From Anaerobacillus sp. CMMVII (GTDB lineage Bacteria; Bacillota; Bacilli; Bacillales; Anaerobacillaceae): DNA of 64,000 nucleotides. Location: the NCBI RefSeq assembly GCF_025377685.1, contig NZ_JACEHK010000001.1:488885-552884 (forward strand), in the 5' to 3' direction. Made by a program: the position numbers and the translations under genes. A model generated the notes under the pieces. It saw only the letters and a list, made by a program, of their open reading frames with translations, searched no databases and was not told where the DNA came from. Positions 1 to 64,000 of this stretch are shown one piece after another (position 1 is the stretch's first letter; each line of letters begins with the position of its first letter).

Positions 1-812
1 TCTTTGTTGAAAAGACACTTTATGCCCAGATAGAAAACGAGCAATGTTTTCTTCAGCTTGCCGCTCACCTTAAAAAAGAGTTCCGCTGGCTCGATTTGAT
101 TGCTTTATATCTAACTAAATTAGCAAACACTCCTTCTACTGCTTATTATCAGCCACTAATCAATTTGCTTGAACATCATTTTAATAAACAAGAAATTGAA
201 TTGATCCTTGAACAGCTTTCCTGCCAACTACCTACGTTTCTCCCATTGCAACAAGATTTATTTAATTACTATGTACAAACGCATAACGTTGAGGCTGTTT
301 TAAAGATGATGAAAACTCATCACTTTAAGCTAACTAGCACTCAAGCACGGACTCTAGGCGACATACTTGAACAGATAGATGTTGATGCCGAAGTTATACA
401 TCCAGAATTGCTAACGACGTTGTTGAAAGCAGTACTGAAACACTTTCCGCAAAAAGCTGAGCAGTTACTTACGAAATACGTCATCGCATTACTTAAAACA
501 CAGGAACTATCCTATATCAAAGATTGGCTCAATTCGTTTAAAGAAGATCATAAAAATCTACAGATCATAAGAAAAATTGATACAATGCAACGTCTAAATG
601 ACAACCTCGAGGACATGTATTCACTTGGGGAATTATATTATCAATTAAAACAGCATGAAAAAGCGGTTGAATGCTTCAGCTGGGAAATGGAGTTAAATCC
701 GACTGACCCAAAACCATTACAATGGTTAGCAAAGCTCTATCGGGAAATGGGAATGGAGCATCAATCAGAAGGCTACCGCCAGCTCTGTATCAACATTCAA
801 AAACGGGCGTAA
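1..812 (+). CDS. TPR-containing protein, 3' part (5' end outside window)
   Basis: The reading frame is open from the first bases of the window to TAA at 810-812, so only the C-terminal ~269 residues are visible and the start lies upstream. The last ~70 residues read as tetratricopeptide-type helices (a LGELYYQLKQHEKAVECF repeat, then a second helix pair ending in a basic tail). The rest is Leu/Gln-rich alpha-helical repeat. No catalytic motif is visible in this part. TPR solenoids normally hold protein partners, so a scaffold or regulatory role is inferred. A C-terminal extension of a larger multidomain protein is equally possible. An internal TTG at 96 could be mistaken for the start, but coding sequence continues upstream of it. 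Confidence 0.75.
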   Translation, partial: FVEKTLYAQIENEQCFLQLAAHLKKEFRWLDLIALYLTKLANTPSTAYYQPLINLLEHHFNKQEIELILEQLSCQLPTFLPLQQDLFNYYVQTHNVEAVLKMMKTHHFKLTSTQARTLGDILEQIDVDAEVIHPELLTTLLKAVLKHFPQKAEQLLTKYVIALLKTQELSYIKDWLNSFKEDHKNLQIIRKIDTMQRLNDNLEDMYSLGELYYQLKQHEKAVECFSWEMELNPTDPKPLQWLAKLYREMGMEHQSEGYRQLCINIQKRA

Positions 813-818
813 TAGTAT

Positions 819-1025
819 CTAGCTTGTCTTTTTTTTCATTAGGTTTGTTTTACGATTTAACGCAGCGGCAAGTAAGTCGTCAAATTGCAGCTTGCTGTCT
901 GCTTTTGATGAAGGGCAAGTGTTGTTTAGTACTTGTAGCCTGTGGCGTTGGTCAGTACTTGCTTGTATTTGACTTGCGCTAGTTATAGATGATTGTCTTC
1001 GGAAATACATTACAGTTGAGTTCAT
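819..1025 (-). CDS. Small Ser/Gln-rich hypothetical protein (68 aa)
   Basis: A 68-codon frame on the minus strand, convergent with the TPR gene, starts with ATG behind a strong ribosome binding site (TAGGAGAAGAAC directly before the ATG). That site is the main reason to take it seriously. The product is hydrophilic, with no membrane segment, a Ser/Thr/Gln-rich first half and a basic C-terminus. I recognise no family. It lies in a 405-bp interval with no other convincing gene. It could be a small sporulation-stage protein or a chance frame. Confidence 0.4.
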   Translation of the reverse strand: MNSTVMYFRRQSSITSASQIQASTDQRHRLQVLNNTCPSSKADSKLQFDDLLAAALNRKTNLMKKKTS

Positions 1026-1216
1026 GTTCTTCTCCTAAGTTTACGGATTGTCTTCAAATATCTATACGAATGTAACTTATTTTTTAGAGGGGATTCTCTA
1101 GTAAACTAATAGAAGGGAAACCGTAGACCTTTGTTGAATGTAAAGGCTAACGAATCAATTAAGCTATGGTGGGCTTGTATGAAACAAAAGATCAATAGTA
1201 ACTGGAGGAAGAAATA

Positions 1217-1426
1217 TTGTTCAATGGAATTGTCTTTATTATTATCATCGCAATTGTTACGTTTACAGCCAGTAAAGTTAGCTTAGAGTATGGATTTAAT
1301 GCTCTTTTATTGAGTTTTATTTTCTTTAACTTTTATTTGCTACTCCATATTAATAAGATTAAAAAGAAAAAAGCTCGTAACTATAATCAATTAGCCGCCA
1401 TTAACTGGTGGCTATTGTTCATTTAA
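1217..1426 (+). CDS. Small two-helix membrane protein
   Basis: A 69-aa product starts at TTG, with GGAGGAA six bases upstream. It has two hydrophobic segments (about residues 3-20 and 28-45), a Lys-rich linker (KIKKKKARN) and a short hydrophobic C-terminus. No family is recognised. It ends about 60 bp before an ECF sigma factor gene and could be co-transcribed with it. Its function is unknown; small membrane proteins beside ECF operons are sometimes accessory to envelope-stress sensing, but nothing here shows that. Confidence 0.55.
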   Translation: MFNGIVFIIIIAIVTFTASKVSLEYGFNALLLSFIFFNFYLLLHINKIKKKKARNYNQLAAINWWLLFI

Positions 1427-1488
1427 TTTTAATTTTTTGTAACGAAACCTGTTTTTTTCGGATATATAGGGCGAAAGGAGGGGGAAAT

Positions 1489-1977
1489 TTGAGAGATCTT
1501 TCTGAGATTTATCAACAATATGCGAATGATGTACTGAAGTATTTAATGTGTCTCTGTCATGATGCTGACTTGTCAGAGGAACTAACACAAGAGACCTTTT
1601 TTCAAGCGGTGAAATCAATTGAAAGATACAACGGTGAATGTAAGATGTCGGTCTGGTTGTGTCAAATTGCAAAGCACTCCTATTATAAGTATTTGGAAAA
1701 GGATCATAAGCAAAAGAAACAACAATGGAATTCACAAGAAACCATTTCTTTTACGACACCAGAGTCTGAATTGATCCGTTCTGAGGATAAGATGTCTTTG
1801 TACCGTAAAATACACTTACTTAACGACCCTTATAAAGAGGTTTTCCTATTAAGAACTTTAGGTGATCTTAGTTTCAGAGAGATTGGTGAGATCCAAGAGA
1901 AAAATGAAAACTGGGCAAGGGTTACTTTTTATCGAGCGAAATTGAAATTACAAGAAGGGGGTTATGACCGTGCGTAA
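1489..1977 (+). CDS. ECF-type RNA polymerase sigma factor
   Basis: The 162-aa protein has region 2 (about residues 5-70, including the ELTQETFFQAV segment typical of sigma-2.2/2.4) and region 4 (about 105-158, with LRTLGDLSFREIGEI as the start of the helix-turn-helix). Length and two-domain layout are those of extracytoplasmic-function sigma factors. I chose TTG at 1489 because AAAGGAGGGGG lies just upstream; the frame extends further 5' without a usable site. It overlaps the next gene by 14 bp, and that gene encodes a zinc-finger anti-sigma factor, the usual arrangement. It should direct core polymerase to a small envelope- or stress-type regulon once the anti-sigma lets go. Confidence 0.85.
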   Translation: MRDLSEIYQQYANDVLKYLMCLCHDADLSEELTQETFFQAVKSIERYNGECKMSVWLCQIAKHSYYKYLEKDHKQKKQQWNSQETISFTTPESELIRSEDKMSLYRKIHLLNDPYKEVFLLRTLGDLSFREIGEIQEKNENWARVTFYRAKLKLQEGGYDRA

Positions 1978-2575
1978 TCAATGTGGAATTGTTCGTGATT
2001 TACTTCCATCCTATATTGATGGACTTTGTAGCAATGAGAGCAAAGAGTTTATTGAAATACATAATAAGAGTTGTGATGCATGTAGGGAAGTTCTTAACCA
2101 AATGAAGACAGAGGTTTCATTCCCAAATGAAAAAGATCGTGTAGAAAGATTAACAGCGAAAAAACCATTTAAGAAGTTAAAGAATATTTTAATAATCTCT
2201 ATTAGTAGTCTGCTCATCCTAGCAGTTATCCTAACAGCTATTGTTTTTGAGTATCTGAATCAGCCGCGACCGGTTGATACAAATTCTATCATTATCCAAG
2301 AAATTGTTATCGAAAATAATCAACTGACAGTTATAGGGGATACCGCACATAGCGCATTATGGTATTCTGGTGAATACGAAATTAACTATGATGGGGTGGA
2401 AACTCTATATTTAATTCCTAGGTATCGTCAAGTGAGTAAAGAAAACTCTTCTGGACGTTTTGTAATTAACCATGAATTTCGAGGAGAACTACTCGAGTTA
2501 GACTTAGCGAGTATTAATAAAATATACCTTCAGGGGAAAAATCCAAGCGATATCAGGCTTATTTGGGAGCGATAG
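1964..2575 (+). CDS. zf-HC2 anti-sigma factor, membrane-anchored
   Basis: The 203-aa protein has an N-terminal zinc-binding anti-sigma signature (HNKSCDAC, the Hx3Cx2C part of a ZAS/zf-HC2 domain, preceded by Cys8 and an LLPSYIDG helix). A single transmembrane helix follows at about residues 70-93 and then an extracytoplasmic domain of about 110 residues. This is the layout of anti-ECF factors that hold the sigma at the membrane. ATG at 1964 has AAGAAGGGGG upstream and overlaps the sigma gene by 14 bp, implying translational coupling. The outer domain is presumably the sensor; I do not recognise its fold. A strong bidirectional hairpin follows. Confidence 0.8.
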   Translation: MTVRNQCGIVRDLLPSYIDGLCSNESKEFIEIHNKSCDACREVLNQMKTEVSFPNEKDRVERLTAKKPFKKLKNILIISISSLLILAVILTAIVFEYLNQPRPVDTNSIIIQEIVIENNQLTVIGDTAHSALWYSGEYEINYDGVETLYLIPRYRQVSKENSSGRFVINHEFRGELLELDLASINKIYLQGKNPSDIRLIWER

Positions 2576-2595
2576 AAAAAATAGCTTAGATGACA

Positions 2596-2632
2596 AAACC
2601 CACATTCCATAGGAGTGTGGGTCTTGGTTTTT
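2596..2632. terminator. Bidirectional intrinsic terminator
   Basis: The stem is ACCCACATTCC (2598-2608) with GGAGTGTGGGT (2612-2622), one bulged pair, flanked by AAAA on one side and a T-run on the other. It separates the convergent anti-sigma gene and the BC1872-like gene. Confidence 0.75.
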
Positions 2633-2935
2633 AAAACCAATCATCAGCGATCGGGTTATTTTCAGCGATTGAGTAGGCGGCATTTGTAATGGCTTCTGCA
2701 AGAGTATTGCCAGTAGCACAAACCTCATTAAAGCAAACCTCAGTATCGCCTTTTTTTGTATAGGTAATTCCGAACTCTTTAGGCTATCAACAATGATCAT
2801 TGCTTGTTCAAGATTTTGATCAGGTTGAAATTTAGAGACATGAATTAGTGTATTTTTTTCAAAGTCATACCAATTACCTGAACTATTTAATTTCCAACCT
2901 AATAATCTTCGTGCAATTATTTCTATCTTGTTCAT
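2631..2935 (-). pseudogene. BC1872-like (phage ABA-sandwich) protein, frameshifted
   Basis: The minus-strand frame starts at ATG 2935 (MNKIEIIARRLLGWKL...) and reads well to about residue 50 (...AMIIVDSL). The homologous sequence then continues in another frame as KEFGITYTKKGDTEVCFNEV and ends ...ENNPIADDWF at TAA 2631-2633. One base missing near 2780-2790 explains this; adding one restores 306 nt, 101 residues. The pattern resembles the small phage-associated BC1872/ABA-sandwich family found singly or in prophages of Bacillaceae. There is no other phage gene nearby, so it is a solitary relic or domesticated copy. The shift fits the run of one-base deletions seen elsewhere in this window. Confidence 0.6.
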
Positions 2936-3013
2936 ATTTATGTCCCCCTACTTTTCTATATTTTTTTATTTTACCATTTTCTTTGAAGTACTCTGTATAA
3001 TATTTTTTTAAAA

Positions 3014-3030
3014 GGCTGTTTTCGCAAATT
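3014..3030. repeat. Solo end of GGCTGTTTTCG-type inverted-repeat element
   Basis: GGCTGTTTTCGCAAATT matches the ends of the elements near 29.1 kb and 63.4-63.7 kb. No partner end is visible here. The following bases contain a small palindrome (GAGAATAAATTCTC). Interpreted as a decayed or partial copy of the same dispersed family. Confidence 0.5.
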
Positions 3031-3108
3031 TTTAAGAAATAAGTTTGGAGAATAAATTCTCTAGGCTTTTATTTTTAAAGATAATGTATAAAATATCGTC
3101 TTAAAAAA

Positions 3109-3350
3109 TGTCTAGCTCCAAGACACATCAATGAAGTTACTTCATTGCAGGTTTTGCGACGAGTAAACGTAGTGACGCAGGAGCATCGCACAGCCCCTCG
3201 AGGTCAAATAACCTTGTTCATTAAATGCTGCCTCTGTGGTCCAGTAGGTCCTCGAGGCAAAGCTTCATGTAGTAACTCTAGAAGTAACACACGTTGTGAA
3301 CGAGGTCAGTAGCTTTTGTCGGGGCTAAATGGGTGCTTGCGCTTTTCTTG
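3109..3350. repeat. Dispersed intergenic repeat, full-length copy
   Basis: A GC-richer block of about 240 bp runs from TGTCTAGCTCC to GCTTGCGCTTTTCTTG with no ORF. It contains the TCGAGG..CCTCGAGG and CGGGGC motifs seen again at 53953-54077 (same strand) and 63769-63880 (inverted). An 85-bp stretch (3225-3310) is nearly identical to 53991-54077. Repeats with these TGTCTAGCT / GCGCTTGCGCTTTTCTT ends recur in intergenic DNA of many Bacillaceae. It fills most of the 530-bp gap between the BC1872-like gene and the GNAT gene. Confidence 0.7.
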
Positions 3351-3464
3351 TTATTTAGAAGTTTAAATAAATGGATAAATATGTTAAATTAAAAGGTAGG
3401 AGGGTCATTTTTTTCTATTCATGTTAGCTAGATAGACAACCTTCGGAGTTAGGAGAGTTTTAAG

Positions 3465-4031
3465 ATGGAAATGTTATGTGGTCAAAGGATATCATTGGAG
3501 TTTGCTAAACAAAACGATAAAAAGTTAGTCTTTGATATGCTTGTTTCACAAGAGGTAATAGAGTTCATGTTTAATGACGAGCATCCAGCTCCTTCATGGG
3601 AGGAGTTCAATGAAGGGGAACCTGACACATATTTTTCTGGGGTGCCAAGTGAAGTTGGGAATTATTTGCTCATTAAGGCCAACGGTGAAACCATTGGATC
3701 TATTAGTTACTCATTAAGTAAGGGAAAAAAAAGCGCTGCTGAGTTAGACATTTGGATTTCTTCCTCAAAAAATCTTGGCAAAGGCTATGGAAGAGAAGCC
3801 TTAAACATGATTGTCGATTTTATACATACTCACTACAAACTTACGACATTTATCATTAGACCATGGATAAAAAATTCGAATGCCATAAAAGCCTATAAAA
3901 AATGCGGCTTTAAAGAAATGGATGTATTTAATATGGAAGATTATTATTCAGAGGAAGATATTGCTCTATACGGCGAAGGTGATTATGGTTCAGGTGAAAC
4001 GATCAATCTGGTTAAGGAAATAGTTATATGA
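3465..4031 (+). CDS. GNAT-family N-acetyltransferase
   Basis: The 188-aa protein carries the acetyl-CoA binding motif A (LGKGYGREAL, about residues 104-113) and the motif B region IKNSNAIKAYKKCGFKEM near residues 138-155, both hallmarks of GNAT acetyltransferases. The N-terminus (RISLEFAKQNDKKLVFDML) fits the RimJ/AAC(6')-like branch. It would transfer an acetyl group from acetyl-CoA to an amine; the acceptor cannot be told. TAGGAGAG precedes the ATG. It overlaps the next gene by 4 bp (ATGA), so the two form a unit. Aminoglycoside acetyltransferases share this layout, but resistance is not demonstrated. Confidence 0.8.
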   Translation: MEMLCGQRISLEFAKQNDKKLVFDMLVSQEVIEFMFNDEHPAPSWEEFNEGEPDTYFSGVPSEVGNYLLIKANGETIGSISYSLSKGKKSAAELDIWISSSKNLGKGYGREALNMIVDFIHTHYKLTTFIIRPWIKNSNAIKAYKKCGFKEMDVFNMEDYYSEEDIALYGEGDYGSGETINLVKEIVI

Positions 4032-4560
4032 AAAAAGTCATTTTGGTTGCTTTTTTAGCGTCTTTAGCAGTTATAATCACAATCTGGTACACTTTACCGA
4101 AACACCATGATGAAACCTTCGAAGGAATTTTGTATCAATTAGGTTCGGAAAATAGAGGGTTGGAAGAAGCGGTGACTATAGAGGTCAATGGAAAAATCCG
4201 AAACACGCTATTAGGAAAAAAGATATTCACCGGAACGCTAAAACTAAATGGTGAAGTCATTCCCCACCCAAATGCAGAGGGAAATTTGGAAATTGAATTT
4301 CAAAGTTACGGAAACGGAATGATTAGCTATTGGGTTAACACAGATGCTACGATTGAAGGCAATTATTATTTTGGAGATCTCTTATAAATAATGACCTAAG
4401 TGCCCTGACAATGACAAAGCACGAACAATTTGATGGAGGTTCGACATGGGAAGGAAATAACGGTTTCTTAATTTCTGCTCCTTCAACCAACAGAACAGAA
4501 GCGATCATGATTTCAAATGAATTAATGAAGGATTTTTTACGTGGATACACATTAGAATAA
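4028..4560 (+). pseudogene. Membrane-anchored exported protein, one frameshift
   Basis: The first frame gives 119 residues: an N-terminal membrane anchor or signal (about residues 3-22), then a beta-rich extracytoplasmic region (TIEVNGKIRN..FTGTLKLNGEV). It stops at 4387, but a neighbouring frame continues without a break (NNDLSALTMTKHEQFDGGST...) and ends RGYTLE at 4558-4560, just before a terminator. One missing base near 4376-4388 explains this; adding it gives 178 codons. The fold is not recognised. It is translationally coupled to the GNAT gene. I think the intact gene encodes an exported or membrane-tethered protein of about 177 aa. Confidence 0.6.
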
Positions 4561-4561
4561 G

Positions 4562-4597
4562 AACGGGTGGGCTACTTAAGCCCGTTTTTTTGTTTTT
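4562..4597 (+). terminator. Intrinsic terminator
   Basis: The outer stem AACGGG/CCCGTT encloses GGGCT/AGCCC and is followed by TTTTTTTGTTTTTTT. It lies directly after the restored stop of the frameshifted gene, which supports 4560 as the true gene end. Confidence 0.75.
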
Positions 4598-4778
4598 TTA
4601 AGTAACTTTATCTAAATCATAGAAGGTAGAACTGTGGTTTATTTCGGTTTGTTTATTCCTTTTTCAGGAAGAAGCCCTGGTAAGTCTGCTTCGAAATCTC
4701 TTTATTTTCCACCAATAGTTTTTATTTAAATGAAGAAACTATAAGAAAAATAACATCTTTAAAAAAGGAGCAATAGAC

Positions 4779-5759
4779 ATGAAACAAAAATTTCTTGGTT
4801 TATTTATATTGTGTGTATTATTAGTTTCAATTATTGGGTGTAACGGCAATCAACAAGCGCTAGATACTCGAAGTGTACAACCACTTGGAGATTTTGGTAA
4901 TATCAATAGACAAACCCAAACTTTTGATGATTACCGTATAAATGAGGAAGAACAGCTAATGGGACGTAGTCAGGTGGACGCCCAAGCAAATCCATATGGT
5001 AACATTTCAAATGCAAATACGGATATCCCAAGTAGTCAATACCCACATACGAAAGCGATTCAAATTCAAGAGGCAAAATACAAATTCGTCGTTGATGGTA
5101 GTACGAATCAAGCAAAGCAATGGGCTGGAAAGGTTACAGATTGGGCAAAACAAAGAGCATCACAAGGTGCAGCACCAGCCCGACAGCAACCGGAAGCAAC
5201 AACACCTGCTCCAGCACAACAACAACCAACCGAGCAACAACCAGAAGCAGCGACACCAGCACCAACGGAGCAACAGCGACCAGAAGCAACGCCAACACCA
5301 GCACCAGCGGAGCAACAGCAACCAGAAGCAGCAACACCTGCTCCAGCCGAGCAACAACAGAAACAAGCTCCTACTGCAGGAATTAGTGATGCAGCAGCAA
5401 AAGTAATTGAACTGACAAATGCTGAAAGAAGAAAAAATGGATTACCTGATTACCAAGCTGATGCTCAATTAAGTGGCGTCGCGAAAGTGAAATCAGATGA
5501 TATGCAACAAAATAACTATTTTTCTCACACAAGTCCTACTCATGGTTCGCCTTTCGACATGATCAGAGACCATGGTGTTTCTTATAACTCTGCTGGTGAA
5601 AATATTGCCAAAGGGCAACAGACTCCTGAACAAGTCGTCCAGTCGTGGATGAACAGTGAAGGTCATCGTAAAAATATTTTAAGCGCTGATTTCACGCACA
5701 TTGGTGTAGGGTATAATGAACAAGGGCACTACTGGACACAGATGTTTATTCGTAAATAA
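4779..5759 (+). CDS. CAP/SCP-domain lipoprotein (YkwD-like)
   Basis: The 326-aa protein has a lipoprotein signal peptide with lipobox SIIGC at residues 17-21. An N-terminal region of unclear fold runs to about residue 125. A low-complexity Ala/Pro/Gln/Glu/Thr stretch follows (about 130-200, repeats of the APAEQQQPEA type), then a C-terminal CAP domain (about 205-326) with NAERRKNGLP, SGVAKVKSDDM, the FSHTSPTHGSPFDM segment, GENIAKG and a GVGYNEQGHYWTQMF end. Bacillus YkwD-like CAP proteins are surface or spore-associated and of uncertain chemistry. The Pro/Ala/Gln linker probably spans the wall. An RBS (AAAAAAGGAGC) precedes the ATG. The repeat DNA is the only source of long open frames on the other strand here. 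Confidence 0.85.
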   Translation: MKQKFLGLFILCVLLVSIIGCNGNQQALDTRSVQPLGDFGNINRQTQTFDDYRINEEEQLMGRSQVDAQANPYGNISNANTDIPSSQYPHTKAIQIQEAKYKFVVDGSTNQAKQWAGKVTDWAKQRASQGAAPARQQPEATTPAPAQQQPTEQQPEAATPAPTEQQRPEATPTPAPAEQQQPEAATPAPAEQQQKQAPTAGISDAAAKVIELTNAERRKNGLPDYQADAQLSGVAKVKSDDMQQNNYFSHTSPTHGSPFDMIRDHGVSYNSAGENIAKGQQTPEQVVQSWMNSEGHRKNILSADFTHIGVGYNEQGHYWTQMFIRK

Positions 5760-5774
5760 ATAGTAATAAATGTT

Positions 5775-5807
5775 GGTGGCTCAATTTTCGAGCCGCCTTT
5801 TTCTTTT
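5775..5807 (+). terminator. Intrinsic terminator
   Basis: GGTGGCTC (5775-5782) pairs with GAGCCGCC (5790-5797, one G-T), followed by a T-rich tract. It ends the CAP gene transcript. Confidence 0.75.
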
Positions 5808-5938
5808 TTATAGTACTAAAAGAGATGAATATTAAATAGACCTCTTGAATATGATCATAAAGATAGTCTTCAATCACATTCCTCTAGTACATTCCATAGT
5901 GGATTACAATTCAAATTTTGAATAGGGAGAGGGTGTAA

Positions 5939-6427
5939 ATGAGATTTACTGTGCATTATATTCCATTAAATAAGATCAAGCCCGATTCTTCGATAAAAGT
6001 GACAGGTCAAATTAAAAAGCTGCAACGTTTGATGTGGGATTGTATGAATTTGATTGTTGTGAAAAAAAACAGCAAAGACGGTAGCTACACCATTTTAAGT
6101 GGAACTGACCGTTTTGAATACTTAAAGCAGCAGACGAAAAACATCTATGCTCCCTGTATTATTGATAACAGCAGTTCCTCTGGAATTAAAGCCTTCTTTG
6201 ACCGTTTCCGTAACAAGCAACCTCTTGATGATTTTCCAATGGCTCCAAAAAGCTGGTCGATCGTTCGTTCTTTTTTTAAAGAAGAGCCTCGCTTTCAACA
6301 ACTGTCCCGAACGCAACAACTAAAAGTCTTGATCTTAGCGGTCCGTTATAAGCATACCGTTATTTCATCAATGAAAACAAAAGTCGACCATATCCTAAAG
6401 GATGATAAGAGTTCGAAAAGGCGATAG
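5939..6427 (+). CDS. ParB N-terminal-like domain protein
   Basis: A 162-aa protein. Residues 8-80 follow the ParB/Sulfiredoxin-like pattern: IPLNKIKPDSSIK at the start, LIVVKKNSKDGSYTILSGTDRFEYLK in the position of the ParB 'V..DGRYELIDGHHR' strand-helix. The canonical GxxRxxA arginine signature is altered (SGTDRFEYL). The C-terminal half is basic and helical with no recognisable DNA-binding domain. Because it is a single gene without a ParA partner, chromosome segregation is unlikely; a nuclease-like or regulatory role is possible but unproven. GGGAGAGGGTGTAA precedes the ATG. Confidence 0.5.
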   Translation: MRFTVHYIPLNKIKPDSSIKVTGQIKKLQRLMWDCMNLIVVKKNSKDGSYTILSGTDRFEYLKQQTKNIYAPCIIDNSSSSGIKAFFDRFRNKQPLDDFPMAPKSWSIVRSFFKEEPRFQQLSRTQQLKVLILAVRYKHTVISSMKTKVDHILKDDKSSKRR

Positions 6428-6436
6428 TAGGAGAAG

Positions 6437-6468
6437 AACACACCGCCCCTGGGATAGGTGTGTTTTAC
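6437..6468 (+). terminator. Intrinsic terminator
   Basis: AACACACC (6437-6444) pairs with GGTGTGTT (6457-6464), followed by a short T-run. It lies after the ParB-like gene. Confidence 0.65.
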
Positions 6469-6604
6469 TTATGGCATATTAAAGTGTATAGACTGCACAA
6501 CGTTTGCTTGTCTCAGCGCTTTTCAGTAGAATAGGAATGATCTGTTCAATCGACAAAATCCGGGTGGTGACAGGCACCGCCCATAGCTGAAATGAGGAAA
6601 ACCA

Positions 6605-7669
6605 ATGAATAAACCATCCATTTATGGATTAACATTAGAGCAATTAACAGCCTGGCTGTTAGAATATGGGCACAAAAAAGGACGAGCATTGCAGGTATGG
6701 GATTGGCTATATGTTAAACGGGTCAATAGCTTTTTCGATATGACTGATGTAAATCAAGAGTGCCTCACGTTACTTGATCAACATTTTGCAATTAAAACGT
6801 TCATGGAGCATATCAAACAAGAAGCATCGGACGGTACAACAAAGTTTTTGTTTAAGCTTCAAGATGGAAACTTAATCGAGACAGTCTTAATGCGCCAGCG
6901 GTATGGATTATCAGTGTGCGTCACGACACAGGTTGGCTGTAATATTGGATGCAGCTTTTGTGCAAGCGGATTACTGACAAAAACTCGTGATTTATCGACC
7001 GCTGAAATCGTTGAGCAAATTATGATGGTTCAAAATCATTTAGATGAGAACGACCTAGGAAAAGAAGTAACCCATGTAGTCGTAATGGGTATTGGAGAGC
7101 CTTTCGATAACTTTGAAAACTTGGTTGCTTTTCTACAGATAATTAAAGACCAAAGAGGGCTTGAAATAGCACCGAAAAATATTACAGTTTCAACGAGCGG
7201 ACTTTCTGAGAAAATATATGAATTTGCTGATTTGAATTTGCAGGTTCATCTAGCTATTTCGCTCCATGCTCCAAATAACGAACTACGGACTAAGATCATG
7301 AAAATCAATCGCGCAATTCCATTAGAAAAGCTAATGGAGGCAATGGATTATTATATCGAAAAAACAAATCGACGTATCATGTTGGAGTATATTATGCTAC
7401 AGGGTGTTAATGATCAACCAGAACATGCCCGTGAGCTAGTTGAACTAGTTGGCGACTATGACAAAAAAATATCAATCAATCTAATTCCATATAATCCAGT
7501 TGATGAACATGATCAATACCAAAGAAGTCTTCAAGAAGACGTTTTTGCCTTCTATACGATACTACGTGAAAAGGCGATTAGCGCAAGTATTCGACAGGAA
7601 CATGGGACAGATATTGATGCTGCTTGTGGACAGCTACGTAGTAAACAAATAAAGAAAAACAAGCGTTAA
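6605..7669 (+). CDS. rlmN: RlmN-type radical SAM 23S rRNA/tRNA adenine C2-methyltransferase
   Basis: The 354-aa protein has the radical SAM cluster motif CNIGCSFC (Cys112, Cys116, Cys119), [19 protein letters not shown] and the C-terminal AACGQL motif carrying the second catalytic cysteine (Cys341). These are the features of RlmN, which methylates C2 of A2503 in 23S rRNA and A37 of some tRNAs through a methyl-cysteine intermediate. The N-terminal [26 protein letters not shown] matches RlmN rather than Cfr. It is shorter at the N-terminus than B. subtilis RlmN (YloN). In B. subtilis rlmN sits between rsmB and prpC; here the neighbours are unrelated, so this may be a second paralogue. An RBS (AAATGAGGAAAACC) lies upstream. 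Confidence 0.85.
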
Positions 7670-7690
7670 TTTACAAGAGGGAAAGCCAAT

Positions 7691-7750
7691 GTGAAACCAG
7701 TTCTTAACAAAAATTTAACACATGAGCTACTACGAATCCGGGGAAAGTAA
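7691..7750 (+). CDS. Possible 19-aa micro-ORF
   Basis: A GTG start follows AAGAGGGAAAG and gives 19 codons ending in TAA, in the gap after rlmN. The peptide (MKPVLNKNLTHELLRIRGK) is basic and otherwise unremarkable. Only the RBS supports it; it may be a leader or chance. Confidence 0.25.
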   Translation: MKPVLNKNLTHELLRIRGK

Positions 7751-7776
7751 GAATAAAAAGGTGGTATAGATAACGA

Positions 7777-8223
7777 ATGCCTAATGTAATTCGCTTATTA
7801 ATGCTCACGGTTCCTTGGTTTTCAATTGCAGTACTTCCCAAAAAGTCCTTCCGTGAATACTTACCGGTATCTGCCTTTACTTCGCTACTTGTCTGTTGCA
7901 TGTGTTTAGCAGCTGTAAAAAACAAATGGTGGATTGTAAGAGGTGGTTGGAAATCGACCTTATTTAACGATTTCAGTTTCGTATTTGGCCCATTCTTTAT
8001 CGGGACCCTATGGGTGTTTCATTTTACGTTTGGAAATTTTAAACGCTATCTTTTGGCTAATTTAATAATGGATCTAGTATTTTCCTATCCGTTAAATTAC
8101 CTCCTACAACGCTTAGGTCTTTATAAACTGGTTAACTTTAAACCTAAGCATATATTTGCTATGTTTTCGGTCTTTTCGGTAACGATTTATGGCTGTCAGC
8201 TGCTTTTTAATCGACTTCGATAA
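7777..8223 (+). CDS. Hypothetical membrane protein (148 aa)
   Basis: A polytopic membrane protein with hydrophobic segments near residues 5-20, 33-50, 68-88, 93-112 and 125-142, and little soluble sequence between them. The FNDFSFVFGPFFIGTLWVF stretch is conserved-looking, but I cannot name a family. The gene stands alone between rlmN and a terminator. The ribosome binding site is weak (AAAAGGTGG about 17 bases upstream of this ATG), so the exact start is uncertain. Confidence 0.6.
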   Translation: MPNVIRLLMLTVPWFSIAVLPKKSFREYLPVSAFTSLLVCCMCLAAVKNKWWIVRGGWKSTLFNDFSFVFGPFFIGTLWVFHFTFGNFKRYLLANLIMDLVFSYPLNYLLQRLGLYKLVNFKPKHIFAMFSVFSVTIYGCQLLFNRLR

Positions 8224-8232
8224 CTTCTAAAC

Positions 8233-8259
8233 AGCGTTTCATCAGAAGCGCTTTTTTTT
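8233..8259 (+). terminator. Intrinsic terminator
   Basis: AGCGTTTC pairs with GAAGCGCT (one G-T) over an ATCA loop, followed by eight T residues. Confidence 0.75.
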
Positions 8260-8373
8260 GCGTGTGAATATAGATTGAATTTTCTGACAAATTATGGAGC
8301 AAGAATAAAATATTGTCCATATATTGTAGTACGAACTATTATTCTTCTAAAAAGTAGAGAGGAGTGCATCGGT

Positions 8374-8769
8374 ATGCAAAATCGAATGATATATGGAATG
8401 GCGATCCTTTTTAGTCTTGTCATTTATCTCTTTTTTGTAATGCCTTTAGACTTTTCACAGTTATTACTCACCGATACACTGATGAAAGTTGGAATTCTGA
8501 TTGTTATCTTAGTTTTTCCAATGCTCCTAGCCTGGTTAAAGATCACGCGAGGCAATCGAGTCTTTATGTTTGCCCTACCGTTTCATCTGATAGGCTTGTT
8601 TTTCCTCCATCGGGGATTGTATTTAGAAGGTCAAATCGTTGTGTTCAAGTACTCTTTTAAAGAATATGGGAGCTCATTAGTAGGGATCGAAAACTTTATT
8701 CTTTATCTTGCAATTAGTCTACTTGGACTCATCATAGCACTAGTTTTTCTAGAGCCAAATCAACGCTAG
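8374..8769 (+). CDS. Hypothetical four-helix membrane protein
   Basis: A 131-aa product starts at ATG 8374 behind AGAGAGGAGTG; the frame is open further upstream but without a ribosome binding site. Four hydrophobic segments (about 5-22, 37-52, 60-80 and 103-123) suggest a small integral membrane protein. No motif or family is recognised. The TAG stop lies inside the stem of the following bidirectional terminator, so the coding end and RNA end are fused. Confidence 0.6.
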   Translation: MQNRMIYGMAILFSLVIYLFFVMPLDFSQLLLTDTLMKVGILIVILVFPMLLAWLKITRGNRVFMFALPFHLIGLFFLHRGLYLEGQIVVFKYSFKEYGSSLVGIENFILYLAISLLGLIIALVFLEPNQR

Positions 8770-8790
8770 GTTGAATTCATGCCTAGCGTT
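8762..8790. terminator. Bidirectional terminator overlapping two stop codons
   Basis: AACGCTAGG (8762-8770) pairs perfectly with CCTAGCGTT (8782-8790). The plus-strand gene's stop (8767-8769) and the minus-strand gene's stop (8789-8791) both lie in the stem. The T-runs are short, so termination may be weak. Confidence 0.6.
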
Positions 8791-9511
8791 AATGTAGTAT
8801 TGGTGGTATTTTAAGGTTTTGGTCATTTTTTAGAGAAATATGCAATTGCAGATCACGATTTACCGCTGCGAAAAATACAGTTTTTTGATCGTATACTCCT
8901 TTTTTCTGAAGCTCTTGATTTAGCCATGCCTCAGTTAGATTGAAGTTGCGAAGGACATTGGTATAAACGGTTCCTTCAACCAAAACTGGAAAGGTGATCT
9001 GGGAGTTTGTTTTGACAATGTTTAAATCTTCACGAATTACTGGACTTTTACTTGGTTTTTTTAAGACACTAATCGCCCCATTGGCTTCAATAATGGCAGT
9101 TTCAACCTCGTTAAGGTCAAAGACATCTTTTTCACGTAGCATTTGCAAAATATTATCAATTGAAAAGCGAATTTTTTTGAGATTTTCATCAAGAAACTTG
9201 CCGTTTTGAACAACGACGGTTGGTTCAAAAGTAATAAGTCTACCTATTTTTCGATTTGAAATTTTTAAGTTTGCGACAACTCTTTGGAAAAGCCCAATTA
9301 ACACGATAGCGACAGCAGTTGGGAAATGATGAATGCTAGGGTCAGCAATGTCAGCACCGACGACAGCCCCAAGTGTTACAATAATTAGGAAATCAAAGAT
9401 CGGCAATTCACCAATCGCACGCTTTCCCATATAAATCGTCATCAGCAATAATAATGGGATAATTGTAATGATTCTTCCAAAAATAAGTAGTATCTCCTTT
9501 ATGGTTTCCAA
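8789..9511 (-). CDS. DUF421 family membrane protein (YetF-like)
   Basis: The 240-aa protein has three N-terminal transmembrane helices (about residues 6-25, 38-58 and 63-80) with the conserved YMGKRAIGELPIFDFLIIVTLG segment that marks the DUF421/YetF/YrbG family. Two small cytoplasmic alpha/beta domains follow (VVVQNGKFLDENLKK..., then ITFPVLVEGTVYTNVLRNF). In Bacillus these proteins are membrane proteins linked to spore or envelope functions; their biochemical role is not established. The gene is monocistronic and convergent with its left neighbour. Confidence 0.8.
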   Translation of the reverse strand: METIKEILLIFGRIITIIPLLLLMTIYMGKRAIGELPIFDFLIIVTLGAVVGADIADPSIHHFPTAVAIVLIGLFQRVVANLKISNRKIGRLITFEPTVVVQNGKFLDENLKKIRFSIDNILQMLREKDVFDLNEVETAIIEANGAISVLKKPSKSPVIREDLNIVKTNSQITFPVLVEGTVYTNVLRNFNLTEAWLNQELQKKGVYDQKTVFFAAVNRDLQLHISLKNDQNLKIPPILH

Positions 9512-9629
9512 AGTTAGTACGCTCCTTTATTCAACAATGAGCTTATTTTTCCCATTACACAAAGAGAACATGAATAAATTGGTGCCTATTTCTTGTGAAT
9601 TTGTATAATAGTATTAAGAGGTGAAGAAA

Positions 9630-9947
9630 ATGGTTGTATTAGTAATGGTTCAGCTTTTAACTATAGCTATGTTTTTATTGTTTGGCTGGTTAATTTTAAA
9701 AAAAGAAATGTATGGATTAATTTCAGGATTTGCGATGAAAAGTGAAGAAGAACAGCAGGAATTGATTAACAATGGCTATCCACAGGCTAGTGCTAAGGGA
9801 TTATTAAATTCCGGGTACATTTTGCTGATTGGGCTACTATTAGCATTATTTAAAGTGCCGTTTGTGATTGAACTATCATGGGCTGTCATGCTCGTTTATT
9901 TATTTGGATACTTGCTGTCTATCAATAAACTTGAAGCAAAAAAGTGA
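9630..9947 (+). CDS. DUF3784 family membrane protein
   Basis: The ATG at 9630 is placed seven bases after AAGAGGTG; an in-frame GTG at 9621 overlaps that site and is less likely. The 105-aa product has the DUF3784 layout: a first helix (about 3-23), a soluble hairpin with LISGFAMKSEEEQQELINNG, and two further helices. DUF3784 proteins are small membrane proteins of unknown function, often beside PH-domain-like proteins, as here. TATAAT at 9604-9609 is a plausible -10. It overlaps the next gene by 4 bp. Confidence 0.75.
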   Translation: MVVLVMVQLLTIAMFLLFGWLILKKEMYGLISGFAMKSEEEQQELINNGYPQASAKGLLNSGYILLIGLLLALFKVPFVIELSWAVMLVYLFGYLLSINKLEAKK

Positions 9948-10350
9948 GAAAGCGTAACTTTCTTATGTTAATGGGGACTATCGTTTTTACATTCGCAATT
10001 ATTGGTGGGGCGTTTTATGTTGGTCAATCATCAAATGTTTTAACGATTTCAAAAGATGAATTGCACATTAGTGGTACATATGGCGTCGATTGGCAACTTG
10101 AAGAAATTACAAACATCGAACTAGTTGAAGAGTTACCAGAGATAAAGATGCGAACTAACGGTTATTCCTTTGGAGGTCGGTTGAAAGGACGCTTTCGACT
10201 AGAGGAGCTTGGTAACGGCAGACTTTTATTTACAGAGACAATCCCCCTTTTATCTACATTGAAAAAGGAGAAGATTACTTATTTATAAACTCAAAGCAGC
10301 AAGAAGAAACATTATTATGGTATGAATCTGCCAAAGAAGCGTTAAGGTAA
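9944..10350 (+). pseudogene. Membrane-anchored PH-like protein, one frameshift
   Basis: One membrane segment (about residues 6-25) is followed by a beta-rich domain (LTISKDELHISGTYGVDWQLEEIT) typical of small bacterial PH-like proteins that accompany DUF3784. The first frame ends at 10288, but the homologous sequence shifts frame in the CCCCCTTTT run near 10245 and continues PFIYIEKGEDYLFINSKQQE...AKEALR to TAA at 10348-10350, immediately before a terminator. Adding one base gives 136 codons. The gene is probably intact in the organism and miscalled in a homopolymer. Translationally coupled to the DUF3784 gene. Confidence 0.65.
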
Positions 10351-10356
10351 GCAAAG

Positions 10357-10386
10357 TCACATGGGAACATCTCATGTGATTTTTTA
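10357..10386 (+). terminator. Intrinsic terminator
   Basis: TCACATG (10357-10363) pairs with CATGTGA (10373-10379), followed by TTTTTTATT. It confirms the gene end inferred after correcting the frameshift. Confidence 0.75.
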
Positions 10387-10436
10387 TTGAATCTGGTCAT
10401 ACTAACTTACATAATTGATGAAAGGAGAGGGTATGT

Positions 10437-10742
10437 ATGCCACGAAAAATAGCGTCAATTACCGAGGATCCCGATCCAAATGTTGAAGAGACGAACGCCG
10501 GTGAGGTTGGGAAATTAAATGGTTGGTTGGCTGCGGTCTTAAATTACTTATCAGATGATGACGTAGAAGAAATCGATATCGAATATCTCCTGAAAAATAC
10601 GGAAGGGTTACAAGAGTGGTGGGATAACTATCGAGAAAGTAATCGTCAACAAATTGAGGAAGAAATCAAGAATGCATTAGGAGATTTAAGCTTAGAAGAA
10701 TTAGAAGCCATCCGTGAAAAGATCAAAGAAAAAGAAAGTTGA
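10437..10742 (+). CDS. Hypothetical acidic helical protein (101 aa)
   Basis: ATG at 10437 follows AAAGGAGAGGG. The product is strongly acidic, without membrane segments. An N-terminal flexible part leads to helices (LNGWLAAVLNYLSDDDVEEI, then a Glu/Lys-rich C-terminal helix that could form a coiled coil). I recognise no domain. It is monocistronic, with its own terminator. Confidence 0.6.
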   Translation: MPRKIASITEDPDPNVEETNAGEVGKLNGWLAAVLNYLSDDDVEEIDIEYLLKNTEGLQEWWDNYRESNRQQIEEEIKNALGDLSLEELEAIREKIKEKES

Positions 10743-10745
10743 ACC

Positions 10746-10776
10746 AAAAGCGCGATTCCTTTTCGTGCTTTTTTTG
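10746..10776 (+). terminator. Intrinsic terminator
   Basis: AAAAGCGCGA pairs with TCGTGCTTTT (one mismatch), ending in a T7 run. Confidence 0.65.
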
Positions 10777-10892
10777 TTTAGGGCTTTAAGTACAAATGGT
10801 GCCCCTAATTTGCACGCTAGAAGCTTTCGTAAAAACAGCGTGAAACTAAATGTAACATTTTATCGTCTTTTCGTAGTGAGGGGGGACTTATT

Positions 10893-11399
10893 TTGATCAT
10901 GAAAAGGCTTGTTACGATATGTCTGGTTTCATTAGTACTCATAGGTATGGTAGGCTGCTTACAAAAACCATCTGATGAAGTCCATACTAAAGTACCAACG
11001 GATTTTAATTTTTCGTTGGAATATGGTACTTATGGAAAACAAAAAATCGATACGTTTAACCAGATCATTGTAAAGGATCTGGTCATTGATGGAACGGTAG
11101 AAGCGAACATAGCTTTTACAGTGGAAGAAATGAAAGCTATTTATGAGAGAATGGTCAGTATCAATATTATGGGAAACCTCGATTTAGAAAAGGAGAAGGA
11201 ATGTGGAGTTACCCCAGAGTCTTACTCTAGTTGGACAATTGAAATGAATGGAGAATCCAAGAAGATATTTTACAAGGATTATTGTGAGTATCCAAGGGAT
11301 GTCCTGAACTTACTAAGGCTTGAAGACTATATCCATAACCTTTTAACCGAAAAAGCTGAATATAAAGAGCTACCGGCATCGAACGGATATTATGAATAA
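10893..11399 (+). CDS. Predicted lipoprotein
   Basis: The 168-aa protein has a signal peptide and lipobox (LIGMVGC, Cys near residue 22). The mature domain contains two further Cys residues (KECGV and DYCEY) and alternating strands. The TTG at 10893 sits six bases after GAGGGGGG; an ATG two codons later is the alternative. No family recognised. Probably a cell-surface lipoprotein of unknown role. Confidence 0.65.
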   Translation: MIMKRLVTICLVSLVLIGMVGCLQKPSDEVHTKVPTDFNFSLEYGTYGKQKIDTFNQIIVKDLVIDGTVEANIAFTVEEMKAIYERMVSINIMGNLDLEKEKECGVTPESYSSWTIEMNGESKKIFYKDYCEYPRDVLNLLRLEDYIHNLLTEKAEYKELPASNGYYE

Positions 11400-11411
11400 A
11401 TTCTTAAGTAC

Positions 11412-11456
11412 AAAAAAAGGTGAAACAAAGGCAATGCCTGTTGTTCACCTTTTTTC
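11412..11456. terminator. Bidirectional intrinsic terminator
   Basis: AAAAAAAGGTGAA pairs with TTCACCTTTTTT, with an inner AGGCA/TGCCT stem. It serves the lipoprotein gene and the convergent esterase-family gene. Confidence 0.75.
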
Positions 11457-11460
11457 TAAG

Positions 11461-12714
11461 TTAAAGGTTGAATGGTGTTAATGCTTTTGTTTCTTCTATA
11501 TGAATAAACGCATCATAGCGGTCGGAGATTCGTGAAGGAACATAGTTTCCATGGTGTTCATATCCGGGGTGATAGACGACACCGATGGCGCGATGGCCGA
11601 TAATCTCCCGAAAATGCTTCTGGTTTTCTTTCGTAAAAATCATATATTTTGAAAATGCTCCAGCTTTATGAAGAATATCCTCCCAGCTTCCGGCTGCAGC
11701 CGTTGGCACTGTCATAACTTCAGCTTTAGCACCCCATTTAGTTCCGGCAATGACTGTCCCATGATGAGTACCAAAACCAATTGCAAAGATATTTTCCTGC
11801 CCGTACTGTTCACGTGTTATTTGTCCGACATTGATCATTCCTTCGCTCGCCATATCTGTAGCTCTAGCATCTCCTATATGGGTGTTATGTTCCCAAATGA
11901 TGCCTTTGGCTTTTTGACCATAGTAGTTGCCGATATGGTGAAGTGCCTCTGCCATATGGCGATCACGAATGTTCCATGATTCATGATCATTTGTCACCAT
12001 TGTATGGTAATAATGCTCAGCATTACTTGCGGCAATTGCATTTAATTTTAAGCTAAGTAATGCCTCTGGGTCGTCTTCGTAGGTCTTTTTGTTTTGCTGA
12101 ATTGTTTGTAAAAGTTCCATAATTTCACTCATACAATCCTCACCGTAAAACGCTGCTGAAATTCCGTATTGTTCTGGTTTACGGTGAAAGGGCTCAAAGC
12201 ATTCAATCGCATTCAGTGCCTTAGCTAGATCAGGAGACTTAATTTTTTCAAGATATTGAACGATTGCCTCCATCGATTCCCAAAGGCTATAGACATCGAG
12301 TCCGTAAAAGCCTATCTTCTGCTCACGCGACTGGTTGTACTCGTACAACCAATCAATTAACTCAACCATTTCATGGTTAGCCCACATCCACGAAGGCCAC
12401 CGATTAAATGAATTTTGTAAAACATCTTGAGCACTTGAATATTCAGGTGCTAACCCTTTAATATAGCGATTTACTTCGTAACAAGCAGGCCAATCGCCTT
12501 CAACAGCGACGAAGGAATAGCCGTGCTCTTTAATTAACGTTTTCGTCAGATCAGCACGAAATGTGTAAAACTCAGAGGTACCATGGCTGGCTTCTCCCAA
12601 TAAAACGTATTTAGCATGACTCGCTGCTTGAATTAATGGATGTAGTTCTGCTGACTCTGTAAAACGGACAGAATGCTTAGCGATATGGTCTAACATGTGA
12701 TCGGTTTTAATCAT
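11461..12714 (-). CDS. Erythromycin esterase family protein
   Basis: The 417-aa protein starts at ATG 12714 behind GAGGTGAG; the open frame reaches 12780 but that part lacks a ribosome binding site. It contains the family signature VLLGEASHGTSEFY with its conserved Glu and His, VAVEGDWPACYEVNRYI, IGFYGLDVYSLWESM, and WEHNTHIGDARATDM near residue 270. EreA/EreB hydrolyse the macrolide lactone, but most members of this COG2312 family in Bacillus (for example B. subtilis YbfO) have no proven macrolide activity. So the call is by family, not by substrate. The gene is divergent from an ECF-type promoter that begins 47 bp upstream of its start. Confidence 0.8.
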   Translation of the reverse strand: MIKTDHMLDHIAKHSVRFTESAELHPLIQAASHAKYVLLGEASHGTSEFYTFRADLTKTLIKEHGYSFVAVEGDWPACYEVNRYIKGLAPEYSSAQDVLQNSFNRWPSWMWANHEMVELIDWLYEYNQSREQKIGFYGLDVYSLWESMEAIVQYLEKIKSPDLAKALNAIECFEPFHRKPEQYGISAAFYGEDCMSEIMELLQTIQQNKKTYEDDPEALLSLKLNAIAASNAEHYYHTMVTNDHESWNIRDRHMAEALHHIGNYYGQKAKGIIWEHNTHIGDARATDMASEGMINVGQITREQYGQENIFAIGFGTHHGTVIAGTKWGAKAEVMTVPTAAAGSWEDILHKAGAFSKYMIFTKENQKHFREIIGHRAIGVVYHPGYEHHGNYVPSRISDRYDAFIHIEETKALTPFNL

Positions 12715-12760
12715 CTGACTCACCTCGTTATTAGTATGAACGTAACGAAAGAAATTTCTC

Positions 12761-12789
12761 CAACACTTTTCGTTTGTCATTCGTTATCT
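12761..12789 (+). promoter_or_regulatory. Predicted ECF-sigma promoter, copy 1
   Basis: CAACACTTTT at 12761-12770 and CGTTATCT at 12782-12789, with 15 bases between CAACAC and CGTTATCT. The AAC -35 core and CGT -10 core are characteristic of ECF promoters. The same motif with identical spacing occurs at 13230-13258. It lies 33 bp upstream of the small gene at 12822. Confidence 0.6.
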
Positions 12790-12821
12790 TAGTGAAATAA
12801 CTACTAATGACGGGGGAATGA

Positions 12822-13013
12822 ATGATGTATCCGTTTGAAGAATATAGCATGAAACAACGAATGATTGAGTTACAGGAGGAAGCAAGACAATATCAGCTAA
12901 GTCGGCATTATCGAAAAGATGACAAAAGTTGGTTTCGAGGCTTGAATATTTTAAAAAGCTTTTCGGCAAAATACGATTCAGATATAAAAAAACACCAAAG
13001 TAAGGTGGGATAG
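12822..13013 (+). CDS. Small basic hypothetical protein (63 aa)
   Basis: A 63-aa hydrophilic, helical, Lys/Arg/Gln-rich product (MMYPFEEYSMKQRMIELQEE...). The ATG follows CGGGGG; a second ATG is adjacent. It lies downstream of a predicted ECF-type promoter and one base before the next small gene, so the two form a unit. No family recognised. Being under a promoter that resembles the one upstream of the sigma gene, it is a candidate regulon member. Confidence 0.5.
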   Translation: MMYPFEEYSMKQRMIELQEEARQYQLSRHYRKDDKSWFRGLNILKSFSAKYDSDIKKHQSKVG

Positions 13014-13014
13014 T

Positions 13015-13131
13015 ATGACACAGTCAAAATCGCAAGAAGACCGACAATTCCGAGCGCGTAAAGAAGCTCAAAACCCTCATGGTAAAGTAAAGTCATTCAA
13101 ACGTTTGGCTAATGAGGCGAAAAAAGAATAG
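13015..13131 (+). CDS. 38-aa basic protein (possibly DUF6254-like)
   Basis: ATG at 13015 begins a 38-codon frame (MTQSKSQEDRQFRARKEA, then QNPHGKVKSFKRLANEAKKE) preceded by AAGGTGGGA. Its short, highly charged sequence with a central QNPHGKV core resembles a small conserved Bacillaceae family that I believe is DUF6254; the assignment is from memory and unverified. It is the second gene of the small ECF-type-promoter unit and ends just before a terminator. Confidence 0.6.
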   Translation: MTQSKSQEDRQFRARKEAQNPHGKVKSFKRLANEAKKE

Positions 13132-13140
13132 TAAGCGTAG

Positions 13141-13165
13141 CCTACCGACACCGGTAGGTTCTTTT
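13141..13165 (+). terminator. Intrinsic terminator
   Basis: CCTACCG pairs with CGGTAGG over a short loop, followed by TTCTTTTATT. It closes the two-gene small-protein unit. Confidence 0.7.
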
Positions 13166-13229
13166 ATTGGTTAGAGATATAGATCTTTTAGGCTATTGAA
13201 AAATATTATTAAAAAAATTATTTTTCCCC

Positions 13230-13258
13230 CAACACTTTGCCTCTCTCATCCGTTATCT
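13230..13258 (+). promoter_or_regulatory. Predicted ECF-sigma promoter, copy 2 (sigma operon)
   Basis: CAACACTTT at 13230-13238 and CGTTATCT at 13251-13258, again 15 bases between CAACAC and CGTTATCT. The spacer also shares TCAT before CGTTATCT with copy 1. It stands 62 bp upstream of the sigma gene, which suggests autoregulation. Confidence 0.6.
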
Positions 13259-13319
13259 AGATGAGAATGGCCATTGTGGACACTTAGGATAATAACTAAA
13301 ATAAAAGTAAAAAAGTGAG

Positions 13320-13793
13320 TTGGTTACGTTGGAAGTGAGTGATTTATACGAGAAGCTGAAAGATGATCTTCACCGTTTTGCGAAATCAATCGCAAGACAT
13401 GAACAGGAGGCGTATGATCTTGTTCAAGACGCTTTGGTAAAAGCATTAAAGGAAGAAAAGCTTTTAAACTTAGCGGATTATAAGCAGCGCGCCTGGTTTT
13501 TTCGTGTTATGAAGAACCAACTCATTGATGAGCGGAGAAAGGATAGGCGGTTAACCGAGTGGGAGGACGACCTAGATTTTCCAATGCAAGGCCTTGCTAT
13601 TAACCACCTTGAAATGACGGAGCTTTTATCGAACCTACCACAGGAATTAAGTGATCTCATTTTTAAACGATATTGGCTCGGGCTGTCTAGTCAGGAAATG
13701 AGTAAACAATTTGGGGTTCCAGCCTCAACCATCCGTTATAAGCTACACATGGCTATCAAAAGATTAAGAGTAATCCTAGAGGAGGAAAAATAA
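13320..13793 (+). CDS. Sigma-70 family (ECF) RNA polymerase sigma factor
   Basis: A 157-aa protein. Region 2 spans about residues 8-75 (EQEAYDLVQDALVKAL, AWFFRVMKNQLIDERRKDRR, the last being the region 2.4 helix and linker). Region 4 spans about 103-155 (LPQELSDLIFKRYWLGLSSQEMSKQFGVPASTIRYKL cut into its helix-turn-helix). It is followed directly by a gene for a large repeat protein rather than a zinc-finger anti-sigma. The start is uncertain: TTG 13320 gives the longest frame, TTG 13329 and GTG 13335 are alternatives, none with a strong RBS. The ECF-type promoter at 13230 suggests it drives its own operon. Confidence 0.8.
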   Translation: MVTLEVSDLYEKLKDDLHRFAKSIARHEQEAYDLVQDALVKALKEEKLLNLADYKQRAWFFRVMKNQLIDERRKDRRLTEWEDDLDFPMQGLAINHLEMTELLSNLPQELSDLIFKRYWLGLSSQEMSKQFGVPASTIRYKLHMAIKRLRVILEEEK

Positions 13794-14992
13794 TGAATCA
13801 ACGTATCGGTAATGTAGGGGTATTAAATTTAACAAATGCGACGGCAGAAAGTATTCAAGGAATTGAACGAATTGAAAATGTAGGTATCGTCTTTTACAAA
13901 AAAGAGACAGCTCCTCTTCTTTCGGCATTAAACATAGGCAATATTGGATCAAGTGTTGAAATACCAGAAGGATTTCAGGTATTGAACGGTGTCTTACATG
14001 TTAATGGGGCATACCTAGAAGGGATAACAGGGCCTGTTCACCTAATGGTCAACGGAAATGTGATTATCGACAAAGACGTTCGCGAAGATCAGCTCAAAAA
14101 GGAGCAACTTCAGCTTATTGTGAATGGAAAGATCTATGCTCCAGATCACCTAGCAAGTTCGATTAATCGTCTCTTAAAAAATGGTTCAGGAAATGTGACT
14201 ACGTATCAAGATGCACCGCCGCGCTTTGAAAATGGAATTTTCACAGTCTCAAACTCCTTTTTAGAATCAATTGAGGAGCCGCTAACATTAGTCGTGAATG
14301 GCATTGTTGAATTAGAAAAAGAGTTGGATTTAGCCTTGTTTACAGAAAAGATTAGCAAGCTTGAAGTGAATGGGATTGCTTTCCTTCATCAAGAGCAAGA
14401 AGCCACTTTATATAAAAAAGTTGCCTCTTTTACAAGTTGTCGTAAGGAAGTTATTCCCGCAGGCTTTGACTATATAAAAAAATTACCTCGTTTAAATGCT
14501 CGGTCCATTCGCCGGTTTACGAATAAAAACGTATTTACGAAAAAACCAGTCATCATTGAAGCTGATGTTACAAGAGAGATGTTGACGAATGCTTTTGCTG
14601 GAATTAATACAAAATCTGTAATCATCTGTCATGAGCAACTAGAAGACTTAGTTTATGAATTAACAAACGTAGAAGCAGAGGTTTTGTCTTATGAGACTAA
14701 CTTTGTCATGATCGAAGGAGAAGAAGTTTGGTCAAATGATCAGTTCCTAGCATTAAAAACACCAACCAATTTTATTGTAAAAGGACAACTTACTTTAGAT
14801 CAGGATGTAACAGAGGAAGTTCTGTTTGAGAAAGTGGCGACCCTAGACGTCCTTGGTGAAGTCATCGTCTCAGAAAAGAAGGTAAAAGGTAGTTTGCAAA
14901 ACATGATAAGGGTTTGTACTGGTAGGATCGGCGAAGCATTTTCGAATGAGACTAGCGCTACACTCAATAATGTTGGGGAATTGTCGTTATAA
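13793..14992 (+). CDS. Repeat protein in sigma-factor operon (bactofilin-like pattern)
   Basis: The 399-aa protein overlaps the sigma gene stop (TAATG) behind GAGGAGG. It has no signal peptide or membrane helix. It is built of recurring beta units: HVNGAYLEG, MVNGNVIID, IVNGKIYAP, VVNGIVELE, EVNGIAFLH, IVKGQLTLD and VLGEVIVSE all follow an xVxGxVxL rhythm, roughly every 40-60 residues in loose groups. This resembles the beta-solenoid strands of polymer-forming bactofilins, but I cannot assign the family. Coupled translation with an ECF sigma suggests it is either a soluble partner that controls the sigma or the main product the sigma makes. Confidence 0.65.
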   Translation: MNQRIGNVGVLNLTNATAESIQGIERIENVGIVFYKKETAPLLSALNIGNIGSSVEIPEGFQVLNGVLHVNGAYLEGITGPVHLMVNGNVIIDKDVREDQLKKEQLQLIVNGKIYAPDHLASSINRLLKNGSGNVTTYQDAPPRFENGIFTVSNSFLESIEEPLTLVVNGIVELEKELDLALFTEKISKLEVNGIAFLHQEQEATLYKKVASFTSCRKEVIPAGFDYIKKLPRLNARSIRRFTNKNVFTKKPVIIEADVTREMLTNAFAGINTKSVIICHEQLEDLVYELTNVEAEVLSYETNFVMIEGEEVWSNDQFLALKTPTNFIVKGQLTLDQDVTEEVLFEKVATLDVLGEVIVSEKKVKGSLQNMIRVCTGRIGEAFSNETSATLNNVGELSL

Positions 14993-15001
14993 TTGTTGAA
15001 G

Positions 15002-15029
15002 AGACTCAGGCCGGTTGCCTGAGTCTTTC
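15002..15029. terminator. Intrinsic terminator
   Basis: AGACTCAGGC (15002-15011) pairs perfectly with GCCTGAGTCT (15017-15026). It lies between the convergent repeat-protein gene and the transporter gene. Confidence 0.75.
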
Positions 15030-15041
15030 TGGAAATAGAGG

Positions 15042-15998
15042 CTAGCTTGCCAAATATCCTTTTCGTTTAAACAATAGAAACTGAGTGATGATAGCAAGAA
15101 GAGGTAATTCTAACAACGGCCCAATCACAAGAGTTAAAGCGAGTAATGGTAGATCTGGAAAAGCGGTCAAAGCAATGGCTAAAGCAATTGGTGAATTGCG
15201 AGCTAACGTCGTTAAGCTTAGGCTTGCGCCATCTTGATACGGGAAATTTAACTTCTGAGCCACTTTTTGAGTGAAGATAAAATTAACCGAAAAAAATATG
15301 AGGATAGGAATAGTTAATTTCCACATTAAATCTAAGTTTTCCAGCAGTAGCTGTCCTTGAGAGGCGAACATTGCAACGATTGCAAGACTTAAGAAGAGTA
15401 TTGGTAATACACTTATTTTAGTTATGATATTGTTTCGAAGTTGTTGTCTATTTTTTAAAGTGACCTTTGTAATAAGTGCTAGAAATAATGGTATACATAA
15501 AACGAATAAAATGCTTTCTAACAAAGGCTTAAACTCAATAACCCCGGTGGTTCCCCCAAAAATGAGTAAGTAAATAGGTAATAACACAACCTGCAAAAGT
15601 AGATTAATTGGCAAGATTGCCGTTGATAATCCCACATTTCCTTTAGCCATTCCAGTAAAGATTATGTACCAATCTGTACATGGTGTAACCATTAGCATAA
15701 TAAAACCAAGATATAATACGGGATTGTCACCCAAAAATAATAAAGCTAGTAACCAAGCAAAAATAGGAGTCCAAATAAAGTTTATAAAGACAGAAATTGA
15801 AGTAAACCGAATGTTCTTAAACGCCTTTTTTACGTCTTCAATGGGAACTTGCAAGAATGAAATATACAGCATAGCAACTAATAAAGGGAAAATAAAACTT
15901 TCTGCATTCGATTGAATTGTTTGAGATTGTCCTAAAACTATGCCAAGAACGACTGCTAGAAAAATAATACCAGTATAAAGTTTTTCAAGAACATTCAT
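15042..15998 (-). CDS. BASS/ACR3-type permease (arsenic-resistance-like)
   Basis: The 318-aa protein has about ten hydrophobic helices and the conserved helix TPCTDWYIIFTGMAKG, which corresponds to the cysteine-containing TM4 of ACR3-type permeases in the bile acid:sodium symporter superfamily. A second conserved stretch is SLTTLARNSPIALAIALT. ACR3 proteins export arsenite; members with the CTDWY variant are usually annotated as 'arsenic resistance protein', but no arsR or arsC gene is near, so the substrate is open. The gene is monocistronic; the intergenic DNA to the divergent nhaC-like gene holds no obvious ArsR site. Confidence 0.75.
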   Translation of the reverse strand: MNVLEKLYTGIIFLAVVLGIVLGQSQTIQSNAESFIFPLLVAMLYISFLQVPIEDVKKAFKNIRFTSISVFINFIWTPIFAWLLALLFLGDNPVLYLGFIMLMVTPCTDWYIIFTGMAKGNVGLSTAILPINLLLQVVLLPIYLLIFGGTTGVIEFKPLLESILFVLCIPLFLALITKVTLKNRQQLRNNIITKISVLPILFLSLAIVAMFASQGQLLLENLDLMWKLTIPILIFFSVNFIFTQKVAQKLNFPYQDGASLSLTTLARNSPIALAIALTAFPDLPLLALTLVIGPLLELPLLAIITQFLLFKRKGYLAS

Positions 15999-16138
15999 TA
16001 GAGGTATTCACACCAATCGGTTTAGTTTTTTCAACCGTAATTTTACCATAGTTAATTTGTAAAGATGTCAAATGTTCTTACATAAAATCACTCTTATATC
16101 ACAACCTAATGTAATCATGTGTAAAGTAGGTGATTTGA

Positions 16139-17542
16139 TTGGATGCAAGTTGGTTATCGATACTGCCGTTTTTAGTCGTGATTCCAATTGCTATTTTTAC
16201 AAAAGAGGTGCTACCAGGTCTAATCGCTGGATTGATGGTGGGTTGTTACTTAATCTCACCTTCGTTGCTTGGGGGGATGCAGACATTTCTATTTTATGTT
16301 GTTCAAGCACTAATTGACGAGAATAATATTAAGATTGTGGTATTTCTATATTCATTTGCCGGTCTTGTTGGCATGATTAAAGTGACAGGAGGAATTAAGG
16401 GCTTTGTCGAAAAAGCCGCTGAAAAAATCACAACAAAAAAACAGGCGCTCGCTATTACATATATCTCTACACTTGGAACATTTATAGCGCCAACATTTCG
16501 TTTTGTCACGATTACCCCGATCATGAAAGCATTATTAAAGAAAGTGAAGATGTCAACAAAAGAACTTGGATTTGTCATTGAATCTACGGCAACACCGCTG
16601 ATTGTCTTAATTCCAGTTGCAACAGCGTTTGTCGGATATATGGTTTCTGTCATTCAAATTTCAGTTGAAAACGTCGGGGGCGAGATTGAACCGTACTCTT
16701 TATTTATTCAGAGTATCCCCTACAACTTTTTTGCCATTACGATCATTATTGTAGGTATTTACCTGAGTTTCTTTCACCCTTCACACACCGATGCCCCCAC
16801 TGAAATTGAGGAGGAGAAGGAAGAAGAGGATTGGCATGAATGTCACCCAGCTGTTTCCAAAGACTTGCCGACAAAACCTTGGAACTTAATTGTGCCAATT
16901 ATACTTGTGATCAGCTTAACGTTATTTTTAACTTGGTGGGATGGAGCATTACAAGGCTATTCTTTTTTTGATGCGTTTATTAATGCAAATGTGTTGCAAG
17001 CAATGGTTGTTGCCTTGTTAATTACCGTTTTTGTCTCAATCGCCTTTTTTCTTTTTCAGCGGTTTACTTTATCAGGGATCATCAATAGCTTTATCTCTGG
17101 TGGGAATGATTTAATGTCCGTCATTGTCTTATTATCAGTGGTGTGGGGATTGTCCTCAGTCACGGATGACTTAGGCTTTACTGGCTTTGTTACAGCACAT
17201 ACAAACTGGATTCCTGCTAACTTTATCACGCCACTAATGTTTGCCTTTGGGGCTTTAATTTCATATTTCATCGGATCGGCTTGGGGAACGTGGGGTATTC
17301 TAATGCCGTTAGGGGTGTCACTTTCGATTGCTGGTGATGTCTCACTGCCATTGATTATTGGTGCTGTTTTTGCGAGTGGTTCGTTTGGAGCCTTTGCCTC
17401 TCCTTTAAGTGATGATACCAATACGATTGCGAAGATTTTAGGCCTTTCTGTCATGGACTATGCTCGCTTTAAATTGAAACCGGCCCTGATTGCAGCAGGC
17501 ATAACCGTTCTTTTATATACAGGTGCCTCGTTTTTGTTATAG
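16139..17542 (+). CDS. NhaC family Na+/H+ antiporter-like transporter
   Basis: The 467-aa protein has 11-12 hydrophobic segments and a cytoplasmic acidic/His loop (EEEKEEEDWHECHP, about residues 223-237). The conserved regions WGLSSVTDDLGFTGFV, GSAWGTWGILMPLG and ASGSFGAFASPLSDDTNTIAK are typical of the NhaC family, which exchanges Na+ (or an amino-acid pair) for H+ or malate/lactate. TTG at 16139 follows AGTAGGTGAT. The gene lies directly before the hut operon. NhaC paralogues are frequent in alkaliphilic Bacillaceae, and some are amine or histidine exchangers, so a role in histidine uptake (this operon lacks hutM) is conceivable but only inferred. Confidence 0.8.
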   Translation: MDASWLSILPFLVVIPIAIFTKEVLPGLIAGLMVGCYLISPSLLGGMQTFLFYVVQALIDENNIKIVVFLYSFAGLVGMIKVTGGIKGFVEKAAEKITTKKQALAITYISTLGTFIAPTFRFVTITPIMKALLKKVKMSTKELGFVIESTATPLIVLIPVATAFVGYMVSVIQISVENVGGEIEPYSLFIQSIPYNFFAITIIIVGIYLSFFHPSHTDAPTEIEEEKEEEDWHECHPAVSKDLPTKPWNLIVPIILVISLTLFLTWWDGALQGYSFFDAFINANVLQAMVVALLITVFVSIAFFLFQRFTLSGIINSFISGGNDLMSVIVLLSVVWGLSSVTDDLGFTGFVTAHTNWIPANFITPLMFAFGALISYFIGSAWGTWGILMPLGVSLSIAGDVSLPLIIGAVFASGSFGAFASPLSDDTNTIAKILGLSVMDYARFKLKPALIAAGITVLLYTGASFLL

Positions 17543-17565
17543 ATCTCAAATTTGGAAACGTAAGG

Positions 17566-17597
17566 ACCCTCGCTTCTTTTTAAGACGGGGGTTTTTA
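17566..17597 (+). terminator. Intrinsic terminator
   Basis: ACCCTCG (17566-17572) pairs with CGGGGGT (17586-17592, one G-T), followed by TTTTT. It ends the nhaC-like gene. Confidence 0.65.
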
Positions 17598-17652
17598 TCT
17601 TCTATGTTGAATTGTAGGAATGAATCAAACTTAAAATAGTACGAATATTCAA

Positions 17653-17681
17653 TTGACTTTACATTATGAAACGCTTACAAT
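17653..17681 (+). promoter_or_regulatory. hut promoter (sigma-A) with cre-like site
   Basis: TTGACT (17653-17658), 17-bp spacer, TACAAT (17676-17681): a good sigma-A promoter 66 bp before hutP. TGAAACGCTTACA at 17667-17679 overlaps the -10 and equals a consensus CcpA cre box (TGWAARCGYTWNCW) with one A missing. Restoring that A would give TGAAAACGCTTACA. In B. subtilis the hut operon is under CcpA control, so the site is likely functional. Confidence 0.6.
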
Positions 17682-17746
17682 TAATGTTAAAGTTACTAGT
17701 TTTTTAGACTTTAGACACTTTAGACAAATGAGAGAGTTGTTACGAT

Positions 17747-18196
17747 ATGACATCATTTAGTAAAGACCGACGTATTGGCAGATTAGCTATGTTACTTTTA
17801 CTTAGTGACCAGGACCAAGCGGAGCAGCAGAAGTTTATTAGTGAGTTAGGCTGGAAAGGCTGTACTGGAAAGGTTGGTTCAATGGAAGCGCACAAGGTTG
17901 TCGCTGCAATTGAAACAGCTGCGAAGAAAAATGGCGTCATTAAAACAGATGTATACCGTGAATCACATGCCTTGTACCATGCAATTATGGAAGCGTTAAG
18001 CGGAGTTACGAGGGGACAGGTTCAAATTGGCTCTGTGTTACGAACCGTAGGGCTAAGCTTCTCAATTTTACGAGGTAATCCTTATGAAAATGAGGATGAA
18101 GGTGACTGGCTTGCAGTATGCCTTTACGGCACAATTGGCGCACCAGTAAAAGGCTCGGAGCATGAAACGGTTGGTTTAGGAATCAACCATATCTAA
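17747..18196 (+). CDS. hutP: HutP, histidine-responsive RNA-binding antiterminator
   Basis: The 149-aa protein matches HutP over its length ([84 protein letters not shown]). HutP is a hexamer that, with L-histidine and Mg2+, binds UAG-rich RNA and prevents the terminator between hutP and hutH from forming. Metal-binding His residues of the family appear in the ESHALYHA segment and at the C-terminus. It is first in a five-gene operon, and its target terminator is clearly present downstream. Confidence 0.95.
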
Positions 18197-18212
18197 ATTA
18201 TATATTTGCCCA

Positions 18213-18281
18213 TAGTAAATTAGTTATTTAGGGGGCTATATCAGTGAAATCAGCGTGATTTCCTTGATATAGTCCCTTTTC
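18213..18281 (+). promoter_or_regulatory. HutP-controlled terminator/antiterminator
   Basis: Three TAG triplets at 18213, 18221 and 18229, each separated by exactly five bases, lead into a long hairpin. The outer stem is GGGGCTATATCA (18232-18243) with TGATATAGTCCC (18265-18276). The inner stem is GAAATCA/TGATTTC. A T4 run follows. HutP binds spaced NAG/UAG triplets and blocks such a terminator when histidine is present. The B. subtilis spacing I recall is four bases, so the five-base period is a difference worth noting. Confidence 0.8.
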
Positions 18282-18317
18282 TATTGTGACTTTAGTTTGA
18301 TAAAGGGGAGAAGTAGG

Positions 18318-19826
18318 ATGGTTACATTAACGGGTCAAACATTAACATTTTCCGAAATTGAACAAATTCTTTTTGGAGGTGCAAAGGTTAAGCCTTCCGA
18401 TGAGAGTATCGAAAAAGTTAAAGCAAGCCGAAAAGCAGTGGAAAAAATTGTTCAAGAAGAAAAAGTTGTGTATGGCATTACTACAGGGTTCGGTAAATTC
18501 AGTGATGTCTTTATCGATAAAGAGCATGTTGAAGCTCTCCAACTAAATCTGATTTACTCGCATGCTTGTGGTGTTGGTGATCCATTTCCGGAGGTTGTCT
18601 CAAGAGCAATGGTCCTTCTCCGGGCAAACGCACTTTTAAAAGGGTTTTCAGGTGTTCGCCCAATCGTCATTGAACAGTTATTAAAATTAGTCAATGCTCA
18701 TATACATCCTATCATTCCGCAGCAAGGCTCGCTTGGTGCGAGTGGTGATCTCGCGCCATTATCACATTTAGCACTTGTATTGATTGGTGAGGGAGAAGTG
18801 TTTTATAAAGGTGAAAAAACAACTGCGATGAAGGCGTTAACAAGTGAAGGGATTTTTCCTATTACACTCACAGCGAAAGAAGGTTTGGCGCTTATCAATG
18901 GTACTCAAGCAATGACTGCGATGGGGGTAGTTGCCTACTTAGAAGCAGAAAAAATCGCTCGACAATCAGAGCTTATTGCTTCGTTAACCATGGAAGGTTT
19001 GCAAGGGATTATTGATGCATTTGATGAAAACATTCATCTTGCTCGTGGCTACCAAGAGCAAGTCGACGTTGCTAAACGAATTCGTACGTATTTGGCTGAC
19101 AGTAAACTAACGACGAGACAAGGAGAAATTCGTGTTCAAGATGCGTATTCACTGCGCTGTATTCCTCAAGTACACGGGGCTACGTGGCAAACATTAAATT
19201 ATGTAAAGGAAAAATTAGAAATCGAAATGAATGCAGCTACAGACAATCCGTTAATTTTTGATAATGGTGAAAAAGTAATTTCAGGTGGAAACTTCCATGG
19301 TCAACCAATTGCCTTTGCCATGGACTTCATAAAGATAGCGATGGCTGAGCTTGCCAATATTTCAGAGCGAAGGATTGAAAGACTCGTAAATCCACAATTA
19401 AATGATTTGCCGCCATTTTTAAGTCCAGAGCCAGGTCTTCAATCAGGGGCAATGATTATGCAATATGTAGCAGCCGCCTTAGTTTCAGAGAATAAAACAC
19501 TCGCACACCCTGCAAGTGTAGATTCGATCCCGTCTTCAGCAAACCAGGAGGATCATGTAAGTATGGGAACGATAGGTTCTCGCCATGCCTATCAAATTAT
19601 TACCAATGTCCGCCGTGTACTAGCTATCGAAGCGATTTGTGCCATGCAAGCTTGTGAAATTCGTGGTGTCGAAAAAATGGCCTCCGCAACTAAGCAATTT
19701 CTAGATGAAGGACGAAAAGTTGTACCGTTTATAACGGCTGATCGCATATTTGCAAAGGATATTGAATCCTTAACTGCTTCGTTAAAAGAGCAGTTTTCGG
19801 AATTTATGAATTTCATTAAAATTTAA
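18318..19826 (+). CDS. hutH: Histidine ammonia-lyase
   Basis: A 502-aa enzyme that deaminates L-histidine to urocanate. It carries the Ala141-Ser142-Gly143 tripeptide in [12 protein letters not shown], which cyclises to the MIO electrophile, plus [12 protein letters not shown] and [10 protein letters not shown], all conserved in HutH. Length matches the family (about 505 aa). I chose ATG 18318 because GGGGAGAAGTAGG lies just before it; the frame is open a little further upstream. Expression requires HutP-mediated readthrough of the preceding terminator. Confidence 0.95.
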
Positions 19827-19911
19827 TAGCTGAGGATTATAGATACTTGAAATTCATCTAAACTATGAAACTATTGACCAAATTTTAAAAAAAAAAGAGG
19901 AAGTGGCATAA

Positions 19912-23787
<3,876 letters not shown>

Positions 23788-23792
23788 TGACC

Positions 23793-23826
23793 AAAGAGAC
23801 AGTGCGTAATGATACGCCTGTCTTTT
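23793..23826 (+). terminator. Intrinsic terminator of the hut operon
   Basis: AGACAG and TGCGTA pair with TACGC and CTGTCT around an ATGA loop, followed by TTTTTG. Confidence 0.75.
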
Positions 23827-23959
23827 TGTGTTTTAAGTACTGTCGAAGTTTTCAGAAAAATATTACAAAAATCCACAAAAAACGACAAGTATCGAGTATA
23901 ATAAAGTAACATTAAGTTATTTAGTACATAATTTGCCATCACGATTGGAGATCTAGAGA

Positions 23960-26300
23960 GTGAATATAAAATCGATTAGAAGTCAGATGCTCATATATTT
24001 ATTAGGTGGTATGCTTATTTTATTTGGCCTTTTAATCTATGCCGTCAATCAAGAGTTAAATAAATTACCAGAACATATGATGGTTCAATATCAAGAAATT
24101 ACCAATGCTAGAGCGGATGAAGTTAATAAAGAACTTGAGAAGTTTGCTCAAGAGATTAAGATGATTTCACAGTCTCCAATTGTTAGGTCGATGGATCTGG
24201 AAAAAATCCAGGCGTATTTACCAAATCTAGTTATCGAAGGACAGCATCGAAACATGACAATCGCTACACTTGATGGGCATGGCTGGACAACCTTTGGTAG
24301 TTTTATCGATATAAGTGAACAGGAGCAATTTGTAAAATTATCAAAGAAGGACAACAATCGTGGATCTCACAACCGTTTCTAAGCCCTTATGCAGAAGCTC
24401 AAATACCAATTGTCATTATTTCTCATGAAGTAAGAAGAGATGAAGGGTTAGTTGGTTTAGTCAATATTGTGATCGAAAATACCTTCTTAAATAGTGTTGC
24501 CAAATCAATAAACCTTGGAAAAACGGGCTACGCTTGGATTGTTGATCAAGATGGAAGAGTTGTTGCCCATCCGGACAACACGATTGGAGAGAACCGACAT
24601 ATAACTGAACTAGTTCCAATTAATCAAGAGAACATTGCTGCCTTTAACAAAGAAGATAGTATAGGTTGGTTAGAACTGGAGTCCAATTTAGGTGAACAAA
24701 CGTTTATTTTTTACAAAGGGATTGAAGGCTCCCCGGGATGGACGTTATTACTTTCAATTAACAAAGAAGAGGTACTAGGAGAATTAAGTAGTGCCCGTGT
24801 GAAAATTATTTTGTTTTTTATCATGGGACTTATTTTAATGAGTATCTTTGCTTTTTATTATGCAACGACAATTTCCAAACCGATTTTAGAACTCAAAAAG
24901 GTGTTTGAAAAAGCGGAAACAGGAGATTTGAATGTTGTTGCTGATGTCAGAGTGAAAAATGAAGTAGGGGCAGCTGCCAAGAGCTTTAATCAAATGCTGA
25001 GGCAAATAAAAAGTTGACTTATTATGACTCATTAACGAATTTATACAATCTAAATGGGTTTTTAGTAGATTTACCTCAACGGGCGATCCAACTTCGGAAA
25101 AAATATCCTGTCATCGCGATCGCAGTGATCTCCATTGATGACTTTAAGAGGATTAATAGCATCAGTGGCTACATCGGAGGAAATCTAGTCCTTCAAAAGT
25201 TAGCTGATCAGCTTTCTCAATTTATTGAAAAGGAGGAAGGGATTGGTCGCTATTTTGGCGATGAGTTTATCTTACTCCTAAAGGAAGAGTCGCTAGAGAA
25301 ACTAGAGGAACGAATTAAGTTGCTTTGGGAACAGTGTAGTACGGAGATGATCATTAACGATCAGGAATATCGCTTAAAAATCTCGATTGGGGTCGCCATA
25401 ACGAATAGTTCACTAATTAAAGTTGAGGAAATCGTCAATCAAGCCAATATTGCCAAGGTTCAAGCGAAAAAACAAGGTGGTAATCGCTATCAGTATTACG
25501 ATATAAACGTGAATGAAGTGATTAAGATGGAGCAAAAGATCGAAAATGCTCTCTACCATGCGATCACGAAAAATGAGTTATACCTCGTTTTTCAACCGAT
25601 AGTTAATCTGAAAACGAACTCGATCATAGGTTCAGAGGCGCTAATTAGATGGAACAATAAACAATTTAGCAAAGTATCACCACTGAAAATTATTGAAGTA
25701 GCAGAACAATCGGGAATGATTGTAGATATCGGAAAATGGGTGCTCAGCGAAGCCTTAAAACAAAACAAACGTTGGCATGATTTAGGCTACAACAACATGT
25801 TTGTATCTGTGAATATTTCAGCGATACAATTTGAACAACCAAATTTTTTGGATATGTTAAAAGCCATTTTAGAAGAAACAGCGATGGCTCCACAGTTTCT
25901 TGAGCTTGAGGTTACTGAAACGAATGCGATGACAATGGTCGAAGAAAAGCTTGAAAAAATGAGCAAGCTAAAGGAAATGGGGATTCGTATTGCCATTGAT
26001 GACTTTGGGACAGGCTACTCTTCGTTAGCTTATTTTACAAGATTTCCAATAAATACCCTTAAAATCGATCGCTCTTTTGTCAATGAAATCTACAAAGACG
26101 AAAATGCAAAAACGATTATTACGACGATCATAAACATGGCGAAAACCATCAATATTGCAACGACTGCCGAAGGAGTCGAGACGATAGAGCAAGTCAAATT
26201 TTTAGAAGAGCAAGGCTGCGACAAAATCCAAGGGTACTTAATCAGTAGACCTGTAAATCCAAATCAAATTGAAGAACTTTTACTTCGGGAAGCCAAATAA
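23960..26300 (+). pseudogene. Cache-HAMP-GGDEF-EAL membrane signalling protein, two frameshifts
   Basis: One gene is split into three frames. Restoring one base near 24345-24355 and one in the AAAAA run near 25010 gives 781 codons. Order: TM helix (about 9-27), an extracytoplasmic dCache-type sensor (up to ~285, with GKTGYAWIVDQDGRVVAHP), a second TM, a HAMP-like linker (ISKPILELKKVFEKAETGDLN), a GGDEF domain and an EAL domain. The GGDEF motif is degenerate (YFGDEF). The EAL domain keeps SEALIRW, DDFGTGYSSLAYF and AEGVETIEQV, so it is most likely a cyclic-di-GMP phosphodiesterase whose GGDEF part is regulatory. It precedes a diguanylate cyclase gene. Confidence 0.8.
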
Positions 26301-26301
26301 G

Positions 26302-26346
26302 CAAAGGTCAGCATCACATGAAAAGTAGTGGAGCTGACTTTTGTGA
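26302..26346 (+). terminator. Probable terminator
   Basis: CAAAGGTCAGC (26302-26312) pairs with GCTGACTTTTG (26333-26343) around a 20-nt loop, just after the EAL gene. Confidence 0.55.
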
Positions 26347-26565
26347 CTATATGAAAGAGACGACAATTAAGTATTGATTTTACCAGTGGTTTTCATGTAT
26401 AAGGCTTAATAATAAAGGTAAATTAATAATTAAAAATTGCTTGCGTAACGTGTTTTTTTGGAAAATCCAAAAAAAAATAACTAAATAGTTTAAAAGTTTA
26501 GTATAATTACTTAAAATAGATAGGTAGGTTATTTTTACAGTTTTAAAGTAAGTGGAGGGAAAACT

Positions 26566-28791
26566 TTGAAGGCGATAATAGAAGAATATGAGCCCTTACT
26601 CCTTAACTGTTGCGGTTCGGAAGAGAAAATCCGTATCCTAAACCAACTTTCGGAAGACCTTGAACGTAGAAAGCCCCTTCATTCCTTAGCTTTATCTAGG
26701 AAGGCTTATGAAATGGCATCATTGCTAGATGGGAATGAGAAAGGTGTAGTAAAGAGTCTTTTACACATAGGAAGAAGCTTGTGGTTAACAGGAGATTTAG
26801 AACAAGCATTAGAAGAACTAATTGAGGGATTAAAAAGAGTTCAGAAAATAAATGAAAATGAATATGAGGTTGAATTCCTTAATGCTCTCGGCAACGTTAA
26901 CATTTATTTAAAAATATACGATAAGGCTCTTGAATATTATGGTCAAGCTTTAAACTTAGCAACCGCTATTAAGTACGATAGATTAATTGCTGGACTATTA
27001 AATAATATCGGTGAAATCCACTATCGACTTCAAGATTATACGATTTCATTAAAGTATTATGAAGAAAGCCTCAAAAAGTTTGAAAAGCAGAATGAACTTA
27101 TGCAAATGACTGTCCCGCTAATCAATTTAGGGGCTGTCTATTTTGCTTTAGATAATTATGTCGAATCCCAAAAGTATCTAGAAAAAAGTTTACTCATTAG
27201 TAATCAGGAAAAGGATGGGCTTGGACAAGTAGGTTCTTTGCACTTTCTTGGAAAGCTGGCTTATAAAAAGGGAAACCTAGAGGACGCTATCAGTTGTTTT
27301 GAGCAATGCTTAGAAATCAATCGCGAAGTTGGTGATGTTTTTCTAGAGGTAGAGCTTTATATTGATTATTTTCATGTAGTAAAAGATCTAAAACAGAATG
27401 ACATTGGAATTTCATATTTACGTAGAGGCCTAGAACTGGCTGAAAAAATTAAAGCAAAGGACTTTGTTTCTCAAATTAGTTCCTTATTAGCTAGTATCTA
27501 TGAAAGCATGGGCGACGTAGAGGAAACAATTTTCTATTATAAAAAGTTCCATGACCAAACAAAAGAGGTTACCAACCTTGAACAGGAAAGTAAGTTAAGA
27601 GGGATTGCGATTCAACTAAAGGCTGAGGAATCCCAAAGGAAAAACAAAGCTTTTGAAATCTTGACTGAGAAACTTGAGCAAAAAACCCATGAATTGTCTC
27701 GATCTTACACCCAAATGAAAATCATTAGCGAAATTGGGCGTAGTATTACAGCAACCCTAGACGTGAACAAGGTTTTTAGACGCATTTATGAGAATATTAA
27801 TAGCTTAATGGATGCAACTGTTTTAGGAATTGGCATGTACAATAAACAAAGAGACGCCATTGAATATAAGCTCTACATTGAAGAAGGCGAAAATGCACCT
27901 AATTTTGATATTCCCTTAAGTAGTAAATCGAGCTGGGCTGTCTGGTGTTTCAAGAATAAGCAAGAAATCATGGTAAATGACACAGAACAAGAATACCCAA
28001 AGTATTTAGAAGGACTAAAAAGTACGTTTGGAACTGTAAGACCTTCAGTCATTTTTTGCCCACTGATTTTAGAAGGGGAAATCATCGGGGTTGTAACAGT
28101 TCAGAGTAAAGAAAAAAATGCTTATGATCAGCATGCTCTCGAGTCTATTCGAGCTCTGGTTTCTTATATCGTTATTGCGATAAATAATGCAGAAAAATCC
28201 GAGAAGCTCGCTGAAGAAGTTGCTATTCGAAAGCGATCAGAGTTAGAGCTTGTCAAACTAAACAATAAGCTTGTGAAGCTTTCAGAGCAAGATGGCTTAA
28301 CGGAAATTGCAAACCGAAGAAGATTTGATCAACTGTATATCGAGGAGTGGGAAAGAGCGCGAAGAGACCAACTGCCGCTTTCTGTCATTCTCATCGATGT
28401 CGACCAATTCAAGGAATATAACGATCACTATGGGCACCAAGAAGGGGATCGGGTACTTTGCCGAGTAGCCAAGACTCTAAAAAAGGTCCCAAAACGTAAA
28501 ACCGATTTTGTTGCTAGATATGGTGGAGATGAATTCGTTGCTGTTATACCTAACACAGATATCGATGGAGCTATCAGAGTAGGAAGTAATATGATCAATA
28601 ATATTACTTCCTTACAAATTGGTCATGAATATTCCCAGGTGGCAAATCATATTACGTTAACGGTTGGAGCAGCTACAATTACGCCGCAACTGGGCATGGA
28701 TCGTGAAGAATTACTACGCATGGCGGATAAAGCGTTATACCGAGCAAAGGATAAGGGGCGTAATCGCGTCGAACACTTTGCTAGAAAATAG
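26566..28791 (+). CDS. TPR-GAF-GGDEF diguanylate cyclase
   Basis: The 741-aa cytoplasmic protein starts at TTG behind GTGGAGGG. The N-terminal ~350 residues are tetratricopeptide repeats (IGRSLWLTGDLEQALEEL, LNNIGEIHYRLQDYTISLKYY, and so on). A coiled-coil linker (about 345-385), a GAF domain (about 400-545) and a GGDEF domain (about 575-735) follow. The GGDEF motif is intact (RYGGDEF near 650-656) and is preceded five residues earlier by RKTD, an allosteric I-site. So it should make cyclic-di-GMP with product inhibition. TPR input suggests control by a partner protein or peptide. It is adjacent to an EAL gene; the two probably balance the same signal. Confidence 0.88.
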   Translation: MKAIIEEYEPLLLNCCGSEEKIRILNQLSEDLERRKPLHSLALSRKAYEMASLLDGNEKGVVKSLLHIGRSLWLTGDLEQALEELIEGLKRVQKINENEYEVEFLNALGNVNIYLKIYDKALEYYGQALNLATAIKYDRLIAGLLNNIGEIHYRLQDYTISLKYYEESLKKFEKQNELMQMTVPLINLGAVYFALDNYVESQKYLEKSLLISNQEKDGLGQVGSLHFLGKLAYKKGNLEDAISCFEQCLEINREVGDVFLEVELYIDYFHVVKDLKQNDIGISYLRRGLELAEKIKAKDFVSQISSLLASIYESMGDVEETIFYYKKFHDQTKEVTNLEQESKLRGIAIQLKAEESQRKNKAFEILTEKLEQKTHELSRSYTQMKIISEIGRSITATLDVNKVFRRIYENINSLMDATVLGIGMYNKQRDAIEYKLYIEEGENAPNFDIPLSSKSSWAVWCFKNKQEIMVNDTEQEYPKYLEGLKSTFGTVRPSVIFCPLILEGEIIGVVTVQSKEKNAYDQHALESIRALVSYIVIAINNAEKSEKLAEEVAIRKRSELELVKLNNKLVKLSEQDGLTEIANRRRFDQLYIEEWERARRDQLPLSVILIDVDQFKEYNDHYGHQEGDRVLCRVAKTLKKVPKRKTDFVARYGGDEFVAVIPNTDIDGAIRVGSNMINNITSLQIGHEYSQVANHITLTVGAATITPQLGMDREELLRMADKALYRAKDKGRNRVEHFARK

Positions 28792-28816
28792 TGGGTATAA
28801 ATATTATAGGTAGACC

Positions 28817-28851
28817 AGAGTGCGAATCAGGAGATTCGTACTCTTTTTTTG
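28817..28851 (+). terminator. Intrinsic terminator
   Basis: AGAGTGCGAATC (28817-28828) pairs with GATTCGTACTCT (28833-28844) and runs into T7. Confidence 0.8.
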
Positions 28852-28946
28852 TAGATTGTCACGTATAAGATTCCTATGAACATTTATCACCTTAAAATGT
28901 AAAAACCTAGTAATCATTGCTATTAACAGTAAATTAGCATTATAAA

Positions 28947-28979
28947 AAGCAAGGGAATTGGTAATTCCTTTGCTTTTTG
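28947..28979. terminator. Second hairpin in gap, terminator-like
   Basis: AAAGCAAGGGAATT pairs with AATTCCTTTGCTTT over a short loop (one bulge). No gene lies between this and the previous terminator, so it may be a remnant or a backup terminator. Confidence 0.45.
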
Positions 28980-29070
28980 TTCTCTATGCAATTTGGTGAT
29001 TATTATGATAGTTATTAAGGTTTATTGGATATATATGTTAATATATTAGTGTAAACTACATTGTCTTTGT

Positions 29071-29262
29071 GAAAGGCTGTTTTCGTAAACTTTGTTGCTT
29101 TTAGGTCGTCTTTTGAGAATAAATAAGCTTTTTGGGACAAATTTATTTGTCCCAATGGCTTATTTATTCTCAAAAGCTTCACGCAAAGCGTGAAGAACCA
29201 AGCATTCGCTTGGTTACGACCTAAAAGCAAATAGCAACAATCTTTTAGAAAAGAACGTTGTG
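29071..29262. repeat. MITE-like element with perfect cloverleaf core
   Basis: The core, 29095-29230, folds so that every helix abuts the next. The outer stem is 15 bp (29095-29109 with 29216-29230). Arm 1 is 19 bp (29110-29128 with 29158-29176) topped by an 11-bp hairpin (TTGGGACAAAT/ATTTGTCCCAA). Arm 2 is 8 bp (CTTCACGC/GCGTGAAG) and arm 3 is 8 bp (AACCAAGC/GCTTGGTT). There are no unpaired bases at the four-way junction. The left flank GGCTGTTTTCGTAAACTTTGTTGC and right flank GCAACAATCTTTTAGAAAAG are family-specific ends also seen near 63.4 kb. No protein is encoded. It fills most of the 580-bp gap after the cyclase gene. Confidence 0.75.
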
Positions 29263-29371
29263 AATAGATGTACTTACACTAACGAAGCAGAAGAGTTGAA
29301 CAATTAAGTATCGAAAATAGTAAACCCATTGAAGAGTTGGGGAGTTTCCCTATAAAAGAGGAGGAATGTTT

Positions 29372-29536
29372 ATGGCTCAAGAAATGTTTTTAATTATTTT
29401 TATTTTGTTAATGTTTGTTGGTATAGTTGGCGGAGTAATACTAATCTTCTTTTGGATGAAAAGCAGTTATAGAAAAAAAGATTTAAAAATCAAAGAGCTT
29501 CAAAAAGAAATTGAGGAATTAAAAGGAAAGAAATAA
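29372..29536 (+). CDS. Small TM-plus-coiled-coil protein (54 aa)
   Basis: ATG at 29372 follows AGAGGAGGAATG. The product has one transmembrane helix (about residues 5-29) and a charged C-terminal heptad helix (KKDLKIKELQKEIEELKGKK). This is the plan of small membrane-tethered coiled-coil proteins; no family is named. It is followed by another membrane protein gene with its own ribosome binding site. Confidence 0.6.
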   Translation: MAQEMFLIIFILLMFVGIVGGVILIFFWMKSSYRKKDLKIKELQKEIEELKGKK

Positions 29537-29611
29537 TTCCGAAATAGGAATGCCAGTTCGTTAATTGAAAAAGGCACAGAGTTTTTGTGGGTAATTTTAG
29601 GGAGGGATTTA

Positions 29612-30085
29612 ATGAAACAAAATAAAAAATACAAAGACATTTTGGTGGAAAATAAAGGGAATGTAACTTCTTTATATGTTGGACTGATGTTGGTGTTTTA
29701 TCTGGGGTATGTTTTATTGGATAATTATCGCTTAAATAAATCTGAACATTGGTTAAGTACCAATTACCTTACTCAAGAAGATATTCAACGTATTCAAGGG
29801 TTAGGAACATGGACATCCGTTGTTGAATTCTTATTTTTAGGTTTATTTATACTCACAGCTATAACACTCTTTTATTATCGAAAAAAAAGAAGTGCGTTAA
29901 GCTATTTTATAATTTTACAACTATGCTTGTTTCTTGCCATATTTGGATTAGGTTACGTTTTATCATTTCTCCTAACCACACCTATTGGAAATTTAACACA
30001 GCCCTTAATAATAGCAACGTTTCTATTACTAATAATAGTGATTTATGCTATTTTTGTTAGGTTAAGAGGGCAATTAGAGAATTAA
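29612..30085 (+). CDS. Hypothetical four-helix membrane protein (157 aa)
   Basis: ATG at 29612 follows GGGAGGGA; the frame opens 27 bases earlier, without an RBS. Four hydrophobic segments lie at about 21-39, 70-90, 100-122 and 128-148. The loop LNKSEHWLSTNYLTQEDIQR lies between the first two. No family recognised. The sequence is more AT-rich than the core genes around it, in keeping with an accessory patch. Confidence 0.6.
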   Translation: MKQNKKYKDILVENKGNVTSLYVGLMLVFYLGYVLLDNYRLNKSEHWLSTNYLTQEDIQRIQGLGTWTSVVEFLFLGLFILTAITLFYYRKKRSALSYFIILQLCLFLAIFGLGYVLSFLLTTPIGNLTQPLIIATFLLLIIVIYAIFVRLRGQLEN

Positions 30086-30191
30086 ATAAATTACTATATG
30101 TTGTTGTGCTAACGGGAGCTATTCTTTAAGAAGGAGAATGGCTTTTTCTTGTTGAAGTAAAAAACAGGACAAAATTGTTAAGGAGGCGGGA

Positions 30192-30386
30192 ATGAATAAA
30201 ATTAATAAACTCAAAAAGGGAACTAAAAAATTTCTTATAGTCTTTGTTCCACTTGGAATTATAACTGTTTCACTAGACAACCAAGGATTTTGGCAAATTT
30301 CAAGTTTTATGCCTCTTTTAGCAATTAGTATATTTTGGGGTTGGATAATTATCGACGAAAAGTACCGCAATCAAAAACAAAAGTGA
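30192..30386 (+). CDS. Small two-helix membrane protein (64 aa)
   Basis: ATG at 30192 behind AAGGAGGCGGGA, a near-ideal ribosome binding site. Basic N-terminus (NKINKLKKGTKK), two hydrophobic stretches (about 13-27 and 36-53) and a charged tail. No family recognised. The opposite-strand frame over the same DNA lacks an RBS and is ignored. Confidence 0.6.
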   Translation: MNKINKLKKGTKKFLIVFVPLGIITVSLDNQGFWQISSFMPLLAISIFWGWIIIDEKYRNQKQK

Positions 30387-30512
30387 AGAAAATCAAACTG
30401 TTATTTAAGACGTTTCCCTTGAGCTAACGGAGCTTAACTTAAACCCCAATGGCTTGAAGTTTTATAAAGTGATATAATTAGATAAAATATTCATGGAAGA
30501 GGTGATGACATC

Positions 30513-30710
30513 ATGAATACTGCTAAAGAACGATTACTAAAAATTATTGATGAAATTCCAGATCGAGAAGTGGATAAAATTTTAGACTTTGCTGAATATC
30601 TAAAGGCAAAAAAAGAAAAAAGCTTATCAGAAGATTTAACAAAAGCGAGCGAAAGTAGCCTTGATTTTTGGGATAATAACATAGACGATGAGGTTTGGAA
30701 TGATGCATAA
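30513..30710 (+). CDS. DUF2281-like antitoxin
   Basis: A 65-aa protein with the N-terminal helix pattern AKERLLKIIDEIPDREVDKILDFAEYLKAKKE typical of DUF2281 antitoxins (shown here only as its key Leu/Ile heptads) and an acidic C-terminal tail (DFWDNNIDDEVWNDA). That tail would neutralise a PemK/MazF toxin. The toxin gene overlaps its last codons. GAGGTGATGACATC precedes the ATG. Together they form a type II toxin-antitoxin module. Confidence 0.75.
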   Translation: MNTAKERLLKIIDEIPDREVDKILDFAEYLKAKKEKSLSEDLTKASESSLDFWDNNIDDEVWNDA

Positions 30711-31038
30711 ACAAGGTGACATTGTTTTAATTCCAGTACCATTCAGTGACTTATCAAATAGAAAACAACGTCCTGTTCTCATCATTTCAAACGATGATTA
30801 TAATCAGATGACTGATGATATTCTTGTTGTTGCTATTACATCACAATTAAAGGACCTTGATTATTCTGTTATAATTGAACAAAGAGACTTAGACGAAGGT
30901 GCCCTTAAAGTTACATCAGCAGTGAGAGCAGACAAAGTTTATACACTTTCAAAAGGAATTATTAGAAAAAGATTTGGTAAAGTAAATACTAAAGTATTGA
31001 ATAGTGTTAGAACTAAAATAGAACAATTAATAAAGTAG
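30703..31038 (+). CDS. PemK/MazF-family mRNA interferase toxin
   Basis: A 111-aa protein with the MazF/PemK fold signature: GDIVLIPVPFSDLSNRKQRPVLIIS at the N-terminus (shown in part as QGDIVLIPVPFSDL), the RPVLIIS strand, VVAITSQL and SAVRADKVYTLSK. The family cleaves single-stranded mRNA at short sequences. ATG 30703 (or 30700) sits about six bases after GAGGTTTGG and overlaps the antitoxin end by 8-11 bp, the usual TA geometry. An in-frame ATG at 30688 is less likely because it has no RBS. Confidence 0.8.
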   Translation: MHKQGDIVLIPVPFSDLSNRKQRPVLIISNDDYNQMTDDILVVAITSQLKDLDYSVIIEQRDLDEGALKVTSAVRADKVYTLSKGIIRKRFGKVNTKVLNSVRTKIEQLIK

Positions 31039-31179
31039 TAATTATACTTGTATTAATGGGCTACGATAAGCAGTCCTTTTTGATTATCAAACGGTACTAA
31101 AACTAAAATATATCCATTATGAATATGTTCACTTAAATTAACGAATGCGTTAGTAAAAAACAAATATTAAACAAAAGTA

Positions 31180-31210
31180 CAAACCTCTTGGGAATTTCCC
31201 AAGAGGTTTG
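31180..31210. repeat. 31-bp near-perfect palindrome
   Basis: CAAACCTCTTGGGAA (31180-31194) and TTCCCAAGAGGTTTG (31196-31210) are exact reverse complements around one T. No T-run follows on the plus strand. It is the only structured item seen in the 416-bp gap between the toxin and the permease gene; the rest is plain AT-rich sequence. Confidence 0.6.
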
Positions 31211-31453
31211 TTGCTTTCTATGAGTAGATATTCAATTATTGCATAATCCCAATAGGTGAGCAGTAGTTCGATTGCCACAATATAGTACCAATCTGCAATT
31301 AATTTATTAGTCCATTTATTCCATCGAATTAGCACCATAATTTAAATTTTCTACTTCAAAACCGCCCCCCTTTTTCTTCTTCACCAATCTGGGTATATGC
31401 ACATATTATATATTCAAATCTGAGCACGACCAAAGTAAAAGGAGGACAATATC

Positions 31454-32875
31454 TTGACATTAACAATGGCTCATTGGATATATGGTATCGTTACACTAGC
31501 AATCATTGTAACGATGATCTTCAGAAAAGGTGTAGTATTACCAACATTATTAGGAACTTTTCTTGTAGCTACTGTCTATAACGGAAGTATTGTAAGTGGG
31601 TTTACTTCTGTATTTAATGCCAATTTAACCGCTGCGCAAGAGCTATTTAGTATTTTTCTAATCATTACTTTTATGGTAGCCTTGTTGCATTCGTTAAAGG
31701 ATTTAGGTGCAGATAAGCAAATGATTGCGCCAATCCAAAAGTTTATGACCAATGGGCATGTTGCATATTTCATACTCATTGGTGTTACTTTCATTATTTC
31801 ATTATTTTTCTGGCCAACACCGGCTGTTCCACTAATCTGTGCTTTACTAGTTCCTGCTGCAGTAAGAGCGGGTCTTCCATTAATGGGGGCAGCTATGGCT
31901 GTTGCTCTTGCAGGTCAGGGGATGGCTTTATCGTCAGATTATGTTATGCAAATTGCTCCGGGTTTAAGTGCAAGGTCCGCGGGAATTGATACCGCGCTTG
32001 TAGCGGATAAAGCCTTAGTGTTGTCGTTAATCTCTGGTGGGGTTGCGCTTTTCATTGCCTACCTTAGTTTTCGAACAAAAATGAGGAAACCTGATAGTCC
32101 GCTGATCGAAAAAGAGTTGATTTTACTTCAAGGTAATGAAGAAAAGAAAAAAATTCTAGTAAAGGCTGACAAAAAATGGAGTAAACCTTTTGCAATATTG
32201 GTTCCTCTTTCAATGCTCATCGTGATGATATATATGATTTATACGAAAGCTAGTGGCGGTAGAATGGGTGGCTTTGAAGGTGGAGATGGTGCTGCATTTA
32301 TTGGTGGGGTTGCTGTACTTTTACTAAGTCTTGCGACTATTACCTATAACAAAGCTGAGGCACTAGAAGTAATTAGTGAGCATATCACAGATGGTTTCGT
32401 GTTTGCCTTTAAAGCGATGGGTCCTGTTATTCCAATTGCTGGTTTCTTCTTTTTAGGAAGTGGAGAATTCGCAGGAAGTATTCTTTCTCTTGGTGACACA
32501 GCACCTCCAGCTTTCTTATTTGATTTAGTGCAGTCAGCCCAAAATTTCATACCAGATAATAGTATTCTTTCAGCCTTTGGAATTTTAATTATTGGGATCA
32601 TTACTGGACTAGATGGATCAGGATTTTCCGGCCTTCCATTAACGGGTGCTTTATCTGGAGCCTTTGCTTCAAGTTCAATGGATGCTTCAACATTAGCAGC
32701 TATCGGGCAAATGGGTTCAATTTGGACTGGGGGAGGTACTTTAATTGCTTGGTCTTCACTCGTAGCAGTAGCTGGACTTTGTGGTGTTTCAGTCATGGAG
32801 CTTGTTCGGAAAAATTTCTTCCCGGTTATCATTGGTTTAATTGTATCTACAATTGTCGCTTTGCTAATTTGGTAA
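31454..32875 (+). CDS. Predicted 12-helix permease of the ion-transporter type
   Basis: The 473-aa protein starts at TTG behind AAAGGAGGACAA. It has two symmetric halves of hydrophobic helices, with a Lys-rich cytoplasmic loop in the middle (GNEEKKKILVKADKKW, about residues 220-237). Re-entrant-loop-like Gly/Ser-rich stretches lie in each half (FWPTPAVPLICALLVPA and GLDGSGFSGLPLTGALSG). This is the plan of CitM/GntP/SLC13-like secondary transporters. The substrate is unknown; a carboxylate is plausible. It is monocistronic. Confidence 0.65.
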   Translation: MTLTMAHWIYGIVTLAIIVTMIFRKGVVLPTLLGTFLVATVYNGSIVSGFTSVFNANLTAAQELFSIFLIITFMVALLHSLKDLGADKQMIAPIQKFMTNGHVAYFILIGVTFIISLFFWPTPAVPLICALLVPAAVRAGLPLMGAAMAVALAGQGMALSSDYVMQIAPGLSARSAGIDTALVADKALVLSLISGGVALFIAYLSFRTKMRKPDSPLIEKELILLQGNEEKKKILVKADKKWSKPFAILVPLSMLIVMIYMIYTKASGGRMGGFEGGDGAAFIGGVAVLLLSLATITYNKAEALEVISEHITDGFVFAFKAMGPVIPIAGFFFLGSGEFAGSILSLGDTAPPAFLFDLVQSAQNFIPDNSILSAFGILIIGIITGLDGSGFSGLPLTGALSGAFASSSMDASTLAAIGQMGSIWTGGGTLIAWSSLVAVAGLCGVSVMELVRKNFFPVIIGLIVSTIVALLIW

Positions 32876-32929
32876 CAGCTAGTTGTGAATTCTAAACTAG
32901 AAGGTTTTTAAAATTTGAGATTGAGAAAA

Positions 32930-32955
32930 GGCAAGGGGTTGAGCCCTTGCCCTTC
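32930..32955 (+). terminator. Probable terminator
   Basis: GGCAAGGG (32930-32937) pairs with CCCTTGCC (32944-32951); the following tract is pyrimidine-rich (CTTCTTCTTT). It may serve the permease gene and the convergent spore-protein gene. Confidence 0.6.
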
Positions 32956-33020
32956 TTCTTTAGCCAGAGGTAGGATAGCTTAGCATCTTTCCTCTTGTTG
33001 TGGAGGTAGGTAGAAATTAA

Positions 33021-33215
33021 TTAACGTCCTAGTTGTTGCTCAGCCATTTGTACAAGACGTTTTGTGATTTCACCACCAACTGAACCATTGGCACGCGCAG
33101 TTGCATCTGGTCCAAGTTGAACACCAAACTCCTGAGCGATTTCATACTTCATTTGGTCTAGTGCTTGTTGTACTCCAGGAACTAAAAGTTGATTATTGTT
33201 CGAGTTGTTTGCCAT
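33021..33215 (-). CDS. Alpha/beta-type small acid-soluble spore protein
   Basis: The 64-aa protein starts at ATG 33215, behind AGGAGGT. It shows the SASP pattern: Asn/Gln-rich start, [23 protein letters not shown] with the GPR protease cleavage region (YEIAQE), and the DNA-binding segment [21 protein letters not shown]. These proteins coat forespore DNA, protect it from UV and are degraded on germination. A sigma-G-type promoter lies just upstream. It is the clearest evidence that the organism forms spores. Confidence 0.95.
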
Positions 33216-33247
33216 GCTGTTCGACCTCCTTTCGTATGTTGTGAGTT

Positions 33248-33276
33248 TATAATGTGTAGATCGAGAGTTTCTATGC
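33248..33276 (-). promoter_or_regulatory. Sigma-G-type promoter of the SASP gene
   Basis: On the minus strand: GCATA (-35, 33272-33276), 17-bp spacer, CATTATA (-10, 33248-33254). This agrees with the forespore sigma-G consensus (GNATR, CATNNTA). It lies 33 bp upstream of the start codon. Confidence 0.65.
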
Positions 33277-33412
33277 ATGATATAACTATATTTTTATATT
33301 GGTAATTTTTTGAAAGCTAAATGGAAGTTTTCACTGTAGACGATAAATTGTACTAGTGTTATTGTGATAATAAGAAATTTTTTGAGAAAACTTTACATAC
33401 AGAGGTGTTCAG

Positions 33413-34402
33413 ATGGGACAAATTGTTGAAATTGCTTATGCGAATTTATTATCGCCAATGATTTTATTTTTTCTAATTGGTATTGTAGCAGTGATCGTTA
33501 ACTCCGATTTAAAAGTTCCGTCTGCCTTTTATACTGGTTACACCATGATTATTTTGTTTACGATTGGTATAAAAGGTGGTGTCGAGCTTAGAAATGTTTC
33601 ATTTATGGAAATGCTACCGACAATCATTGCAGCACTTTTATTAAGTGTGGGGATGCTTTTTATTTCATATCTGGTGGTAGCCAAGCTCTTTAAATTTTCA
33701 GTGACGGAATCTTGGGCGATTGCTGCTCATTACGGTTCAGTAAGTGCGGTTACCTTTATCGCAGGATTAGCCTTCCTTGAAAAAATTGAAGTTTATTATG
33801 AAGTGTATATGTCAGCAATCCTTGTTGTGATGGAAGGACCTGCGATTATCTTAGGGATTATCTTTTATAAGATGTATGCACAAAAACAAGGGCAAAACAT
33901 GGACAACCCGAATGCAAGTTTGAGCCATGTTATGAAAGAAGCATTCTTCGGGAAAAGTATTTTCTTATTATTGGGCGGTATTTTTATTGGTTTCGTCGCT
34001 CATGAAGATGGGCTTGCGAAAATCACTCCATTATTTGGAGATTTATTTTACGGACTGCTTTGTATCTTCTTATTACATATGGGGTTGATTGCAACACAGA
34101 GTATTAAAAAAATTGAGAAGTTAAAATTGTCTTCGTTTTTATTTGCGTTTATTTTGCCAGTGATTGGTGGAACAATAGGAATTCTTGTTGGAAGCTTTAT
34201 CGGTTTATCAATGGGTGGGGCATTTATTCTAGCGATCTTATCAGGAAGCGCGTCATATATTGCAGCACCAGCTGCTGTTGAACAAGCTATACCAAAAGCA
34301 AATTCTGGCATTTATTTAGGGTCAGCGCTTGGGTTGACACTACCATTTAATTTAGTGGTTGGAATCCCTTATTTTTACTGGTTTGCAACAATCATCTATT
34401 AA
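33413..34402 (+). CDS. SbtA-type sodium-dependent bicarbonate transporter family permease
   Basis: The 329-aa protein has about ten helices in two inverted halves and the DUF897/SbtA features FTIGIKGGVELRN, AHYGSVSAVTFIAGLAFLE, MEGPAIILGI and ILSGSASYIAAPAAVEQAIP. Cyanobacterial SbtA imports HCO3- with Na+; the Firmicute homologues are not characterised, so bicarbonate as substrate is inferred. ATG follows AGAGGTGTTCAG. A PC4-like gene follows 32 bp later. Confidence 0.8.
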   Translation: MGQIVEIAYANLLSPMILFFLIGIVAVIVNSDLKVPSAFYTGYTMIILFTIGIKGGVELRNVSFMEMLPTIIAALLLSVGMLFISYLVVAKLFKFSVTESWAIAAHYGSVSAVTFIAGLAFLEKIEVYYEVYMSAILVVMEGPAIILGIIFYKMYAQKQGQNMDNPNASLSHVMKEAFFGKSIFLLLGGIFIGFVAHEDGLAKITPLFGDLFYGLLCIFLLHMGLIATQSIKKIEKLKLSSFLFAFILPVIGGTIGILVGSFIGLSMGGAFILAILSGSASYIAAPAAVEQAIPKANSGIYLGSALGLTLPFNLVVGIPYFYWFATIIY

Positions 34403-34433
34403 GGGGAAATCTCATGAAAAAGGTTGTGATTTT

Positions 34434-34655
34434 ATGGCTGAAATAAAGTATGAAATTCTAGAACAGTATGGACATATTTCAGAAAGTGCAAAGGGTTGGA
34501 AAAAAGAGTTAAACTTAATTAGCTGGAATGAACGTTCTGCAAAATATGATCTCCGTGAATGGGATCCAGACCATCAAAAGATGGGAAAAGGTTTAACATT
34601 ATCAAAAGAAGAGTTGAAGACTTTAAAAGAGTTGTTAAATAAAATGGAATTATAA
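34434..34655 (+). CDS. YdbC/PC4-family single-stranded DNA-binding protein
   Basis: The 73-aa protein (MAEIKYEILEQYGHISES...KGWKKELNLISWN, KYDLREWDPDHQKMGKGLTL) matches the PC4-like YdbC family, whose dimers bind single-stranded DNA. Trp and Lys residues of the strand-loop that holds DNA are present (KGWKKELN, REWDPDH). Start ATG 34434 follows AAGGTTGTG. A ten-codon leader frame (ATG 34414-TAA) with a better RBS (AAGGGGAAA) overlaps the start and may couple translation. The frame also runs upstream into the transporter gene, but that is shadow. Confidence 0.85.
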   Translation: MAEIKYEILEQYGHISESAKGWKKELNLISWNERSAKYDLREWDPDHQKMGKGLTLSKEELKTLKELLNKMEL

Positions 34656-34662
34656 CAGTCGA

Positions 34663-34699
34663 AACGGGTATGAGAAACTCCTCATACTCGTTTTTTTGT
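34663..34699 (+). terminator. Intrinsic terminator
   Basis: AACGGGTATGAG (34663-34674) pairs with CTCATACTCGTT (34681-34692, one G-T), followed by T7. Confidence 0.8.
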
Positions 34700-34891
34700 A
34701 ATTTTATTTGTTAATGAATTTCAACCTTCATTATTTTTGCAACTACAATTAGCTTGACTAAGGTAATTATGAAATTCAGTCACATCTCCAAGTATTTCCA
34801 CTGTTTGTTGCATATAATTTACTAGTTTAAAATATCCTATGGTAAAATATAGAATATTAAGAAAACTTAACGGTGAATGGGGGGAAGGTCG

Positions 34892-37800
34892 GTGCGAAAG
34901 AGATATCCATTTATAAGAACAAAATTTATTCCACCGCTGGTAAAAGATACAAATCTGTATAGACCAGTATTAAGTAAAAAATTGAGAAGAATACTTGATG
35001 TACCAATCACCTTAATCCACTCTGGCCCAGGCTATGGAAAAAGTTCATCAATTGCATCTTTCTTAGAAAATCACAAGGGACGCTACTGCTGGTATACCCT
35101 ATCGAAACAGGAGGATCATTTCATTCCGTTCCTTGTCCAAATGATATATGCAGTCCAAGTAACTTTTCCATCGTTTGGTCAGAGCTTACTTGAGTTTTTA
35201 GTAAATGAGAATATTGACAATATGGACGAAGAAATTGAGTTTCTATGTTCTGAGTTTATTAATGAACTAGTTGGCATGGACGAGTCTGTGATCATTGTTT
35301 TGGATGATATTCATTACTTAGAATCCTCTAGCAGCAGTATTAGGTGGTTAAGTTTATTAATACAATATCTACCAAAAAAAATTCATCTGGTCTTAAGTGG
35401 AAGAATACGACCGACATGGGACATTCTGACGAGGTTACTTGTCCATGGCGAGCTCCTTGAAATTACTGAGGCCGACTTGGCTTTCACGAAAGAGGAGGTT
35501 GAAGTATTATTTGGAGATTTTTATCATCTCGAGTTAAATGAATCGCAAATAAATTATGTTTATGAATTAACAGAAGGATGGATAATTGCCATTCAAATGA
35601 TCTGGCAGCAATTTAAGATTACTGGTGATCTTGAGGTCAAGGCACATTTACATATACGATCACTAGAAGAACTTTTTCGGTATTTAGCCATGGAAGTATT
35701 TTCAAAGCAACCGAGCGATATTCGACAGTTTTTACTTGCTACTTGTATCTTTGACGATTTTAATAACCCGTTCTGTAATGCTGTTTTAAAGCGGCAAGAT
35801 TCTCAAGGAATGATAGCGAACTTGCTCTCCCAAAACCTATTTATCATTCCTATTGGAACGGAACAGTATCGTTATCATCCTTTGTTTAAGGACTTTTTAA
35901 TCAAGCAATTGCGACAGGATGAAGAATGTTTTTATGAGTATCAGAACCAGGCGGCCATCTATTTTCTCGCAAAAGAGGATTATGAACGAGCGATCTACCA
36001 TTATCAGAAAATTGATGAGAATAAAAAGATTGGTTGTATTTTAGAGGAGTATGGCCAAACCCTTCTTCAGCAAGGCAAGATTGATGCTGTTTCAAAAATG
36101 CTTGAACGACTTACAACAAATATCAAAATGGAATATCGTAAGCTTTGGTTTATTGAAGGTGAAATTAATCGCTATTTTTGCCATTATGAGAGAGCGCTTA
36201 CTTGCTACCGGCAGCTTGAAGAATTGGCAGATCTTAATGAAGATGTACGAGCGGGCAGCTTGGCACATGAAGGAAAAGCAAAAATATACCTAGACACAAT
36301 TCAGCCAGCAAAAGCCGATAGTCATTTGAGTCAATCAATTTGGTTAATGGAACAAGAACAAGAAAATCCGGATCGGCAAATACAACTATATAGTCTAATG
36401 GCTGAAAATCTAGTGAATCTAGGGAAAATGAAAGAAGCGTTGCAGTGGTTAAATAAATGCAAGGCGGTTCAAGCAGATTTTACAAAGGTAGAGTTAGTGT
36501 CTCGCTATTTTTTACGTATTGGCGAGCTACACCAAGCGAAAACATTAATTGAGACGTCAACGGCAAATCAAGTAAGTGAAAATCCGCTTACCCAGTCACA
36601 TAGGGAAACAGATCTTATACTTTCAATCATCTGTTCGTTTATGGGAGAGTTAGATAAAGGAAAAAGGCTAGCTGAACGAGCGATCCTAAGAGGGACTATC
36701 CGAAAGTCTCCATTTGTAGAAGCTTGTGGCTGGATCAGAATGGGCCATGTTGTACAGCTAGATTCGAAATATAGTCATGAGTTAGCGATCCAATGCTATG
36801 AAACAGCATTAGGGTTAATGGAAAAAATCAATATGTCTCGAGGCAAGTCCGAGGCCTACATGGGCTTAACAGTACTTTATGGAAGGTTAGGAAACTATGA
36901 AATGGCTCAAAAGATGTCGCTCATGGCTATTGAAGAACCAAATCGGGTCAAAGACCAATGGTTAGCCGCTTTTGTACATGTTTCTCAAGCAATCGCCGCA
37001 ATATATTGTAAGGAATTTGAACAAGCAAAACGTTTATTACTAGAGGCTGCCACAGGCTTTGAGAAATGTGATGGAAAATATGGTCGCACAGTTACATTTT
37101 TTTGGTTAGCAAAAATTGCTCATGATGAAGAAAATTGGCTAGATTTTGCAACTAATATGGAAAAGTTTTTGCAATTGGTTCATGAATACGACTATGAATT
37201 CTTCGTAACTAGTAAAACATTGTTTGGTCCTAAAGATTTGCAATTGATCATCCCCATGCTACTGAAAGCTAAAGAACTAGAAATTATGAGCTCAAATCGT
37301 TTACTAGCGACGCTTGGATTAGAGCACTTAACCTTTCATCCAGGATACTCGATTAAAGTGAAAACGTTAGGTGATTTTCAGGTGTGGTTGGGGCACGAAA
37401 AAATCCATGAAAAAAGTTGGAAGCGTGAAAAAGCCAAAGAATTATTTCAGGTTTTTGTGACCTATAAAACAAAGATGTTCCCAAAAGGTGAATTGTTACA
37501 ATTGCTTTGGCATGAACTTGATGAGGATTCAGCACAACGAGATTTTAAAGTGGCACTAAATGCACTCAATAAAGCGATTGAACCAGGGCGTCAAGCTAGA
37601 AGTAATCCATATTTTATTCAACGAGAAGATTCTTTATATGGAATTAATAAAGAGGCTGTTTTGGAAGTTGATTCGGAGATTTTCGAACTAACGATCGAAA
37701 AAGGTCTAAAGGAAAAAGGAAATAAAGAAGCAATTGAAATTCTAACTCAAGGGCTAACTTTATATGAAGGTGACTATCTACCAACTCGTCGCTATGATGA

Positions 37801-38134
37801 CTGGTGTGTAGAAGAACGAGAACGATTACAGGTCTTATTCTTACGTGGAGCTGAGAAATTAGCGCAATTATACCTTGAAAATGAAGGGTACGATGAGGCG
37901 ATTTATTGGAGTGAAGCAATTCTTGTTAAGGATGTTTGCTGGGAAGAGGCATACCGAATTTTGATGTATGCCTACTATAAAAAGAAAAATCGAACCTACG
38001 CTCTACGAATTTATGAAAGGTGCTGTAAAGTACTTCAGGAAGAATTAGGAATTGAGCCGATTGATGCAACAAAGCAAATCTATAAGAGAATAAAAAAGAA
38101 CGCTAATGTTGAATTAAATAGTATGGCTTTGTAG
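34892..38134 (+). CDS. SARP-like STAND transcriptional activator (NTPase-TPR-wHTH-BTAD)
   Basis: The 1080-aa protein starts at GTG 34892 behind GGGGGGAAGG. N-terminal MalT-like STAND NTPase: Walker A HSGPGYGKSSS (about residues 43-53) and Walker B VIIVLDDIH (about 128-136). The middle (about 350-810) is TPR-like helical repeats. At the C-terminus an OmpR-like winged helix (about 820-905: VKTLGDFQVWLG, KAKELFQVFV) is followed by a bacterial transcriptional activation domain (about 920-1070). This is the architecture of large SARP-type activators. MalT-like proteins bind a small inducer and ATP, then oligomerise. It directly precedes an ABC importer operon whose promoters carry SARP-type repeat boxes. 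Confidence 0.85.
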   Translation: MRKRYPFIRTKFIPPLVKDTNLYRPVLSKKLRRILDVPITLIHSGPGYGKSSSIASFLENHKGRYCWYTLSKQEDHFIPFLVQMIYAVQVTFPSFGQSLLEFLVNENIDNMDEEIEFLCSEFINELVGMDESVIIVLDDIHYLESSSSSIRWLSLLIQYLPKKIHLVLSGRIRPTWDILTRLLVHGELLEITEADLAFTKEEVEVLFGDFYHLELNESQINYVYELTEGWIIAIQMIWQQFKITGDLEVKAHLHIRSLEELFRYLAMEVFSKQPSDIRQFLLATCIFDDFNNPFCNAVLKRQDSQGMIANLLSQNLFIIPIGTEQYRYHPLFKDFLIKQLRQDEECFYEYQNQAAIYFLAKEDYERAIYHYQKIDENKKIGCILEEYGQTLLQQGKIDAVSKMLERLTTNIKMEYRKLWFIEGEINRYFCHYERALTCYRQLEELADLNEDVRAGSLAHEGKAKIYLDTIQPAKADSHLSQSIWLMEQEQENPDRQIQLYSLMAENLVNLGKMKEALQWLNKCKAVQADFTKVELVSRYFLRIGELHQAKTLIETSTANQVSENPLTQSHRETDLILSIICSFMGELDKGKRLAERAILRGTIRKSPFVEACGWIRMGHVVQLDSKYSHELAIQCYETALGLMEKINMSRGKSEAYMGLTVLYGRLGNYEMAQKMSLMAIEEPNRVKDQWLAAFVHVSQAIAAIYCKEFEQAKRLLLEAATGFEKCDGKYGRTVTFFWLAKIAHDEENWLDFATNMEKFLQLVHEYDYEFFVTSKTLFGPKDLQLIIPMLLKAKELEIMSSNRLLATLGLEHLTFHPGYSIKVKTLGDFQVWLGHEKIHEKSWKREKAKELFQVFVTYKTKMFPKGELLQLLWHELDEDSAQRDFKVALNALNKAIEPGRQARSNPYFIQREDSLYGINKEAVLEVDSEIFELTIEKGLKEKGNKEAIEILTQGLTLYEGDYLPTRRYDDWCVEERERLQVLFLRGAEKLAQLYLENEGYDEAIYWSEAILVKDVCWEEAYRILMYAYYKKKNRTYALRIYERCCKVLQEELGIEPIDATKQIYKRIKKNANVELNSMAL

Positions 38135-38204
38135 AAGGCTGTGGTATGTTTTGATGCTTGAGATTACTCGAACTTATCACCAGAAAAATCCCGAGAAACT
38201 ATTT

Positions 38205-38237
38205 TGTAACTAAGATGTAACTTCGTATTTGTATAGT
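38205..38237 (+). promoter_or_regulatory. Predicted SARP box 1 and promoter
   Basis: TGTAACT (38205-38211), four bases, TGTAACT (38216-38222), then nine bases to TATAGT (38232-38237). Heptamer direct repeats with 11-bp period ending about 8 bp before the -10 are the known SARP binding geometry. There is no good -35 of its own; the box occupies that position. Confidence 0.6.
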
Positions 38238-38327
38238 AAGGATGAAATGAAAAGTAAAAAATAGGAGGTTAGCGGAGTTCAAGTGAGTAGGTTATACTGC
38301 ACTCTTAAAAGACTGAATATTTAAAAA

Positions 38328-38359
38328 TGTAACTTATTTGTAACCTTCATCCTTAATAC
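38328..38359 (+). promoter_or_regulatory. Predicted SARP box 2 and promoter
   Basis: TGTAACT (38328-38334), TATT, TGTAACC (38339-38345), then eight bases to TAATAC (38354-38359). It has the same heptamers and 11-bp period as box 1, exactly 123 bp downstream of it. It is 31 bp before the binding-protein gene, so the mRNA leader would be short. Confidence 0.6.
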
Positions 38360-38389
38360 TGAAGATATCACAAAAAAGGGGGATTTAAG

Positions 38390-39649
38390 ATGAGATTGAA
38401 GAAAACGTGGCTTGGGTTTCTGTTTGCACTACTTGCTTTCGTAATGCTTGCAGCGTGTAGCTCTAGTGATACAGGTGGCGAACAAGAAAAACCAAATGAA
38501 GAAACACCAAAAGCGCCGACAGAAGTGAAAGAGGAGCAGGAAGTAGTCAAAATTGGGTTATTAACATCATTAACAGGTGCGCTAGAAGCGTATGGTGCGC
38601 AAACAGTAAAAGGTTTTGAACTTGGGCTGGAATATGCAACTGGTGGCACAATGGAAGTTGCCGGGAAGAAAATTGAATTCATTATTGAGGATACAGAAAC
38701 CCAAGCAGATGTAGCAGTTCAAAAGGCTACGAGATTACTAGAGGATCATAAAGTCGACTTTATTGTTGGTTCTTCTTCGTCTGGTGATACATTAGCCGTT
38801 TTACCATTAATGGAAGAGTATAAAAAAATAATGGTTGTTGAACCTGCTGTCGCTGACAGTATCACAGGGGCAAACTGGAACAAGTACATTTTCCGTACAG
38901 GTAGAAGCTCGTCACAGGATGCTGTTGCCGGTGCTGCTGCGATTGCCAAAGAAGGTGTAAAGATCGCGACGTTGGCACAAGATTTCGCATTTGGTATAGA
39001 TGGAGTTGCAGCGTTTAAAAAGGCTGCAGAAGATCTGGGGGCAACTATCATTCATGAAGAGTTTGCGGATCCAGCAGGTGTTGACTTTTCTTCGAATATT
39101 CAACGAATTATTAATGCACAGCCAGATTACTTATTTGTTATTTGGGCGGGCGCTAATAATCCTTGGGGACAACTAGAGGATATGAGAATTCAAGATCGCG
39201 GTATTAAAATCTCGACAGGAGCTCCAGATATTGCAGCCCTACGTACCATGCAAGATGTTGTTGGTATGGAAGGCTTCACTGTTTACCACCATAGTCTACC
39301 AAATAATGAAGTGAACGATTGGTTAGTTAATGAACATCAAAAGCGCCATAATGGCGAGATGCCAGATTTATTTACACCTGGTGGCTTTGCGGCAGCAATG
39401 GCAATCGTCGCAGCACTAGAAAAAACAAATGGTGATGTTGATACGGAAACTTTAATTACAGCTATGGAAGGAATGACGTTTGATACTCCAAAAGGACCAA
39501 TGACATTCCGTCCGGAGGATCACCAAGCTTTACAAACAATGTATGCGATTACACTCGAAATGACGGATGAGTTTGATTATCCGGTACCAGTCTTGAAGCG
39601 TGAACTTTCACCAGAAGAAACAGCACCTGTAATTCAAAATAGTCGCTAA
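38390..39649 (+). CDS. ABC importer substrate-binding lipoprotein (LivJ-like)
   Basis: The 419-aa protein has a signal peptide and lipobox VMLAAC (Cys near residue 23), an acidic linker, then a type I periplasmic-binding fold of the branched-chain-amino-acid/amide family (VVKIGLLTSLTGALEAYGAQTVKGFELGLEYA, in part GLLTSLTGALEAYG). It delivers a ligand to the permease pair encoded downstream. In this family the ligand can be amino acids, urea, amides or aromatic acids, so the name does not fix the substrate. AAAAGGGGG precedes the ATG. Two predicted SARP boxes lie just upstream. Confidence 0.88.
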   Translation: MRLKKTWLGFLFALLAFVMLAACSSSDTGGEQEKPNEETPKAPTEVKEEQEVVKIGLLTSLTGALEAYGAQTVKGFELGLEYATGGTMEVAGKKIEFIIEDTETQADVAVQKATRLLEDHKVDFIVGSSSSGDTLAVLPLMEEYKKIMVVEPAVADSITGANWNKYIFRTGRSSSQDAVAGAAAIAKEGVKIATLAQDFAFGIDGVAAFKKAAEDLGATIIHEEFADPAGVDFSSNIQRIINAQPDYLFVIWAGANNPWGQLEDMRIQDRGIKISTGAPDIAALRTMQDVVGMEGFTVYHHSLPNNEVNDWLVNEHQKRHNGEMPDLFTPGGFAAAMAIVAALEKTNGDVDTETLITAMEGMTFDTPKGPMTFRPEDHQALQTMYAITLEMTDEFDYPVPVLKRELSPEETAPVIQNSR

Positions 39650-39662
39650 TTAAAATAAAGGT

Positions 39663-39698
39663 GGAGCACGATGATTTCAATGCGTGCTCCGCTTTTTT
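39663..39698 (+). terminator. Intrinsic terminator inside the importer operon
   Basis: GGAGCACG (39663-39670) pairs with CGTGCTCC (39683-39690), followed by GCTTTTTT. Lying between the binding-protein gene and the ATPase gene, it probably makes the binding protein more abundant than the membrane complex. Confidence 0.75.
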
Positions 39699-39749
39699 AA
39701 AAGGGAGTTTAAGTTTTAACAAGAAAGCTCGAACAGAGGGGTGAGATTG

Positions 39750-40514
39750 GTGGAAACAATACTAGAAACAAAAGACTTAACAATTGCCTTTGGCGGCCAT
39801 ATCGCCGTAAGTGATGTAAACGTAGAAATTGAACGGAACCAGCTTAAATCAATTATTGGTCCGAATGGAGCGGGTAAGACGACGTTTTTTAATATGATCA
39901 GTGGCCAGCTAAAACCGACAAAAGGGCAAGTCTTTTTTAAAGGTCAAGACATAACAAAATTGTCGCCAACAGAACGAACTAGATTAGGAATCGGCAGGTC
40001 GTTTCAGATAACCAATGTGTTCCCTCATTTAACCTGTCATGAGAATGTGAGACTCGCAGTGCAATCGCAAATGGGAATTTTTTATAATATGATCTCTCAT
40101 TTTAAAAGTTTAAAAGAAGTGAACGAAAAAGCTTCTGAGTTTTTGAAAACAGTCATGCTTGAAGACAAGGAGAATGAGTTGGCTGTAAATCTAGCTCATG
40201 GAGAAAAAAGAAAGTTAGAGATTGCGATGCTGCTTGCCTTAGAAACCGAAGTGTTACTTTTAGATGAACCAACAGCAGGAATGTCTTTAGAAGAGGTTCC
40301 AATGATCCTCGATGTCATTCGTGCAATTCGTGATGAACGTAAACGGACAATTGTGCTAATCGAGCACAAAATGGATATGATCCTCGATTTATCAGACAGC
40401 ATTATGGTTTTATTCCACGGTAAGCTACTTGCTGATGGGGAACCAGAGGAGATTATGCAGAACGAACAGGTTCAAAGAGCCTATTTAGGAGGTTTGCACA
40501 ATGACGCTTCTTAA
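39750..40514 (+). CDS. ABC importer ATPase, LivG-like
   Basis: Walker A GPNGAGKTT (about residues 34-42), the LivG-type insertion (LTCHENVRLAVQ, then MISHFKSLKEVNEKA), a signature-like NLAHGEKRKLEIAM and Walker B EVLLLDEPTAGMS, then IVLIEHKMD. About 254 aa, standard for LivG. The signature LSGGQ is replaced by LAHGE, a usual LivG variant. The start is taken at GTG 39750 (AGAGGGGTG upstream); GTG 39741 and TTG 39747 are alternatives. It overlaps the next gene by 14 bp. Confidence 0.88.
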   Translation: METILETKDLTIAFGGHIAVSDVNVEIERNQLKSIIGPNGAGKTTFFNMISGQLKPTKGQVFFKGQDITKLSPTERTRLGIGRSFQITNVFPHLTCHENVRLAVQSQMGIFYNMISHFKSLKEVNEKASEFLKTVMLEDKENELAVNLAHGEKRKLEIAMLLALETEVLLLDEPTAGMSLEEVPMILDVIRAIRDERKRTIVLIEHKMDMILDLSDSIMVLFHGKLLADGEPEEIMQNEQVQRAYLGGLHNDAS

Positions 40515-41205
40515 AGTGGAAAACATTCATACCTATATTCAGCAGTATCACATTTTACAAGGCGTTTCATTTGAAGTAAAGCAAGGGGAAGTAACGGTAT
40601 TGTTAGGTCGAAATGGAGCGGGGAAAACGACGACACTTCGATCAATCATGGGGTTAAATCAAGTGAAGTCAGGGAGTATCACTTTTAAAGGCGAAGCGAT
40701 TCATACGTGGCCGACGCACAAAATTGCCAATGCGGGAATTGGCTATGTTCCTGAGGATCAGGGGATATTTGGATCATTAACTGTCGAAGAAAATATGAAG
40801 GTTGCGATGAAGAAAAAGGATGAGGCGACTCTAGAACGCATGGACTGGATTCTCGACTTGTTTCCGGATTTAAAGCAATTTTGGAAAAAGAATGGTGGTC
40901 ACTTAAGTGGGGGGCAAAAGCAAATGTTATCGATCGCAAGAGCTTATATCAATGACAATGCGATGCTACTCATTGATGAACCTAGTAAGGGATTAGCACC
41001 TATTATTGTCGAGAAGGTAATGGATTCGATCAATCAAATGAAGGAGAAAACGACGGTCGTACTTGTTGAACAAAATTTCATGATGGCAAGTGCTATTGGG
41101 GATCGCTTTTACATTATCGATGACGGTCATTCTGTTTATGACGGAGCGATGGAAGAACTAAAGCATGACGAACAATTAAAAAGAAAATATTTAGGAATTG
41201 CTTAA
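40501..41205 (+). CDS. ABC importer ATPase, LivF-like
   Basis: The 234-aa protein has Walker A LLGRNGAGKTTTLRSIMG, signature GGHLSGGQKQMLSIARA and Walker B MLLIDEPSKGLAP, followed by VVLVEQNFMMA, all LivF features. It would form a heterodimer with the upstream ATPase. Start ATG overlaps livG-like gene by 14 bp, implying translational coupling. A 160-bp space without an obvious terminator follows before the permease genes. Confidence 0.9.
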   Translation: MTLLKVENIHTYIQQYHILQGVSFEVKQGEVTVLLGRNGAGKTTTLRSIMGLNQVKSGSITFKGEAIHTWPTHKIANAGIGYVPEDQGIFGSLTVEENMKVAMKKKDEATLERMDWILDLFPDLKQFWKKNGGHLSGGQKQMLSIARAYINDNAMLLIDEPSKGLAPIIVEKVMDSINQMKEKTTVVLVEQNFMMASAIGDRFYIIDDGHSVYDGAMEELKHDEQLKRKYLGIA

Positions 41206-41376
41206 TAGGAGAGTGAATTTCCTAAATACCTTAACCGAGCTATATCAATCTAGATACAGTTGCAATTGGTTTTTACGAAACTAAGACTTAATAGCGAAAA
41301 TAATGTAATGATGAAATTCACTAAGGAGACAAAACTTTTGGCAGAAGCCATGTACTACAGAAAGTAGGTGAAGCAA

Positions 41377-42246
41377 TTGGAAATGCTGATAAACATTACG
41401 ATCAATGGTTTGGCTACTGGGATGCTAATCTTTCTACTTGCTGCAGGGTTAACACTTATTTTTGGGTTGATGGACGTTTTAAACTTCGCCCATGGAGCCC
41501 TGTTTTTATGGGGGGCATATGTAGGAATTTGGGGTTATACAACCACTGGAAGCTTTTTACTTGGAATTTTGATGGCCATTATCGCGTGCGGAATTTTAGG
41601 ATATTTATTAGAGCGGTTTATCGTCAAACCTGTGTATGGAAATCACATTCAACAAATATTGATTACCTTGGGTGCGATGCTTGTGCTAAGTGAGCTCGTA
41701 AAAGTTGTCTGGGGACCTAATATTATTCAGGCTAGAGCTCCTGAATGGCTTCGTGGTAGCTGGGAAGTTGGCGATGTATTTCTCATAAAGTACCGAATTT
41801 TTATTATCTTTGTGGGATTAGTTGTTTTTGGTGGATTGTTATTTTTATTAAATCGAACGAAACTGGGGCTCGTCGTGAGAGCGGGTGTTATGGATAAAGA
41901 AATGGTGCAGGCGTTAGGGATAAATATTCGTAGAGTCTTCTTATTCGTTTTTATCCTAGGAGCATCAATGGCTGGTTTAGGAGGAATGCTGTTTGGTCCA
42001 TACTCAGGGGTCATTTATGCGGAGATAGGATTAGAGTATGGTATTTTAGCATTTATTGTTGTTGTCATAGGCGGTATGGGTAGCGTGTTGGGCTCAATGA
42101 TTGCAGCACTATTAGTCGGTTTACTAGGTTCTTATGCAGCTTATTTTTTACCTGAAATTGCTTTAGCGGTTAATTTTCTGCTGATGATCGGAATCTTAGT
42201 ATTTAGGCCTTCAGGGATTATGGGTATGAAGGAGGCACTAAAATGA
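41377..42246 (+). CDS. ABC importer permease, LivH-like
   Basis: A membrane protein of about 289 aa with eight hydrophobic segments; NGLATGMLIFLLAAGLTLIFGLMDVLNFAHGALFLWGAY opens it as in LivH (key part FGLMDVLNFAHG), and the coupling-helix region VRAGVMDKEMVQALGINI is present. TTG 41377 is chosen because AGTAGGTGA lies seven bases before; GTG 41368 and ATG 41383 are alternatives. It overlaps the next permease gene by 4 bp. Confidence 0.85.
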   Translation: MEMLINITINGLATGMLIFLLAAGLTLIFGLMDVLNFAHGALFLWGAYVGIWGYTTTGSFLLGILMAIIACGILGYLLERFIVKPVYGNHIQQILITLGAMLVLSELVKVVWGPNIIQARAPEWLRGSWEVGDVFLIKYRIFIIFVGLVVFGGLLFLLNRTKLGLVVRAGVMDKEMVQALGINIRRVFLFVFILGASMAGLGGMLFGPYSGVIYAEIGLEYGILAFIVVVIGGMGSVLGSMIAALLVGLLGSYAAYFLPEIALAVNFLLMIGILVFRPSGIMGMKEALK

Positions 42247-43268
42247 GTCGACTGAAACAGATCTCGAAATTTAAGTTTAGCTTATCGGTCGTCGCGATTG
42301 GCATGCTGATGCTACCTTTTGTGAATGACTCTCGGACAGCAATGATCATGTTAACGAAGATCTTTATTTTTGCGGTCTTTGCGATGAGCTATGACTTGTT
42401 ATTGGGTTATACAGGAATTGTATCCTTTGGTCATGCGATGTTCTTTGGGATTGGTGCGTATACAGTAGCGATTTGCTTAAAGGCTTTTGGTCCTACCGTG
42501 CCGGTCGTTTTATTAGCGACAGTTATTACGATTATCTTTACCGCGATTGTTAGTTTCCTAGTTGGACTACTAACCCTCCGATTAAAAGCTCATTTCTTTG
42601 CGATGTTGACGTTGGCTGTTGCTGCTTTATTTTTGGTAATTGCTGAAAAGTGGCGCTCGGTAACAATGGGGAATGATGGGTTTACGTTTGCCATTCCTGA
42701 GATTTTCCGTGATCGAGTCTCGTTTTATTTCATTGCCTTGATCTTTATGATCCTTGTGTACTTGTTCTTAGAACGGTTTACGCAGTCACCGATGGGGCGA
42801 GTTTTGCAGGCAATTCGAGAAAATGAGCCTCGGGTCGAGTCACTAGGCTACCGCGTCATGCATTATAAAATTACTGCTAACGTTATCGCCGGAGTTGTTG
42901 CAGGTTTAGCAGGAATTCTGTATGCAATGAGTTTACGTTTTGTTAATACAGCGGTTTTCGCAACTGAGTTAACATTAGATGCACTGTTAATCACGATCAT
43001 CGGTGGGGTCGGAACTTTGTTTGGGGCAATTGTTGGTGCGGCGCTTGTCGAGTATGCCAGACATGCCTTAATGGACTTAGCGAGTGTTCACTGGATCTTC
43101 GGGCGCTGGGTCATCCTTCTTGGAACCGTTTTTATCCTGGTTGTCATGTTCTTCCCAAAAGGTATTGTTGGATCAACGAAATATTGGTGGGCGAAACGAC
43201 AAATGGCGAAAGCAAATAAAATACAAAGTGCATCGTCCAGTAAAAATCTCGATCGAGATGTGAGCTAA
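42243..43268 (+). CDS. ABC importer permease, LivM-like
   Basis: The 341-aa membrane protein has the LivM signature MSYDLLLGYTGIVSFGHAMFFGIGAY (key part GYTGIVSFGHAMF) and the coupling segment RVLQAIRENEPRVESLGYRV (20 residues). It completes a five-part importer (binding protein, two ATPases, two permeases). ATG overlaps the LivH stop (ATGA). A 59-codon ORF follows 14 bp later. Confidence 0.88.
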   Translation: MSRLKQISKFKFSLSVVAIGMLMLPFVNDSRTAMIMLTKIFIFAVFAMSYDLLLGYTGIVSFGHAMFFGIGAYTVAICLKAFGPTVPVVLLATVITIIFTAIVSFLVGLLTLRLKAHFFAMLTLAVAALFLVIAEKWRSVTMGNDGFTFAIPEIFRDRVSFYFIALIFMILVYLFLERFTQSPMGRVLQAIRENEPRVESLGYRVMHYKITANVIAGVVAGLAGILYAMSLRFVNTAVFATELTLDALLITIIGGVGTLFGAIVGAALVEYARHALMDLASVHWIFGRWVILLGTVFILVVMFFPKGIVGSTKYWWAKRQMAKANKIQSASSSKNLDRDVS

Positions 43269-43282
43269 GGAGAGAGACAGCT

Positions 43283-43462
43283 ATGGAGTCACAATCTCAA
43301 GTGAAGTCATTCGTGATCAGAGTACAGACCGTAGAGGATGATAATCAGTCACGTGATCAGAGTTTACGAATAAAGGTGAAACATGTTCAATCAGACGAAG
43401 AGGCTACTTATGCAACGTTGGAGGAGGTCTTCGATTATATCAAGGACGTAATTGGGGAGTGA
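43283..43462 (+). CDS. Small acidic hypothetical protein in importer/CoA operon (59 aa)
   Basis: ATG at 43283 follows AAGGAGAGAGACAG. The product (SFVIRVQTVEDDNQSRDQSL, then IKVKHVQSDEEATYATLEEVFDYIKDVIGE) has two likely beta strands and a C-terminal amphipathic helix, with no membrane segment. The tight spacing (14 bp after LivM, 6 bp before the KASIII-like gene) makes it part of the operon. I know no family; it is a candidate accessory subunit for the enzymes that follow. Confidence 0.65.
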   Translation: MESQSQVKSFVIRVQTVEDDNQSRDQSLRIKVKHVQSDEEATYATLEEVFDYIKDVIGE

Positions 43463-43468
43463 AACTGA

Positions 43469-44503
43469 GTGAAACAAGAGACGGAAGCGATTGGAATTGT
43501 TAGTACAGGAGTGTACCTACCGGATCGGCGCATGAGTGGTCGTGATATTGCAACTTTATCTGGAATACCGCTAGAAGTAGTTGAGTTGAAAATGGGGATT
43601 AAGGAGAAAATAGTTCCCGGTCCCAATGATCATACGTGCCAGATGGGAGTACTTGCAGCTAAAGAAGCGTTAAAAAAAGCTGACCTTGATCCTCGTGAGC
43701 TTGATTTAATTATTTATATTGGAGAAGAACACAAAGAATATCCACTTTGGACAGCTGGAATTAAACTCCAACAAGAAATTGGTGCAGTTAATGCTTGGGC
43801 GTTTGATGTGGCGATGCGTTGCGGTACAACGGTGATGGCGTTGAAAGTAGCCAAAGATATGATGAAGGCGGACCCGGAGATTCGGACTGTATTGCTGGCT
43901 GGTGGGTATCGAAATGTCGATTTTATTGATTATGAGAATCCGAGAACAAGGTTCATGTATAACCTTTCTGCTGGAGGAGGGGCAATCATCCTTCAGAGAG
44001 GATATCAGAAAAACGAACTATTAGAAACGTCACTAATGACAGATGGGTCTTTCTCAGAAGATGTCGTTGTTGTCGCTGGAGGAACGAAACATCCGATCAC
44101 TGCAGATGCCATTGAAAAACGCCTTAATTATTTGGAGGTGCTTGATCCAGCTGGAATGAAAGCACGACTTGAGGAAAAATCAATGCGAAACTTCTTGCAG
44201 GTGATTAGACAATCCTTAAAGAAAAGTGGTCTTTCAGAAGTAGACATTGATTATTTAGCTATTCTGCATATGAAACGTTCGGCACACGAGTATGTTTTAC
44301 GAGAATTACAATTACAGGAGGAACAGTCAGTCTATTTAGAAGATTACGGTCATATCGGCCAAATAGATCAAATTTTATCGGTAGAACTAGCCCTTGAACA
44401 AGGCAAAATAGCTACAGGTGATGTTGTCGTGCTCGTTAGTGCTGGAATTGGCTACGCATGGGGAGCAACAACGATTCGCTGGGGTAAGAAAATAGCTTAC
44501 TAG
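43469..44503 (+). CDS. KASIII/HMG-CoA-synthase-like thiolase-fold enzyme
   Basis: The 344-aa protein starts at GTG behind GGGGAGTGAAACTGA. It has the FabH-type fold: GIVSTGVYLPDRRMS, the nucleophile Cys118 in DVAMRCGTTVMA, His267 in AILHMKRSAHEYV and the nucleotide-side loop DYGHIGQIDQ. In FabH the last loop has the catalytic Asn (GNTSAAS); here the corresponding residue appears to be His295. So it is a divergent member, probably acting on a CoA ester by Claisen condensation or its reverse. Followed by a hydrolase, SDR and ligase gene in one operon, it is not likely to serve housekeeping fatty-acid synthesis. Confidence 0.75.
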   Translation: MKQETEAIGIVSTGVYLPDRRMSGRDIATLSGIPLEVVELKMGIKEKIVPGPNDHTCQMGVLAAKEALKKADLDPRELDLIIYIGEEHKEYPLWTAGIKLQQEIGAVNAWAFDVAMRCGTTVMALKVAKDMMKADPEIRTVLLAGGYRNVDFIDYENPRTRFMYNLSAGGGAIILQRGYQKNELLETSLMTDGSFSEDVVVVAGGTKHPITADAIEKRLNYLEVLDPAGMKARLEEKSMRNFLQVIRQSLKKSGLSEVDIDYLAILHMKRSAHEYVLRELQLQEEQSVYLEDYGHIGQIDQILSVELALEQGKIATGDVVVLVSAGIGYAWGATTIRWGKKIAY

Positions 44504-44542
44504 ATGCTATCAGAATTGAAAAAACGATAGGAGGAAAGTTAT

Positions 44543-45442
44543 ATGGCGGAAGTGACCTTAAAGTCCGTAACAATCGAGAATGGAGAAACAATTGCCTATC
44601 GCGAACGTACCGGTGGTGAGGAAGTATTGCTTTTGGTTCATGGCAATATGACTTCTTCAAAGCATTGGGACTTATTAATAGATACATTAGATGAAAAATA
44701 TAAAATTTATGCAATAGATTTACGAGGGTTTGGCGGGTCGAGTTATCATCAAGCGATCAATTCGATCAAAGATTTTAGCGATGATTTAAAGCAACTTGTC
44801 GATGTCATAGGTTTAGAGAGATTTTCCCTCATGGGTTGGTCGACGGGTGGAGCAGTTTCGATGCAGTTTACGATTGATCACCATGAACAAGTGAATCGTC
44901 TAATTCTCCTCGCATCAGCTTCGACTAGAGGATATCCTTTCGTACAAGTAAATCCAGCTGGTGAAGTCGTTCGATGTAAGTCGAAGGAAGAGATCGAACA
45001 AGACACAACAAAGTCACTTCCAGTTCTTAAAGCCTATGAAACTAGAAATAAAGAGTTCCTTAGAGCTCTTTGGAATGCGGTCATCTATACGACTAAGCAA
45101 CCGCCTGAAGACTTATACGACCAATATACGGAAGATATGTTGACGCAGCGTAATCTCACTGATGTCTATCATGCTTTAAATACATTTAATATTAGTGATG
45201 TTCATAATGGCTTATCAGCAGGAACTGGAAGAGTGAAGGAGATTGGGGTACCTACACTTGTTTTATGGGGTGAAAATGATTTAGTAGTCACCGAACAAAT
45301 GACAAAGGAGATAAGCGAAGATTTAGGAAAGGTAGCCAAAGTTGTTTATTTACAAGGTTGTGGACATTCCCCGTTGGTAGATAATTTAAAGCTATTAAAG
45401 CATGAGGTTGAATGCTTTCTTGAAGGTTATAGATTGATATAG
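44543..45442 (+). CDS. Alpha/beta-hydrolase
   Basis: The 299-aa protein has the oxyanion motif LLVHGNMTSSKHW, a nucleophile elbow GWSTGG (Ser near residue 98), an acid in LWGENDLVV and the His in GCGHSPLVDN. A cap domain fills residues ~135-205. No signal peptide, so cytoplasmic. Close relatives include carbon-carbon hydrolases of aromatic meta-cleavage and esterases; which applies here cannot be told. GATAGGAGGAAAG precedes the ATG. Part of the same transcription unit as the KASIII-like gene. Confidence 0.82.
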   Translation: MAEVTLKSVTIENGETIAYRERTGGEEVLLLVHGNMTSSKHWDLLIDTLDEKYKIYAIDLRGFGGSSYHQAINSIKDFSDDLKQLVDVIGLERFSLMGWSTGGAVSMQFTIDHHEQVNRLILLASASTRGYPFVQVNPAGEVVRCKSKEEIEQDTTKSLPVLKAYETRNKEFLRALWNAVIYTTKQPPEDLYDQYTEDMLTQRNLTDVYHALNTFNISDVHNGLSAGTGRVKEIGVPTLVLWGENDLVVTEQMTKEISEDLGKVAKVVYLQGCGHSPLVDNLKLLKHEVECFLEGYRLI

Positions 45443-45462
45443 AGATTGAGAGGAGAAATTTT

Positions 45463-46203
45463 ATGCGTTTAAGAGATAAAGTTGCGATTGTGACAGGTGG
45501 AGGAAATGGTATTGGAAGAGAGACAGTATTAACTTTTGTAAGAGAAGGTGCAAAGGTAGTCATTGCTGATTTTAATGAAGAAGCAGGTTCGCAAGTATTG
45601 CAAGAGGTAAACGATCTTGGAGGAACTGCGTTTTTTCAGAAGGTGAATGTTGCAGATCAAGAGAGTGTGAAACAATTAGTGGAAACAACGATCGAAACAT
45701 TTGGGGTAGTGTCGATTTTGGTAAATAACGCTGGAATTACGGCTGATGCGATGACCCACAAAATGACCCCTGATGCTTGGCAAAAAGTAATTGATGTGAA
45801 TTTATCTGGTGTCTTTTACTGTACACAGGCAGTGATCGGAAAAATGCTTGAACAGGGAAAAGGGAAGATTATTAATACCTCGAGTGTTTCTGGTATTTAT
45901 GGGAATGTTGGGCAAGCCAATTATGCAGCTACGAAAGCGGGCGTGGTCGGCATGACGAAAACCTGGGCAAAGGAGTATGGAGGCAAGGGAATTAACGTCA
46001 ATGCCGTCGCTCCAGGATTTATTGAAACCGCTATGGTTGCGAAGGTGCCAGAGAAGGTCATTGAGAAAATGAAAGCAATCATTCCTTTGAAAAGACTAGG
46101 AAGTCCAACTGATATTGCAAATGCTTATCTTTATCTAGCATCTGATGAATCGAACTACGTTAATGGTACCGTTCTCCACGTTGATGGTGGGATCATGATG
46201 TGA
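45463..46203 (+). CDS. Short-chain dehydrogenase/reductase (FabG-like)
   Basis: The 246-aa SDR has the NAD(P) motif TGGGNGIG, NNAG, Ser in NTSSVSG and the catalytic YAATK. C-terminal GGIMM is as in FabG-type 3-oxoacyl reductases. With the KASIII-like enzyme next to it, a 3-oxoacyl-CoA or 3-hydroxyacyl-CoA substrate is a reasonable inference. GAGAGGAGAAA precedes the ATG. Confidence 0.85.
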   Translation: MRLRDKVAIVTGGGNGIGRETVLTFVREGAKVVIADFNEEAGSQVLQEVNDLGGTAFFQKVNVADQESVKQLVETTIETFGVVSILVNNAGITADAMTHKMTPDAWQKVIDVNLSGVFYCTQAVIGKMLEQGKGKIINTSSVSGIYGNVGQANYAATKAGVVGMTKTWAKEYGGKGINVNAVAPGFIETAMVAKVPEKVIEKMKAIIPLKRLGSPTDIANAYLYLASDESNYVNGTVLHVDGGIMM

Positions 46204-46213
46204 TCTCCTAATC

Positions 46214-46246
46214 TGTAACTTGAATGCAACTCTTTTTTTATATATT
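46214..46246 (+). promoter_or_regulatory. Predicted SARP box 3 and promoter
   Basis: TGTAACT (46214-46220), TGAA, TGCAACT (46225-46231), then nine bases to TATATT (46241-46246). The heptamers, 11-bp period and distance to the -10 match boxes 1 and 2. It lies in the 115-bp gap before the ligase gene and suggests a second, internal activator-dependent promoter. Confidence 0.55.
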
Positions 46247-46318
46247 GGTATAAGAAAAACATTGTGCGCGAACTTGTTAGATTGCGCAAATGATAACAAA
46301 AGTAAAGGGGGAGGTAAG

Positions 46319-47801
46319 ATGAGCTGGGATATTGATTGGTTGCAAAAACGAGCTCGGATTACTCCGGACCGAGTTGCAGTTGTTGATGGGGAAACGAGAG
46401 AGCGGTGGACGTACCAAAGTTTAAATGAACGTGCAGAACGTTTTGCTTCATATTTAGTTGAGAATGGAATTACCAAAGGAGATCGAGTAGCGCTACTCTC
46501 TCCAAATCACGTTTGCTATTTTGATTTATTGTTTGCTTGTACGAAACTAGGAGCGATTTTCGTTCCGTTAAACTGGAGACTTTCAAACAACGAAGTCGAA
46601 TATATCCTAAATGATTGTCAGCCCAAATTAATCGCATTTGCGGAAAAACTACAGTCATTACTTCCAAAAGAATACAAGGGATCATTGTTTAATATAAGTC
46701 AACAGTATGAGTTGATCGTCAAACATCCTATTACCCGAAGCAATTACGCTCAAGTGAATGAGTGTGATCCACTAGCGATTATTTATACGGGTGGAACAAC
46801 AGGGAAGCCCAAAGGAGCAGTTCTTACTCACCAGTCGATTTTCTTTAATGCAATTAATACGATTATAAGCTGGAATTTAACATCTGAAGATACGACGGTC
46901 ACCTATTTACCAATGTTTCATACCGGGGGACTAAACGCCTTATCACTCCCGTTATTACATATTGGGGGAAAAGTGGTGATTGGTGATAGATTTGAAGCAA
47001 AGCGGATTATCAAAGTGATTAATGAGGAAAAGTGTACGATTCTCCTTTAGTACCAACGATGTACCATGTCTTAACAGAAACAAAACTATTTCAAAAAACG
47101 TCATTTCCAACGATGCATACATTTTTATCTGGTGGAGCACCGTGTTCTTATCGGATTTATGAAGCTTTTGCCAAAAAAGGTTTAGCGTTTAAAGAAGGTT
47201 ATGGGTTAACGGAAGCAGGGCCAAATAACTTTTATATTAATCCAAGTGAGGTCTTGCAGAAGAGAGGATCGGTCGGTAAACCAATGCTTTATAATGACGT
47301 CAAAATCGTAGACGATTGTGGCAGAGAGGTTCGTAGTAGTGAGGTTGGTGAAATTATCATCAGCGGCCATCATCTTTTTGCTCATTATTGGAACAATCCT
47401 TCTGTAACTGCCGAAACGAAAAAGGATGGTTGGCTTTATACTGGTGACCTAGGGAAATTTGATGAAGAAGGCTATTTTATATTGTTGGTCGAAAAAAAGA
47501 CATGATCATCACGGGTGGTGAAAATGTTTTTCCTTTAGAAGTAGAGCATGTCATTGCCGAACATGATGAGGTAGCTGAAGTCGCCGTTGTTGGCATCGGT
47601 GATGAAAAATGGGGTGAGGTTGTGACAGCTTTTATCGTCCCAAAAGATAAAGCAGTTATAACAGAAACAGATATTGAGATCCACTGTAAAGCCTACCTTG
47701 GCGGCTATAAAGTGCCAAAGATCATTCGTTTTGTTACCCAATTACCGAAAACCGCTGTTGGCAAAATTGATAAGAAGCAATTAGTAGAGATGAAGGCTTG
47801 A
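46319..47801 (+). pseudogene. AMP-dependent acyl-CoA ligase, two frameshifts
   Basis: Three consecutive frames together give one acyl-CoA synthetase. ATG 46319 follows AAAGGGGGAGG. Motifs: A3 IIYTGGTTGKPKGAVLTHQS (20 residues), A5 EGYGLTEAGP, A7 YTGDLG and a C-terminal lysine region PKTAVGKIDKKQL. Shifts occur near 47042-47052 (CCTTTAG) and near 47484-47500 before GRKKDMIITGGE. Restoring one base at each gives 495 codons, the normal length. It would activate a carboxylic acid to its CoA thioester through an acyl-AMP. Likely intact in the organism. Confidence 0.85.
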
Positions 47802-47824
47802 GATGATTTTCTCAAGCCTTTCTG
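47793..47824 (+). terminator. Intrinsic terminator overlapping ligase stop
   Basis: AAGGCTTGAG (47793-47802) pairs perfectly with CTCAAGCCTT (47811-47820); the TGA stop is inside the stem. It ends the importer/CoA-enzyme cluster. Confidence 0.75.
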
Positions 47825-47892
47825 GTCATAAAAAACTTCCTCGAAATTACATTCAATACCTCAACTCAAAACTCATAACCAAAAAACTCAAA

Positions 47893-48729
47893 CTATCTCC
47901 AACGTAAGCTTTCTAAATCGATTTCGGGAATAAGCCCTTCTTTCGCCGCTCGTCCAAGCAAAGCGAAAACGGCCGCGTATCCATCTTCCCCTAAATTTGC
48001 CGAAAACTCATTTACATATAAATCAATATGAGCTTGGGTTACTTCTGGAGAAAGCTCCTGAGCGTGACACATGACATAGTCACGAGAGGCTTCTGGATTA
48101 GCCCAAGCGTATTCTACTGATTGTCGGATCCAATTAGAGATCTCTGTTAAGTTTAACGAGCGTTTTGCAATAATGGCTCCGAGCGGAATTGGAAGATTTG
48201 TATCCTCCTCCCACCAGTTTCCTAGGTCTGTTAAAAGTGACAAACCATAGGTTTGGTATGTGAAACGCGCTTCATGGATAACTAAACCAGCATCGACTAA
48301 CCCGTCACGAACAGCTGGCATGATTTCATGAAATGGCATGACTACGATTTCACCTACACCACCTGGTACTTGTTGTGCCGTCCATAACCTGAATAATAAA
48401 TACGCAGTTGAACGTTCGCTTGGAACAGCGACTCGTTTTCCGGCTAATGCTGCTGGTGTCATGGCTTGATCATTAGTTAAAACTAACGGACCACAACCTC
48501 TTCCTAAGGCACCACCGCATGGTAATAAGGCGTAATCAGGATGTGCCCATGGAAGAGCGGCGTAGGAAATTTTCATAATTTCCGGTCCGTCAGGCTGGAC
48601 CGCTAATGTATTGGTAATATCAATGTCTGCGTAGGTTACATCAAGCTTAGGAGCTCCTGGGACGAGACCGTGCACTAACGCATGAAAAATAAAGGTATCA
48701 TTTGGACATGGTGAAAAAACGATTTTCAT
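47893..48729 (-). CDS. mqnD: 1,4-dihydroxy-6-naphthoate synthase
   Basis: The 278-aa protein has the MqnA/MqnD-family start IVFSPCPNDTFIFHALVHG, then YADIDITNTLA, KISYAALPWA, VAVPSERSTAYLLFRLW and VIHEARFTYQTYGL. MqnD converts cyclic dehypoxanthinyl futalosine to 1,4-dihydroxy-6-naphthoate in the alternative menaquinone route. Length is standard. Its ATG lies three bases after the mqnB stop, so the two are co-transcribed. B. subtilis uses the men pathway instead. Confidence 0.92.
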   Translation of the reverse strand: MKIVFSPCPNDTFIFHALVHGLVPGAPKLDVTYADIDITNTLAVQPDGPEIMKISYAALPWAHPDYALLPCGGALGRGCGPLVLTNDQAMTPAALAGKRVAVPSERSTAYLLFRLWTAQQVPGGVGEIVVMPFHEIMPAVRDGLVDAGLVIHEARFTYQTYGLSLLTDLGNWWEEDTNLPIPLGAIIAKRSLNLTEISNWIRQSVEYAWANPEASRDYVMCHAQELSPEVTQAHIDLYVNEFSANLGEDGYAAVFALLGRAAKEGLIPEIDLESLRWR

Positions 48730-48732
48730 AAA

Positions 48733-49371
48733 CTAAAGCACCTCCGCTATAATTGAACTTGCTTTTTCTAACATATGTAACGCTTCTTTGATTTTCCAAG
48801 CTCCTTTATCACGTGGACCGACGGGGTTGGAAATCGTCCGAATTTCGAGTATTGGTACATTTGCATCACTTGCTGCAAGAGCCACACCGAATCCTTCCAT
48901 TGCTTCAACCGTTGCTCCCGGAACACGTGTAGCTAATTGATCCGCAGTTTCCTTAGTACCTGTGACCGTTGCTAAGGTGAGAATTGGTCCACTATGTGTC
49001 GGAAGTCCTGCTGTTTTTAGAGCTGTGGCAACCTTGTTAGCAAACCGTTGATCAACGGCAACACGGGATGTACCAAAACCTAGTTGTTCAATACTCGCAA
49101 AACCTTCACCAGTTTCAGCACCAAGGTCCGCTGCAATAATTTCAGTAGCGACGACCACTGAACCAATTTCGGCTTGTTCGGAGAATCCGCCACCAATTCC
49201 GGCATTAATAACGAGGTCATATTTATTAGTGGCTAAAACCTTAGCTGTACTTATTGCTGCAGCAACAGGCCCAACTCCTGCAACAACAACATCAAAGCGA
49301 GGGGCGTTGTCGATACCACGAAGGACTGCTTCCTGCTCGGCAGCAACGGCAGTCATGACTAATATACGCAT
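48733..49371 (-). CDS. mqnB: Futalosine hydrolase
   Basis: A 212-aa nucleoside phosphorylase-fold protein (MRILVMTAVAAEQEAVLRG, VVVAGVGPVAAAI, VINAGIGGGFSEQAEIGSVV, VEAMEGFGVALAA, ISNPVGPRD). MqnB removes hypoxanthine from futalosine to give dehypoxanthine futalosine, the step before MqnC. It is first in a two-gene unit with mqnD. GGGAGATTAAC precedes the ATG. mqnA and mqnC are not in the window. Confidence 0.92.
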   Translation of the reverse strand: MRILVMTAVAAEQEAVLRGIDNAPRFDVVVAGVGPVAAAISTAKVLATNKYDLVINAGIGGGFSEQAEIGSVVVATEIIAADLGAETGEGFASIEQLGFGTSRVAVDQRFANKVATALKTAGLPTHSGPILTLATVTGTKETADQLATRVPGATVEAMEGFGVALAASDANVPILEIRTISNPVGPRDKGAWKIKEALHMLEKASSIIAEVL

Positions 49372-49616
49372 ATTGTTAATCTCCCTTTAAAAACGATTGA
49401 TAAGAATGAATTTCATCTCCCTTTTTTCCTTTAGCTCGATGTGCTAATTGGTTGGAATAATGAAATTGAGCTTTATGTGTAAATTATACAATAATATAAC
49501 TTGATTGACAGTTTTAACAAGTTTTTAATGTCGAAAAACAGTATTGAAATACCCATCAAAGTAGAAGACTTGGCTGATCTATGATAAGGTTATATTAGTT
49601 GTTAAGGAGGTTGAAG

Positions 49617-50057
49617 ATGGACAAGAAAAGCATTTATATCATCGGTGGTATTTTTATCTTATTTTATTTTATGATCTTCTTTAAGAGTCCGTCAGAAATA
49701 CCGACGGATGTTCGTGCGGATATTTGGGATACGAGTTATGAGATTATGGTTGAGGTATTAGTTGATTCGTCACCATATGAACCATTAAATGAAGATACAT
49801 ATGAAGCATTTAACACGTTCGTTGATAGCTATAGTGCTGAGGCGACAGTCAATGATCCTCTAACAGAAAATGAAAAAGAAATACTCTATCATATTAAGGG
49901 TTTAGTATACCACGCCCAGCAATTTCGAACTCTTTACCAAGAATGTGGCGATTGTTTTACTGACGCTGCCAATGAGCAATTAAACAAAATGGTTGAAGCA
50001 GAATTTGAGCTTCTTCGTATCTATAATATCAATGCCGTTGATTTCTATGAACAATAA
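49617..50057 (+). CDS. Membrane-anchored hypothetical protein (146 aa)
   Basis: ATG at 49617 follows AAGGAGGTTGAAG. One N-terminal membrane segment (about residues 6-22), then a helical extracytoplasmic part with two Cys in close spacing (QECGDCF) that could form a disulphide or bind metal. No family recognised. It is monocistronic, with a strong terminator. Confidence 0.65.
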   Translation: MDKKSIYIIGGIFILFYFMIFFKSPSEIPTDVRADIWDTSYEIMVEVLVDSSPYEPLNEDTYEAFNTFVDSYSAEATVNDPLTENEKEILYHIKGLVYHAQQFRTLYQECGDCFTDAANEQLNKMVEAEFELLRIYNINAVDFYEQ

Positions 50058-50099
50058 AAAATGAGGCTACCCAAATGTATGGGTGAGCCTCATTTTTTT
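50056..50099 (+). terminator. Intrinsic terminator
   Basis: AATGAGGCT pairs with AGCCTCATT (with an inner ACCCA/TGGGT stem), followed by T6. Confidence 0.8.
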
Positions 50100-50139
50100 G
50101 AGGGAGGGGGAGCCCTCTATATCGAAATAACCTTCGTCA

Positions 50140-50280
50140 TCATCTTTTTTTCTTTTTGAGTCTCGAGCCTATTGCTCTGATTTGTTCTTCCATTTCTTTT
50201 GTGGTTATTTTTCCTTGGATATATTTTTCGTGAATTTTTTCCTTCATAAGTGCCTTATTTAAGCGATCTGTATAGTCCAT
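50140..50280 (-). CDS. Small basic hypothetical protein (46 aa)
   Basis: Minus-strand frame from ATG 50280 (MDYTDRLNKALMKEKIHEKY, then a Lys-rich end SRLKKKKR). The RBS is AAAGGTGTGG at about 10-base distance. A longer frame reaches 50346 but without a clear RBS. Helical, highly charged, no recognised family. Confidence 0.45.
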   Translation of the reverse strand: MDYTDRLNKALMKEKIHEKYIQGKITTKEMEEQIRAIGSRLKKKKR

Positions 50281-50531
50281 TTCATAACCACACCTTTCTA
50301 GTAATCTACTAAACATCATTGCCAACTCTTTCTTTATGTATACCAATCCCTTACAAAAGTTTTTGGTGAATTAGGATATGCTACAAATAGCTAAGTTGTG
50401 GCATTTTTTTGTATTTTAATAATGTAAGCCTTTGCAATTAAAGAGTTAACGAAGTTGTGAAAAATAGTTGCGATGGTATTTGCTATAATAAGACACCGGA
50501 AATTAATTTTCATTCAAATCTGGAGGGTACT

Positions 50532-52117
50532 ATGACGTTTTTAGATGATCCATTGATACTAATATTTGTCATTTTGTTTGTGGGGTCTTTTATTGGTCAG
50601 TTAGAGATTAAGGGAATTAACCTTGGGGCATCTGGTGTTTTACTTTTTGCCATGGTCTTAGGGCACTTTGGTTATCAAATCCCAGCAATTGTACAGAACT
50701 TAGGGTTAAGTTTGTTTATTGTTGCGGTAGGGCTTCAGGCAGGTCCACGATTTTTTCGAATGTTGAAAAGTAGTGGTTTAGTTTTTGCAATCTTAGGTTT
50801 TCTAATCATTGTAATTGCGTCAATTACGACCGTGATTGTCTCAAAAGTTTTCAATTTATCTGCACCATTAAGTATTGGGTTGATGACTGGTGCATTAACG
50901 AGTACGCCTGGATTAGCGGCAGGACTTGAGGCGACAAAGGATCCGATTGTCTCGGTAGGATATGGGATTGCCTATCCTTTTGGGGTCATTGCGGTCGTTT
51001 TATTTGTTCAGCTTTTTCCAAGGGTATTAAAAGTTGATTTACAAAAGGACTTGCAAAAAACAGTTAGTCCAATTAAGCATAAAAGTTCCTTAAAAAAAAT
51101 GACAGTGTTGATTGATAAAGACGAGGCTCATAAAAAAACATTAAAGGAGCTACAACGAAATATAAAAAGTTCTGCAATTATTAGTCGGGTGATTCGCGGC
51201 GACCGGAATTTTTTAGGGCGCAATGATACGGTGCTGTTAAAAGGCGACGAAGTAATTGTCGTCGGCTACCCTGAGGAATTAAATAAATTTAGAGATGCTG
51301 TCGGTCGTGAGGTTACGACCGATGTTAATATTCGCGCCAATATTCGAATGCATCGCGTTGTTGTGGATGCCGAAGAATTAATCGGGAAAGTCTTCGCGAG
51401 ATCCACCTTAGGGAAAGATACAGCGTAACTGTTACTAGGCTTGAGCGTGCTGGCTTTGAATTTCCTCCTACTGCGACGTGGCGCTTTGAACGTGGAGATG
51501 TACTGACTGTTGTATGTAGTCCGGAACGAATTAAAGCAGTTGAAGAGTTATTTGGTACGAGACAGCATAAAGAGGCAAATATTCATATTTTTTCATTAAG
51601 CCTAATTTTGTTATTAGGGATTTTAGTTGGAATGATGCCAATCCATGTTCCCGGTTTAGGGAGCATGACACTAGGCGTTGCAGGAGGACCATTGTTAATT
51701 GCCATCATTATTGGTCACTTTGGGAAACTTGGTCCTATCCAAGCGAGGTTTTATCAACCGTCAAATCGAGTCATCCGTGATGTGGGCTTAGTATTATTTT
51801 TAGCAGGGGCAGGAACAACGGCTGGTTCTGGCTTAGTTGAGGTCGTCCTGCGAGAAGGTGTCGGATTAATTATCGGGGGAGCTATCATTACAATTGTTCC
51901 TATGTTTACAGCTTTTATTATTGCAAAAAAACTCTTTCACCTAAGTATTATTCATTCTTTAGGAGCTATATGTGGGGGGATGACAAGTACACCAGGACTT
52001 GGCGCATGTAATAACTTAGTTGAAACTGAGGACCCAGCCATTGCTTATGCGGCCGCGTATCCGATTGCACTAATCTTTGTCGCAATATCAGCGCAGGTAT
52101 TGGTGCTGATTTTGTAA
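50532..52117 (+). pseudogene. AspT/YidE-type putative transporter with RCK_C domains, one frameshift
   Basis: ATG 50532 follows TGGAGGGTAC. The first frame ends at 51428 but coding continues in the next frame (RYSVTVTRLERAGFEFPPTA...), so one base is missing near 51411-51420. Restoring it gives 529 codons. Two homologous membrane halves each carry TSTPGLAAG or TSTPGLGAC, the hallmark of the aspartate:alanine exchanger (AAE) superfamily. Between them are two TrkA-C (RCK_C) domains (SRVIRGDRNFLGRNDTVLLKGDE, in part VIRGDRNFLGRNDTVLLKGD; then WRFERGDVLTVVCSPERI). The substrate is unknown; a dicarboxylate or amino acid is likely. TrkA-C domains suggest ligand gating. Confidence 0.82.
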
Positions 52118-52144
52118 AAGTCATCTTCAATGCTTGCCCTCAGT

Positions 52145-52184
52145 AAAAGGCTAAGAGAAGTTTTTTCTCTTAGCCTTTTATTCA
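52145..52184 (+). terminator. Intrinsic terminator
   Basis: AAAAGGCTAAGAGAA (52145-52159) pairs perfectly with TTCTCTTAGCCTTTT (52165-52179). Confidence 0.8.
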
Positions 52185-52218
52185 GATGCATCTTTGTAAA
52201 TAGCGGTGGTATCATAGT

Positions 52219-52632
52219 TTATTGTTGTTTACGTGTTTCTCGTTTATTTACTGGTTGCTTCAACCAGTAACGAATTCCCCTACCAGCTAAAGGTTCGTCG
52301 CTATACCTAGGTATTACATGAAGATGACTATGCATAATAGATTGATTTGAAACCTCGCCGACATTCCAGCCGAGTGTATAACCATTCGGTGAATACTTTC
52401 CATCAAGAAACTCCTTAGCGCTCTGTAGAAGTTCATATGTATCGTTCCATTCTTCTTTTGTTAATTCAAACGCATGAACTCGATGTTTCTTCGGGACAAT
52501 TACACCGCATCCTTCCAATACATCTTGCTGAAGGTTGTGCTGTAGAAAATAGCACGTCTCATTTTCAAAAACAATATTCTGTTCCGTGTCTTTTTCTGGG
52601 TTACAAAAAGGACAATTTTCTTCGTAAGCCAT
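52219..52632 (-). CDS. HIT-family nucleotide hydrolase/transferase
   Basis: The 137-aa protein has the histidine triad HSHLHVIPR near the C-terminus and an N-terminal CPFCNPEK zinc-knuckle-like pair. HIT proteins hydrolyse or transfer nucleoside phosphates. The spacing from the CxxC to the triad is as in HIT-like proteins of Bacillus. AGGAGGTACATATG context: the RBS GGAGGTAC lies just before the minus-strand ATG. Monocistronic. Confidence 0.85.
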   Translation of the reverse strand: MAYEENCPFCNPEKDTEQNIVFENETCYFLQHNLQQDVLEGCGVIVPKKHRVHAFELTKEEWNDTYELLQSAKEFLDGKYSPNGYTLGWNVGEVSNQSIMHSHLHVIPRYSDEPLAGRGIRYWLKQPVNKRETRKQQ

Positions 52633-52802
52633 ATGTACCTCCTGAGTAGTAGATCATTCACTTTCTTACATTAACATAAAATTCCAATAACGATCAAGAA
52701 GATTGCTAGACTAGTAGGACAGGCAAAATATCACATTCTACTCGGGTATTTTTTATGCTAAAATAGTTTAGTTGATACATCAAAGATAGGAGTTTTACAG
52801 CA

Positions 52803-53195
52803 ATGAAAAAAATCTTAGTCATTGTTATTCAGTTATTTTTTCTCTGGCTTTTAAACGAACTAGGCTATTTTATTGTAGAAGCTCTAAATCTACCTTTGCC
52901 AGGAAACGTTCTCGGCATGGTGATTTTATTCGGGCTTTTAATGACGGGTGTTGTCTCACTGAAGTGGGTGGAAGCGGCTTCCTCATTATTGATTAAGCAC
53001 TTAGCGTTTTTCTTTATTCCAATTGCAGTTGGCTTAATGAATTTCGGGCCATTATTTTTACAAAATGGAGTTTCACTATTGATTGTGATCGTCGGTAGTG
53101 CAGCTATCGGAATTTATGCAACAGGTGCTATTTCACAGTCATTAGCTGAAAAGAAAGAAGGTGCTGAACGTGGTCATACTCGTGACTCTGCTTAG
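52803..53195 (+). CDS. LrgA/CidA-family holin-like protein
   Basis: The 130-aa protein has four transmembrane helices and the family pattern GNVLGMVILFGLLMTGVVSLKW, FFIPIAVGLMNFG (key part PIAVGLMNFG). It forms holin-like oligomers in the membrane. In Bacillus and Staphylococcus LrgAB/CidAB are tied to cell death control and pyruvate uptake. The stop overlaps lrgB. TAAAAT at 52759-52764 with TG at 52756 is a probable extended -10. Confidence 0.85.
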   Translation: MKKILVIVIQLFFLWLLNELGYFIVEALNLPLPGNVLGMVILFGLLMTGVVSLKWVEAASSLLIKHLAFFFIPIAVGLMNFGPLFLQNGVSLLIVIVGSAAIGIYATGAISQSLAEKKEGAERGHTRDSA

Positions 53196-53856
53196 TATTG
53201 CAATAACAGTAGGAGCCTATCTACTCTCAAAGGTCGTCGGAAAACGTTATCCGTCGCCGTTTACAACGCCTGTATTCTTTAGTACAGCTATTATTATCGT
53301 TTTTTTATTAACATTTGGTTATAGTTTTGAAGATTACACAGTTGCAAAAGAAATTATGACATTTTTATTAGGCCCAGCGACCGTTGCCTTAGCTGTGCCA
53401 TTATTTAAAAATCGAGAAATTATAAAAAAACATAGTGGTCCTGCATTAGTTGGTATAATTTTAGGGGCCATGTCAACAATTATCGGCGCTGTTTTACTAG
53501 CCAAACTACTATCACTATCAAATGAAATACTTGCTTCAGTCAGTGTAAAATCGGTTACTGTTCCTGTAGCCATTGAGATTGCCAACATCATTGGCGGTGA
53601 TCCCGCGCTAACGGCAGCATTCGTGGTTGCCACAGGAATACTAGGAACGATGATTGGTCCATGGTTAATGACCATAACAAACATTACTCATCCGCTTTCG
53701 AGGGGGTTAGCTCTAGGGACCATTTCTCACGGCCAAGGAACAGCTCAGGCGGCAACAGAAGGTGAACTTCAAGGAGCGGTAGCAGGTGTTGCAATGGGAT
53801 TATCAGCGATTTTTACAGCAATCGCGGCACCGATTATTGTCCCGTTTTTTGTTTAA
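53170..53856 (+). CDS. LrgB/CidB-family membrane protein
   Basis: The 228-aa protein has six to seven helices and the LrgB features ATVALAVPLFKNREIIKKH, VKSVTVPVAIEIANIIGG and LGTISHGQGTAQA. The GTG at 53170 follows AAGAAGGTG at six bases; GTG 53161 is possible. It overlaps lrgA by 26 bp, the usual operon layout. Partner of the LrgA-type protein. Confidence 0.88.
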   Translation: MVILVTLLSIAITVGAYLLSKVVGKRYPSPFTTPVFFSTAIIIVFLLTFGYSFEDYTVAKEIMTFLLGPATVALAVPLFKNREIIKKHSGPALVGIILGAMSTIIGAVLLAKLLSLSNEILASVSVKSVTVPVAIEIANIIGGDPALTAAFVVATGILGTMIGPWLMTITNITHPLSRGLALGTISHGQGTAQAATEGELQGAVAGVAMGLSAIFTAIAAPIIVPFFV

Positions 53857-53872
53857 ATAAGGATATCCGAAT

Positions 53873-53915
53873 AAAAAGTCGAGTGAACCGATAAGGTGGA
53901 CTCGATTTTTGTTTA
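53873..53915 (+). terminator. Intrinsic terminator
   Basis: AAGTCGAGT pairs with ACTCGATTT (one G-T) over a 15-nt loop, followed by T5. It ends lrgAB. Confidence 0.65.
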
Positions 53916-53952
53916 TATTGAAAGATAAAAAATAACCGTTTTTAGAATATGA

Positions 53953-54077
53953 TGTCTAGCTCAAGACGCTATCGTATCGAGGTCACTTAACGCTGCCCTC
54001 TGTGGTCCAGTAGGTCCTCGAGGCAAAGCTGCATAGTAACTCTAGAAATAACACATATTGTGAACGAGGTTATTCCA
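53953..54077. repeat. Dispersed intergenic repeat, truncated copy
   Basis: It begins TGTCTAGCTC like the copy at 3109. From 53991 to 54077 it is about 85 bp nearly identical to 3225-3310 (TGTGGTCCAGTAGGTCCTCG core). The right end (GCTTGCGCTTTTC) is missing; instead the 52-bp palindrome array starts within a few bases. So the array sits at, or has replaced, the right end of this copy. Confidence 0.65.
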
Positions 54078-54088
54078 CTCTGTTTCAT

Positions 54089-54579
54089 GTTCGAATCGGG
54101 GCGAATCGAACATGATTTATACAATACCAACCTGATCCAAGTTCGATTCCCATCGAATCGAACATGATTTATACAATACCAACCTGATCCAAGTTCGATT
54201 CCCATCGAATCGAACATGATTTATACAATACCAACCTGATCCAAGTTCGATTCCCATCGAATCGAACCTCTTTTTTATTGTTCCACCCTGTTTCGTGTTC
54301 GAATCGGGGCGAATCGAACATGATTTATACAATACCAACCTGATCTAAGTTCGATTCCCATCGAATCGAACCTCTTTTTTATTGTTCCACCCTGTTTCGT
54401 GTTCGAATCGTGGCGAATCGAACATGATTTATACAATTCCAACCTGATCTAAGTTCGATTCCCATTGAATCGAACCTCTTTTTTATTGTTCCACCCTGTT
54501 TCATGTTCGAATCGGGGCGAATCGAACATGATTTATACAATTCCACCCTGATCCAAGTTCAATTCCCATTGAATCGAAC
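54089..54579. repeat. 52-bp tandem array of ten 23-bp palindromes (CRISPR look-alike)
   Basis: Ten palindromic units start at 54089, 54141, 54193, 54245, 54297, 54349, 54401, 54453, 54505 and 54557, exactly 52 bp apart. Each is 23 bp with arms GTTCGA...TCGAAC. Type A has an internal GGGG (units 1, 5, 7, 9); type B has internal CCCAT (units 2, 3, 4, 6, 8, 10). The 29-bp spacers come in only two kinds: ATGATTTATACAAT... after units 1, 2, 3, 5, 7 and 9, and CTCTTTTTTATTG... after 4, 6, 8 and, degenerate, 10. So A-a-B-b forms a 104-bp higher-order unit. Repeated spacers rule out CRISPR. No gene is seen in this gap (53856-54718). Confidence 0.85.
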
Positions 54580-54717
54580 CTCTTTCTTATTCCTTACTAG
54601 GGAGGATAAAGATAAGAGAACAAGCCAAAGTATAAGAGTTGTCCCAAGTAATTGTGAAAAACTTTAAATAGGATGAAGTCGAATTAAAGTGCCTACTTGT
54701 ACCTTAAACCTGAACTA

Positions 54718-55473
54718 TTACGTTGTCATCCGCTCTATTGTTATGATTGCGATAATGATTAGAAGGGGGATCAATGTCTTTAGTACATCCCAGCGTGTAA
54801 GCTGACGCTTTTCCCGAAAGCGAATTGTACCATTGAAGCAGCGTGCGTTCATCGCATTGTAGACATTTTCAGCGCGGTTTAACGATTTAATTAGTAATCC
54901 ACCAGTGAGTTGCCCATAAACCTTGAGATTACGGATGGAAATTCCACCGGAAAAAAATCGTGATCTTGCTGCTAATTGCATTTTTTGAATATCATCAAAA
55001 AATAAAAAAACATAGCGGTAGGATAATAACAAAATGGTTATTACGATTGGCGGAACTTTTAAATGAGCGAGGCTATCCATAAATTCATCGATTGTTTGGG
55101 TATGCAACAAAATGGTCATAACAGTCATGCAAGTAATGGCCTTTAGGAGGATGAGACTAGCGAATGAAACTCGGTCAAGGTCGAGTGGAAAACCACCACC
55201 AAGAATTAATGGAACCGTCATGAGTAGTAAAAATGGCAATATGATTAGATATCTTTTTACAAGTAATAGGATAGAAATTCCCATCGCTAATGATCCGATA
55301 AAAGCAATTGCATACGCAATCAAGGCGATTGATGGTGTTTGTAAACTGATAACACCAAAAATAAAGATGACAACTGCCACTAATTTTGCCCGAGCTTCCC
55401 ATGAAATTGCCCAAGCTGAAATGCCGTCTAATTCTGACTGAATATCCCCTTGTGTTTTTGCCAATGTACTCAC
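54718..55473 (-). CDS. cbiQ: Energy-coupling-factor transmembrane protein, CbiQ/EcfT type
   Basis: The 251-aa protein has five to six helices and the two Ala-Arg motifs that couple EcfT to its ATPases (AARSRFFSG and NARCFNGTIR). It overlaps the upstream cbiM by 4 bp, so it belongs to a Co2+/Ni2+ ECF importer. No cbiO ATPase gene follows; the DNA beyond is the palindrome array. Start ATG 55473. Confidence 0.85.
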   Translation of the reverse strand: MSTLAKTQGDIQSELDGISAWAISWEARAKLVAVVIFIFGVISLQTPSIALIAYAIAFIGSLAMGISILLLVKRYLIILPFLLLMTVPLILGGGFPLDLDRVSFASLILLKAITCMTVMTILLHTQTIDEFMDSLAHLKVPPIVITILLLSYRYVFLFFDDIQKMQLAARSRFFSGGISIRNLKVYGQLTGGLLIKSLNRAENVYNAMNARCFNGTIRFREKRQLTRWDVLKTLIPLLIIIAIITIERMTT

Positions 55474-56078
55474 CGTCCTTTTTTAGCAAATAGACTAGGT
55501 CGGGCTGTGTAAAGATATTTCACAGAAAACCCAGTTAAAAAACCTTCTAAAATGGCAAGTGGTAAATAAGCAACTAACAATAAATTAACCACTGAAAATG
55601 TCCCTTCTCCGTAACGTTGATCTGAGAAAAGTAGTAAGAACATTAGTAAAATGACCCCACCACAAATTGCCAAAAAACCAGCAAAAAATCCTTTTAGAAA
55701 AGGCGATATTTTATGAAAGAAAGTAGAAAGTCCATAGACTGCTAAAGCAGGAATTGACATGAGTAAAGTATTAGCTCCTAATGTACTTAAGCCACCATGC
55801 TGAAATAAGGTTGCTTGGAGTACAAGCCCAATGAATATCCCTAAAGGAGCTCTACGACCAAGGACTAAACCTAGGAAACCACCTAAGAGTGGGTGGACTG
55901 AGGCAGGTCCAATTGGGATGTTAATAAGTGAGGATACAAAGAACGCTCCTGTGAGTAAGCTGATTTTTGGCACTTCCTCTTCTTTTATTCCTTTAATTGA
56001 ATAGGCGACTAACCCAATAGCTGCAGCTGATGTCGCAACTGCCATAGAAACATTAAGCACCCCATCTGCAATATGCAT
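55470..56078 (-). CDS. cbiM: Cobalt/nickel ECF importer S-component, CbiM
   Basis: The 202-aa protein begins MHIADGVLNVSM, the CbiM/NikM N-terminus whose Met1, His2 and a further conserved His (SVHPLLGGFLG) bind the metal. About six helices. I chose ATG 56078 (GGAAGGAGTGGGAGAATT upstream) because metal binding needs the free N-terminus; the longer frame to 56303 has no homology. No CbiN gene is visible. No cobalamin riboswitch fold was recognised in the 120 bp upstream. Confidence 0.88.
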   Translation of the reverse strand: MHIADGVLNVSMAVATSAAAIGLVAYSIKGIKEEEVPKISLLTGAFFVSSLINIPIGPASVHPLLGGFLGLVLGRRAPLGIFIGLVLQATLFQHGGLSTLGANTLLMSIPALAVYGLSTFFHKISPFLKGFFAGFLAICGGVILLMFLLLFSDQRYGEGTFSVVNLLLVAYLPLAILEGFLTGFSVKYLYTARPSLFAKKGR

Positions 56079-56165
56079 AATTCTCCCACTCCTTCCCCTA
56101 CTATTTTTATGGTTCCTATTGAGGGAATATGCTTTAAGGTGTCTGACACCAAAAAAGAACAAAAA

Positions 56166-56197
56166 ACAAAAAAAGTCCACGCCAGGTGGACTTTTGC
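56166..56197 (-). terminator. Intrinsic terminator (minus strand)
   Basis: AAAAGTCCAC (56171-56180) pairs with GTGGACTTTT (56186-56195); on the minus strand it is followed by a long T-run. It ends the DUF4870 gene and separates it from cbiM. Confidence 0.75.
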
Positions 56198-56199
56198 AA

Positions 56200-56529
56200 C
56201 TAAAGGATTCTAAAGATAAATGGGAAACGGTAATATTCTCCGTCGTAGGCTTTAATGGCTGCAACAATTGTAAAAATAAACGCTGCAATACCAACAATAG
56301 CAAGTAAGAATGCTCCGATAATTACAATAATTAGAATGCCGCTAATAATAAAGTAAACTGTGTATGAGATCAAAAAGTTAAAATATTCTCTGCCGTGATG
56401 GTCAATGAAGTCTGACTCATCCTTTTTCAAGAGCCAAATGACAAGTGGACCAATGAACGTTGTAAAAAAACTAATAACATAAATCAACATGGCGAGGGTA
56501 CGATCATCTTTTTCAACCAAGGTATTCAC
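56200..56529 (-). CDS. DUF4870 family membrane protein
   Basis: The 109-aa protein shows the DUF4870 (Tic20-like) pattern: RTLAMLIYVISFFTTFIGPLVIWLLKKDES (key part FIGPLVIWLLKK), FIDHHGREYFNFLISYTVY and IVAAIKAYDGEYYRFPFIFRIL near the end. Three to four helices. Function unknown; small and widespread in Firmicutes. GGAGGTGAATACC precedes the TTG/ATG region; ATG 56529 taken as start. Monocistronic with its own terminator. Confidence 0.82.
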   Translation of the reverse strand: MNTLVEKDDRTLAMLIYVISFFTTFIGPLVIWLLKKDESDFIDHHGREYFNFLISYTVYFIISGILIIVIIGAFLLAIVGIAAFIFTIVAAIKAYDGEYYRFPFIFRIL

Positions 56530-56629
56530 CTCCTTTAGATATTATTTGATATAATAGAGAATACTTGAGTGAATTACCAAATGTTAATAACCTTCACTAT
56601 ACTATACGAAAAAATAAGGAATGAGTTTC

Positions 56630-58523
56630 ATGAGTATACTTTCTGTTGAAAATTTATATAAAACCTATGGTGACAAAACGCTTTTTGACCAGTTATCATT
56701 TACAATTCTGAAAAGGACCGCATTGGTCTAATCGGAGTTAATGGTACAGGTAAATCAACATTGTTAAAAATCATTGCTGGGCTCGAGTCAAAGGATAACG
56801 GCAAAATTATCCATGCAAATCAGTTTCATATTGAATATTTGCCTCAACAGCCAGAGTTAGACAATTCGTTAACTGTTCTTGAACAAATTTATTACGGAGA
56901 TTCGGCAATTATGCTTGCAATGCGAGAATATGAAAAGGCATTAGCGGAATTAGAAAAAAATCCAGCCGATGAAAAGCTACAGACACGCCTTTTTCAACGT
57001 CAACAAAAAATGGACGAGTTGGATGCATGGGAAGCAAATACGGTTGCAAAAACAGTCTTAACGAGGTTGGGGATTACTGATTTCACGAAAAATGTGAGTC
57101 TCTTATCAGGTGGGCAAAAAAAGCGGGTTGCGATTGCCAAAGCATTAATTCAGCGGGCAGATCTGTTGATTTTAGATGAGCCAACGAACCATCTCGACAA
57201 TGAAACGATTGAATGGTTGGAAGGTTTCTTGTCTCAATATAAAGGGGCATTGATGCTTGTTACCCATGATCGTTACTTTTTAAATCGTGTTACTAATCAG
57301 ATTTTTGAATTAGATGGTGGTCAGCTTTACACCTATGAAGGAAATTATGAGATATTTTAGAGAAAAAAGCCGAACGTGAATTAGTAGCGGAACAAAACGA
57401 AGATAAACGTCAAAATATTTTACGTCGTGAATTAGCTTGGCTACGTCGTGGCGCCAAGGCTAGGACAACTAAGCAAAAAGCGCGTATTCAGCGTGTCGAA
57501 GAAATTCAAAATCAAAAAGCTCCAACTACACATCAAAATGTAGAATTTTCGATCGGTTCCCAACGCTTGGGGGATAAAGTGATTGAGGTTGAGCGAATCT
57601 CAAAAACCTTGGGTGGATTAAAATTGTTTCAAGACTTTAGCTATCTAGTCGTTCCAGGGGAGCGACTTGGAATTATCGGACCAAATGGAAGTGGAAAGAC
57701 GACACTCTTAAATATTTTAGCAGGCCGGATGAAAGTTGATAGCGGGGTAATTGAAGTCGGTGAGACTGTAAAAGTTGGCTATTACACACAGGGTGATGAG
57801 GAGATGAATGGCGATTTAAGGGTTGTCGAATTCATCAAAGAAGTAGCTGAAGTTGTTCATACGACGGGAGGACAAACGATTACTGCCGAGCAAATGCTCG
57901 AACGCTTTTTATTCTCACGGCCGATGCAATGGACATATATCCGTAGACTTTCAGGTGGGGAGCGACGTCGTCTATACTTATTAAAAATATTGATGTCAGA
58001 GCCTAACGTCTTATTTTTAGATGAACCTACCAACGATTTAGATATTCAAACATTAAGTATTTTAGAAGACTATTTAGATCAATTTCCAGGTGTAGTTATT
58101 ACTGTATCACATGATCGCTATTTTTTAGATCGAGTCGTCGATCGTCTCCTTGTTTTTCAGGATGGTAAAATTAGTCGCTTTCAAGGAAGTTATTCTGATT
58201 TTATGGAAGAAGAAAAAGAGAAGCGTGAGTTAGAAGCAAGTATTAACGTACCTGCAGCAAAACAGGAGCAACAGCCCCGTAAAGAAAAAAAGAAAAAGTT
58301 ATCTTATAAAGAACAGCAGGAATGGAACCAAATTGAAGACAGGATTGCAGCTCTTGAGGAAAAGAAGGAATTGCTTGAGACCGAAATTGTAGCTGCAGGA
58401 AGCGATATTGGTAAAATTAATGAATTGTTTGCTAAGCAAAAGCAGGTAGAAGCGGACCTTGAAGCAGCGATGGAACGCTGGGAAGAGCTATCTTTATTAA
58501 TTGAGGAAATTGAGAACAACTAA
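56630..58523 (+). pseudogene. ABC-F ribosome-associated ATPase (YfmR/Uup-like), two frameshifts
   Basis: ATG 56630 opens MSILSVENLYKTYGDKTLF, then the frame shifts near 56705-56715 into EKDRIGLIGVNGTGKST (Walker A1). It reads on to 57360, shifts again in a TTTT run at 57356-57360 and continues to 58523. Adding two bases gives 632 codons. It has two ABC domains (signatures LLSGGQKKRV and LSGGERRRL; Walker A2 GPNGSGKTT; Walker B LILDEPTNHLD and LFLDEPTNDLD), a charged P-site-tRNA-interaction linker (KAERELVAEQNEDKRQ...) and a C-terminal coiled coil. That domain set and length match B. subtilis YfmR/E. coli Uup, which help stalled ribosomes. Confidence 0.85.
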
Positions 58524-58652
58524 TAATTGGGGATCTAACTTTTGTTAGGTCCTTTGCTATTGGAAAGAACCACTTCTAGATTTTAGCAGGCAATTGTTTT
58601 ACACTTATATGGGAAGTGGTCTAATTAGGCCAATTGGTAAGGAGTGGAGTTA

Positions 58653-59387
58653 TTGAAACAATACCTAACGATAAAAGATATGGAGAGAATATGCCAAGAG
58701 ATTAACAAGAAGCATATTCCTGATGATAGTAGATTTATGCAAGCAATCGATGATCAGTATGATGAATATGGTGATGCAGATCTTGATTTGTTTGTTACTA
58801 CGGCATTTAAGCGAATGTTAGCAGTATTAGATCACGAGATTACGATAATTGAAACAAAGGTAGGGATTGAGTCGAGTTGCCAATCAGGTTGTGCCCACTG
58901 TTGTTATTTTCCAGTAATTCTAACAAGAATGGAAGCTAAACTGATTGCCGAGTATATAGAACATTTACCTAAAGAAGAGCACGCGAAGGTACTAGAGCAT
59001 TTAGGAAATTATTACGCAAATGCAGATTTACAAGTGGTAGACGAACTCGACTTTCAAGCAGATCCTTATTACAAAGAAAAATATATAACTAAGCATATCC
59101 CATGCCCATTACTAGATCAAACAACGAATTCGTGTTTGGCCTATGAAGTACGGCCGGTGGCTTGTCGTACCCATTTCAATTATTGTCATCCTCAAGTTTG
59201 TGCTGATCAGCCAATCCCGGATGAAGTGTTTAGTTATGAATTTTTATATGAATATTATATGTATGCGTTAGTGAACACCATCCAAGAGGCTGTTTTAGAA
59301 GAGGGACACGCTTCTATTAAGCTACCAGGTGATGTTTATGAAGCCGATTATTTGATTAAACTATTAAAAAAAGGATTGATACGGTAA
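58653..59387 (+). CDS. YkgJ-type cysteine-cluster protein
   Basis: The 244-aa protein has the YkgJ cysteine patterns: SSCQSGCAHCCYFPV (C-x3-C-x2-CC) near residue 73 and a second cluster CPLLDQTTNSCLAYEVRPVACRTH near 150-175. Such clusters coordinate zinc or an Fe-S centre; the biochemical role of the family is not known. TTG 58653 follows AAGGAGTGGAG; GTG 58644 is an alternative. A 39-codon membrane ORF and a SEC-C gene follow in the same direction. Confidence 0.8.
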   Translation: MKQYLTIKDMERICQEINKKHIPDDSRFMQAIDDQYDEYGDADLDLFVTTAFKRMLAVLDHEITIIETKVGIESSCQSGCAHCCYFPVILTRMEAKLIAEYIEHLPKEEHAKVLEHLGNYYANADLQVVDELDFQADPYYKEKYITKHIPCPLLDQTTNSCLAYEVRPVACRTHFNYCHPQVCADQPIPDEVFSYEFLYEYYMYALVNTIQEAVLEEGHASIKLPGDVYEADYLIKLLKKGLIR

Positions 59388-59410
59388 CTTAGGAGAGGGA
59401 GGCTAGTAAC

Positions 59411-59530
59411 GTGACAATTGATATCGTAATTGCTATATTGGCTATTTTTATTTTTCGTGAGCTTGTAAAAACCAAAGGTGAACTAAAGGAAATCAAGGAA
59501 TACGTCAAGAAAATTTCCGAAAAGGAATAA
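59411..59530 (+). CDS. Small single-helix membrane protein (39 aa)
   Basis: GTG at 59411 follows GGAGAGGGAGG. The product has one N-terminal hydrophobic helix (TIDIVIAILAIFIF) and a charged Lys/Glu helix (KTKGELKEIKEYVKKISEKE). It is close to both neighbours (23 and 14 bp) and so is probably translated from the same mRNA. Unknown function. Confidence 0.6.
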   Translation: MTIDIVIAILAIFIFRELVKTKGELKEIKEYVKKISEKE

Positions 59531-59544
59531 TGGAGTGAAGCGTT

Positions 59545-60807
59545 ATGAAGAGAAATGAAACGTGTCTATGTGGCAGTGGGAAAAAGTACAAGCATTGCTG
59601 TGCAGCTGCGAAACCAGCAGAAATTCACCAATTAGTAGAAGGGGATTTCTTCGAGTTGCAACAGGACATTTATGATTTTTCAACTAATAACTATGAGGAA
59701 GAGATCAACGGATGTATTAATGATGTCTTTGGTGAAGTGTTCATTGAAGATGAGGAACAATTTGAACGAGCTGGGTTCCTCTTGGTGCTGTGGGTAATCT
59801 TTTCTCTACCGATCGCAGAAAACGGACAAACAATACTAGAAACATATATTAAAAAGCGTAGTAAACGCATTAAACGGCCGGCACTGAAAGAAGCAATAAT
59901 TAATTGGCAAAGTGCGGTGCCATCCATCTATAAAGTAATCAAGGATGAACAAGATGTGATTGAAGTAGTCGATATTTTCACAAATGAGGCTAAGCACATT
60001 CAGGTGGGAGGCCTAAGTGACGAAAACAGAACTCTTTCAATAGAGGGTAGCTACGTAATGGGTACTGTCATTGAATATCGGAATCGTGCTTTCTTCTTTG
60101 CAACTTTTTACCCAATCAATAATCCTGTTATCATTGAAGAGGTAAAAGGACTTTATAACCTCCATGCAAGTGAATTCACACCGCAAAAATTCCTGGATGA
60201 ATTTTATCCTGAGGTGGTGGAGTTAGTTTTTGGGACGCCATTCAGTTTAGAAGACATTCCCTGGGATACCGATCAGCAAAAGCAGGTCATTGAACTGGTA
60301 AGAGCAAAGCTTAACTATCCTAAGGATGTTCTAAAGCCGATTGAAGGGATTGCTGTTACTTTATGGAAAATCTATTGTGAAAAAACCGGGGCAAATATTC
60401 GTAGTATTTCAAACTATGCTGCTGCGCTTCATTATCATGCTAGCTTCTTTTCATTGTTTTTCGGTGAGGATGAAATTTCTAAAGATGAATTAACGAAGCT
60501 GTATAATGTGAAGAGGCGTGCACTTACTGACACCATCAACAAGTTAGACGAAATATTAGAAGATGATATTGATCAGATGATTGATGAAATGACGTTTGGA
60601 TTTGAAGACGATGAGTTTGATGATGAAGACGATGATGACTTTGTTTTTGGTTTTGGCGATGACTTTGATGAAGACGATGAGGATGAATTTGACGACGACG
60701 ACTTTGAAGTAGATTTTGATAGCCTTTTTCTTGAGGAAACAACATCGAAACCAATCATTGATGAACTAGCGAAAAAACGTGCTGAGAAACAGAAACTAAA
60801 AAAATAA
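59545..60807 (+). CDS. SEC-C motif protein with acidic C-terminus
   Basis: The 420-aa protein starts with a SEC-C zinc motif (ETCLCGSGKKYKHCC, residues 5-19), as found at the SecA C-terminus and in many uncharacterised proteins. The middle part (about 40-320) is mixed alpha/beta and unrecognised. Residues ~348-405 are a run of Asp/Glu with Phe (FEDDEFDDEDDDDFVFGFGD and similar), then a basic end (KKRAEKQKLKK). The acidic tract could mimic nucleic acid or act in protein contacts. TGGAGTGAAGCGTT precedes the ATG. A strong bidirectional terminator follows. Confidence 0.75.
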   Translation: MKRNETCLCGSGKKYKHCCAAAKPAEIHQLVEGDFFELQQDIYDFSTNNYEEEINGCINDVFGEVFIEDEEQFERAGFLLVLWVIFSLPIAENGQTILETYIKKRSKRIKRPALKEAIINWQSAVPSIYKVIKDEQDVIEVVDIFTNEAKHIQVGGLSDENRTLSIEGSYVMGTVIEYRNRAFFFATFYPINNPVIIEEVKGLYNLHASEFTPQKFLDEFYPEVVELVFGTPFSLEDIPWDTDQQKQVIELVRAKLNYPKDVLKPIEGIAVTLWKIYCEKTGANIRSISNYAAALHYHASFFSLFFGEDEISKDELTKLYNVKRRALTDTINKLDEILEDDIDQMIDEMTFGFEDDEFDDEDDDDFVFGFGDDFDEDDEDEFDDDDFEVDFDSLFLEETTSKPIIDELAKKRAEKQKLKK

Positions 60808-60848
60808 GAATAGGCTGTCGCAGTGTAAGCGACAGCCTATTCTTATTT
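60804..60848. terminator. Strong bidirectional terminator
   Basis: AAGAATAGGCTGTCGC (60806-60821) and GCGACAGCCTATTCTT (60829-60844) form a perfect 16-bp stem, with A- and T-rich flanks for both directions. It serves the SEC-C and ZagA-like genes. Confidence 0.85.
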
Positions 60849-60874
60849 TGTTATGGAAACTAGTAAGCACCTTT

Positions 60875-62065
60875 TTATAACTCCATAAACTCTGGTAGGG
60901 GATCATGAAACTTACTCCACTCACCATCCATTTCTTCATCGGTTAATAAACAGGCATTTAATTTGCTAACGATGTCTTCCTTATTAAAGCGTATCCCGAT
61001 CAATACTAACTCTGTAATTCGGTCACCGTACTTAGGATCCCACAATTCTTTTAATTCTGGCTCTTCTTGTAAAGTAGCTTCTTGTTCTTCCGTTGGCAGA
61101 GAAGCAACCCAGTACCCAGCAGGTTCGAAGGATACTGAGGGACCTGCTTGACTCATTAAGGCAATGATGTTGTTTCTAGTTGCTAACCAAATTAACCCCT
61201 TAGCACGGACAATCTCCTTTGGCCACTGTTCAATCCATTGGAGGAGGCGCTCAGGGTGAAATGGTTTGCGTGCTCGGTACACAAAAGAAGAGATCCCGTA
61301 TTCTTCAGTTTCAGGAACATGTTCATGCTGTAATTCTTGTAACCAACCAGCAGATTGACTTGCTTCCTCTAGATTAAATAAACCAGTATTTAAAATATCA
61401 TTGGCATAAACTTGAGCATGGGAAGAGCGGATAAATTTTGCTCTCGGCTGTAATTTTCGTAGGATCCCTTCTAACACATCCAAGTTCTCCTTACTTACCA
61501 AATCACATTTGTTAATGATTAACACATCGCAAAATTCAATCTGATCAATCAGTAGATCAACAATCTCACGTTCATCTTCCTCATTAGCGGCTTGCTTACG
61601 GTCCATTAGTGTTTCTCCTGATGAGAAGTCATGCCAAAAACGATTGGCGTCAACAACAGTAACCATCGTATCTAAACGACAATAGTCGGTAAGATCAATT
61701 CCACTTTCTTCATCAACATATGAGAAGGTTTGTGCGATGGGCAAGGGTTCACCTATGCCAGTTGATTCAATGAGAATGTAATCGTATTTGTGTTCGTCAG
61801 CTAGTCGTTTCACTTCGACTAACAGATCTTCTCGGAGCGTACAACAAATGCAACCATTAGACATTTCGACGAGTTTTTCATCAATACGGGAAATAGCAGA
61901 GCCTTCTTTAATAAGATTAGAATCTATATTTACTTCGCTCAAATCGTTAACAATAACTGCAACCTTTAGACCTTCGCGGTTATTTAAAACGTTATTTAAA
62001 ATTGTTGTTTTACCTGAGCCAAGATAGCCAGTTAAAACTGTGACTGGAATCCGATGATCTGTCAT
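60875..62065 (-). CDS. zagA: COG0523 metallochaperone GTPase, YciC/ZagA-like
   Basis: The 396-aa protein has Walker A TGYLGSGKTT, the zinc-binding CICCTLREDL (C-x-C-C), VIVNDLSEVNID, GTPase INKCDL and a C-terminal CobW_C domain (FVYRARKPFHPERLLQWIE in part). Length equals B. subtilis YciC (ZagA), a Zur-regulated zinc-dependent GTPase that helps folate synthesis under zinc starvation. A Zur box sits just downstream of the predicted -10. Symbol by similarity and regulation. Confidence 0.85.
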   Translation of the reverse strand: MTDHRIPVTVLTGYLGSGKTTILNNVLNNREGLKVAVIVNDLSEVNIDSNLIKEGSAISRIDEKLVEMSNGCICCTLREDLLVEVKRLADEHKYDYILIESTGIGEPLPIAQTFSYVDEESGIDLTDYCRLDTMVTVVDANRFWHDFSSGETLMDRKQAANEEDEREIVDLLIDQIEFCDVLIINKCDLVSKENLDVLEGILRKLQPRAKFIRSSHAQVYANDILNTGLFNLEEASQSAGWLQELQHEHVPETEEYGISSFVYRARKPFHPERLLQWIEQWPKEIVRAKGLIWLATRNNIIALMSQAGPSVSFEPAGYWVASLPTEEQEATLQEEPELKELWDPKYGDRITELVLIGIRFNKEDIVSKLNACLLTDEEMDGEWSKFHDPLPEFMEL

Positions 62066-62088
62066 AGAGGATCAACTACTTTCTATCA

Positions 62089-62109
62089 AAATCGTAATTA
62101 TTACGTTTT
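62089..62109. promoter_or_regulatory. Zur box
   Basis: AAATCGTAAT-T-ATTACGTTTT: the core TCGTAATTATTACGT matches the B. subtilis Zur consensus (TCGTAATnATTACGA) at 14 of 15 positions. It overlaps the start of the zagA transcript (minus-strand -10 TAAAAT at 62112-62117, 17-bp spacer, -35 TTGATG at 62135-62140). Zinc-bound Zur would block this promoter. Confidence 0.82.
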
Positions 62110-62142
62110 ACATTTTACCATATAGTAAGTTTTTCATCAAAC

Positions 62143-62171
62143 TTGCATTTTTTCTATTTCGTTTGTATAGT
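62143..62171 (+). promoter_or_regulatory. Sigma-A promoter of the flavoprotein gene
   Basis: TTGCAT (62143-62148), 17-bp spacer, TATAGT (62166-62171), 45 bp upstream of the ATG at 62216. It starts 34 bp from the Zur box, so Zur might influence it only indirectly. Confidence 0.55.
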
Positions 62172-62215
62172 GTCTAAATAGTAATGATTTCGTTTTATAA
62201 AAGGAGATTATCAGC

Positions 62216-63364
62216 ATGAAAAAATGGCTCATCATCGGGGGCGGAATCCAAGGTTGTACAATGGCAAGCTATTTAAGAAAGAGATTAGGTATAAATGAAA
62301 CTGAGATGACAATTGTTGACTTAAAAGATAAGCCATTAATGAATTGGCGATTGTTCACAAAAAGAGTAGGAATGTCGTATTTACGATCACCATCGATCCA
62401 TCATTTAGATCCAAGCCCATTTGCACTTGAGAAATTTGCAAAACAAAATGGTTGTAAGGATCATCTGCACTTTCATGCACCATACGATCGTCCAGATTTA
62501 CAACTATTTAATCAACATTGTGATGAAATTTTCGAACAAATTGATATTGAAAAAAGTTGGGTTCAAGGTCGTGTTGTAGCGCTAACTAAATCTAATCATC
62601 ATTGGATTGTAACGTTAGCAGATGGTACTGACTTTCATGCGGAAAATGTTGTGATTGCGATTGGATTAAGTGAGCAGCTAAATTGGCCAGAGTGGGCAAA
62701 AGAAGGGAAAAAGTCCGGTGCGAATATTGCTCATGTATTTGATGATAAGGAACCAACAATTACTGATTCTGTTGTGATCGTAGGTGGAGGAATAAGCGCA
62801 GCTCATGCAGCGCTCCAATGGAGCAAACTACGACCAAATAAAGTGACCTTGCTACCCCGTCATCCTTTAACTGTTCATCAATTTGACTCTGATCCGGGTT
62901 GGTTAGGACCTAAGTATATGAACAAGTTTAGCAAAATTGGTTGTTATGAGGAGCGGAGAAAAGTTATTAAAACTGCCCGCCATCCAGGCTCTTTACCTTC
63001 AGAATTGAAAACTGAGATTGAAAGACACAGAAAACTAGGAACCTTACAAGTGAAAATAGATGAAGTAATTGAAATTCAACGGGATACGTTATTGTTGAAA
63101 TCAGGAGGGGACTTAACAACAAGTGGGATCTTATTAGCTACTGGTTTTGAACAAAAGCCGCCTGGTATGGATTGGTTACAAACGCTTATTCAAACCTATT
63201 GCTTACCATGTGCATCCTGCGGGTACCCTATTCCTAAGCCATCGTTAGAATGGGAGGAGGGACTTTATTTGCTGGGAGCTTTAGCAGAACTACAATTAGG
63301 GCCAGTTGCTAGAAATATTTCAGGAGCAAGAAGAGGGGCAGAACGAATTATCTCGTCGTTTTAA
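62216..63364 (+). CDS. FAD/NAD(P)-binding oxidoreductase
   Basis: The 382-aa protein has two dinucleotide-binding motifs (LIIGGGIQGC at the N-terminus and VVIVGGGISAAHAA near residue 186) and ILLATGFEQKPPG near the end of the Rossmann core. It also has a cysteine-rich patch CLPCASCGYP (C-x2-C-x2-C) near residue 335. Fold resembles flavoprotein monooxygenases and thioredoxin reductase-like enzymes. Substrate unknown. It is divergent from zagA with the Zur box between them, so a role in zinc starvation is plausible but not shown. AAAGGAGATTATCAGC precedes the ATG. Confidence 0.78.
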   Translation: MKKWLIIGGGIQGCTMASYLRKRLGINETEMTIVDLKDKPLMNWRLFTKRVGMSYLRSPSIHHLDPSPFALEKFAKQNGCKDHLHFHAPYDRPDLQLFNQHCDEIFEQIDIEKSWVQGRVVALTKSNHHWIVTLADGTDFHAENVVIAIGLSEQLNWPEWAKEGKKSGANIAHVFDDKEPTITDSVVIVGGGISAAHAALQWSKLRPNKVTLLPRHPLTVHQFDSDPGWLGPKYMNKFSKIGCYEERRKVIKTARHPGSLPSELKTEIERHRKLGTLQVKIDEVIEIQRDTLLLKSGGDLTTSGILLATGFEQKPPGMDWLQTLIQTYCLPCASCGYPIPKPSLEWEEGLYLLGALAELQLGPVARNISGARRGAERIISSF

Positions 63365-63380
63365 AAGGCTCTTTTCTAAA

Positions 63381-63571
63381 AGCTCTTTTCGTAAACATTG
63401 TCGCTTTTTAATGATAAATAATTAAAAAATTCCTTAGATGAAGATATCACTCAATAAATTGAGTAAGAAAAGAGCGCTACTTGCTAAATAAGTTGTGAAA
63501 TCTTAGTATTTTTGTGTGAAAATCTGGCTTTTGGGATTTTTACGAAAGCAACAAACTTTGCGAAAACAGCC
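63381..63571. repeat. MITE-like element with GGCTGTTTTCG-type inverted ends
   Basis: The left end 63381-63410 (AGCTCTTTTCGTAAACATTG...) and the reverse complement of the right end 63541-63571 (GGCTGTTTTCGCAAAGTTTG...) match at about 24 of 30 positions. The 190-bp element has no ORF. The right-end sequence is almost the same as the left end of the cloverleaf element at 29075. With the next item it fills the gap after 63364. Confidence 0.65.
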
Positions 63572-63579
63572 GTCTTAAA

Positions 63580-63704
63580 ACATTATTGCTTTTTAACCTA
63601 AATATATTGGAGAATTTTTAGATGGAGATTTCACCCAATAAGTTAATAGTATGTATGTTAAAAATCCATATTTTGTAATTTTATTTTTACGAAACAGCCT
63701 TTTA
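63580..63704. repeat. Degenerate second copy of the same element family
   Basis: It begins ACATTATTGCTTTTTAACC like an element interior edge and ends ACGAAACAGCCTTTT, whose reverse complement AAAAGGCTGTTTCGT is the family end. It also shares GATGGAGATTTCACCCAATAA-type sequence with GATGAAGATATCACTCAATAA of the preceding copy. Confidence 0.5.
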
Positions 63705-63768
63705 AAAATTAGTTCATAAAATGTGACTGTTTTCATAGCGGTATCTTTTGGAAGTAATGTATCTTAGT

Positions 63769-63880
63769 AAGAAAAGCGCAAGCGCCCTGATAAGCCCCGA
63801 CTAGCAAATGTTCTTCGAGAAAAAAAGTGTGCTCTTTCACTTTTATTCTCGAAGGTTATTTGACCGGTGAAGCTAGACAG
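63769..63880. repeat. Dispersed intergenic repeat, inverted copy
   Basis: It begins AAGAAAAGCGCAAGCGCCC and ends GAAGCTAGACAG: the reverse complement of the ends at 3109-3350. Inside are GCCCCGACTAG and TTCTCGAAGGTTATTTGACC. About 110 bp, shorter than the copy at 3109. Confidence 0.65.
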
Positions 63881-63920
63881 TTATTACATTGAAATTTTAT
63901 ACATTCTTATATAGTAAAAA

Positions 63921-63943
63921 AGGAGGCCTCTTTTGGCCTCCGC
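63921..63943. terminator. Short perfect hairpin
   Basis: GGAGGCC pairs with GGCCTCC over TCTTTT. An A-run lies on its left, so the terminator polarity is for the minus strand, where no gene is seen; for plus-strand RNA there is no T-run. Confidence 0.4.
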
Positions 63944-63977
63944 TATGAAAGAATTATAATGGAAAGAAGGAAAGCTA

Positions 63978-64000
63978 ATGTCAAAGAAAAGAAGTCTCCC
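63978..64000 (+). CDS. Start of a gene running off the right edge
   Basis: ATG at 63978 with GAAGGAAAGC upstream opens MSKKRSL and continues past the window. The TATAAT at 63955-63960 is a plausible -10. Nothing can be said of its function. Confidence 0.45.

Follow-up and report, generated by a model that had tools for sequence, protein, structure and literature searches.

In Anaerobacillus sp. CMMVII, a gene for a STAND-TPR regulator ending in a wHTH-BTAD module lies next to a cluster of importer, acyl-CoA and PHA genes preceded by paired TGTAACY heptamers, and the pairing of this regulator with these boxes is supported by sequence comparison across 397 genomes. The regulator is probably a ligand-gated activator for which the paired heptamers replace the -35 element, and which would steer the scavenging of PHB/3-hydroxybutyrate. 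It also seems likely, with slightly less assurance, that a SARP-type promoter logic operates in Bacillaceae and Paenibacillaceae, with a predicted regulon that links a secreted PHB depolymerase to the import of oligomers and to breakdown inside the cell. The features concerned, all within the window (the whole stretch of 64,000 nucleotides that was analysed), are the following:

34892..38134, + strand: regulator gene (MalT-like STAND ATPase, TPR array, C-terminal wHTH-BTAD)
38205..38222, + strand: box 1, TGTAACT-AAGA-TGTAACT, an extra tandem site
38232..38237, + strand: -10-like TATAGT, 9 nt past box 1
38328..38345, + strand: box 2, TGTAACT-TATT-TGTAACC, the importer box common to relatives
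38355..38360, + strand: -10-like AATACT, 9 nt past box 2 (TAATAC one base earlier)
38390..39649, + strand: substrate-binding protein of a branched-chain-amino-acid-type ABC importer (ATG 38390)
39741-40514 and 40501-41205, + strand: two importer ATPase genes
41368-42246 and 42243-43268, + strand: two importer permease genes
43469..44503, + strand: KAS III-like enzyme (NF005308)
44543..45442, + strand: homologue of intracellular short-chain PHA depolymerases (NF050089, 439 bits against a cut-off of 300)
45463..46203, + strand: FabG/acetoacetyl-CoA-reductase-like SDR
46214..46231, + strand: box 3, TGTAACT-TGAA-TGCAACT, upstream of the ligase gene
46241..46246, + strand: -10-like TATATT, 9 nt past box 3
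46319..47801, + strand: acyl-CoA ligase gene, split into 46319-47050, 47032-47505 and 47502-47801

As assembled here, the ligase gene is thus spread over three reading frames; two relatives within the genus have it as a single-frame ORF, of 489 and 495 aa.

The Regulator

The regulator is read from GTG 34892, the start given in the preliminary description, which is preceded by the ribosome-site-like GGGGGGAAGG; a longer alternative reading (P0001) starts at ATG 34877. The STAND ATPase covers residues 14-412 approximately and is followed by the TPR array, while the wHTH-BTAD module occupies about residues 826-1073 of 1085, i.e., the C-terminal end. This architecture, proposed in a preliminary description of the window, is borne out by profile, sequence and fold matches. 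An OmpR-type wHTH is followed by BTAD: PF03704 matches with 78.5 bits, phmmer links the protein to AfsR, and the top six Foldseek matches of the C-terminal model are AfsR and EmbR chains. MalT (8bob) matches residues 14-412 and is also the top fold match of the N-terminal part. The NCBIfam MalT model reaches 209.5 bits, far under its cut-off of 537, and the LuxR-type HTH is absent at the C-terminus, where wHTH-BTAD is found instead. No second BTAD protein was found in the 4.87-Mb genome.

Of the regulators at hand, 20 went into alignment A1, 32 into A2 and 30 into A3, with L041 and L052, which contain stops, left out of the structure alignments. Three residues of the recognition helix, K891, V892 and N895, are invariant in 32/32 aligned orthologues. 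Residues of AfsR that touch DNA include W74, T88 and R92 (excerpt of PMC10936776). W74 corresponds in the alignment to W878, kept in 27/32 orthologues. The base-reading T88 and R92 are not conserved, the regulator having V892 and A896, and this counts against the explanation preferred here.

Boxes and Promoter Geometry

The sequences and coordinates first given for the three doublets proved to be exact. Boxes 1 and 2 start 185 and 62 nt upstream of the binding-protein ATG, and box 3 starts 105 nt upstream of the ligase ATG at 46319. Box 1 is seen in all four regulator-bearing genomes of the genus and box 3 is kept in three relatives within it. When up to two mismatches are allowed, TGTAACTN4TGTAACT matches the window four times (shuffle mean 0.50, sd 0.76); the fourth match, at 38194, overlaps box 1 in register and includes a degenerate third unit, AGAAACT. 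The pattern TGTAAC-N5-TGYAAC is found exactly three times in the 4.87 Mb, each time as one of the window boxes, within 8.0 kb and beside the BTAD gene, so that the absence of any other such doublet from the window extends to the genome. A reversed control pattern also has three matches in this genome, and rarity was rejected as proof for this reason. The genome-wide search suggested earlier has returned an unusual position beside the BTAD gene but a count equal to that of the control: the number of doublets is unremarkable in this genome, and their position is what stands out.

Across 87 non-redundant sites, the -10 element lies at one fixed offset, 9 nt after the second heptamer. T27, A28 and T32 of the -10 occur together in 72/87 sites; for none of twelve other offsets does this number exceed 10. 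A -35 element was not found, the best match reaching at most three of six positions in 86/87 sites. The sites were picked by box, so the information content of the heptamers is given by construction; this does not apply to the -10, the lack of a -35 or the spacer. The 11-bp period with a -10-like hexamer 8-9 bp further on, first noticed in the window, is kept by relatives as 9 nt in register, and the lack of a proper -35 holds as well.

Conservation of the Boxes Across Genomes

In a sample of 397 genomes from the order, TGTAACY-N4-TGTAACY is present in 94/97 with the regulator vs. 36/300 without it; within seven mixed genera the proportions are 39/39 and 3/40. The hosts of the regulator belong to Bacillaceae and Paenibacillaceae. 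The three regulator-bearing genomes that miss the strict doublet (G093, G148 and G269) have boxes with one or two changes, and of the 36 doublets in genomes lacking the regulator, five are followed by TANNNT at the offset. One of the five genomes concerned, G338, carries a box upstream of a PHA depolymerase gene despite having no detectable regulator (no match at 1e-5), which also counts against the preferred explanation. The doublets are conserved in orthologous clusters and follow the regulator from genome to genome, and the pairing of regulator and boxes has withstood those of the refuting questions first raised that sequence can answer.

Placement of the box was scored in 80 named loci. 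It lies upstream of the binding-protein gene in 66/67 scorable loci, rearranged gene orders included; in the sole miss (L034) the box is at 13578 and the start had been projected wrongly. A box also precedes 39/55 ligase matches. Sixteen of the 55 lack it. Among the 12 of these that were listed, six are ligases of 34-38 % identity located between regulator and importer, three (L040, L046, L057) have a box about 1.3 kb upstream, L058 has an 11/14 box, and L056 and L098 have none. No box was found upstream of KAS (0/66), ATPase (0/69), permease (0/68), PHAZ (0/65) or the regulator itself (0/80), and only one upstream of SDR (1/59), in a scoring that left out the second ATPase and second permease. 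By orientation, 115 boxes are on the strand of the regulator vs. 2 on the opposite one. The named set and the order sample overlap (L033, L035, L037 and L050 are in both) and are not independent.

Secreted Depolymerases and Other Candidate Distal Targets

A secreted PHB depolymerase gene with box and -10 is found at 14/16 regulator-bearing loci vs. 1/14 regulator-less ones, the gene being scored in 30/38 genomes (regulator-bearing G058 and G203 and six others were left out). Two genomes with the regulator, G055 and G383, were misses; a 13/14 box appears in G055 on widening to 350 nt (L206), an extension not applied to the regulator-less loci. In the named set the box is present in 6/7 genomes, Bacillus taeanensis (G058) being without it; four of these seven (the overlapping loci above) also belong to the order sample. 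In Alkalihalophilus pseudofirmus OF4 the gene lies beside the regulator gene in divergent orientation, and in two Alkalihalobacterium it comes after the SDR gene. Box-preceded secreted PHB depolymerases recur in several genera, often unlinked to the cluster, and two such distal targets in relatives score 331.6 and 335.9 bits against a cut-off of 150 (NF050058, e_dPHAscl type 1).

Eleven stretches with doublets away from the cluster (L153-L163) were examined. Five (L155, L156, L158-L160) have a box with -10 upstream of a secreted depolymerase. L154 has both elements, but within an ORF, L153 has a box without -10 upstream of a citrate-synthase-family gene, and the boxes of L157 and L161-L163 (one genus, at the end of the upstream ORF) are without -10. 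In a further stretch, L164, one box with -10 precedes a gene for a secreted lipase-like protein, and a second, upstream of a ligase gene, is not followed by a -10 at this distance.

In the Anaerobacillus genome itself, bdhA (3-hydroxybutyrate dehydrogenase, on another contig) has a degenerate candidate box 65 nt upstream of its start (12/14, with 3/3 of the -10). At a threshold of at least 14/17, such a box occurs in 2/30 loci from regulator-bearing genomes (the 30 of 50 matches in 40 genomes for which loci were listed) and in none of three genus relatives. General membership of bdhA in the regulon was rejected on this count, its box here being either species-specific or due to chance. The regulon had been called self-contained, which needs qualifying: relatives add the often unlinked depolymerase box, and the present genome adds the degenerate bdhA candidate.

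Proposed Mechanism and Alternatives

The MalT-like STAND ATPase and TPR array may respond to a small ligand, for which a product of PHB breakdown (e.g., 3-hydroxybutyrate, its oligomer or CoA ester) is the most likely candidate. In the active regulator, wHTH-BTAD modules would sit side by side on the two TGTAACY heptamers, 11 bp apart and at about -39 and -28, and, in the manner of AfsR, would take the place of the absent -35 through contacts with sigma region 4 and RNA polymerase. The polymerase would then start from the -10 located nine nt downstream. The predicted targets comprise the unit running from importer to SDR and the acyl-CoA ligase gene, to which some relatives add the secreted PHB depolymerase gene. 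In this putative pathway PHB would be cut outside the cell and the products imported; oligomers would be hydrolyzed, and loading onto CoA and oxidation would follow. Box, phase and co-occurrence are the observed basis of this model, to which binding, polymerase contacts, transcription start, activation and inducer are added by inference.

Does the pathway really serve PHB? It is possible, although rather unlikely, that boxes and regulator are a true pair acting on another acid (e.g., a 3-hydroxy or 3-keto acid that is branched, medium-chain or aromatic), with depolymerases joining the regulon in some lineages only, because their products enter the same pathway. Importers of this type take many ligands, and a KAS III-like enzyme is not known as part of the usual 3-hydroxybutyrate route. 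Furthermore, a secreted depolymerase match at E <= 1e-60 is found in 18/97 regulator-bearing genomes; 79/97 are without one, so that the main substrate may be something other than PHB. The genome analysed here has no such match either; its PHA synthase match is under the curated cut-off, which makes PHB storage by this strain no more than a possibility. A lead on PHB in B. infantis (excerpt of PMC10468675) is not used as support, since the depolymerase query finds nothing at 1e-60 in the cluster-bearing genome of that species (L092). Against another acid stand the intracellular short-chain PHA depolymerase homologue, above its cut-off and inside the cluster, and the secreted PHB depolymerases under predicted box control in several genera.

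PhoP boxes of Bacilli are direct repeats with a period of about 11 bp. The claim that the geometry is unfamiliar in Bacilli is accordingly correct for the box, its phase and its partner, but not for direct repeats of this period. An unlinked OmpR/PhoP-kind regulator could likewise be thought to bind the doublets while the BTAD protein acts elsewhere. This is very improbable: from one genome to the next, and inside genera as well, the doublet goes with the BTAD regulator, a pattern that a widespread PhoP would not produce, and its phase relative to the -10 matches SARP sites. Less credible still is a reading of the TGTAAC words as the -35 for some alternative sigma factor. Such elements can resemble TGTAAC, but here there are two copies with a fixed 11-bp spacing, the downstream one only 10 nt and the upstream one 21 nt from a housekeeping-type TATNAT-like -10. 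Chance, which the equal count of the reversed pattern might suggest, can practically be dismissed, being contradicted by conservation across families and by window shuffles, 0/100 of which reach the observed four matches.

Comparison With Known Systems

If the preferred reading of a PHB-responsive activator is correct, the replacement of a -35 by paired heptamers would be more general, extending to another phylum, a swapped architecture, a different heptamer and a catabolic regulon. Bacilli would then possess a transcriptional switch for scavenging PHB from the environment. The box could serve to predict scavenging genes by sequence search in Bacilli not yet studied, and the regulator would be a candidate biosensor for products of bioplastic breakdown. 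Among the literature matches listed (open-licence papers), neither such a regulator or box in Bacilli nor, in the matches listed, a transcriptional regulator of such PHA depolymerases in Bacilli was found. What is new is the box, its phase to the -10 and its regulator partner.

The closest likeness is to AfsR and the SARPs, Streptomyces activators of antibiotic genes (excerpts of PMC10936776 and PMC10972967). They share the wHTH-BTAD fold, and their promoters likewise have direct repeats of 11-bp period near the -10 with a poor or absent -35; the reported distance from repeats to -10 is 8 bp (excerpt of PMC10936776), compared with 9 nt here. AfsR also has a nucleotide-binding domain and TPRs (excerpts of PMC10936776 and PMC10972967). 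However, the SARP module is N-terminal in SARPs and C-terminal here, the heptamer TGTAACY is other than those in Streptomyces, the hosts are Bacillaceae and Paenibacillaceae, and the targets, by gene content, are importer, acyl-CoA and PHA enzymes rather than antibiotic biosynthesis. We read the regulator as working like a SARP, but do not class it as one, given the C-terminal position of the SARP module and the apparently catabolic role of the targets.

EmbR of Mycobacterium tuberculosis (PDB 2ff4, 2fez) has the wHTH-BTAD fold in common with the regulator, with an FHA domain behind the BTAD (excerpt of PMC10936776) and, unlike the regulator, no STAND or TPR front. MalT (PDB 8bob) and the LuxR-type STAND regulators share the order of STAND ATPase and TPRs and, as predicted here, the activator adjoining import genes under its putative control; they differ in that the present regulator ends in wHTH-BTAD. 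With respect to known PHA depolymerases, the cluster enzyme is of the i_nPHAscl type (NF050089), whereas the distal targets in relatives are of e_dPHAscl type 1.

Doublets in the window and its genome

The genes and boxes concerned, each box a doublet of two TGTAACY-type heptamers separated by four bases, are the following.

34892-38134 (+), regulator gene: MalT-like STAND ATPase, TPR array, C-terminal wHTH-BTAD
38205, box 1, and 38328, box 2, upstream of the importer
38390 (+), binding-protein gene of the importer
46214, box 3, upstream of the ligase gene
46319-47801 (+), acyl-CoA ligase gene

The sites claimed for the three doublets in the preliminary description were confirmed, and a search of the 4.87-Mb genome for TGTAAC-N5-TGYAAC gave no match beyond these three. 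Such rarity is no proof, because the pattern read backwards likewise matches three times. All three doublets lie inside 8.0 kb, before two genes adjoining the sole BTAD protein detected in the genome; what is unusual is this clustered placement near the BTAD gene, not their number. With the box joined to the -10 and at most one mismatch, five sites are found (two for the control): the three window boxes, one site within an open reading frame and one on another contig, before a 3-hydroxybutyrate dehydrogenase gene. This last site (L116:1501-1533; G000:C15:83531) lies 65 nt upstream of the gene and has a degenerate box, followed at the fixed offset by TATGAT; the gene is a possible fourth regulon member of the species.

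Upstream of box 1, and in register with it, is a third, degenerate unit, AGAAACT (38194-38222). At the matching position a degenerate unit is also present in G002, a genome of the same genus; the box profile of the relatives contains no third unit. Sites of three heptamers are reported for some SARPs.

The ligase gene of the window occupies three overlapping frames, whose pieces are consecutive on NCBIfam models. In two genomes of the genus, G002 and G006, the gene is a single open reading frame (489 and 495 aa), and the splitting reflects either an assembly error or a broken gene.

Regulator and doublet across the order

Does the doublet follow the regulator? The regulator (E <= 1e-80) and TGTAACY-N4-TGTAACY were searched for separately in 397 genomes drawn evenly by the tool from the order of the window. 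The regulator is present in 97 genomes and 42 of 135 genera. The doublet occurs in 94 of these 97 genomes, against 36 of the 300 without the regulator (Fisher p 1.5e-56, a value inflated by relatedness), with 187 and 39 sites respectively; the reversed control gives 15 and 62. Doublets are at background level without the regulator and far above it with the regulator. Since relatedness inflates the p-value, the comparison was also made inside mixed genera: in the seven that hold both kinds of genome, the doublet is found in 39/39 genomes with the regulator and 3/40 without. Of the 36 doublet-bearing genomes that lack the regulator, only 5 have TANNNT at the right offset. In genus g39, three genomes (G083, G163, G213) whose regulators are just 31-33 % identical to that of the window have one doublet each, and the nine regulator-less genomes have none.

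In G004, from the genus of the window, the regulator is in two pieces about 1.8 kb apart (L005 and L006, matching open frames of 488 aa and 641 aa); both importer boxes and a ligase-type box are still present despite the split.

Promoter anatomy

Because the 87 non-redundant sites were picked by their box, their heptamers are necessarily conserved. Information in the four-base spacer amounts to 0.05-0.45 bits per column. The -10 columns are conserved (T27 92 %, A28 93 %, T32 98 %), with all three bases together in 72 of 87 sites and in at most 10 at any of twelve other offsets. A TTGACA-like -35 is absent, no more than three of six bases matching in 86/87 sites at spacers of 16-18. Seven nt past the -10, an A at +39 is conserved in 89 % of sites and is plausibly the transcript start. 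Counted from this candidate, -39 and -28 are the first positions of the two heptamers.

Position of the boxes relative to genes

The named loci came from genome_contigs, where they are the top 80 of 286 relatives; by their titles they belong to genera of Bacillaceae and Paenibacillaceae. A box was scored at 13 or more of 14 bases within 330 nt upstream of a gene. The same intergenic regions were compared in related clusters, one of the comparisons on which the box assignment was to stand or fall. Of 67 loci scorable for the binding-protein gene, 66 have a box upstream of it; for the best ligase match the figure is 39 of 55. No box lies upstream of the KAS (0/66), first ATPase (0/69), first permease (0/68), PHAZ (0/65) or regulator (0/80) genes, and the SDR gene has one in 1 of 59 loci, that of Peribacillus acanthi, where the importer is outside the retrieved stretch. 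Across the 80 loci, 115 boxes share the strand of the regulator and two are opposite, one of them before a PHA depolymerase gene of A. pseudofirmus OF4.

Box and gene tend to travel together. Paenibacillus and Cohnella loci with the importer have the order box-ligase, regulator, box-importer; in three of them the ligase box precedes a further stretch and lies upstream at a distance of about 1.3 kb. The importer is absent from the retrieved stretch of P. tyrfis and P. elgii, which retain the ligase box. The importer comes first in Evansella, with its own box, and is divergent from the regulator in G206 and G131, with a box in between; in G006, of the window's own genus, the SDR gene is downstream of the ligase instead of upstream, and the box remains with the ligase.

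In the Paenibacillus and Cohnella loci (L040, L046, L047, L048, L053, L057, L061) the boxed ligase gene is directly upstream of the regulator gene, an arrangement in which the regulator would activate its own transcription.

Gene content of the proposed regulon

The two units of the window comprise genes for an importer of the branched-chain-amino-acid type, a KAS III-like enzyme, a PHA depolymerase homologue (PHAZ), an SDR and an acyl-CoA ligase; PHAZ scores above the curated cut-off for intracellular short-chain PHA depolymerases. Among 11 stretches of relatives with distal boxes, five have the -10 outside an open reading frame, and in all five the gene after the box encodes a secreted protein that carries an Esterase_PHB domain and is related to PDB entry 8daj of the PHB depolymerase family. 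NCBIfam assigns the proteins scanned (one of the five and that of OF4) to extracellular short-chain PHA depolymerase type 1. This secreted depolymerase is found in 38 of the 397 genomes; in the 30 loci scored, box and -10 accompany it in 14/16 with the regulator and 1/14 without. A search of 50 named genomes out of the 80 found it in seven, six with the box; the order sample includes four of these seven as well, so that the two samples overlap. In OF4 its gene and the regulator gene are adjacent and divergent, and in two Alkalihalobacterium the depolymerase gene follows the SDR gene. By gene content, this ties the boxes to PHB breakdown. We infer that the regulator is an activator binding the boxes. 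At 1e-60, the secreted depolymerase has no match in the genome of the window or in 79 of the 97 regulator-bearing genomes. Because most of these are without it, the usual role may be to take up 3-hydroxybutyrate or related acids that others release.

G338, with no detectable regulator, keeps a perfect box and -10 before a secreted PHB depolymerase gene (L148, L173), through either recent regulator loss or another regulator reading the box. In G265 (L164:666-1985), box and -10 precede a secreted lipase-like protein of 418 aa and no clear family, perhaps a polymer hydrolase of another type.

The regulator and its place among known systems

The domain order proposed for the regulator is borne out by Pfam, PDB sequence search and fold search, which agree on a MalT-like ATPase (8bob), TPRs and a wHTH-BTAD. 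In the fold search, the six best PDB matches of the C-terminal model (pLDDT 92.7) are AfsR and EmbR chains (E 5e-11 to 1e-7); unrelated TPR proteins follow from 4e-4. The presumed recognition helix is nearly invariant (K891, V892 and N895 in 32/32 orthologues), as expected because the box is invariant. It differs from AfsR at the two base-reading positions of the latter, T88 and R92, as expected since the heptamer differs too; AfsR contacts are therefore not transferable one by one.

The literature matches listed, mainly open-licence papers and as such weak evidence of absence, include no regulator or box of this kind in Bacilli; a review of PHA regulation names Bacillus once in its main text, for PHA production (PMC7204398). 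The regulator does not strictly belong to the MalT family. It differs from SARPs in two of their usual features, the N-terminal module and antibiotic targets, and is therefore not filed as a SARP. By the geometry and fold tested here, the system appears to work like one. The published box of AfsR extends from -40 to -19, and repeats of SARPs are described at 8 bp from the -10 with 11- or 22-bp spacing (PMC10936776); the SARP-like geometry first claimed holds, the heptamer positions and their distance to the -10 agreeing with AfsR and other SARPs to within one base.
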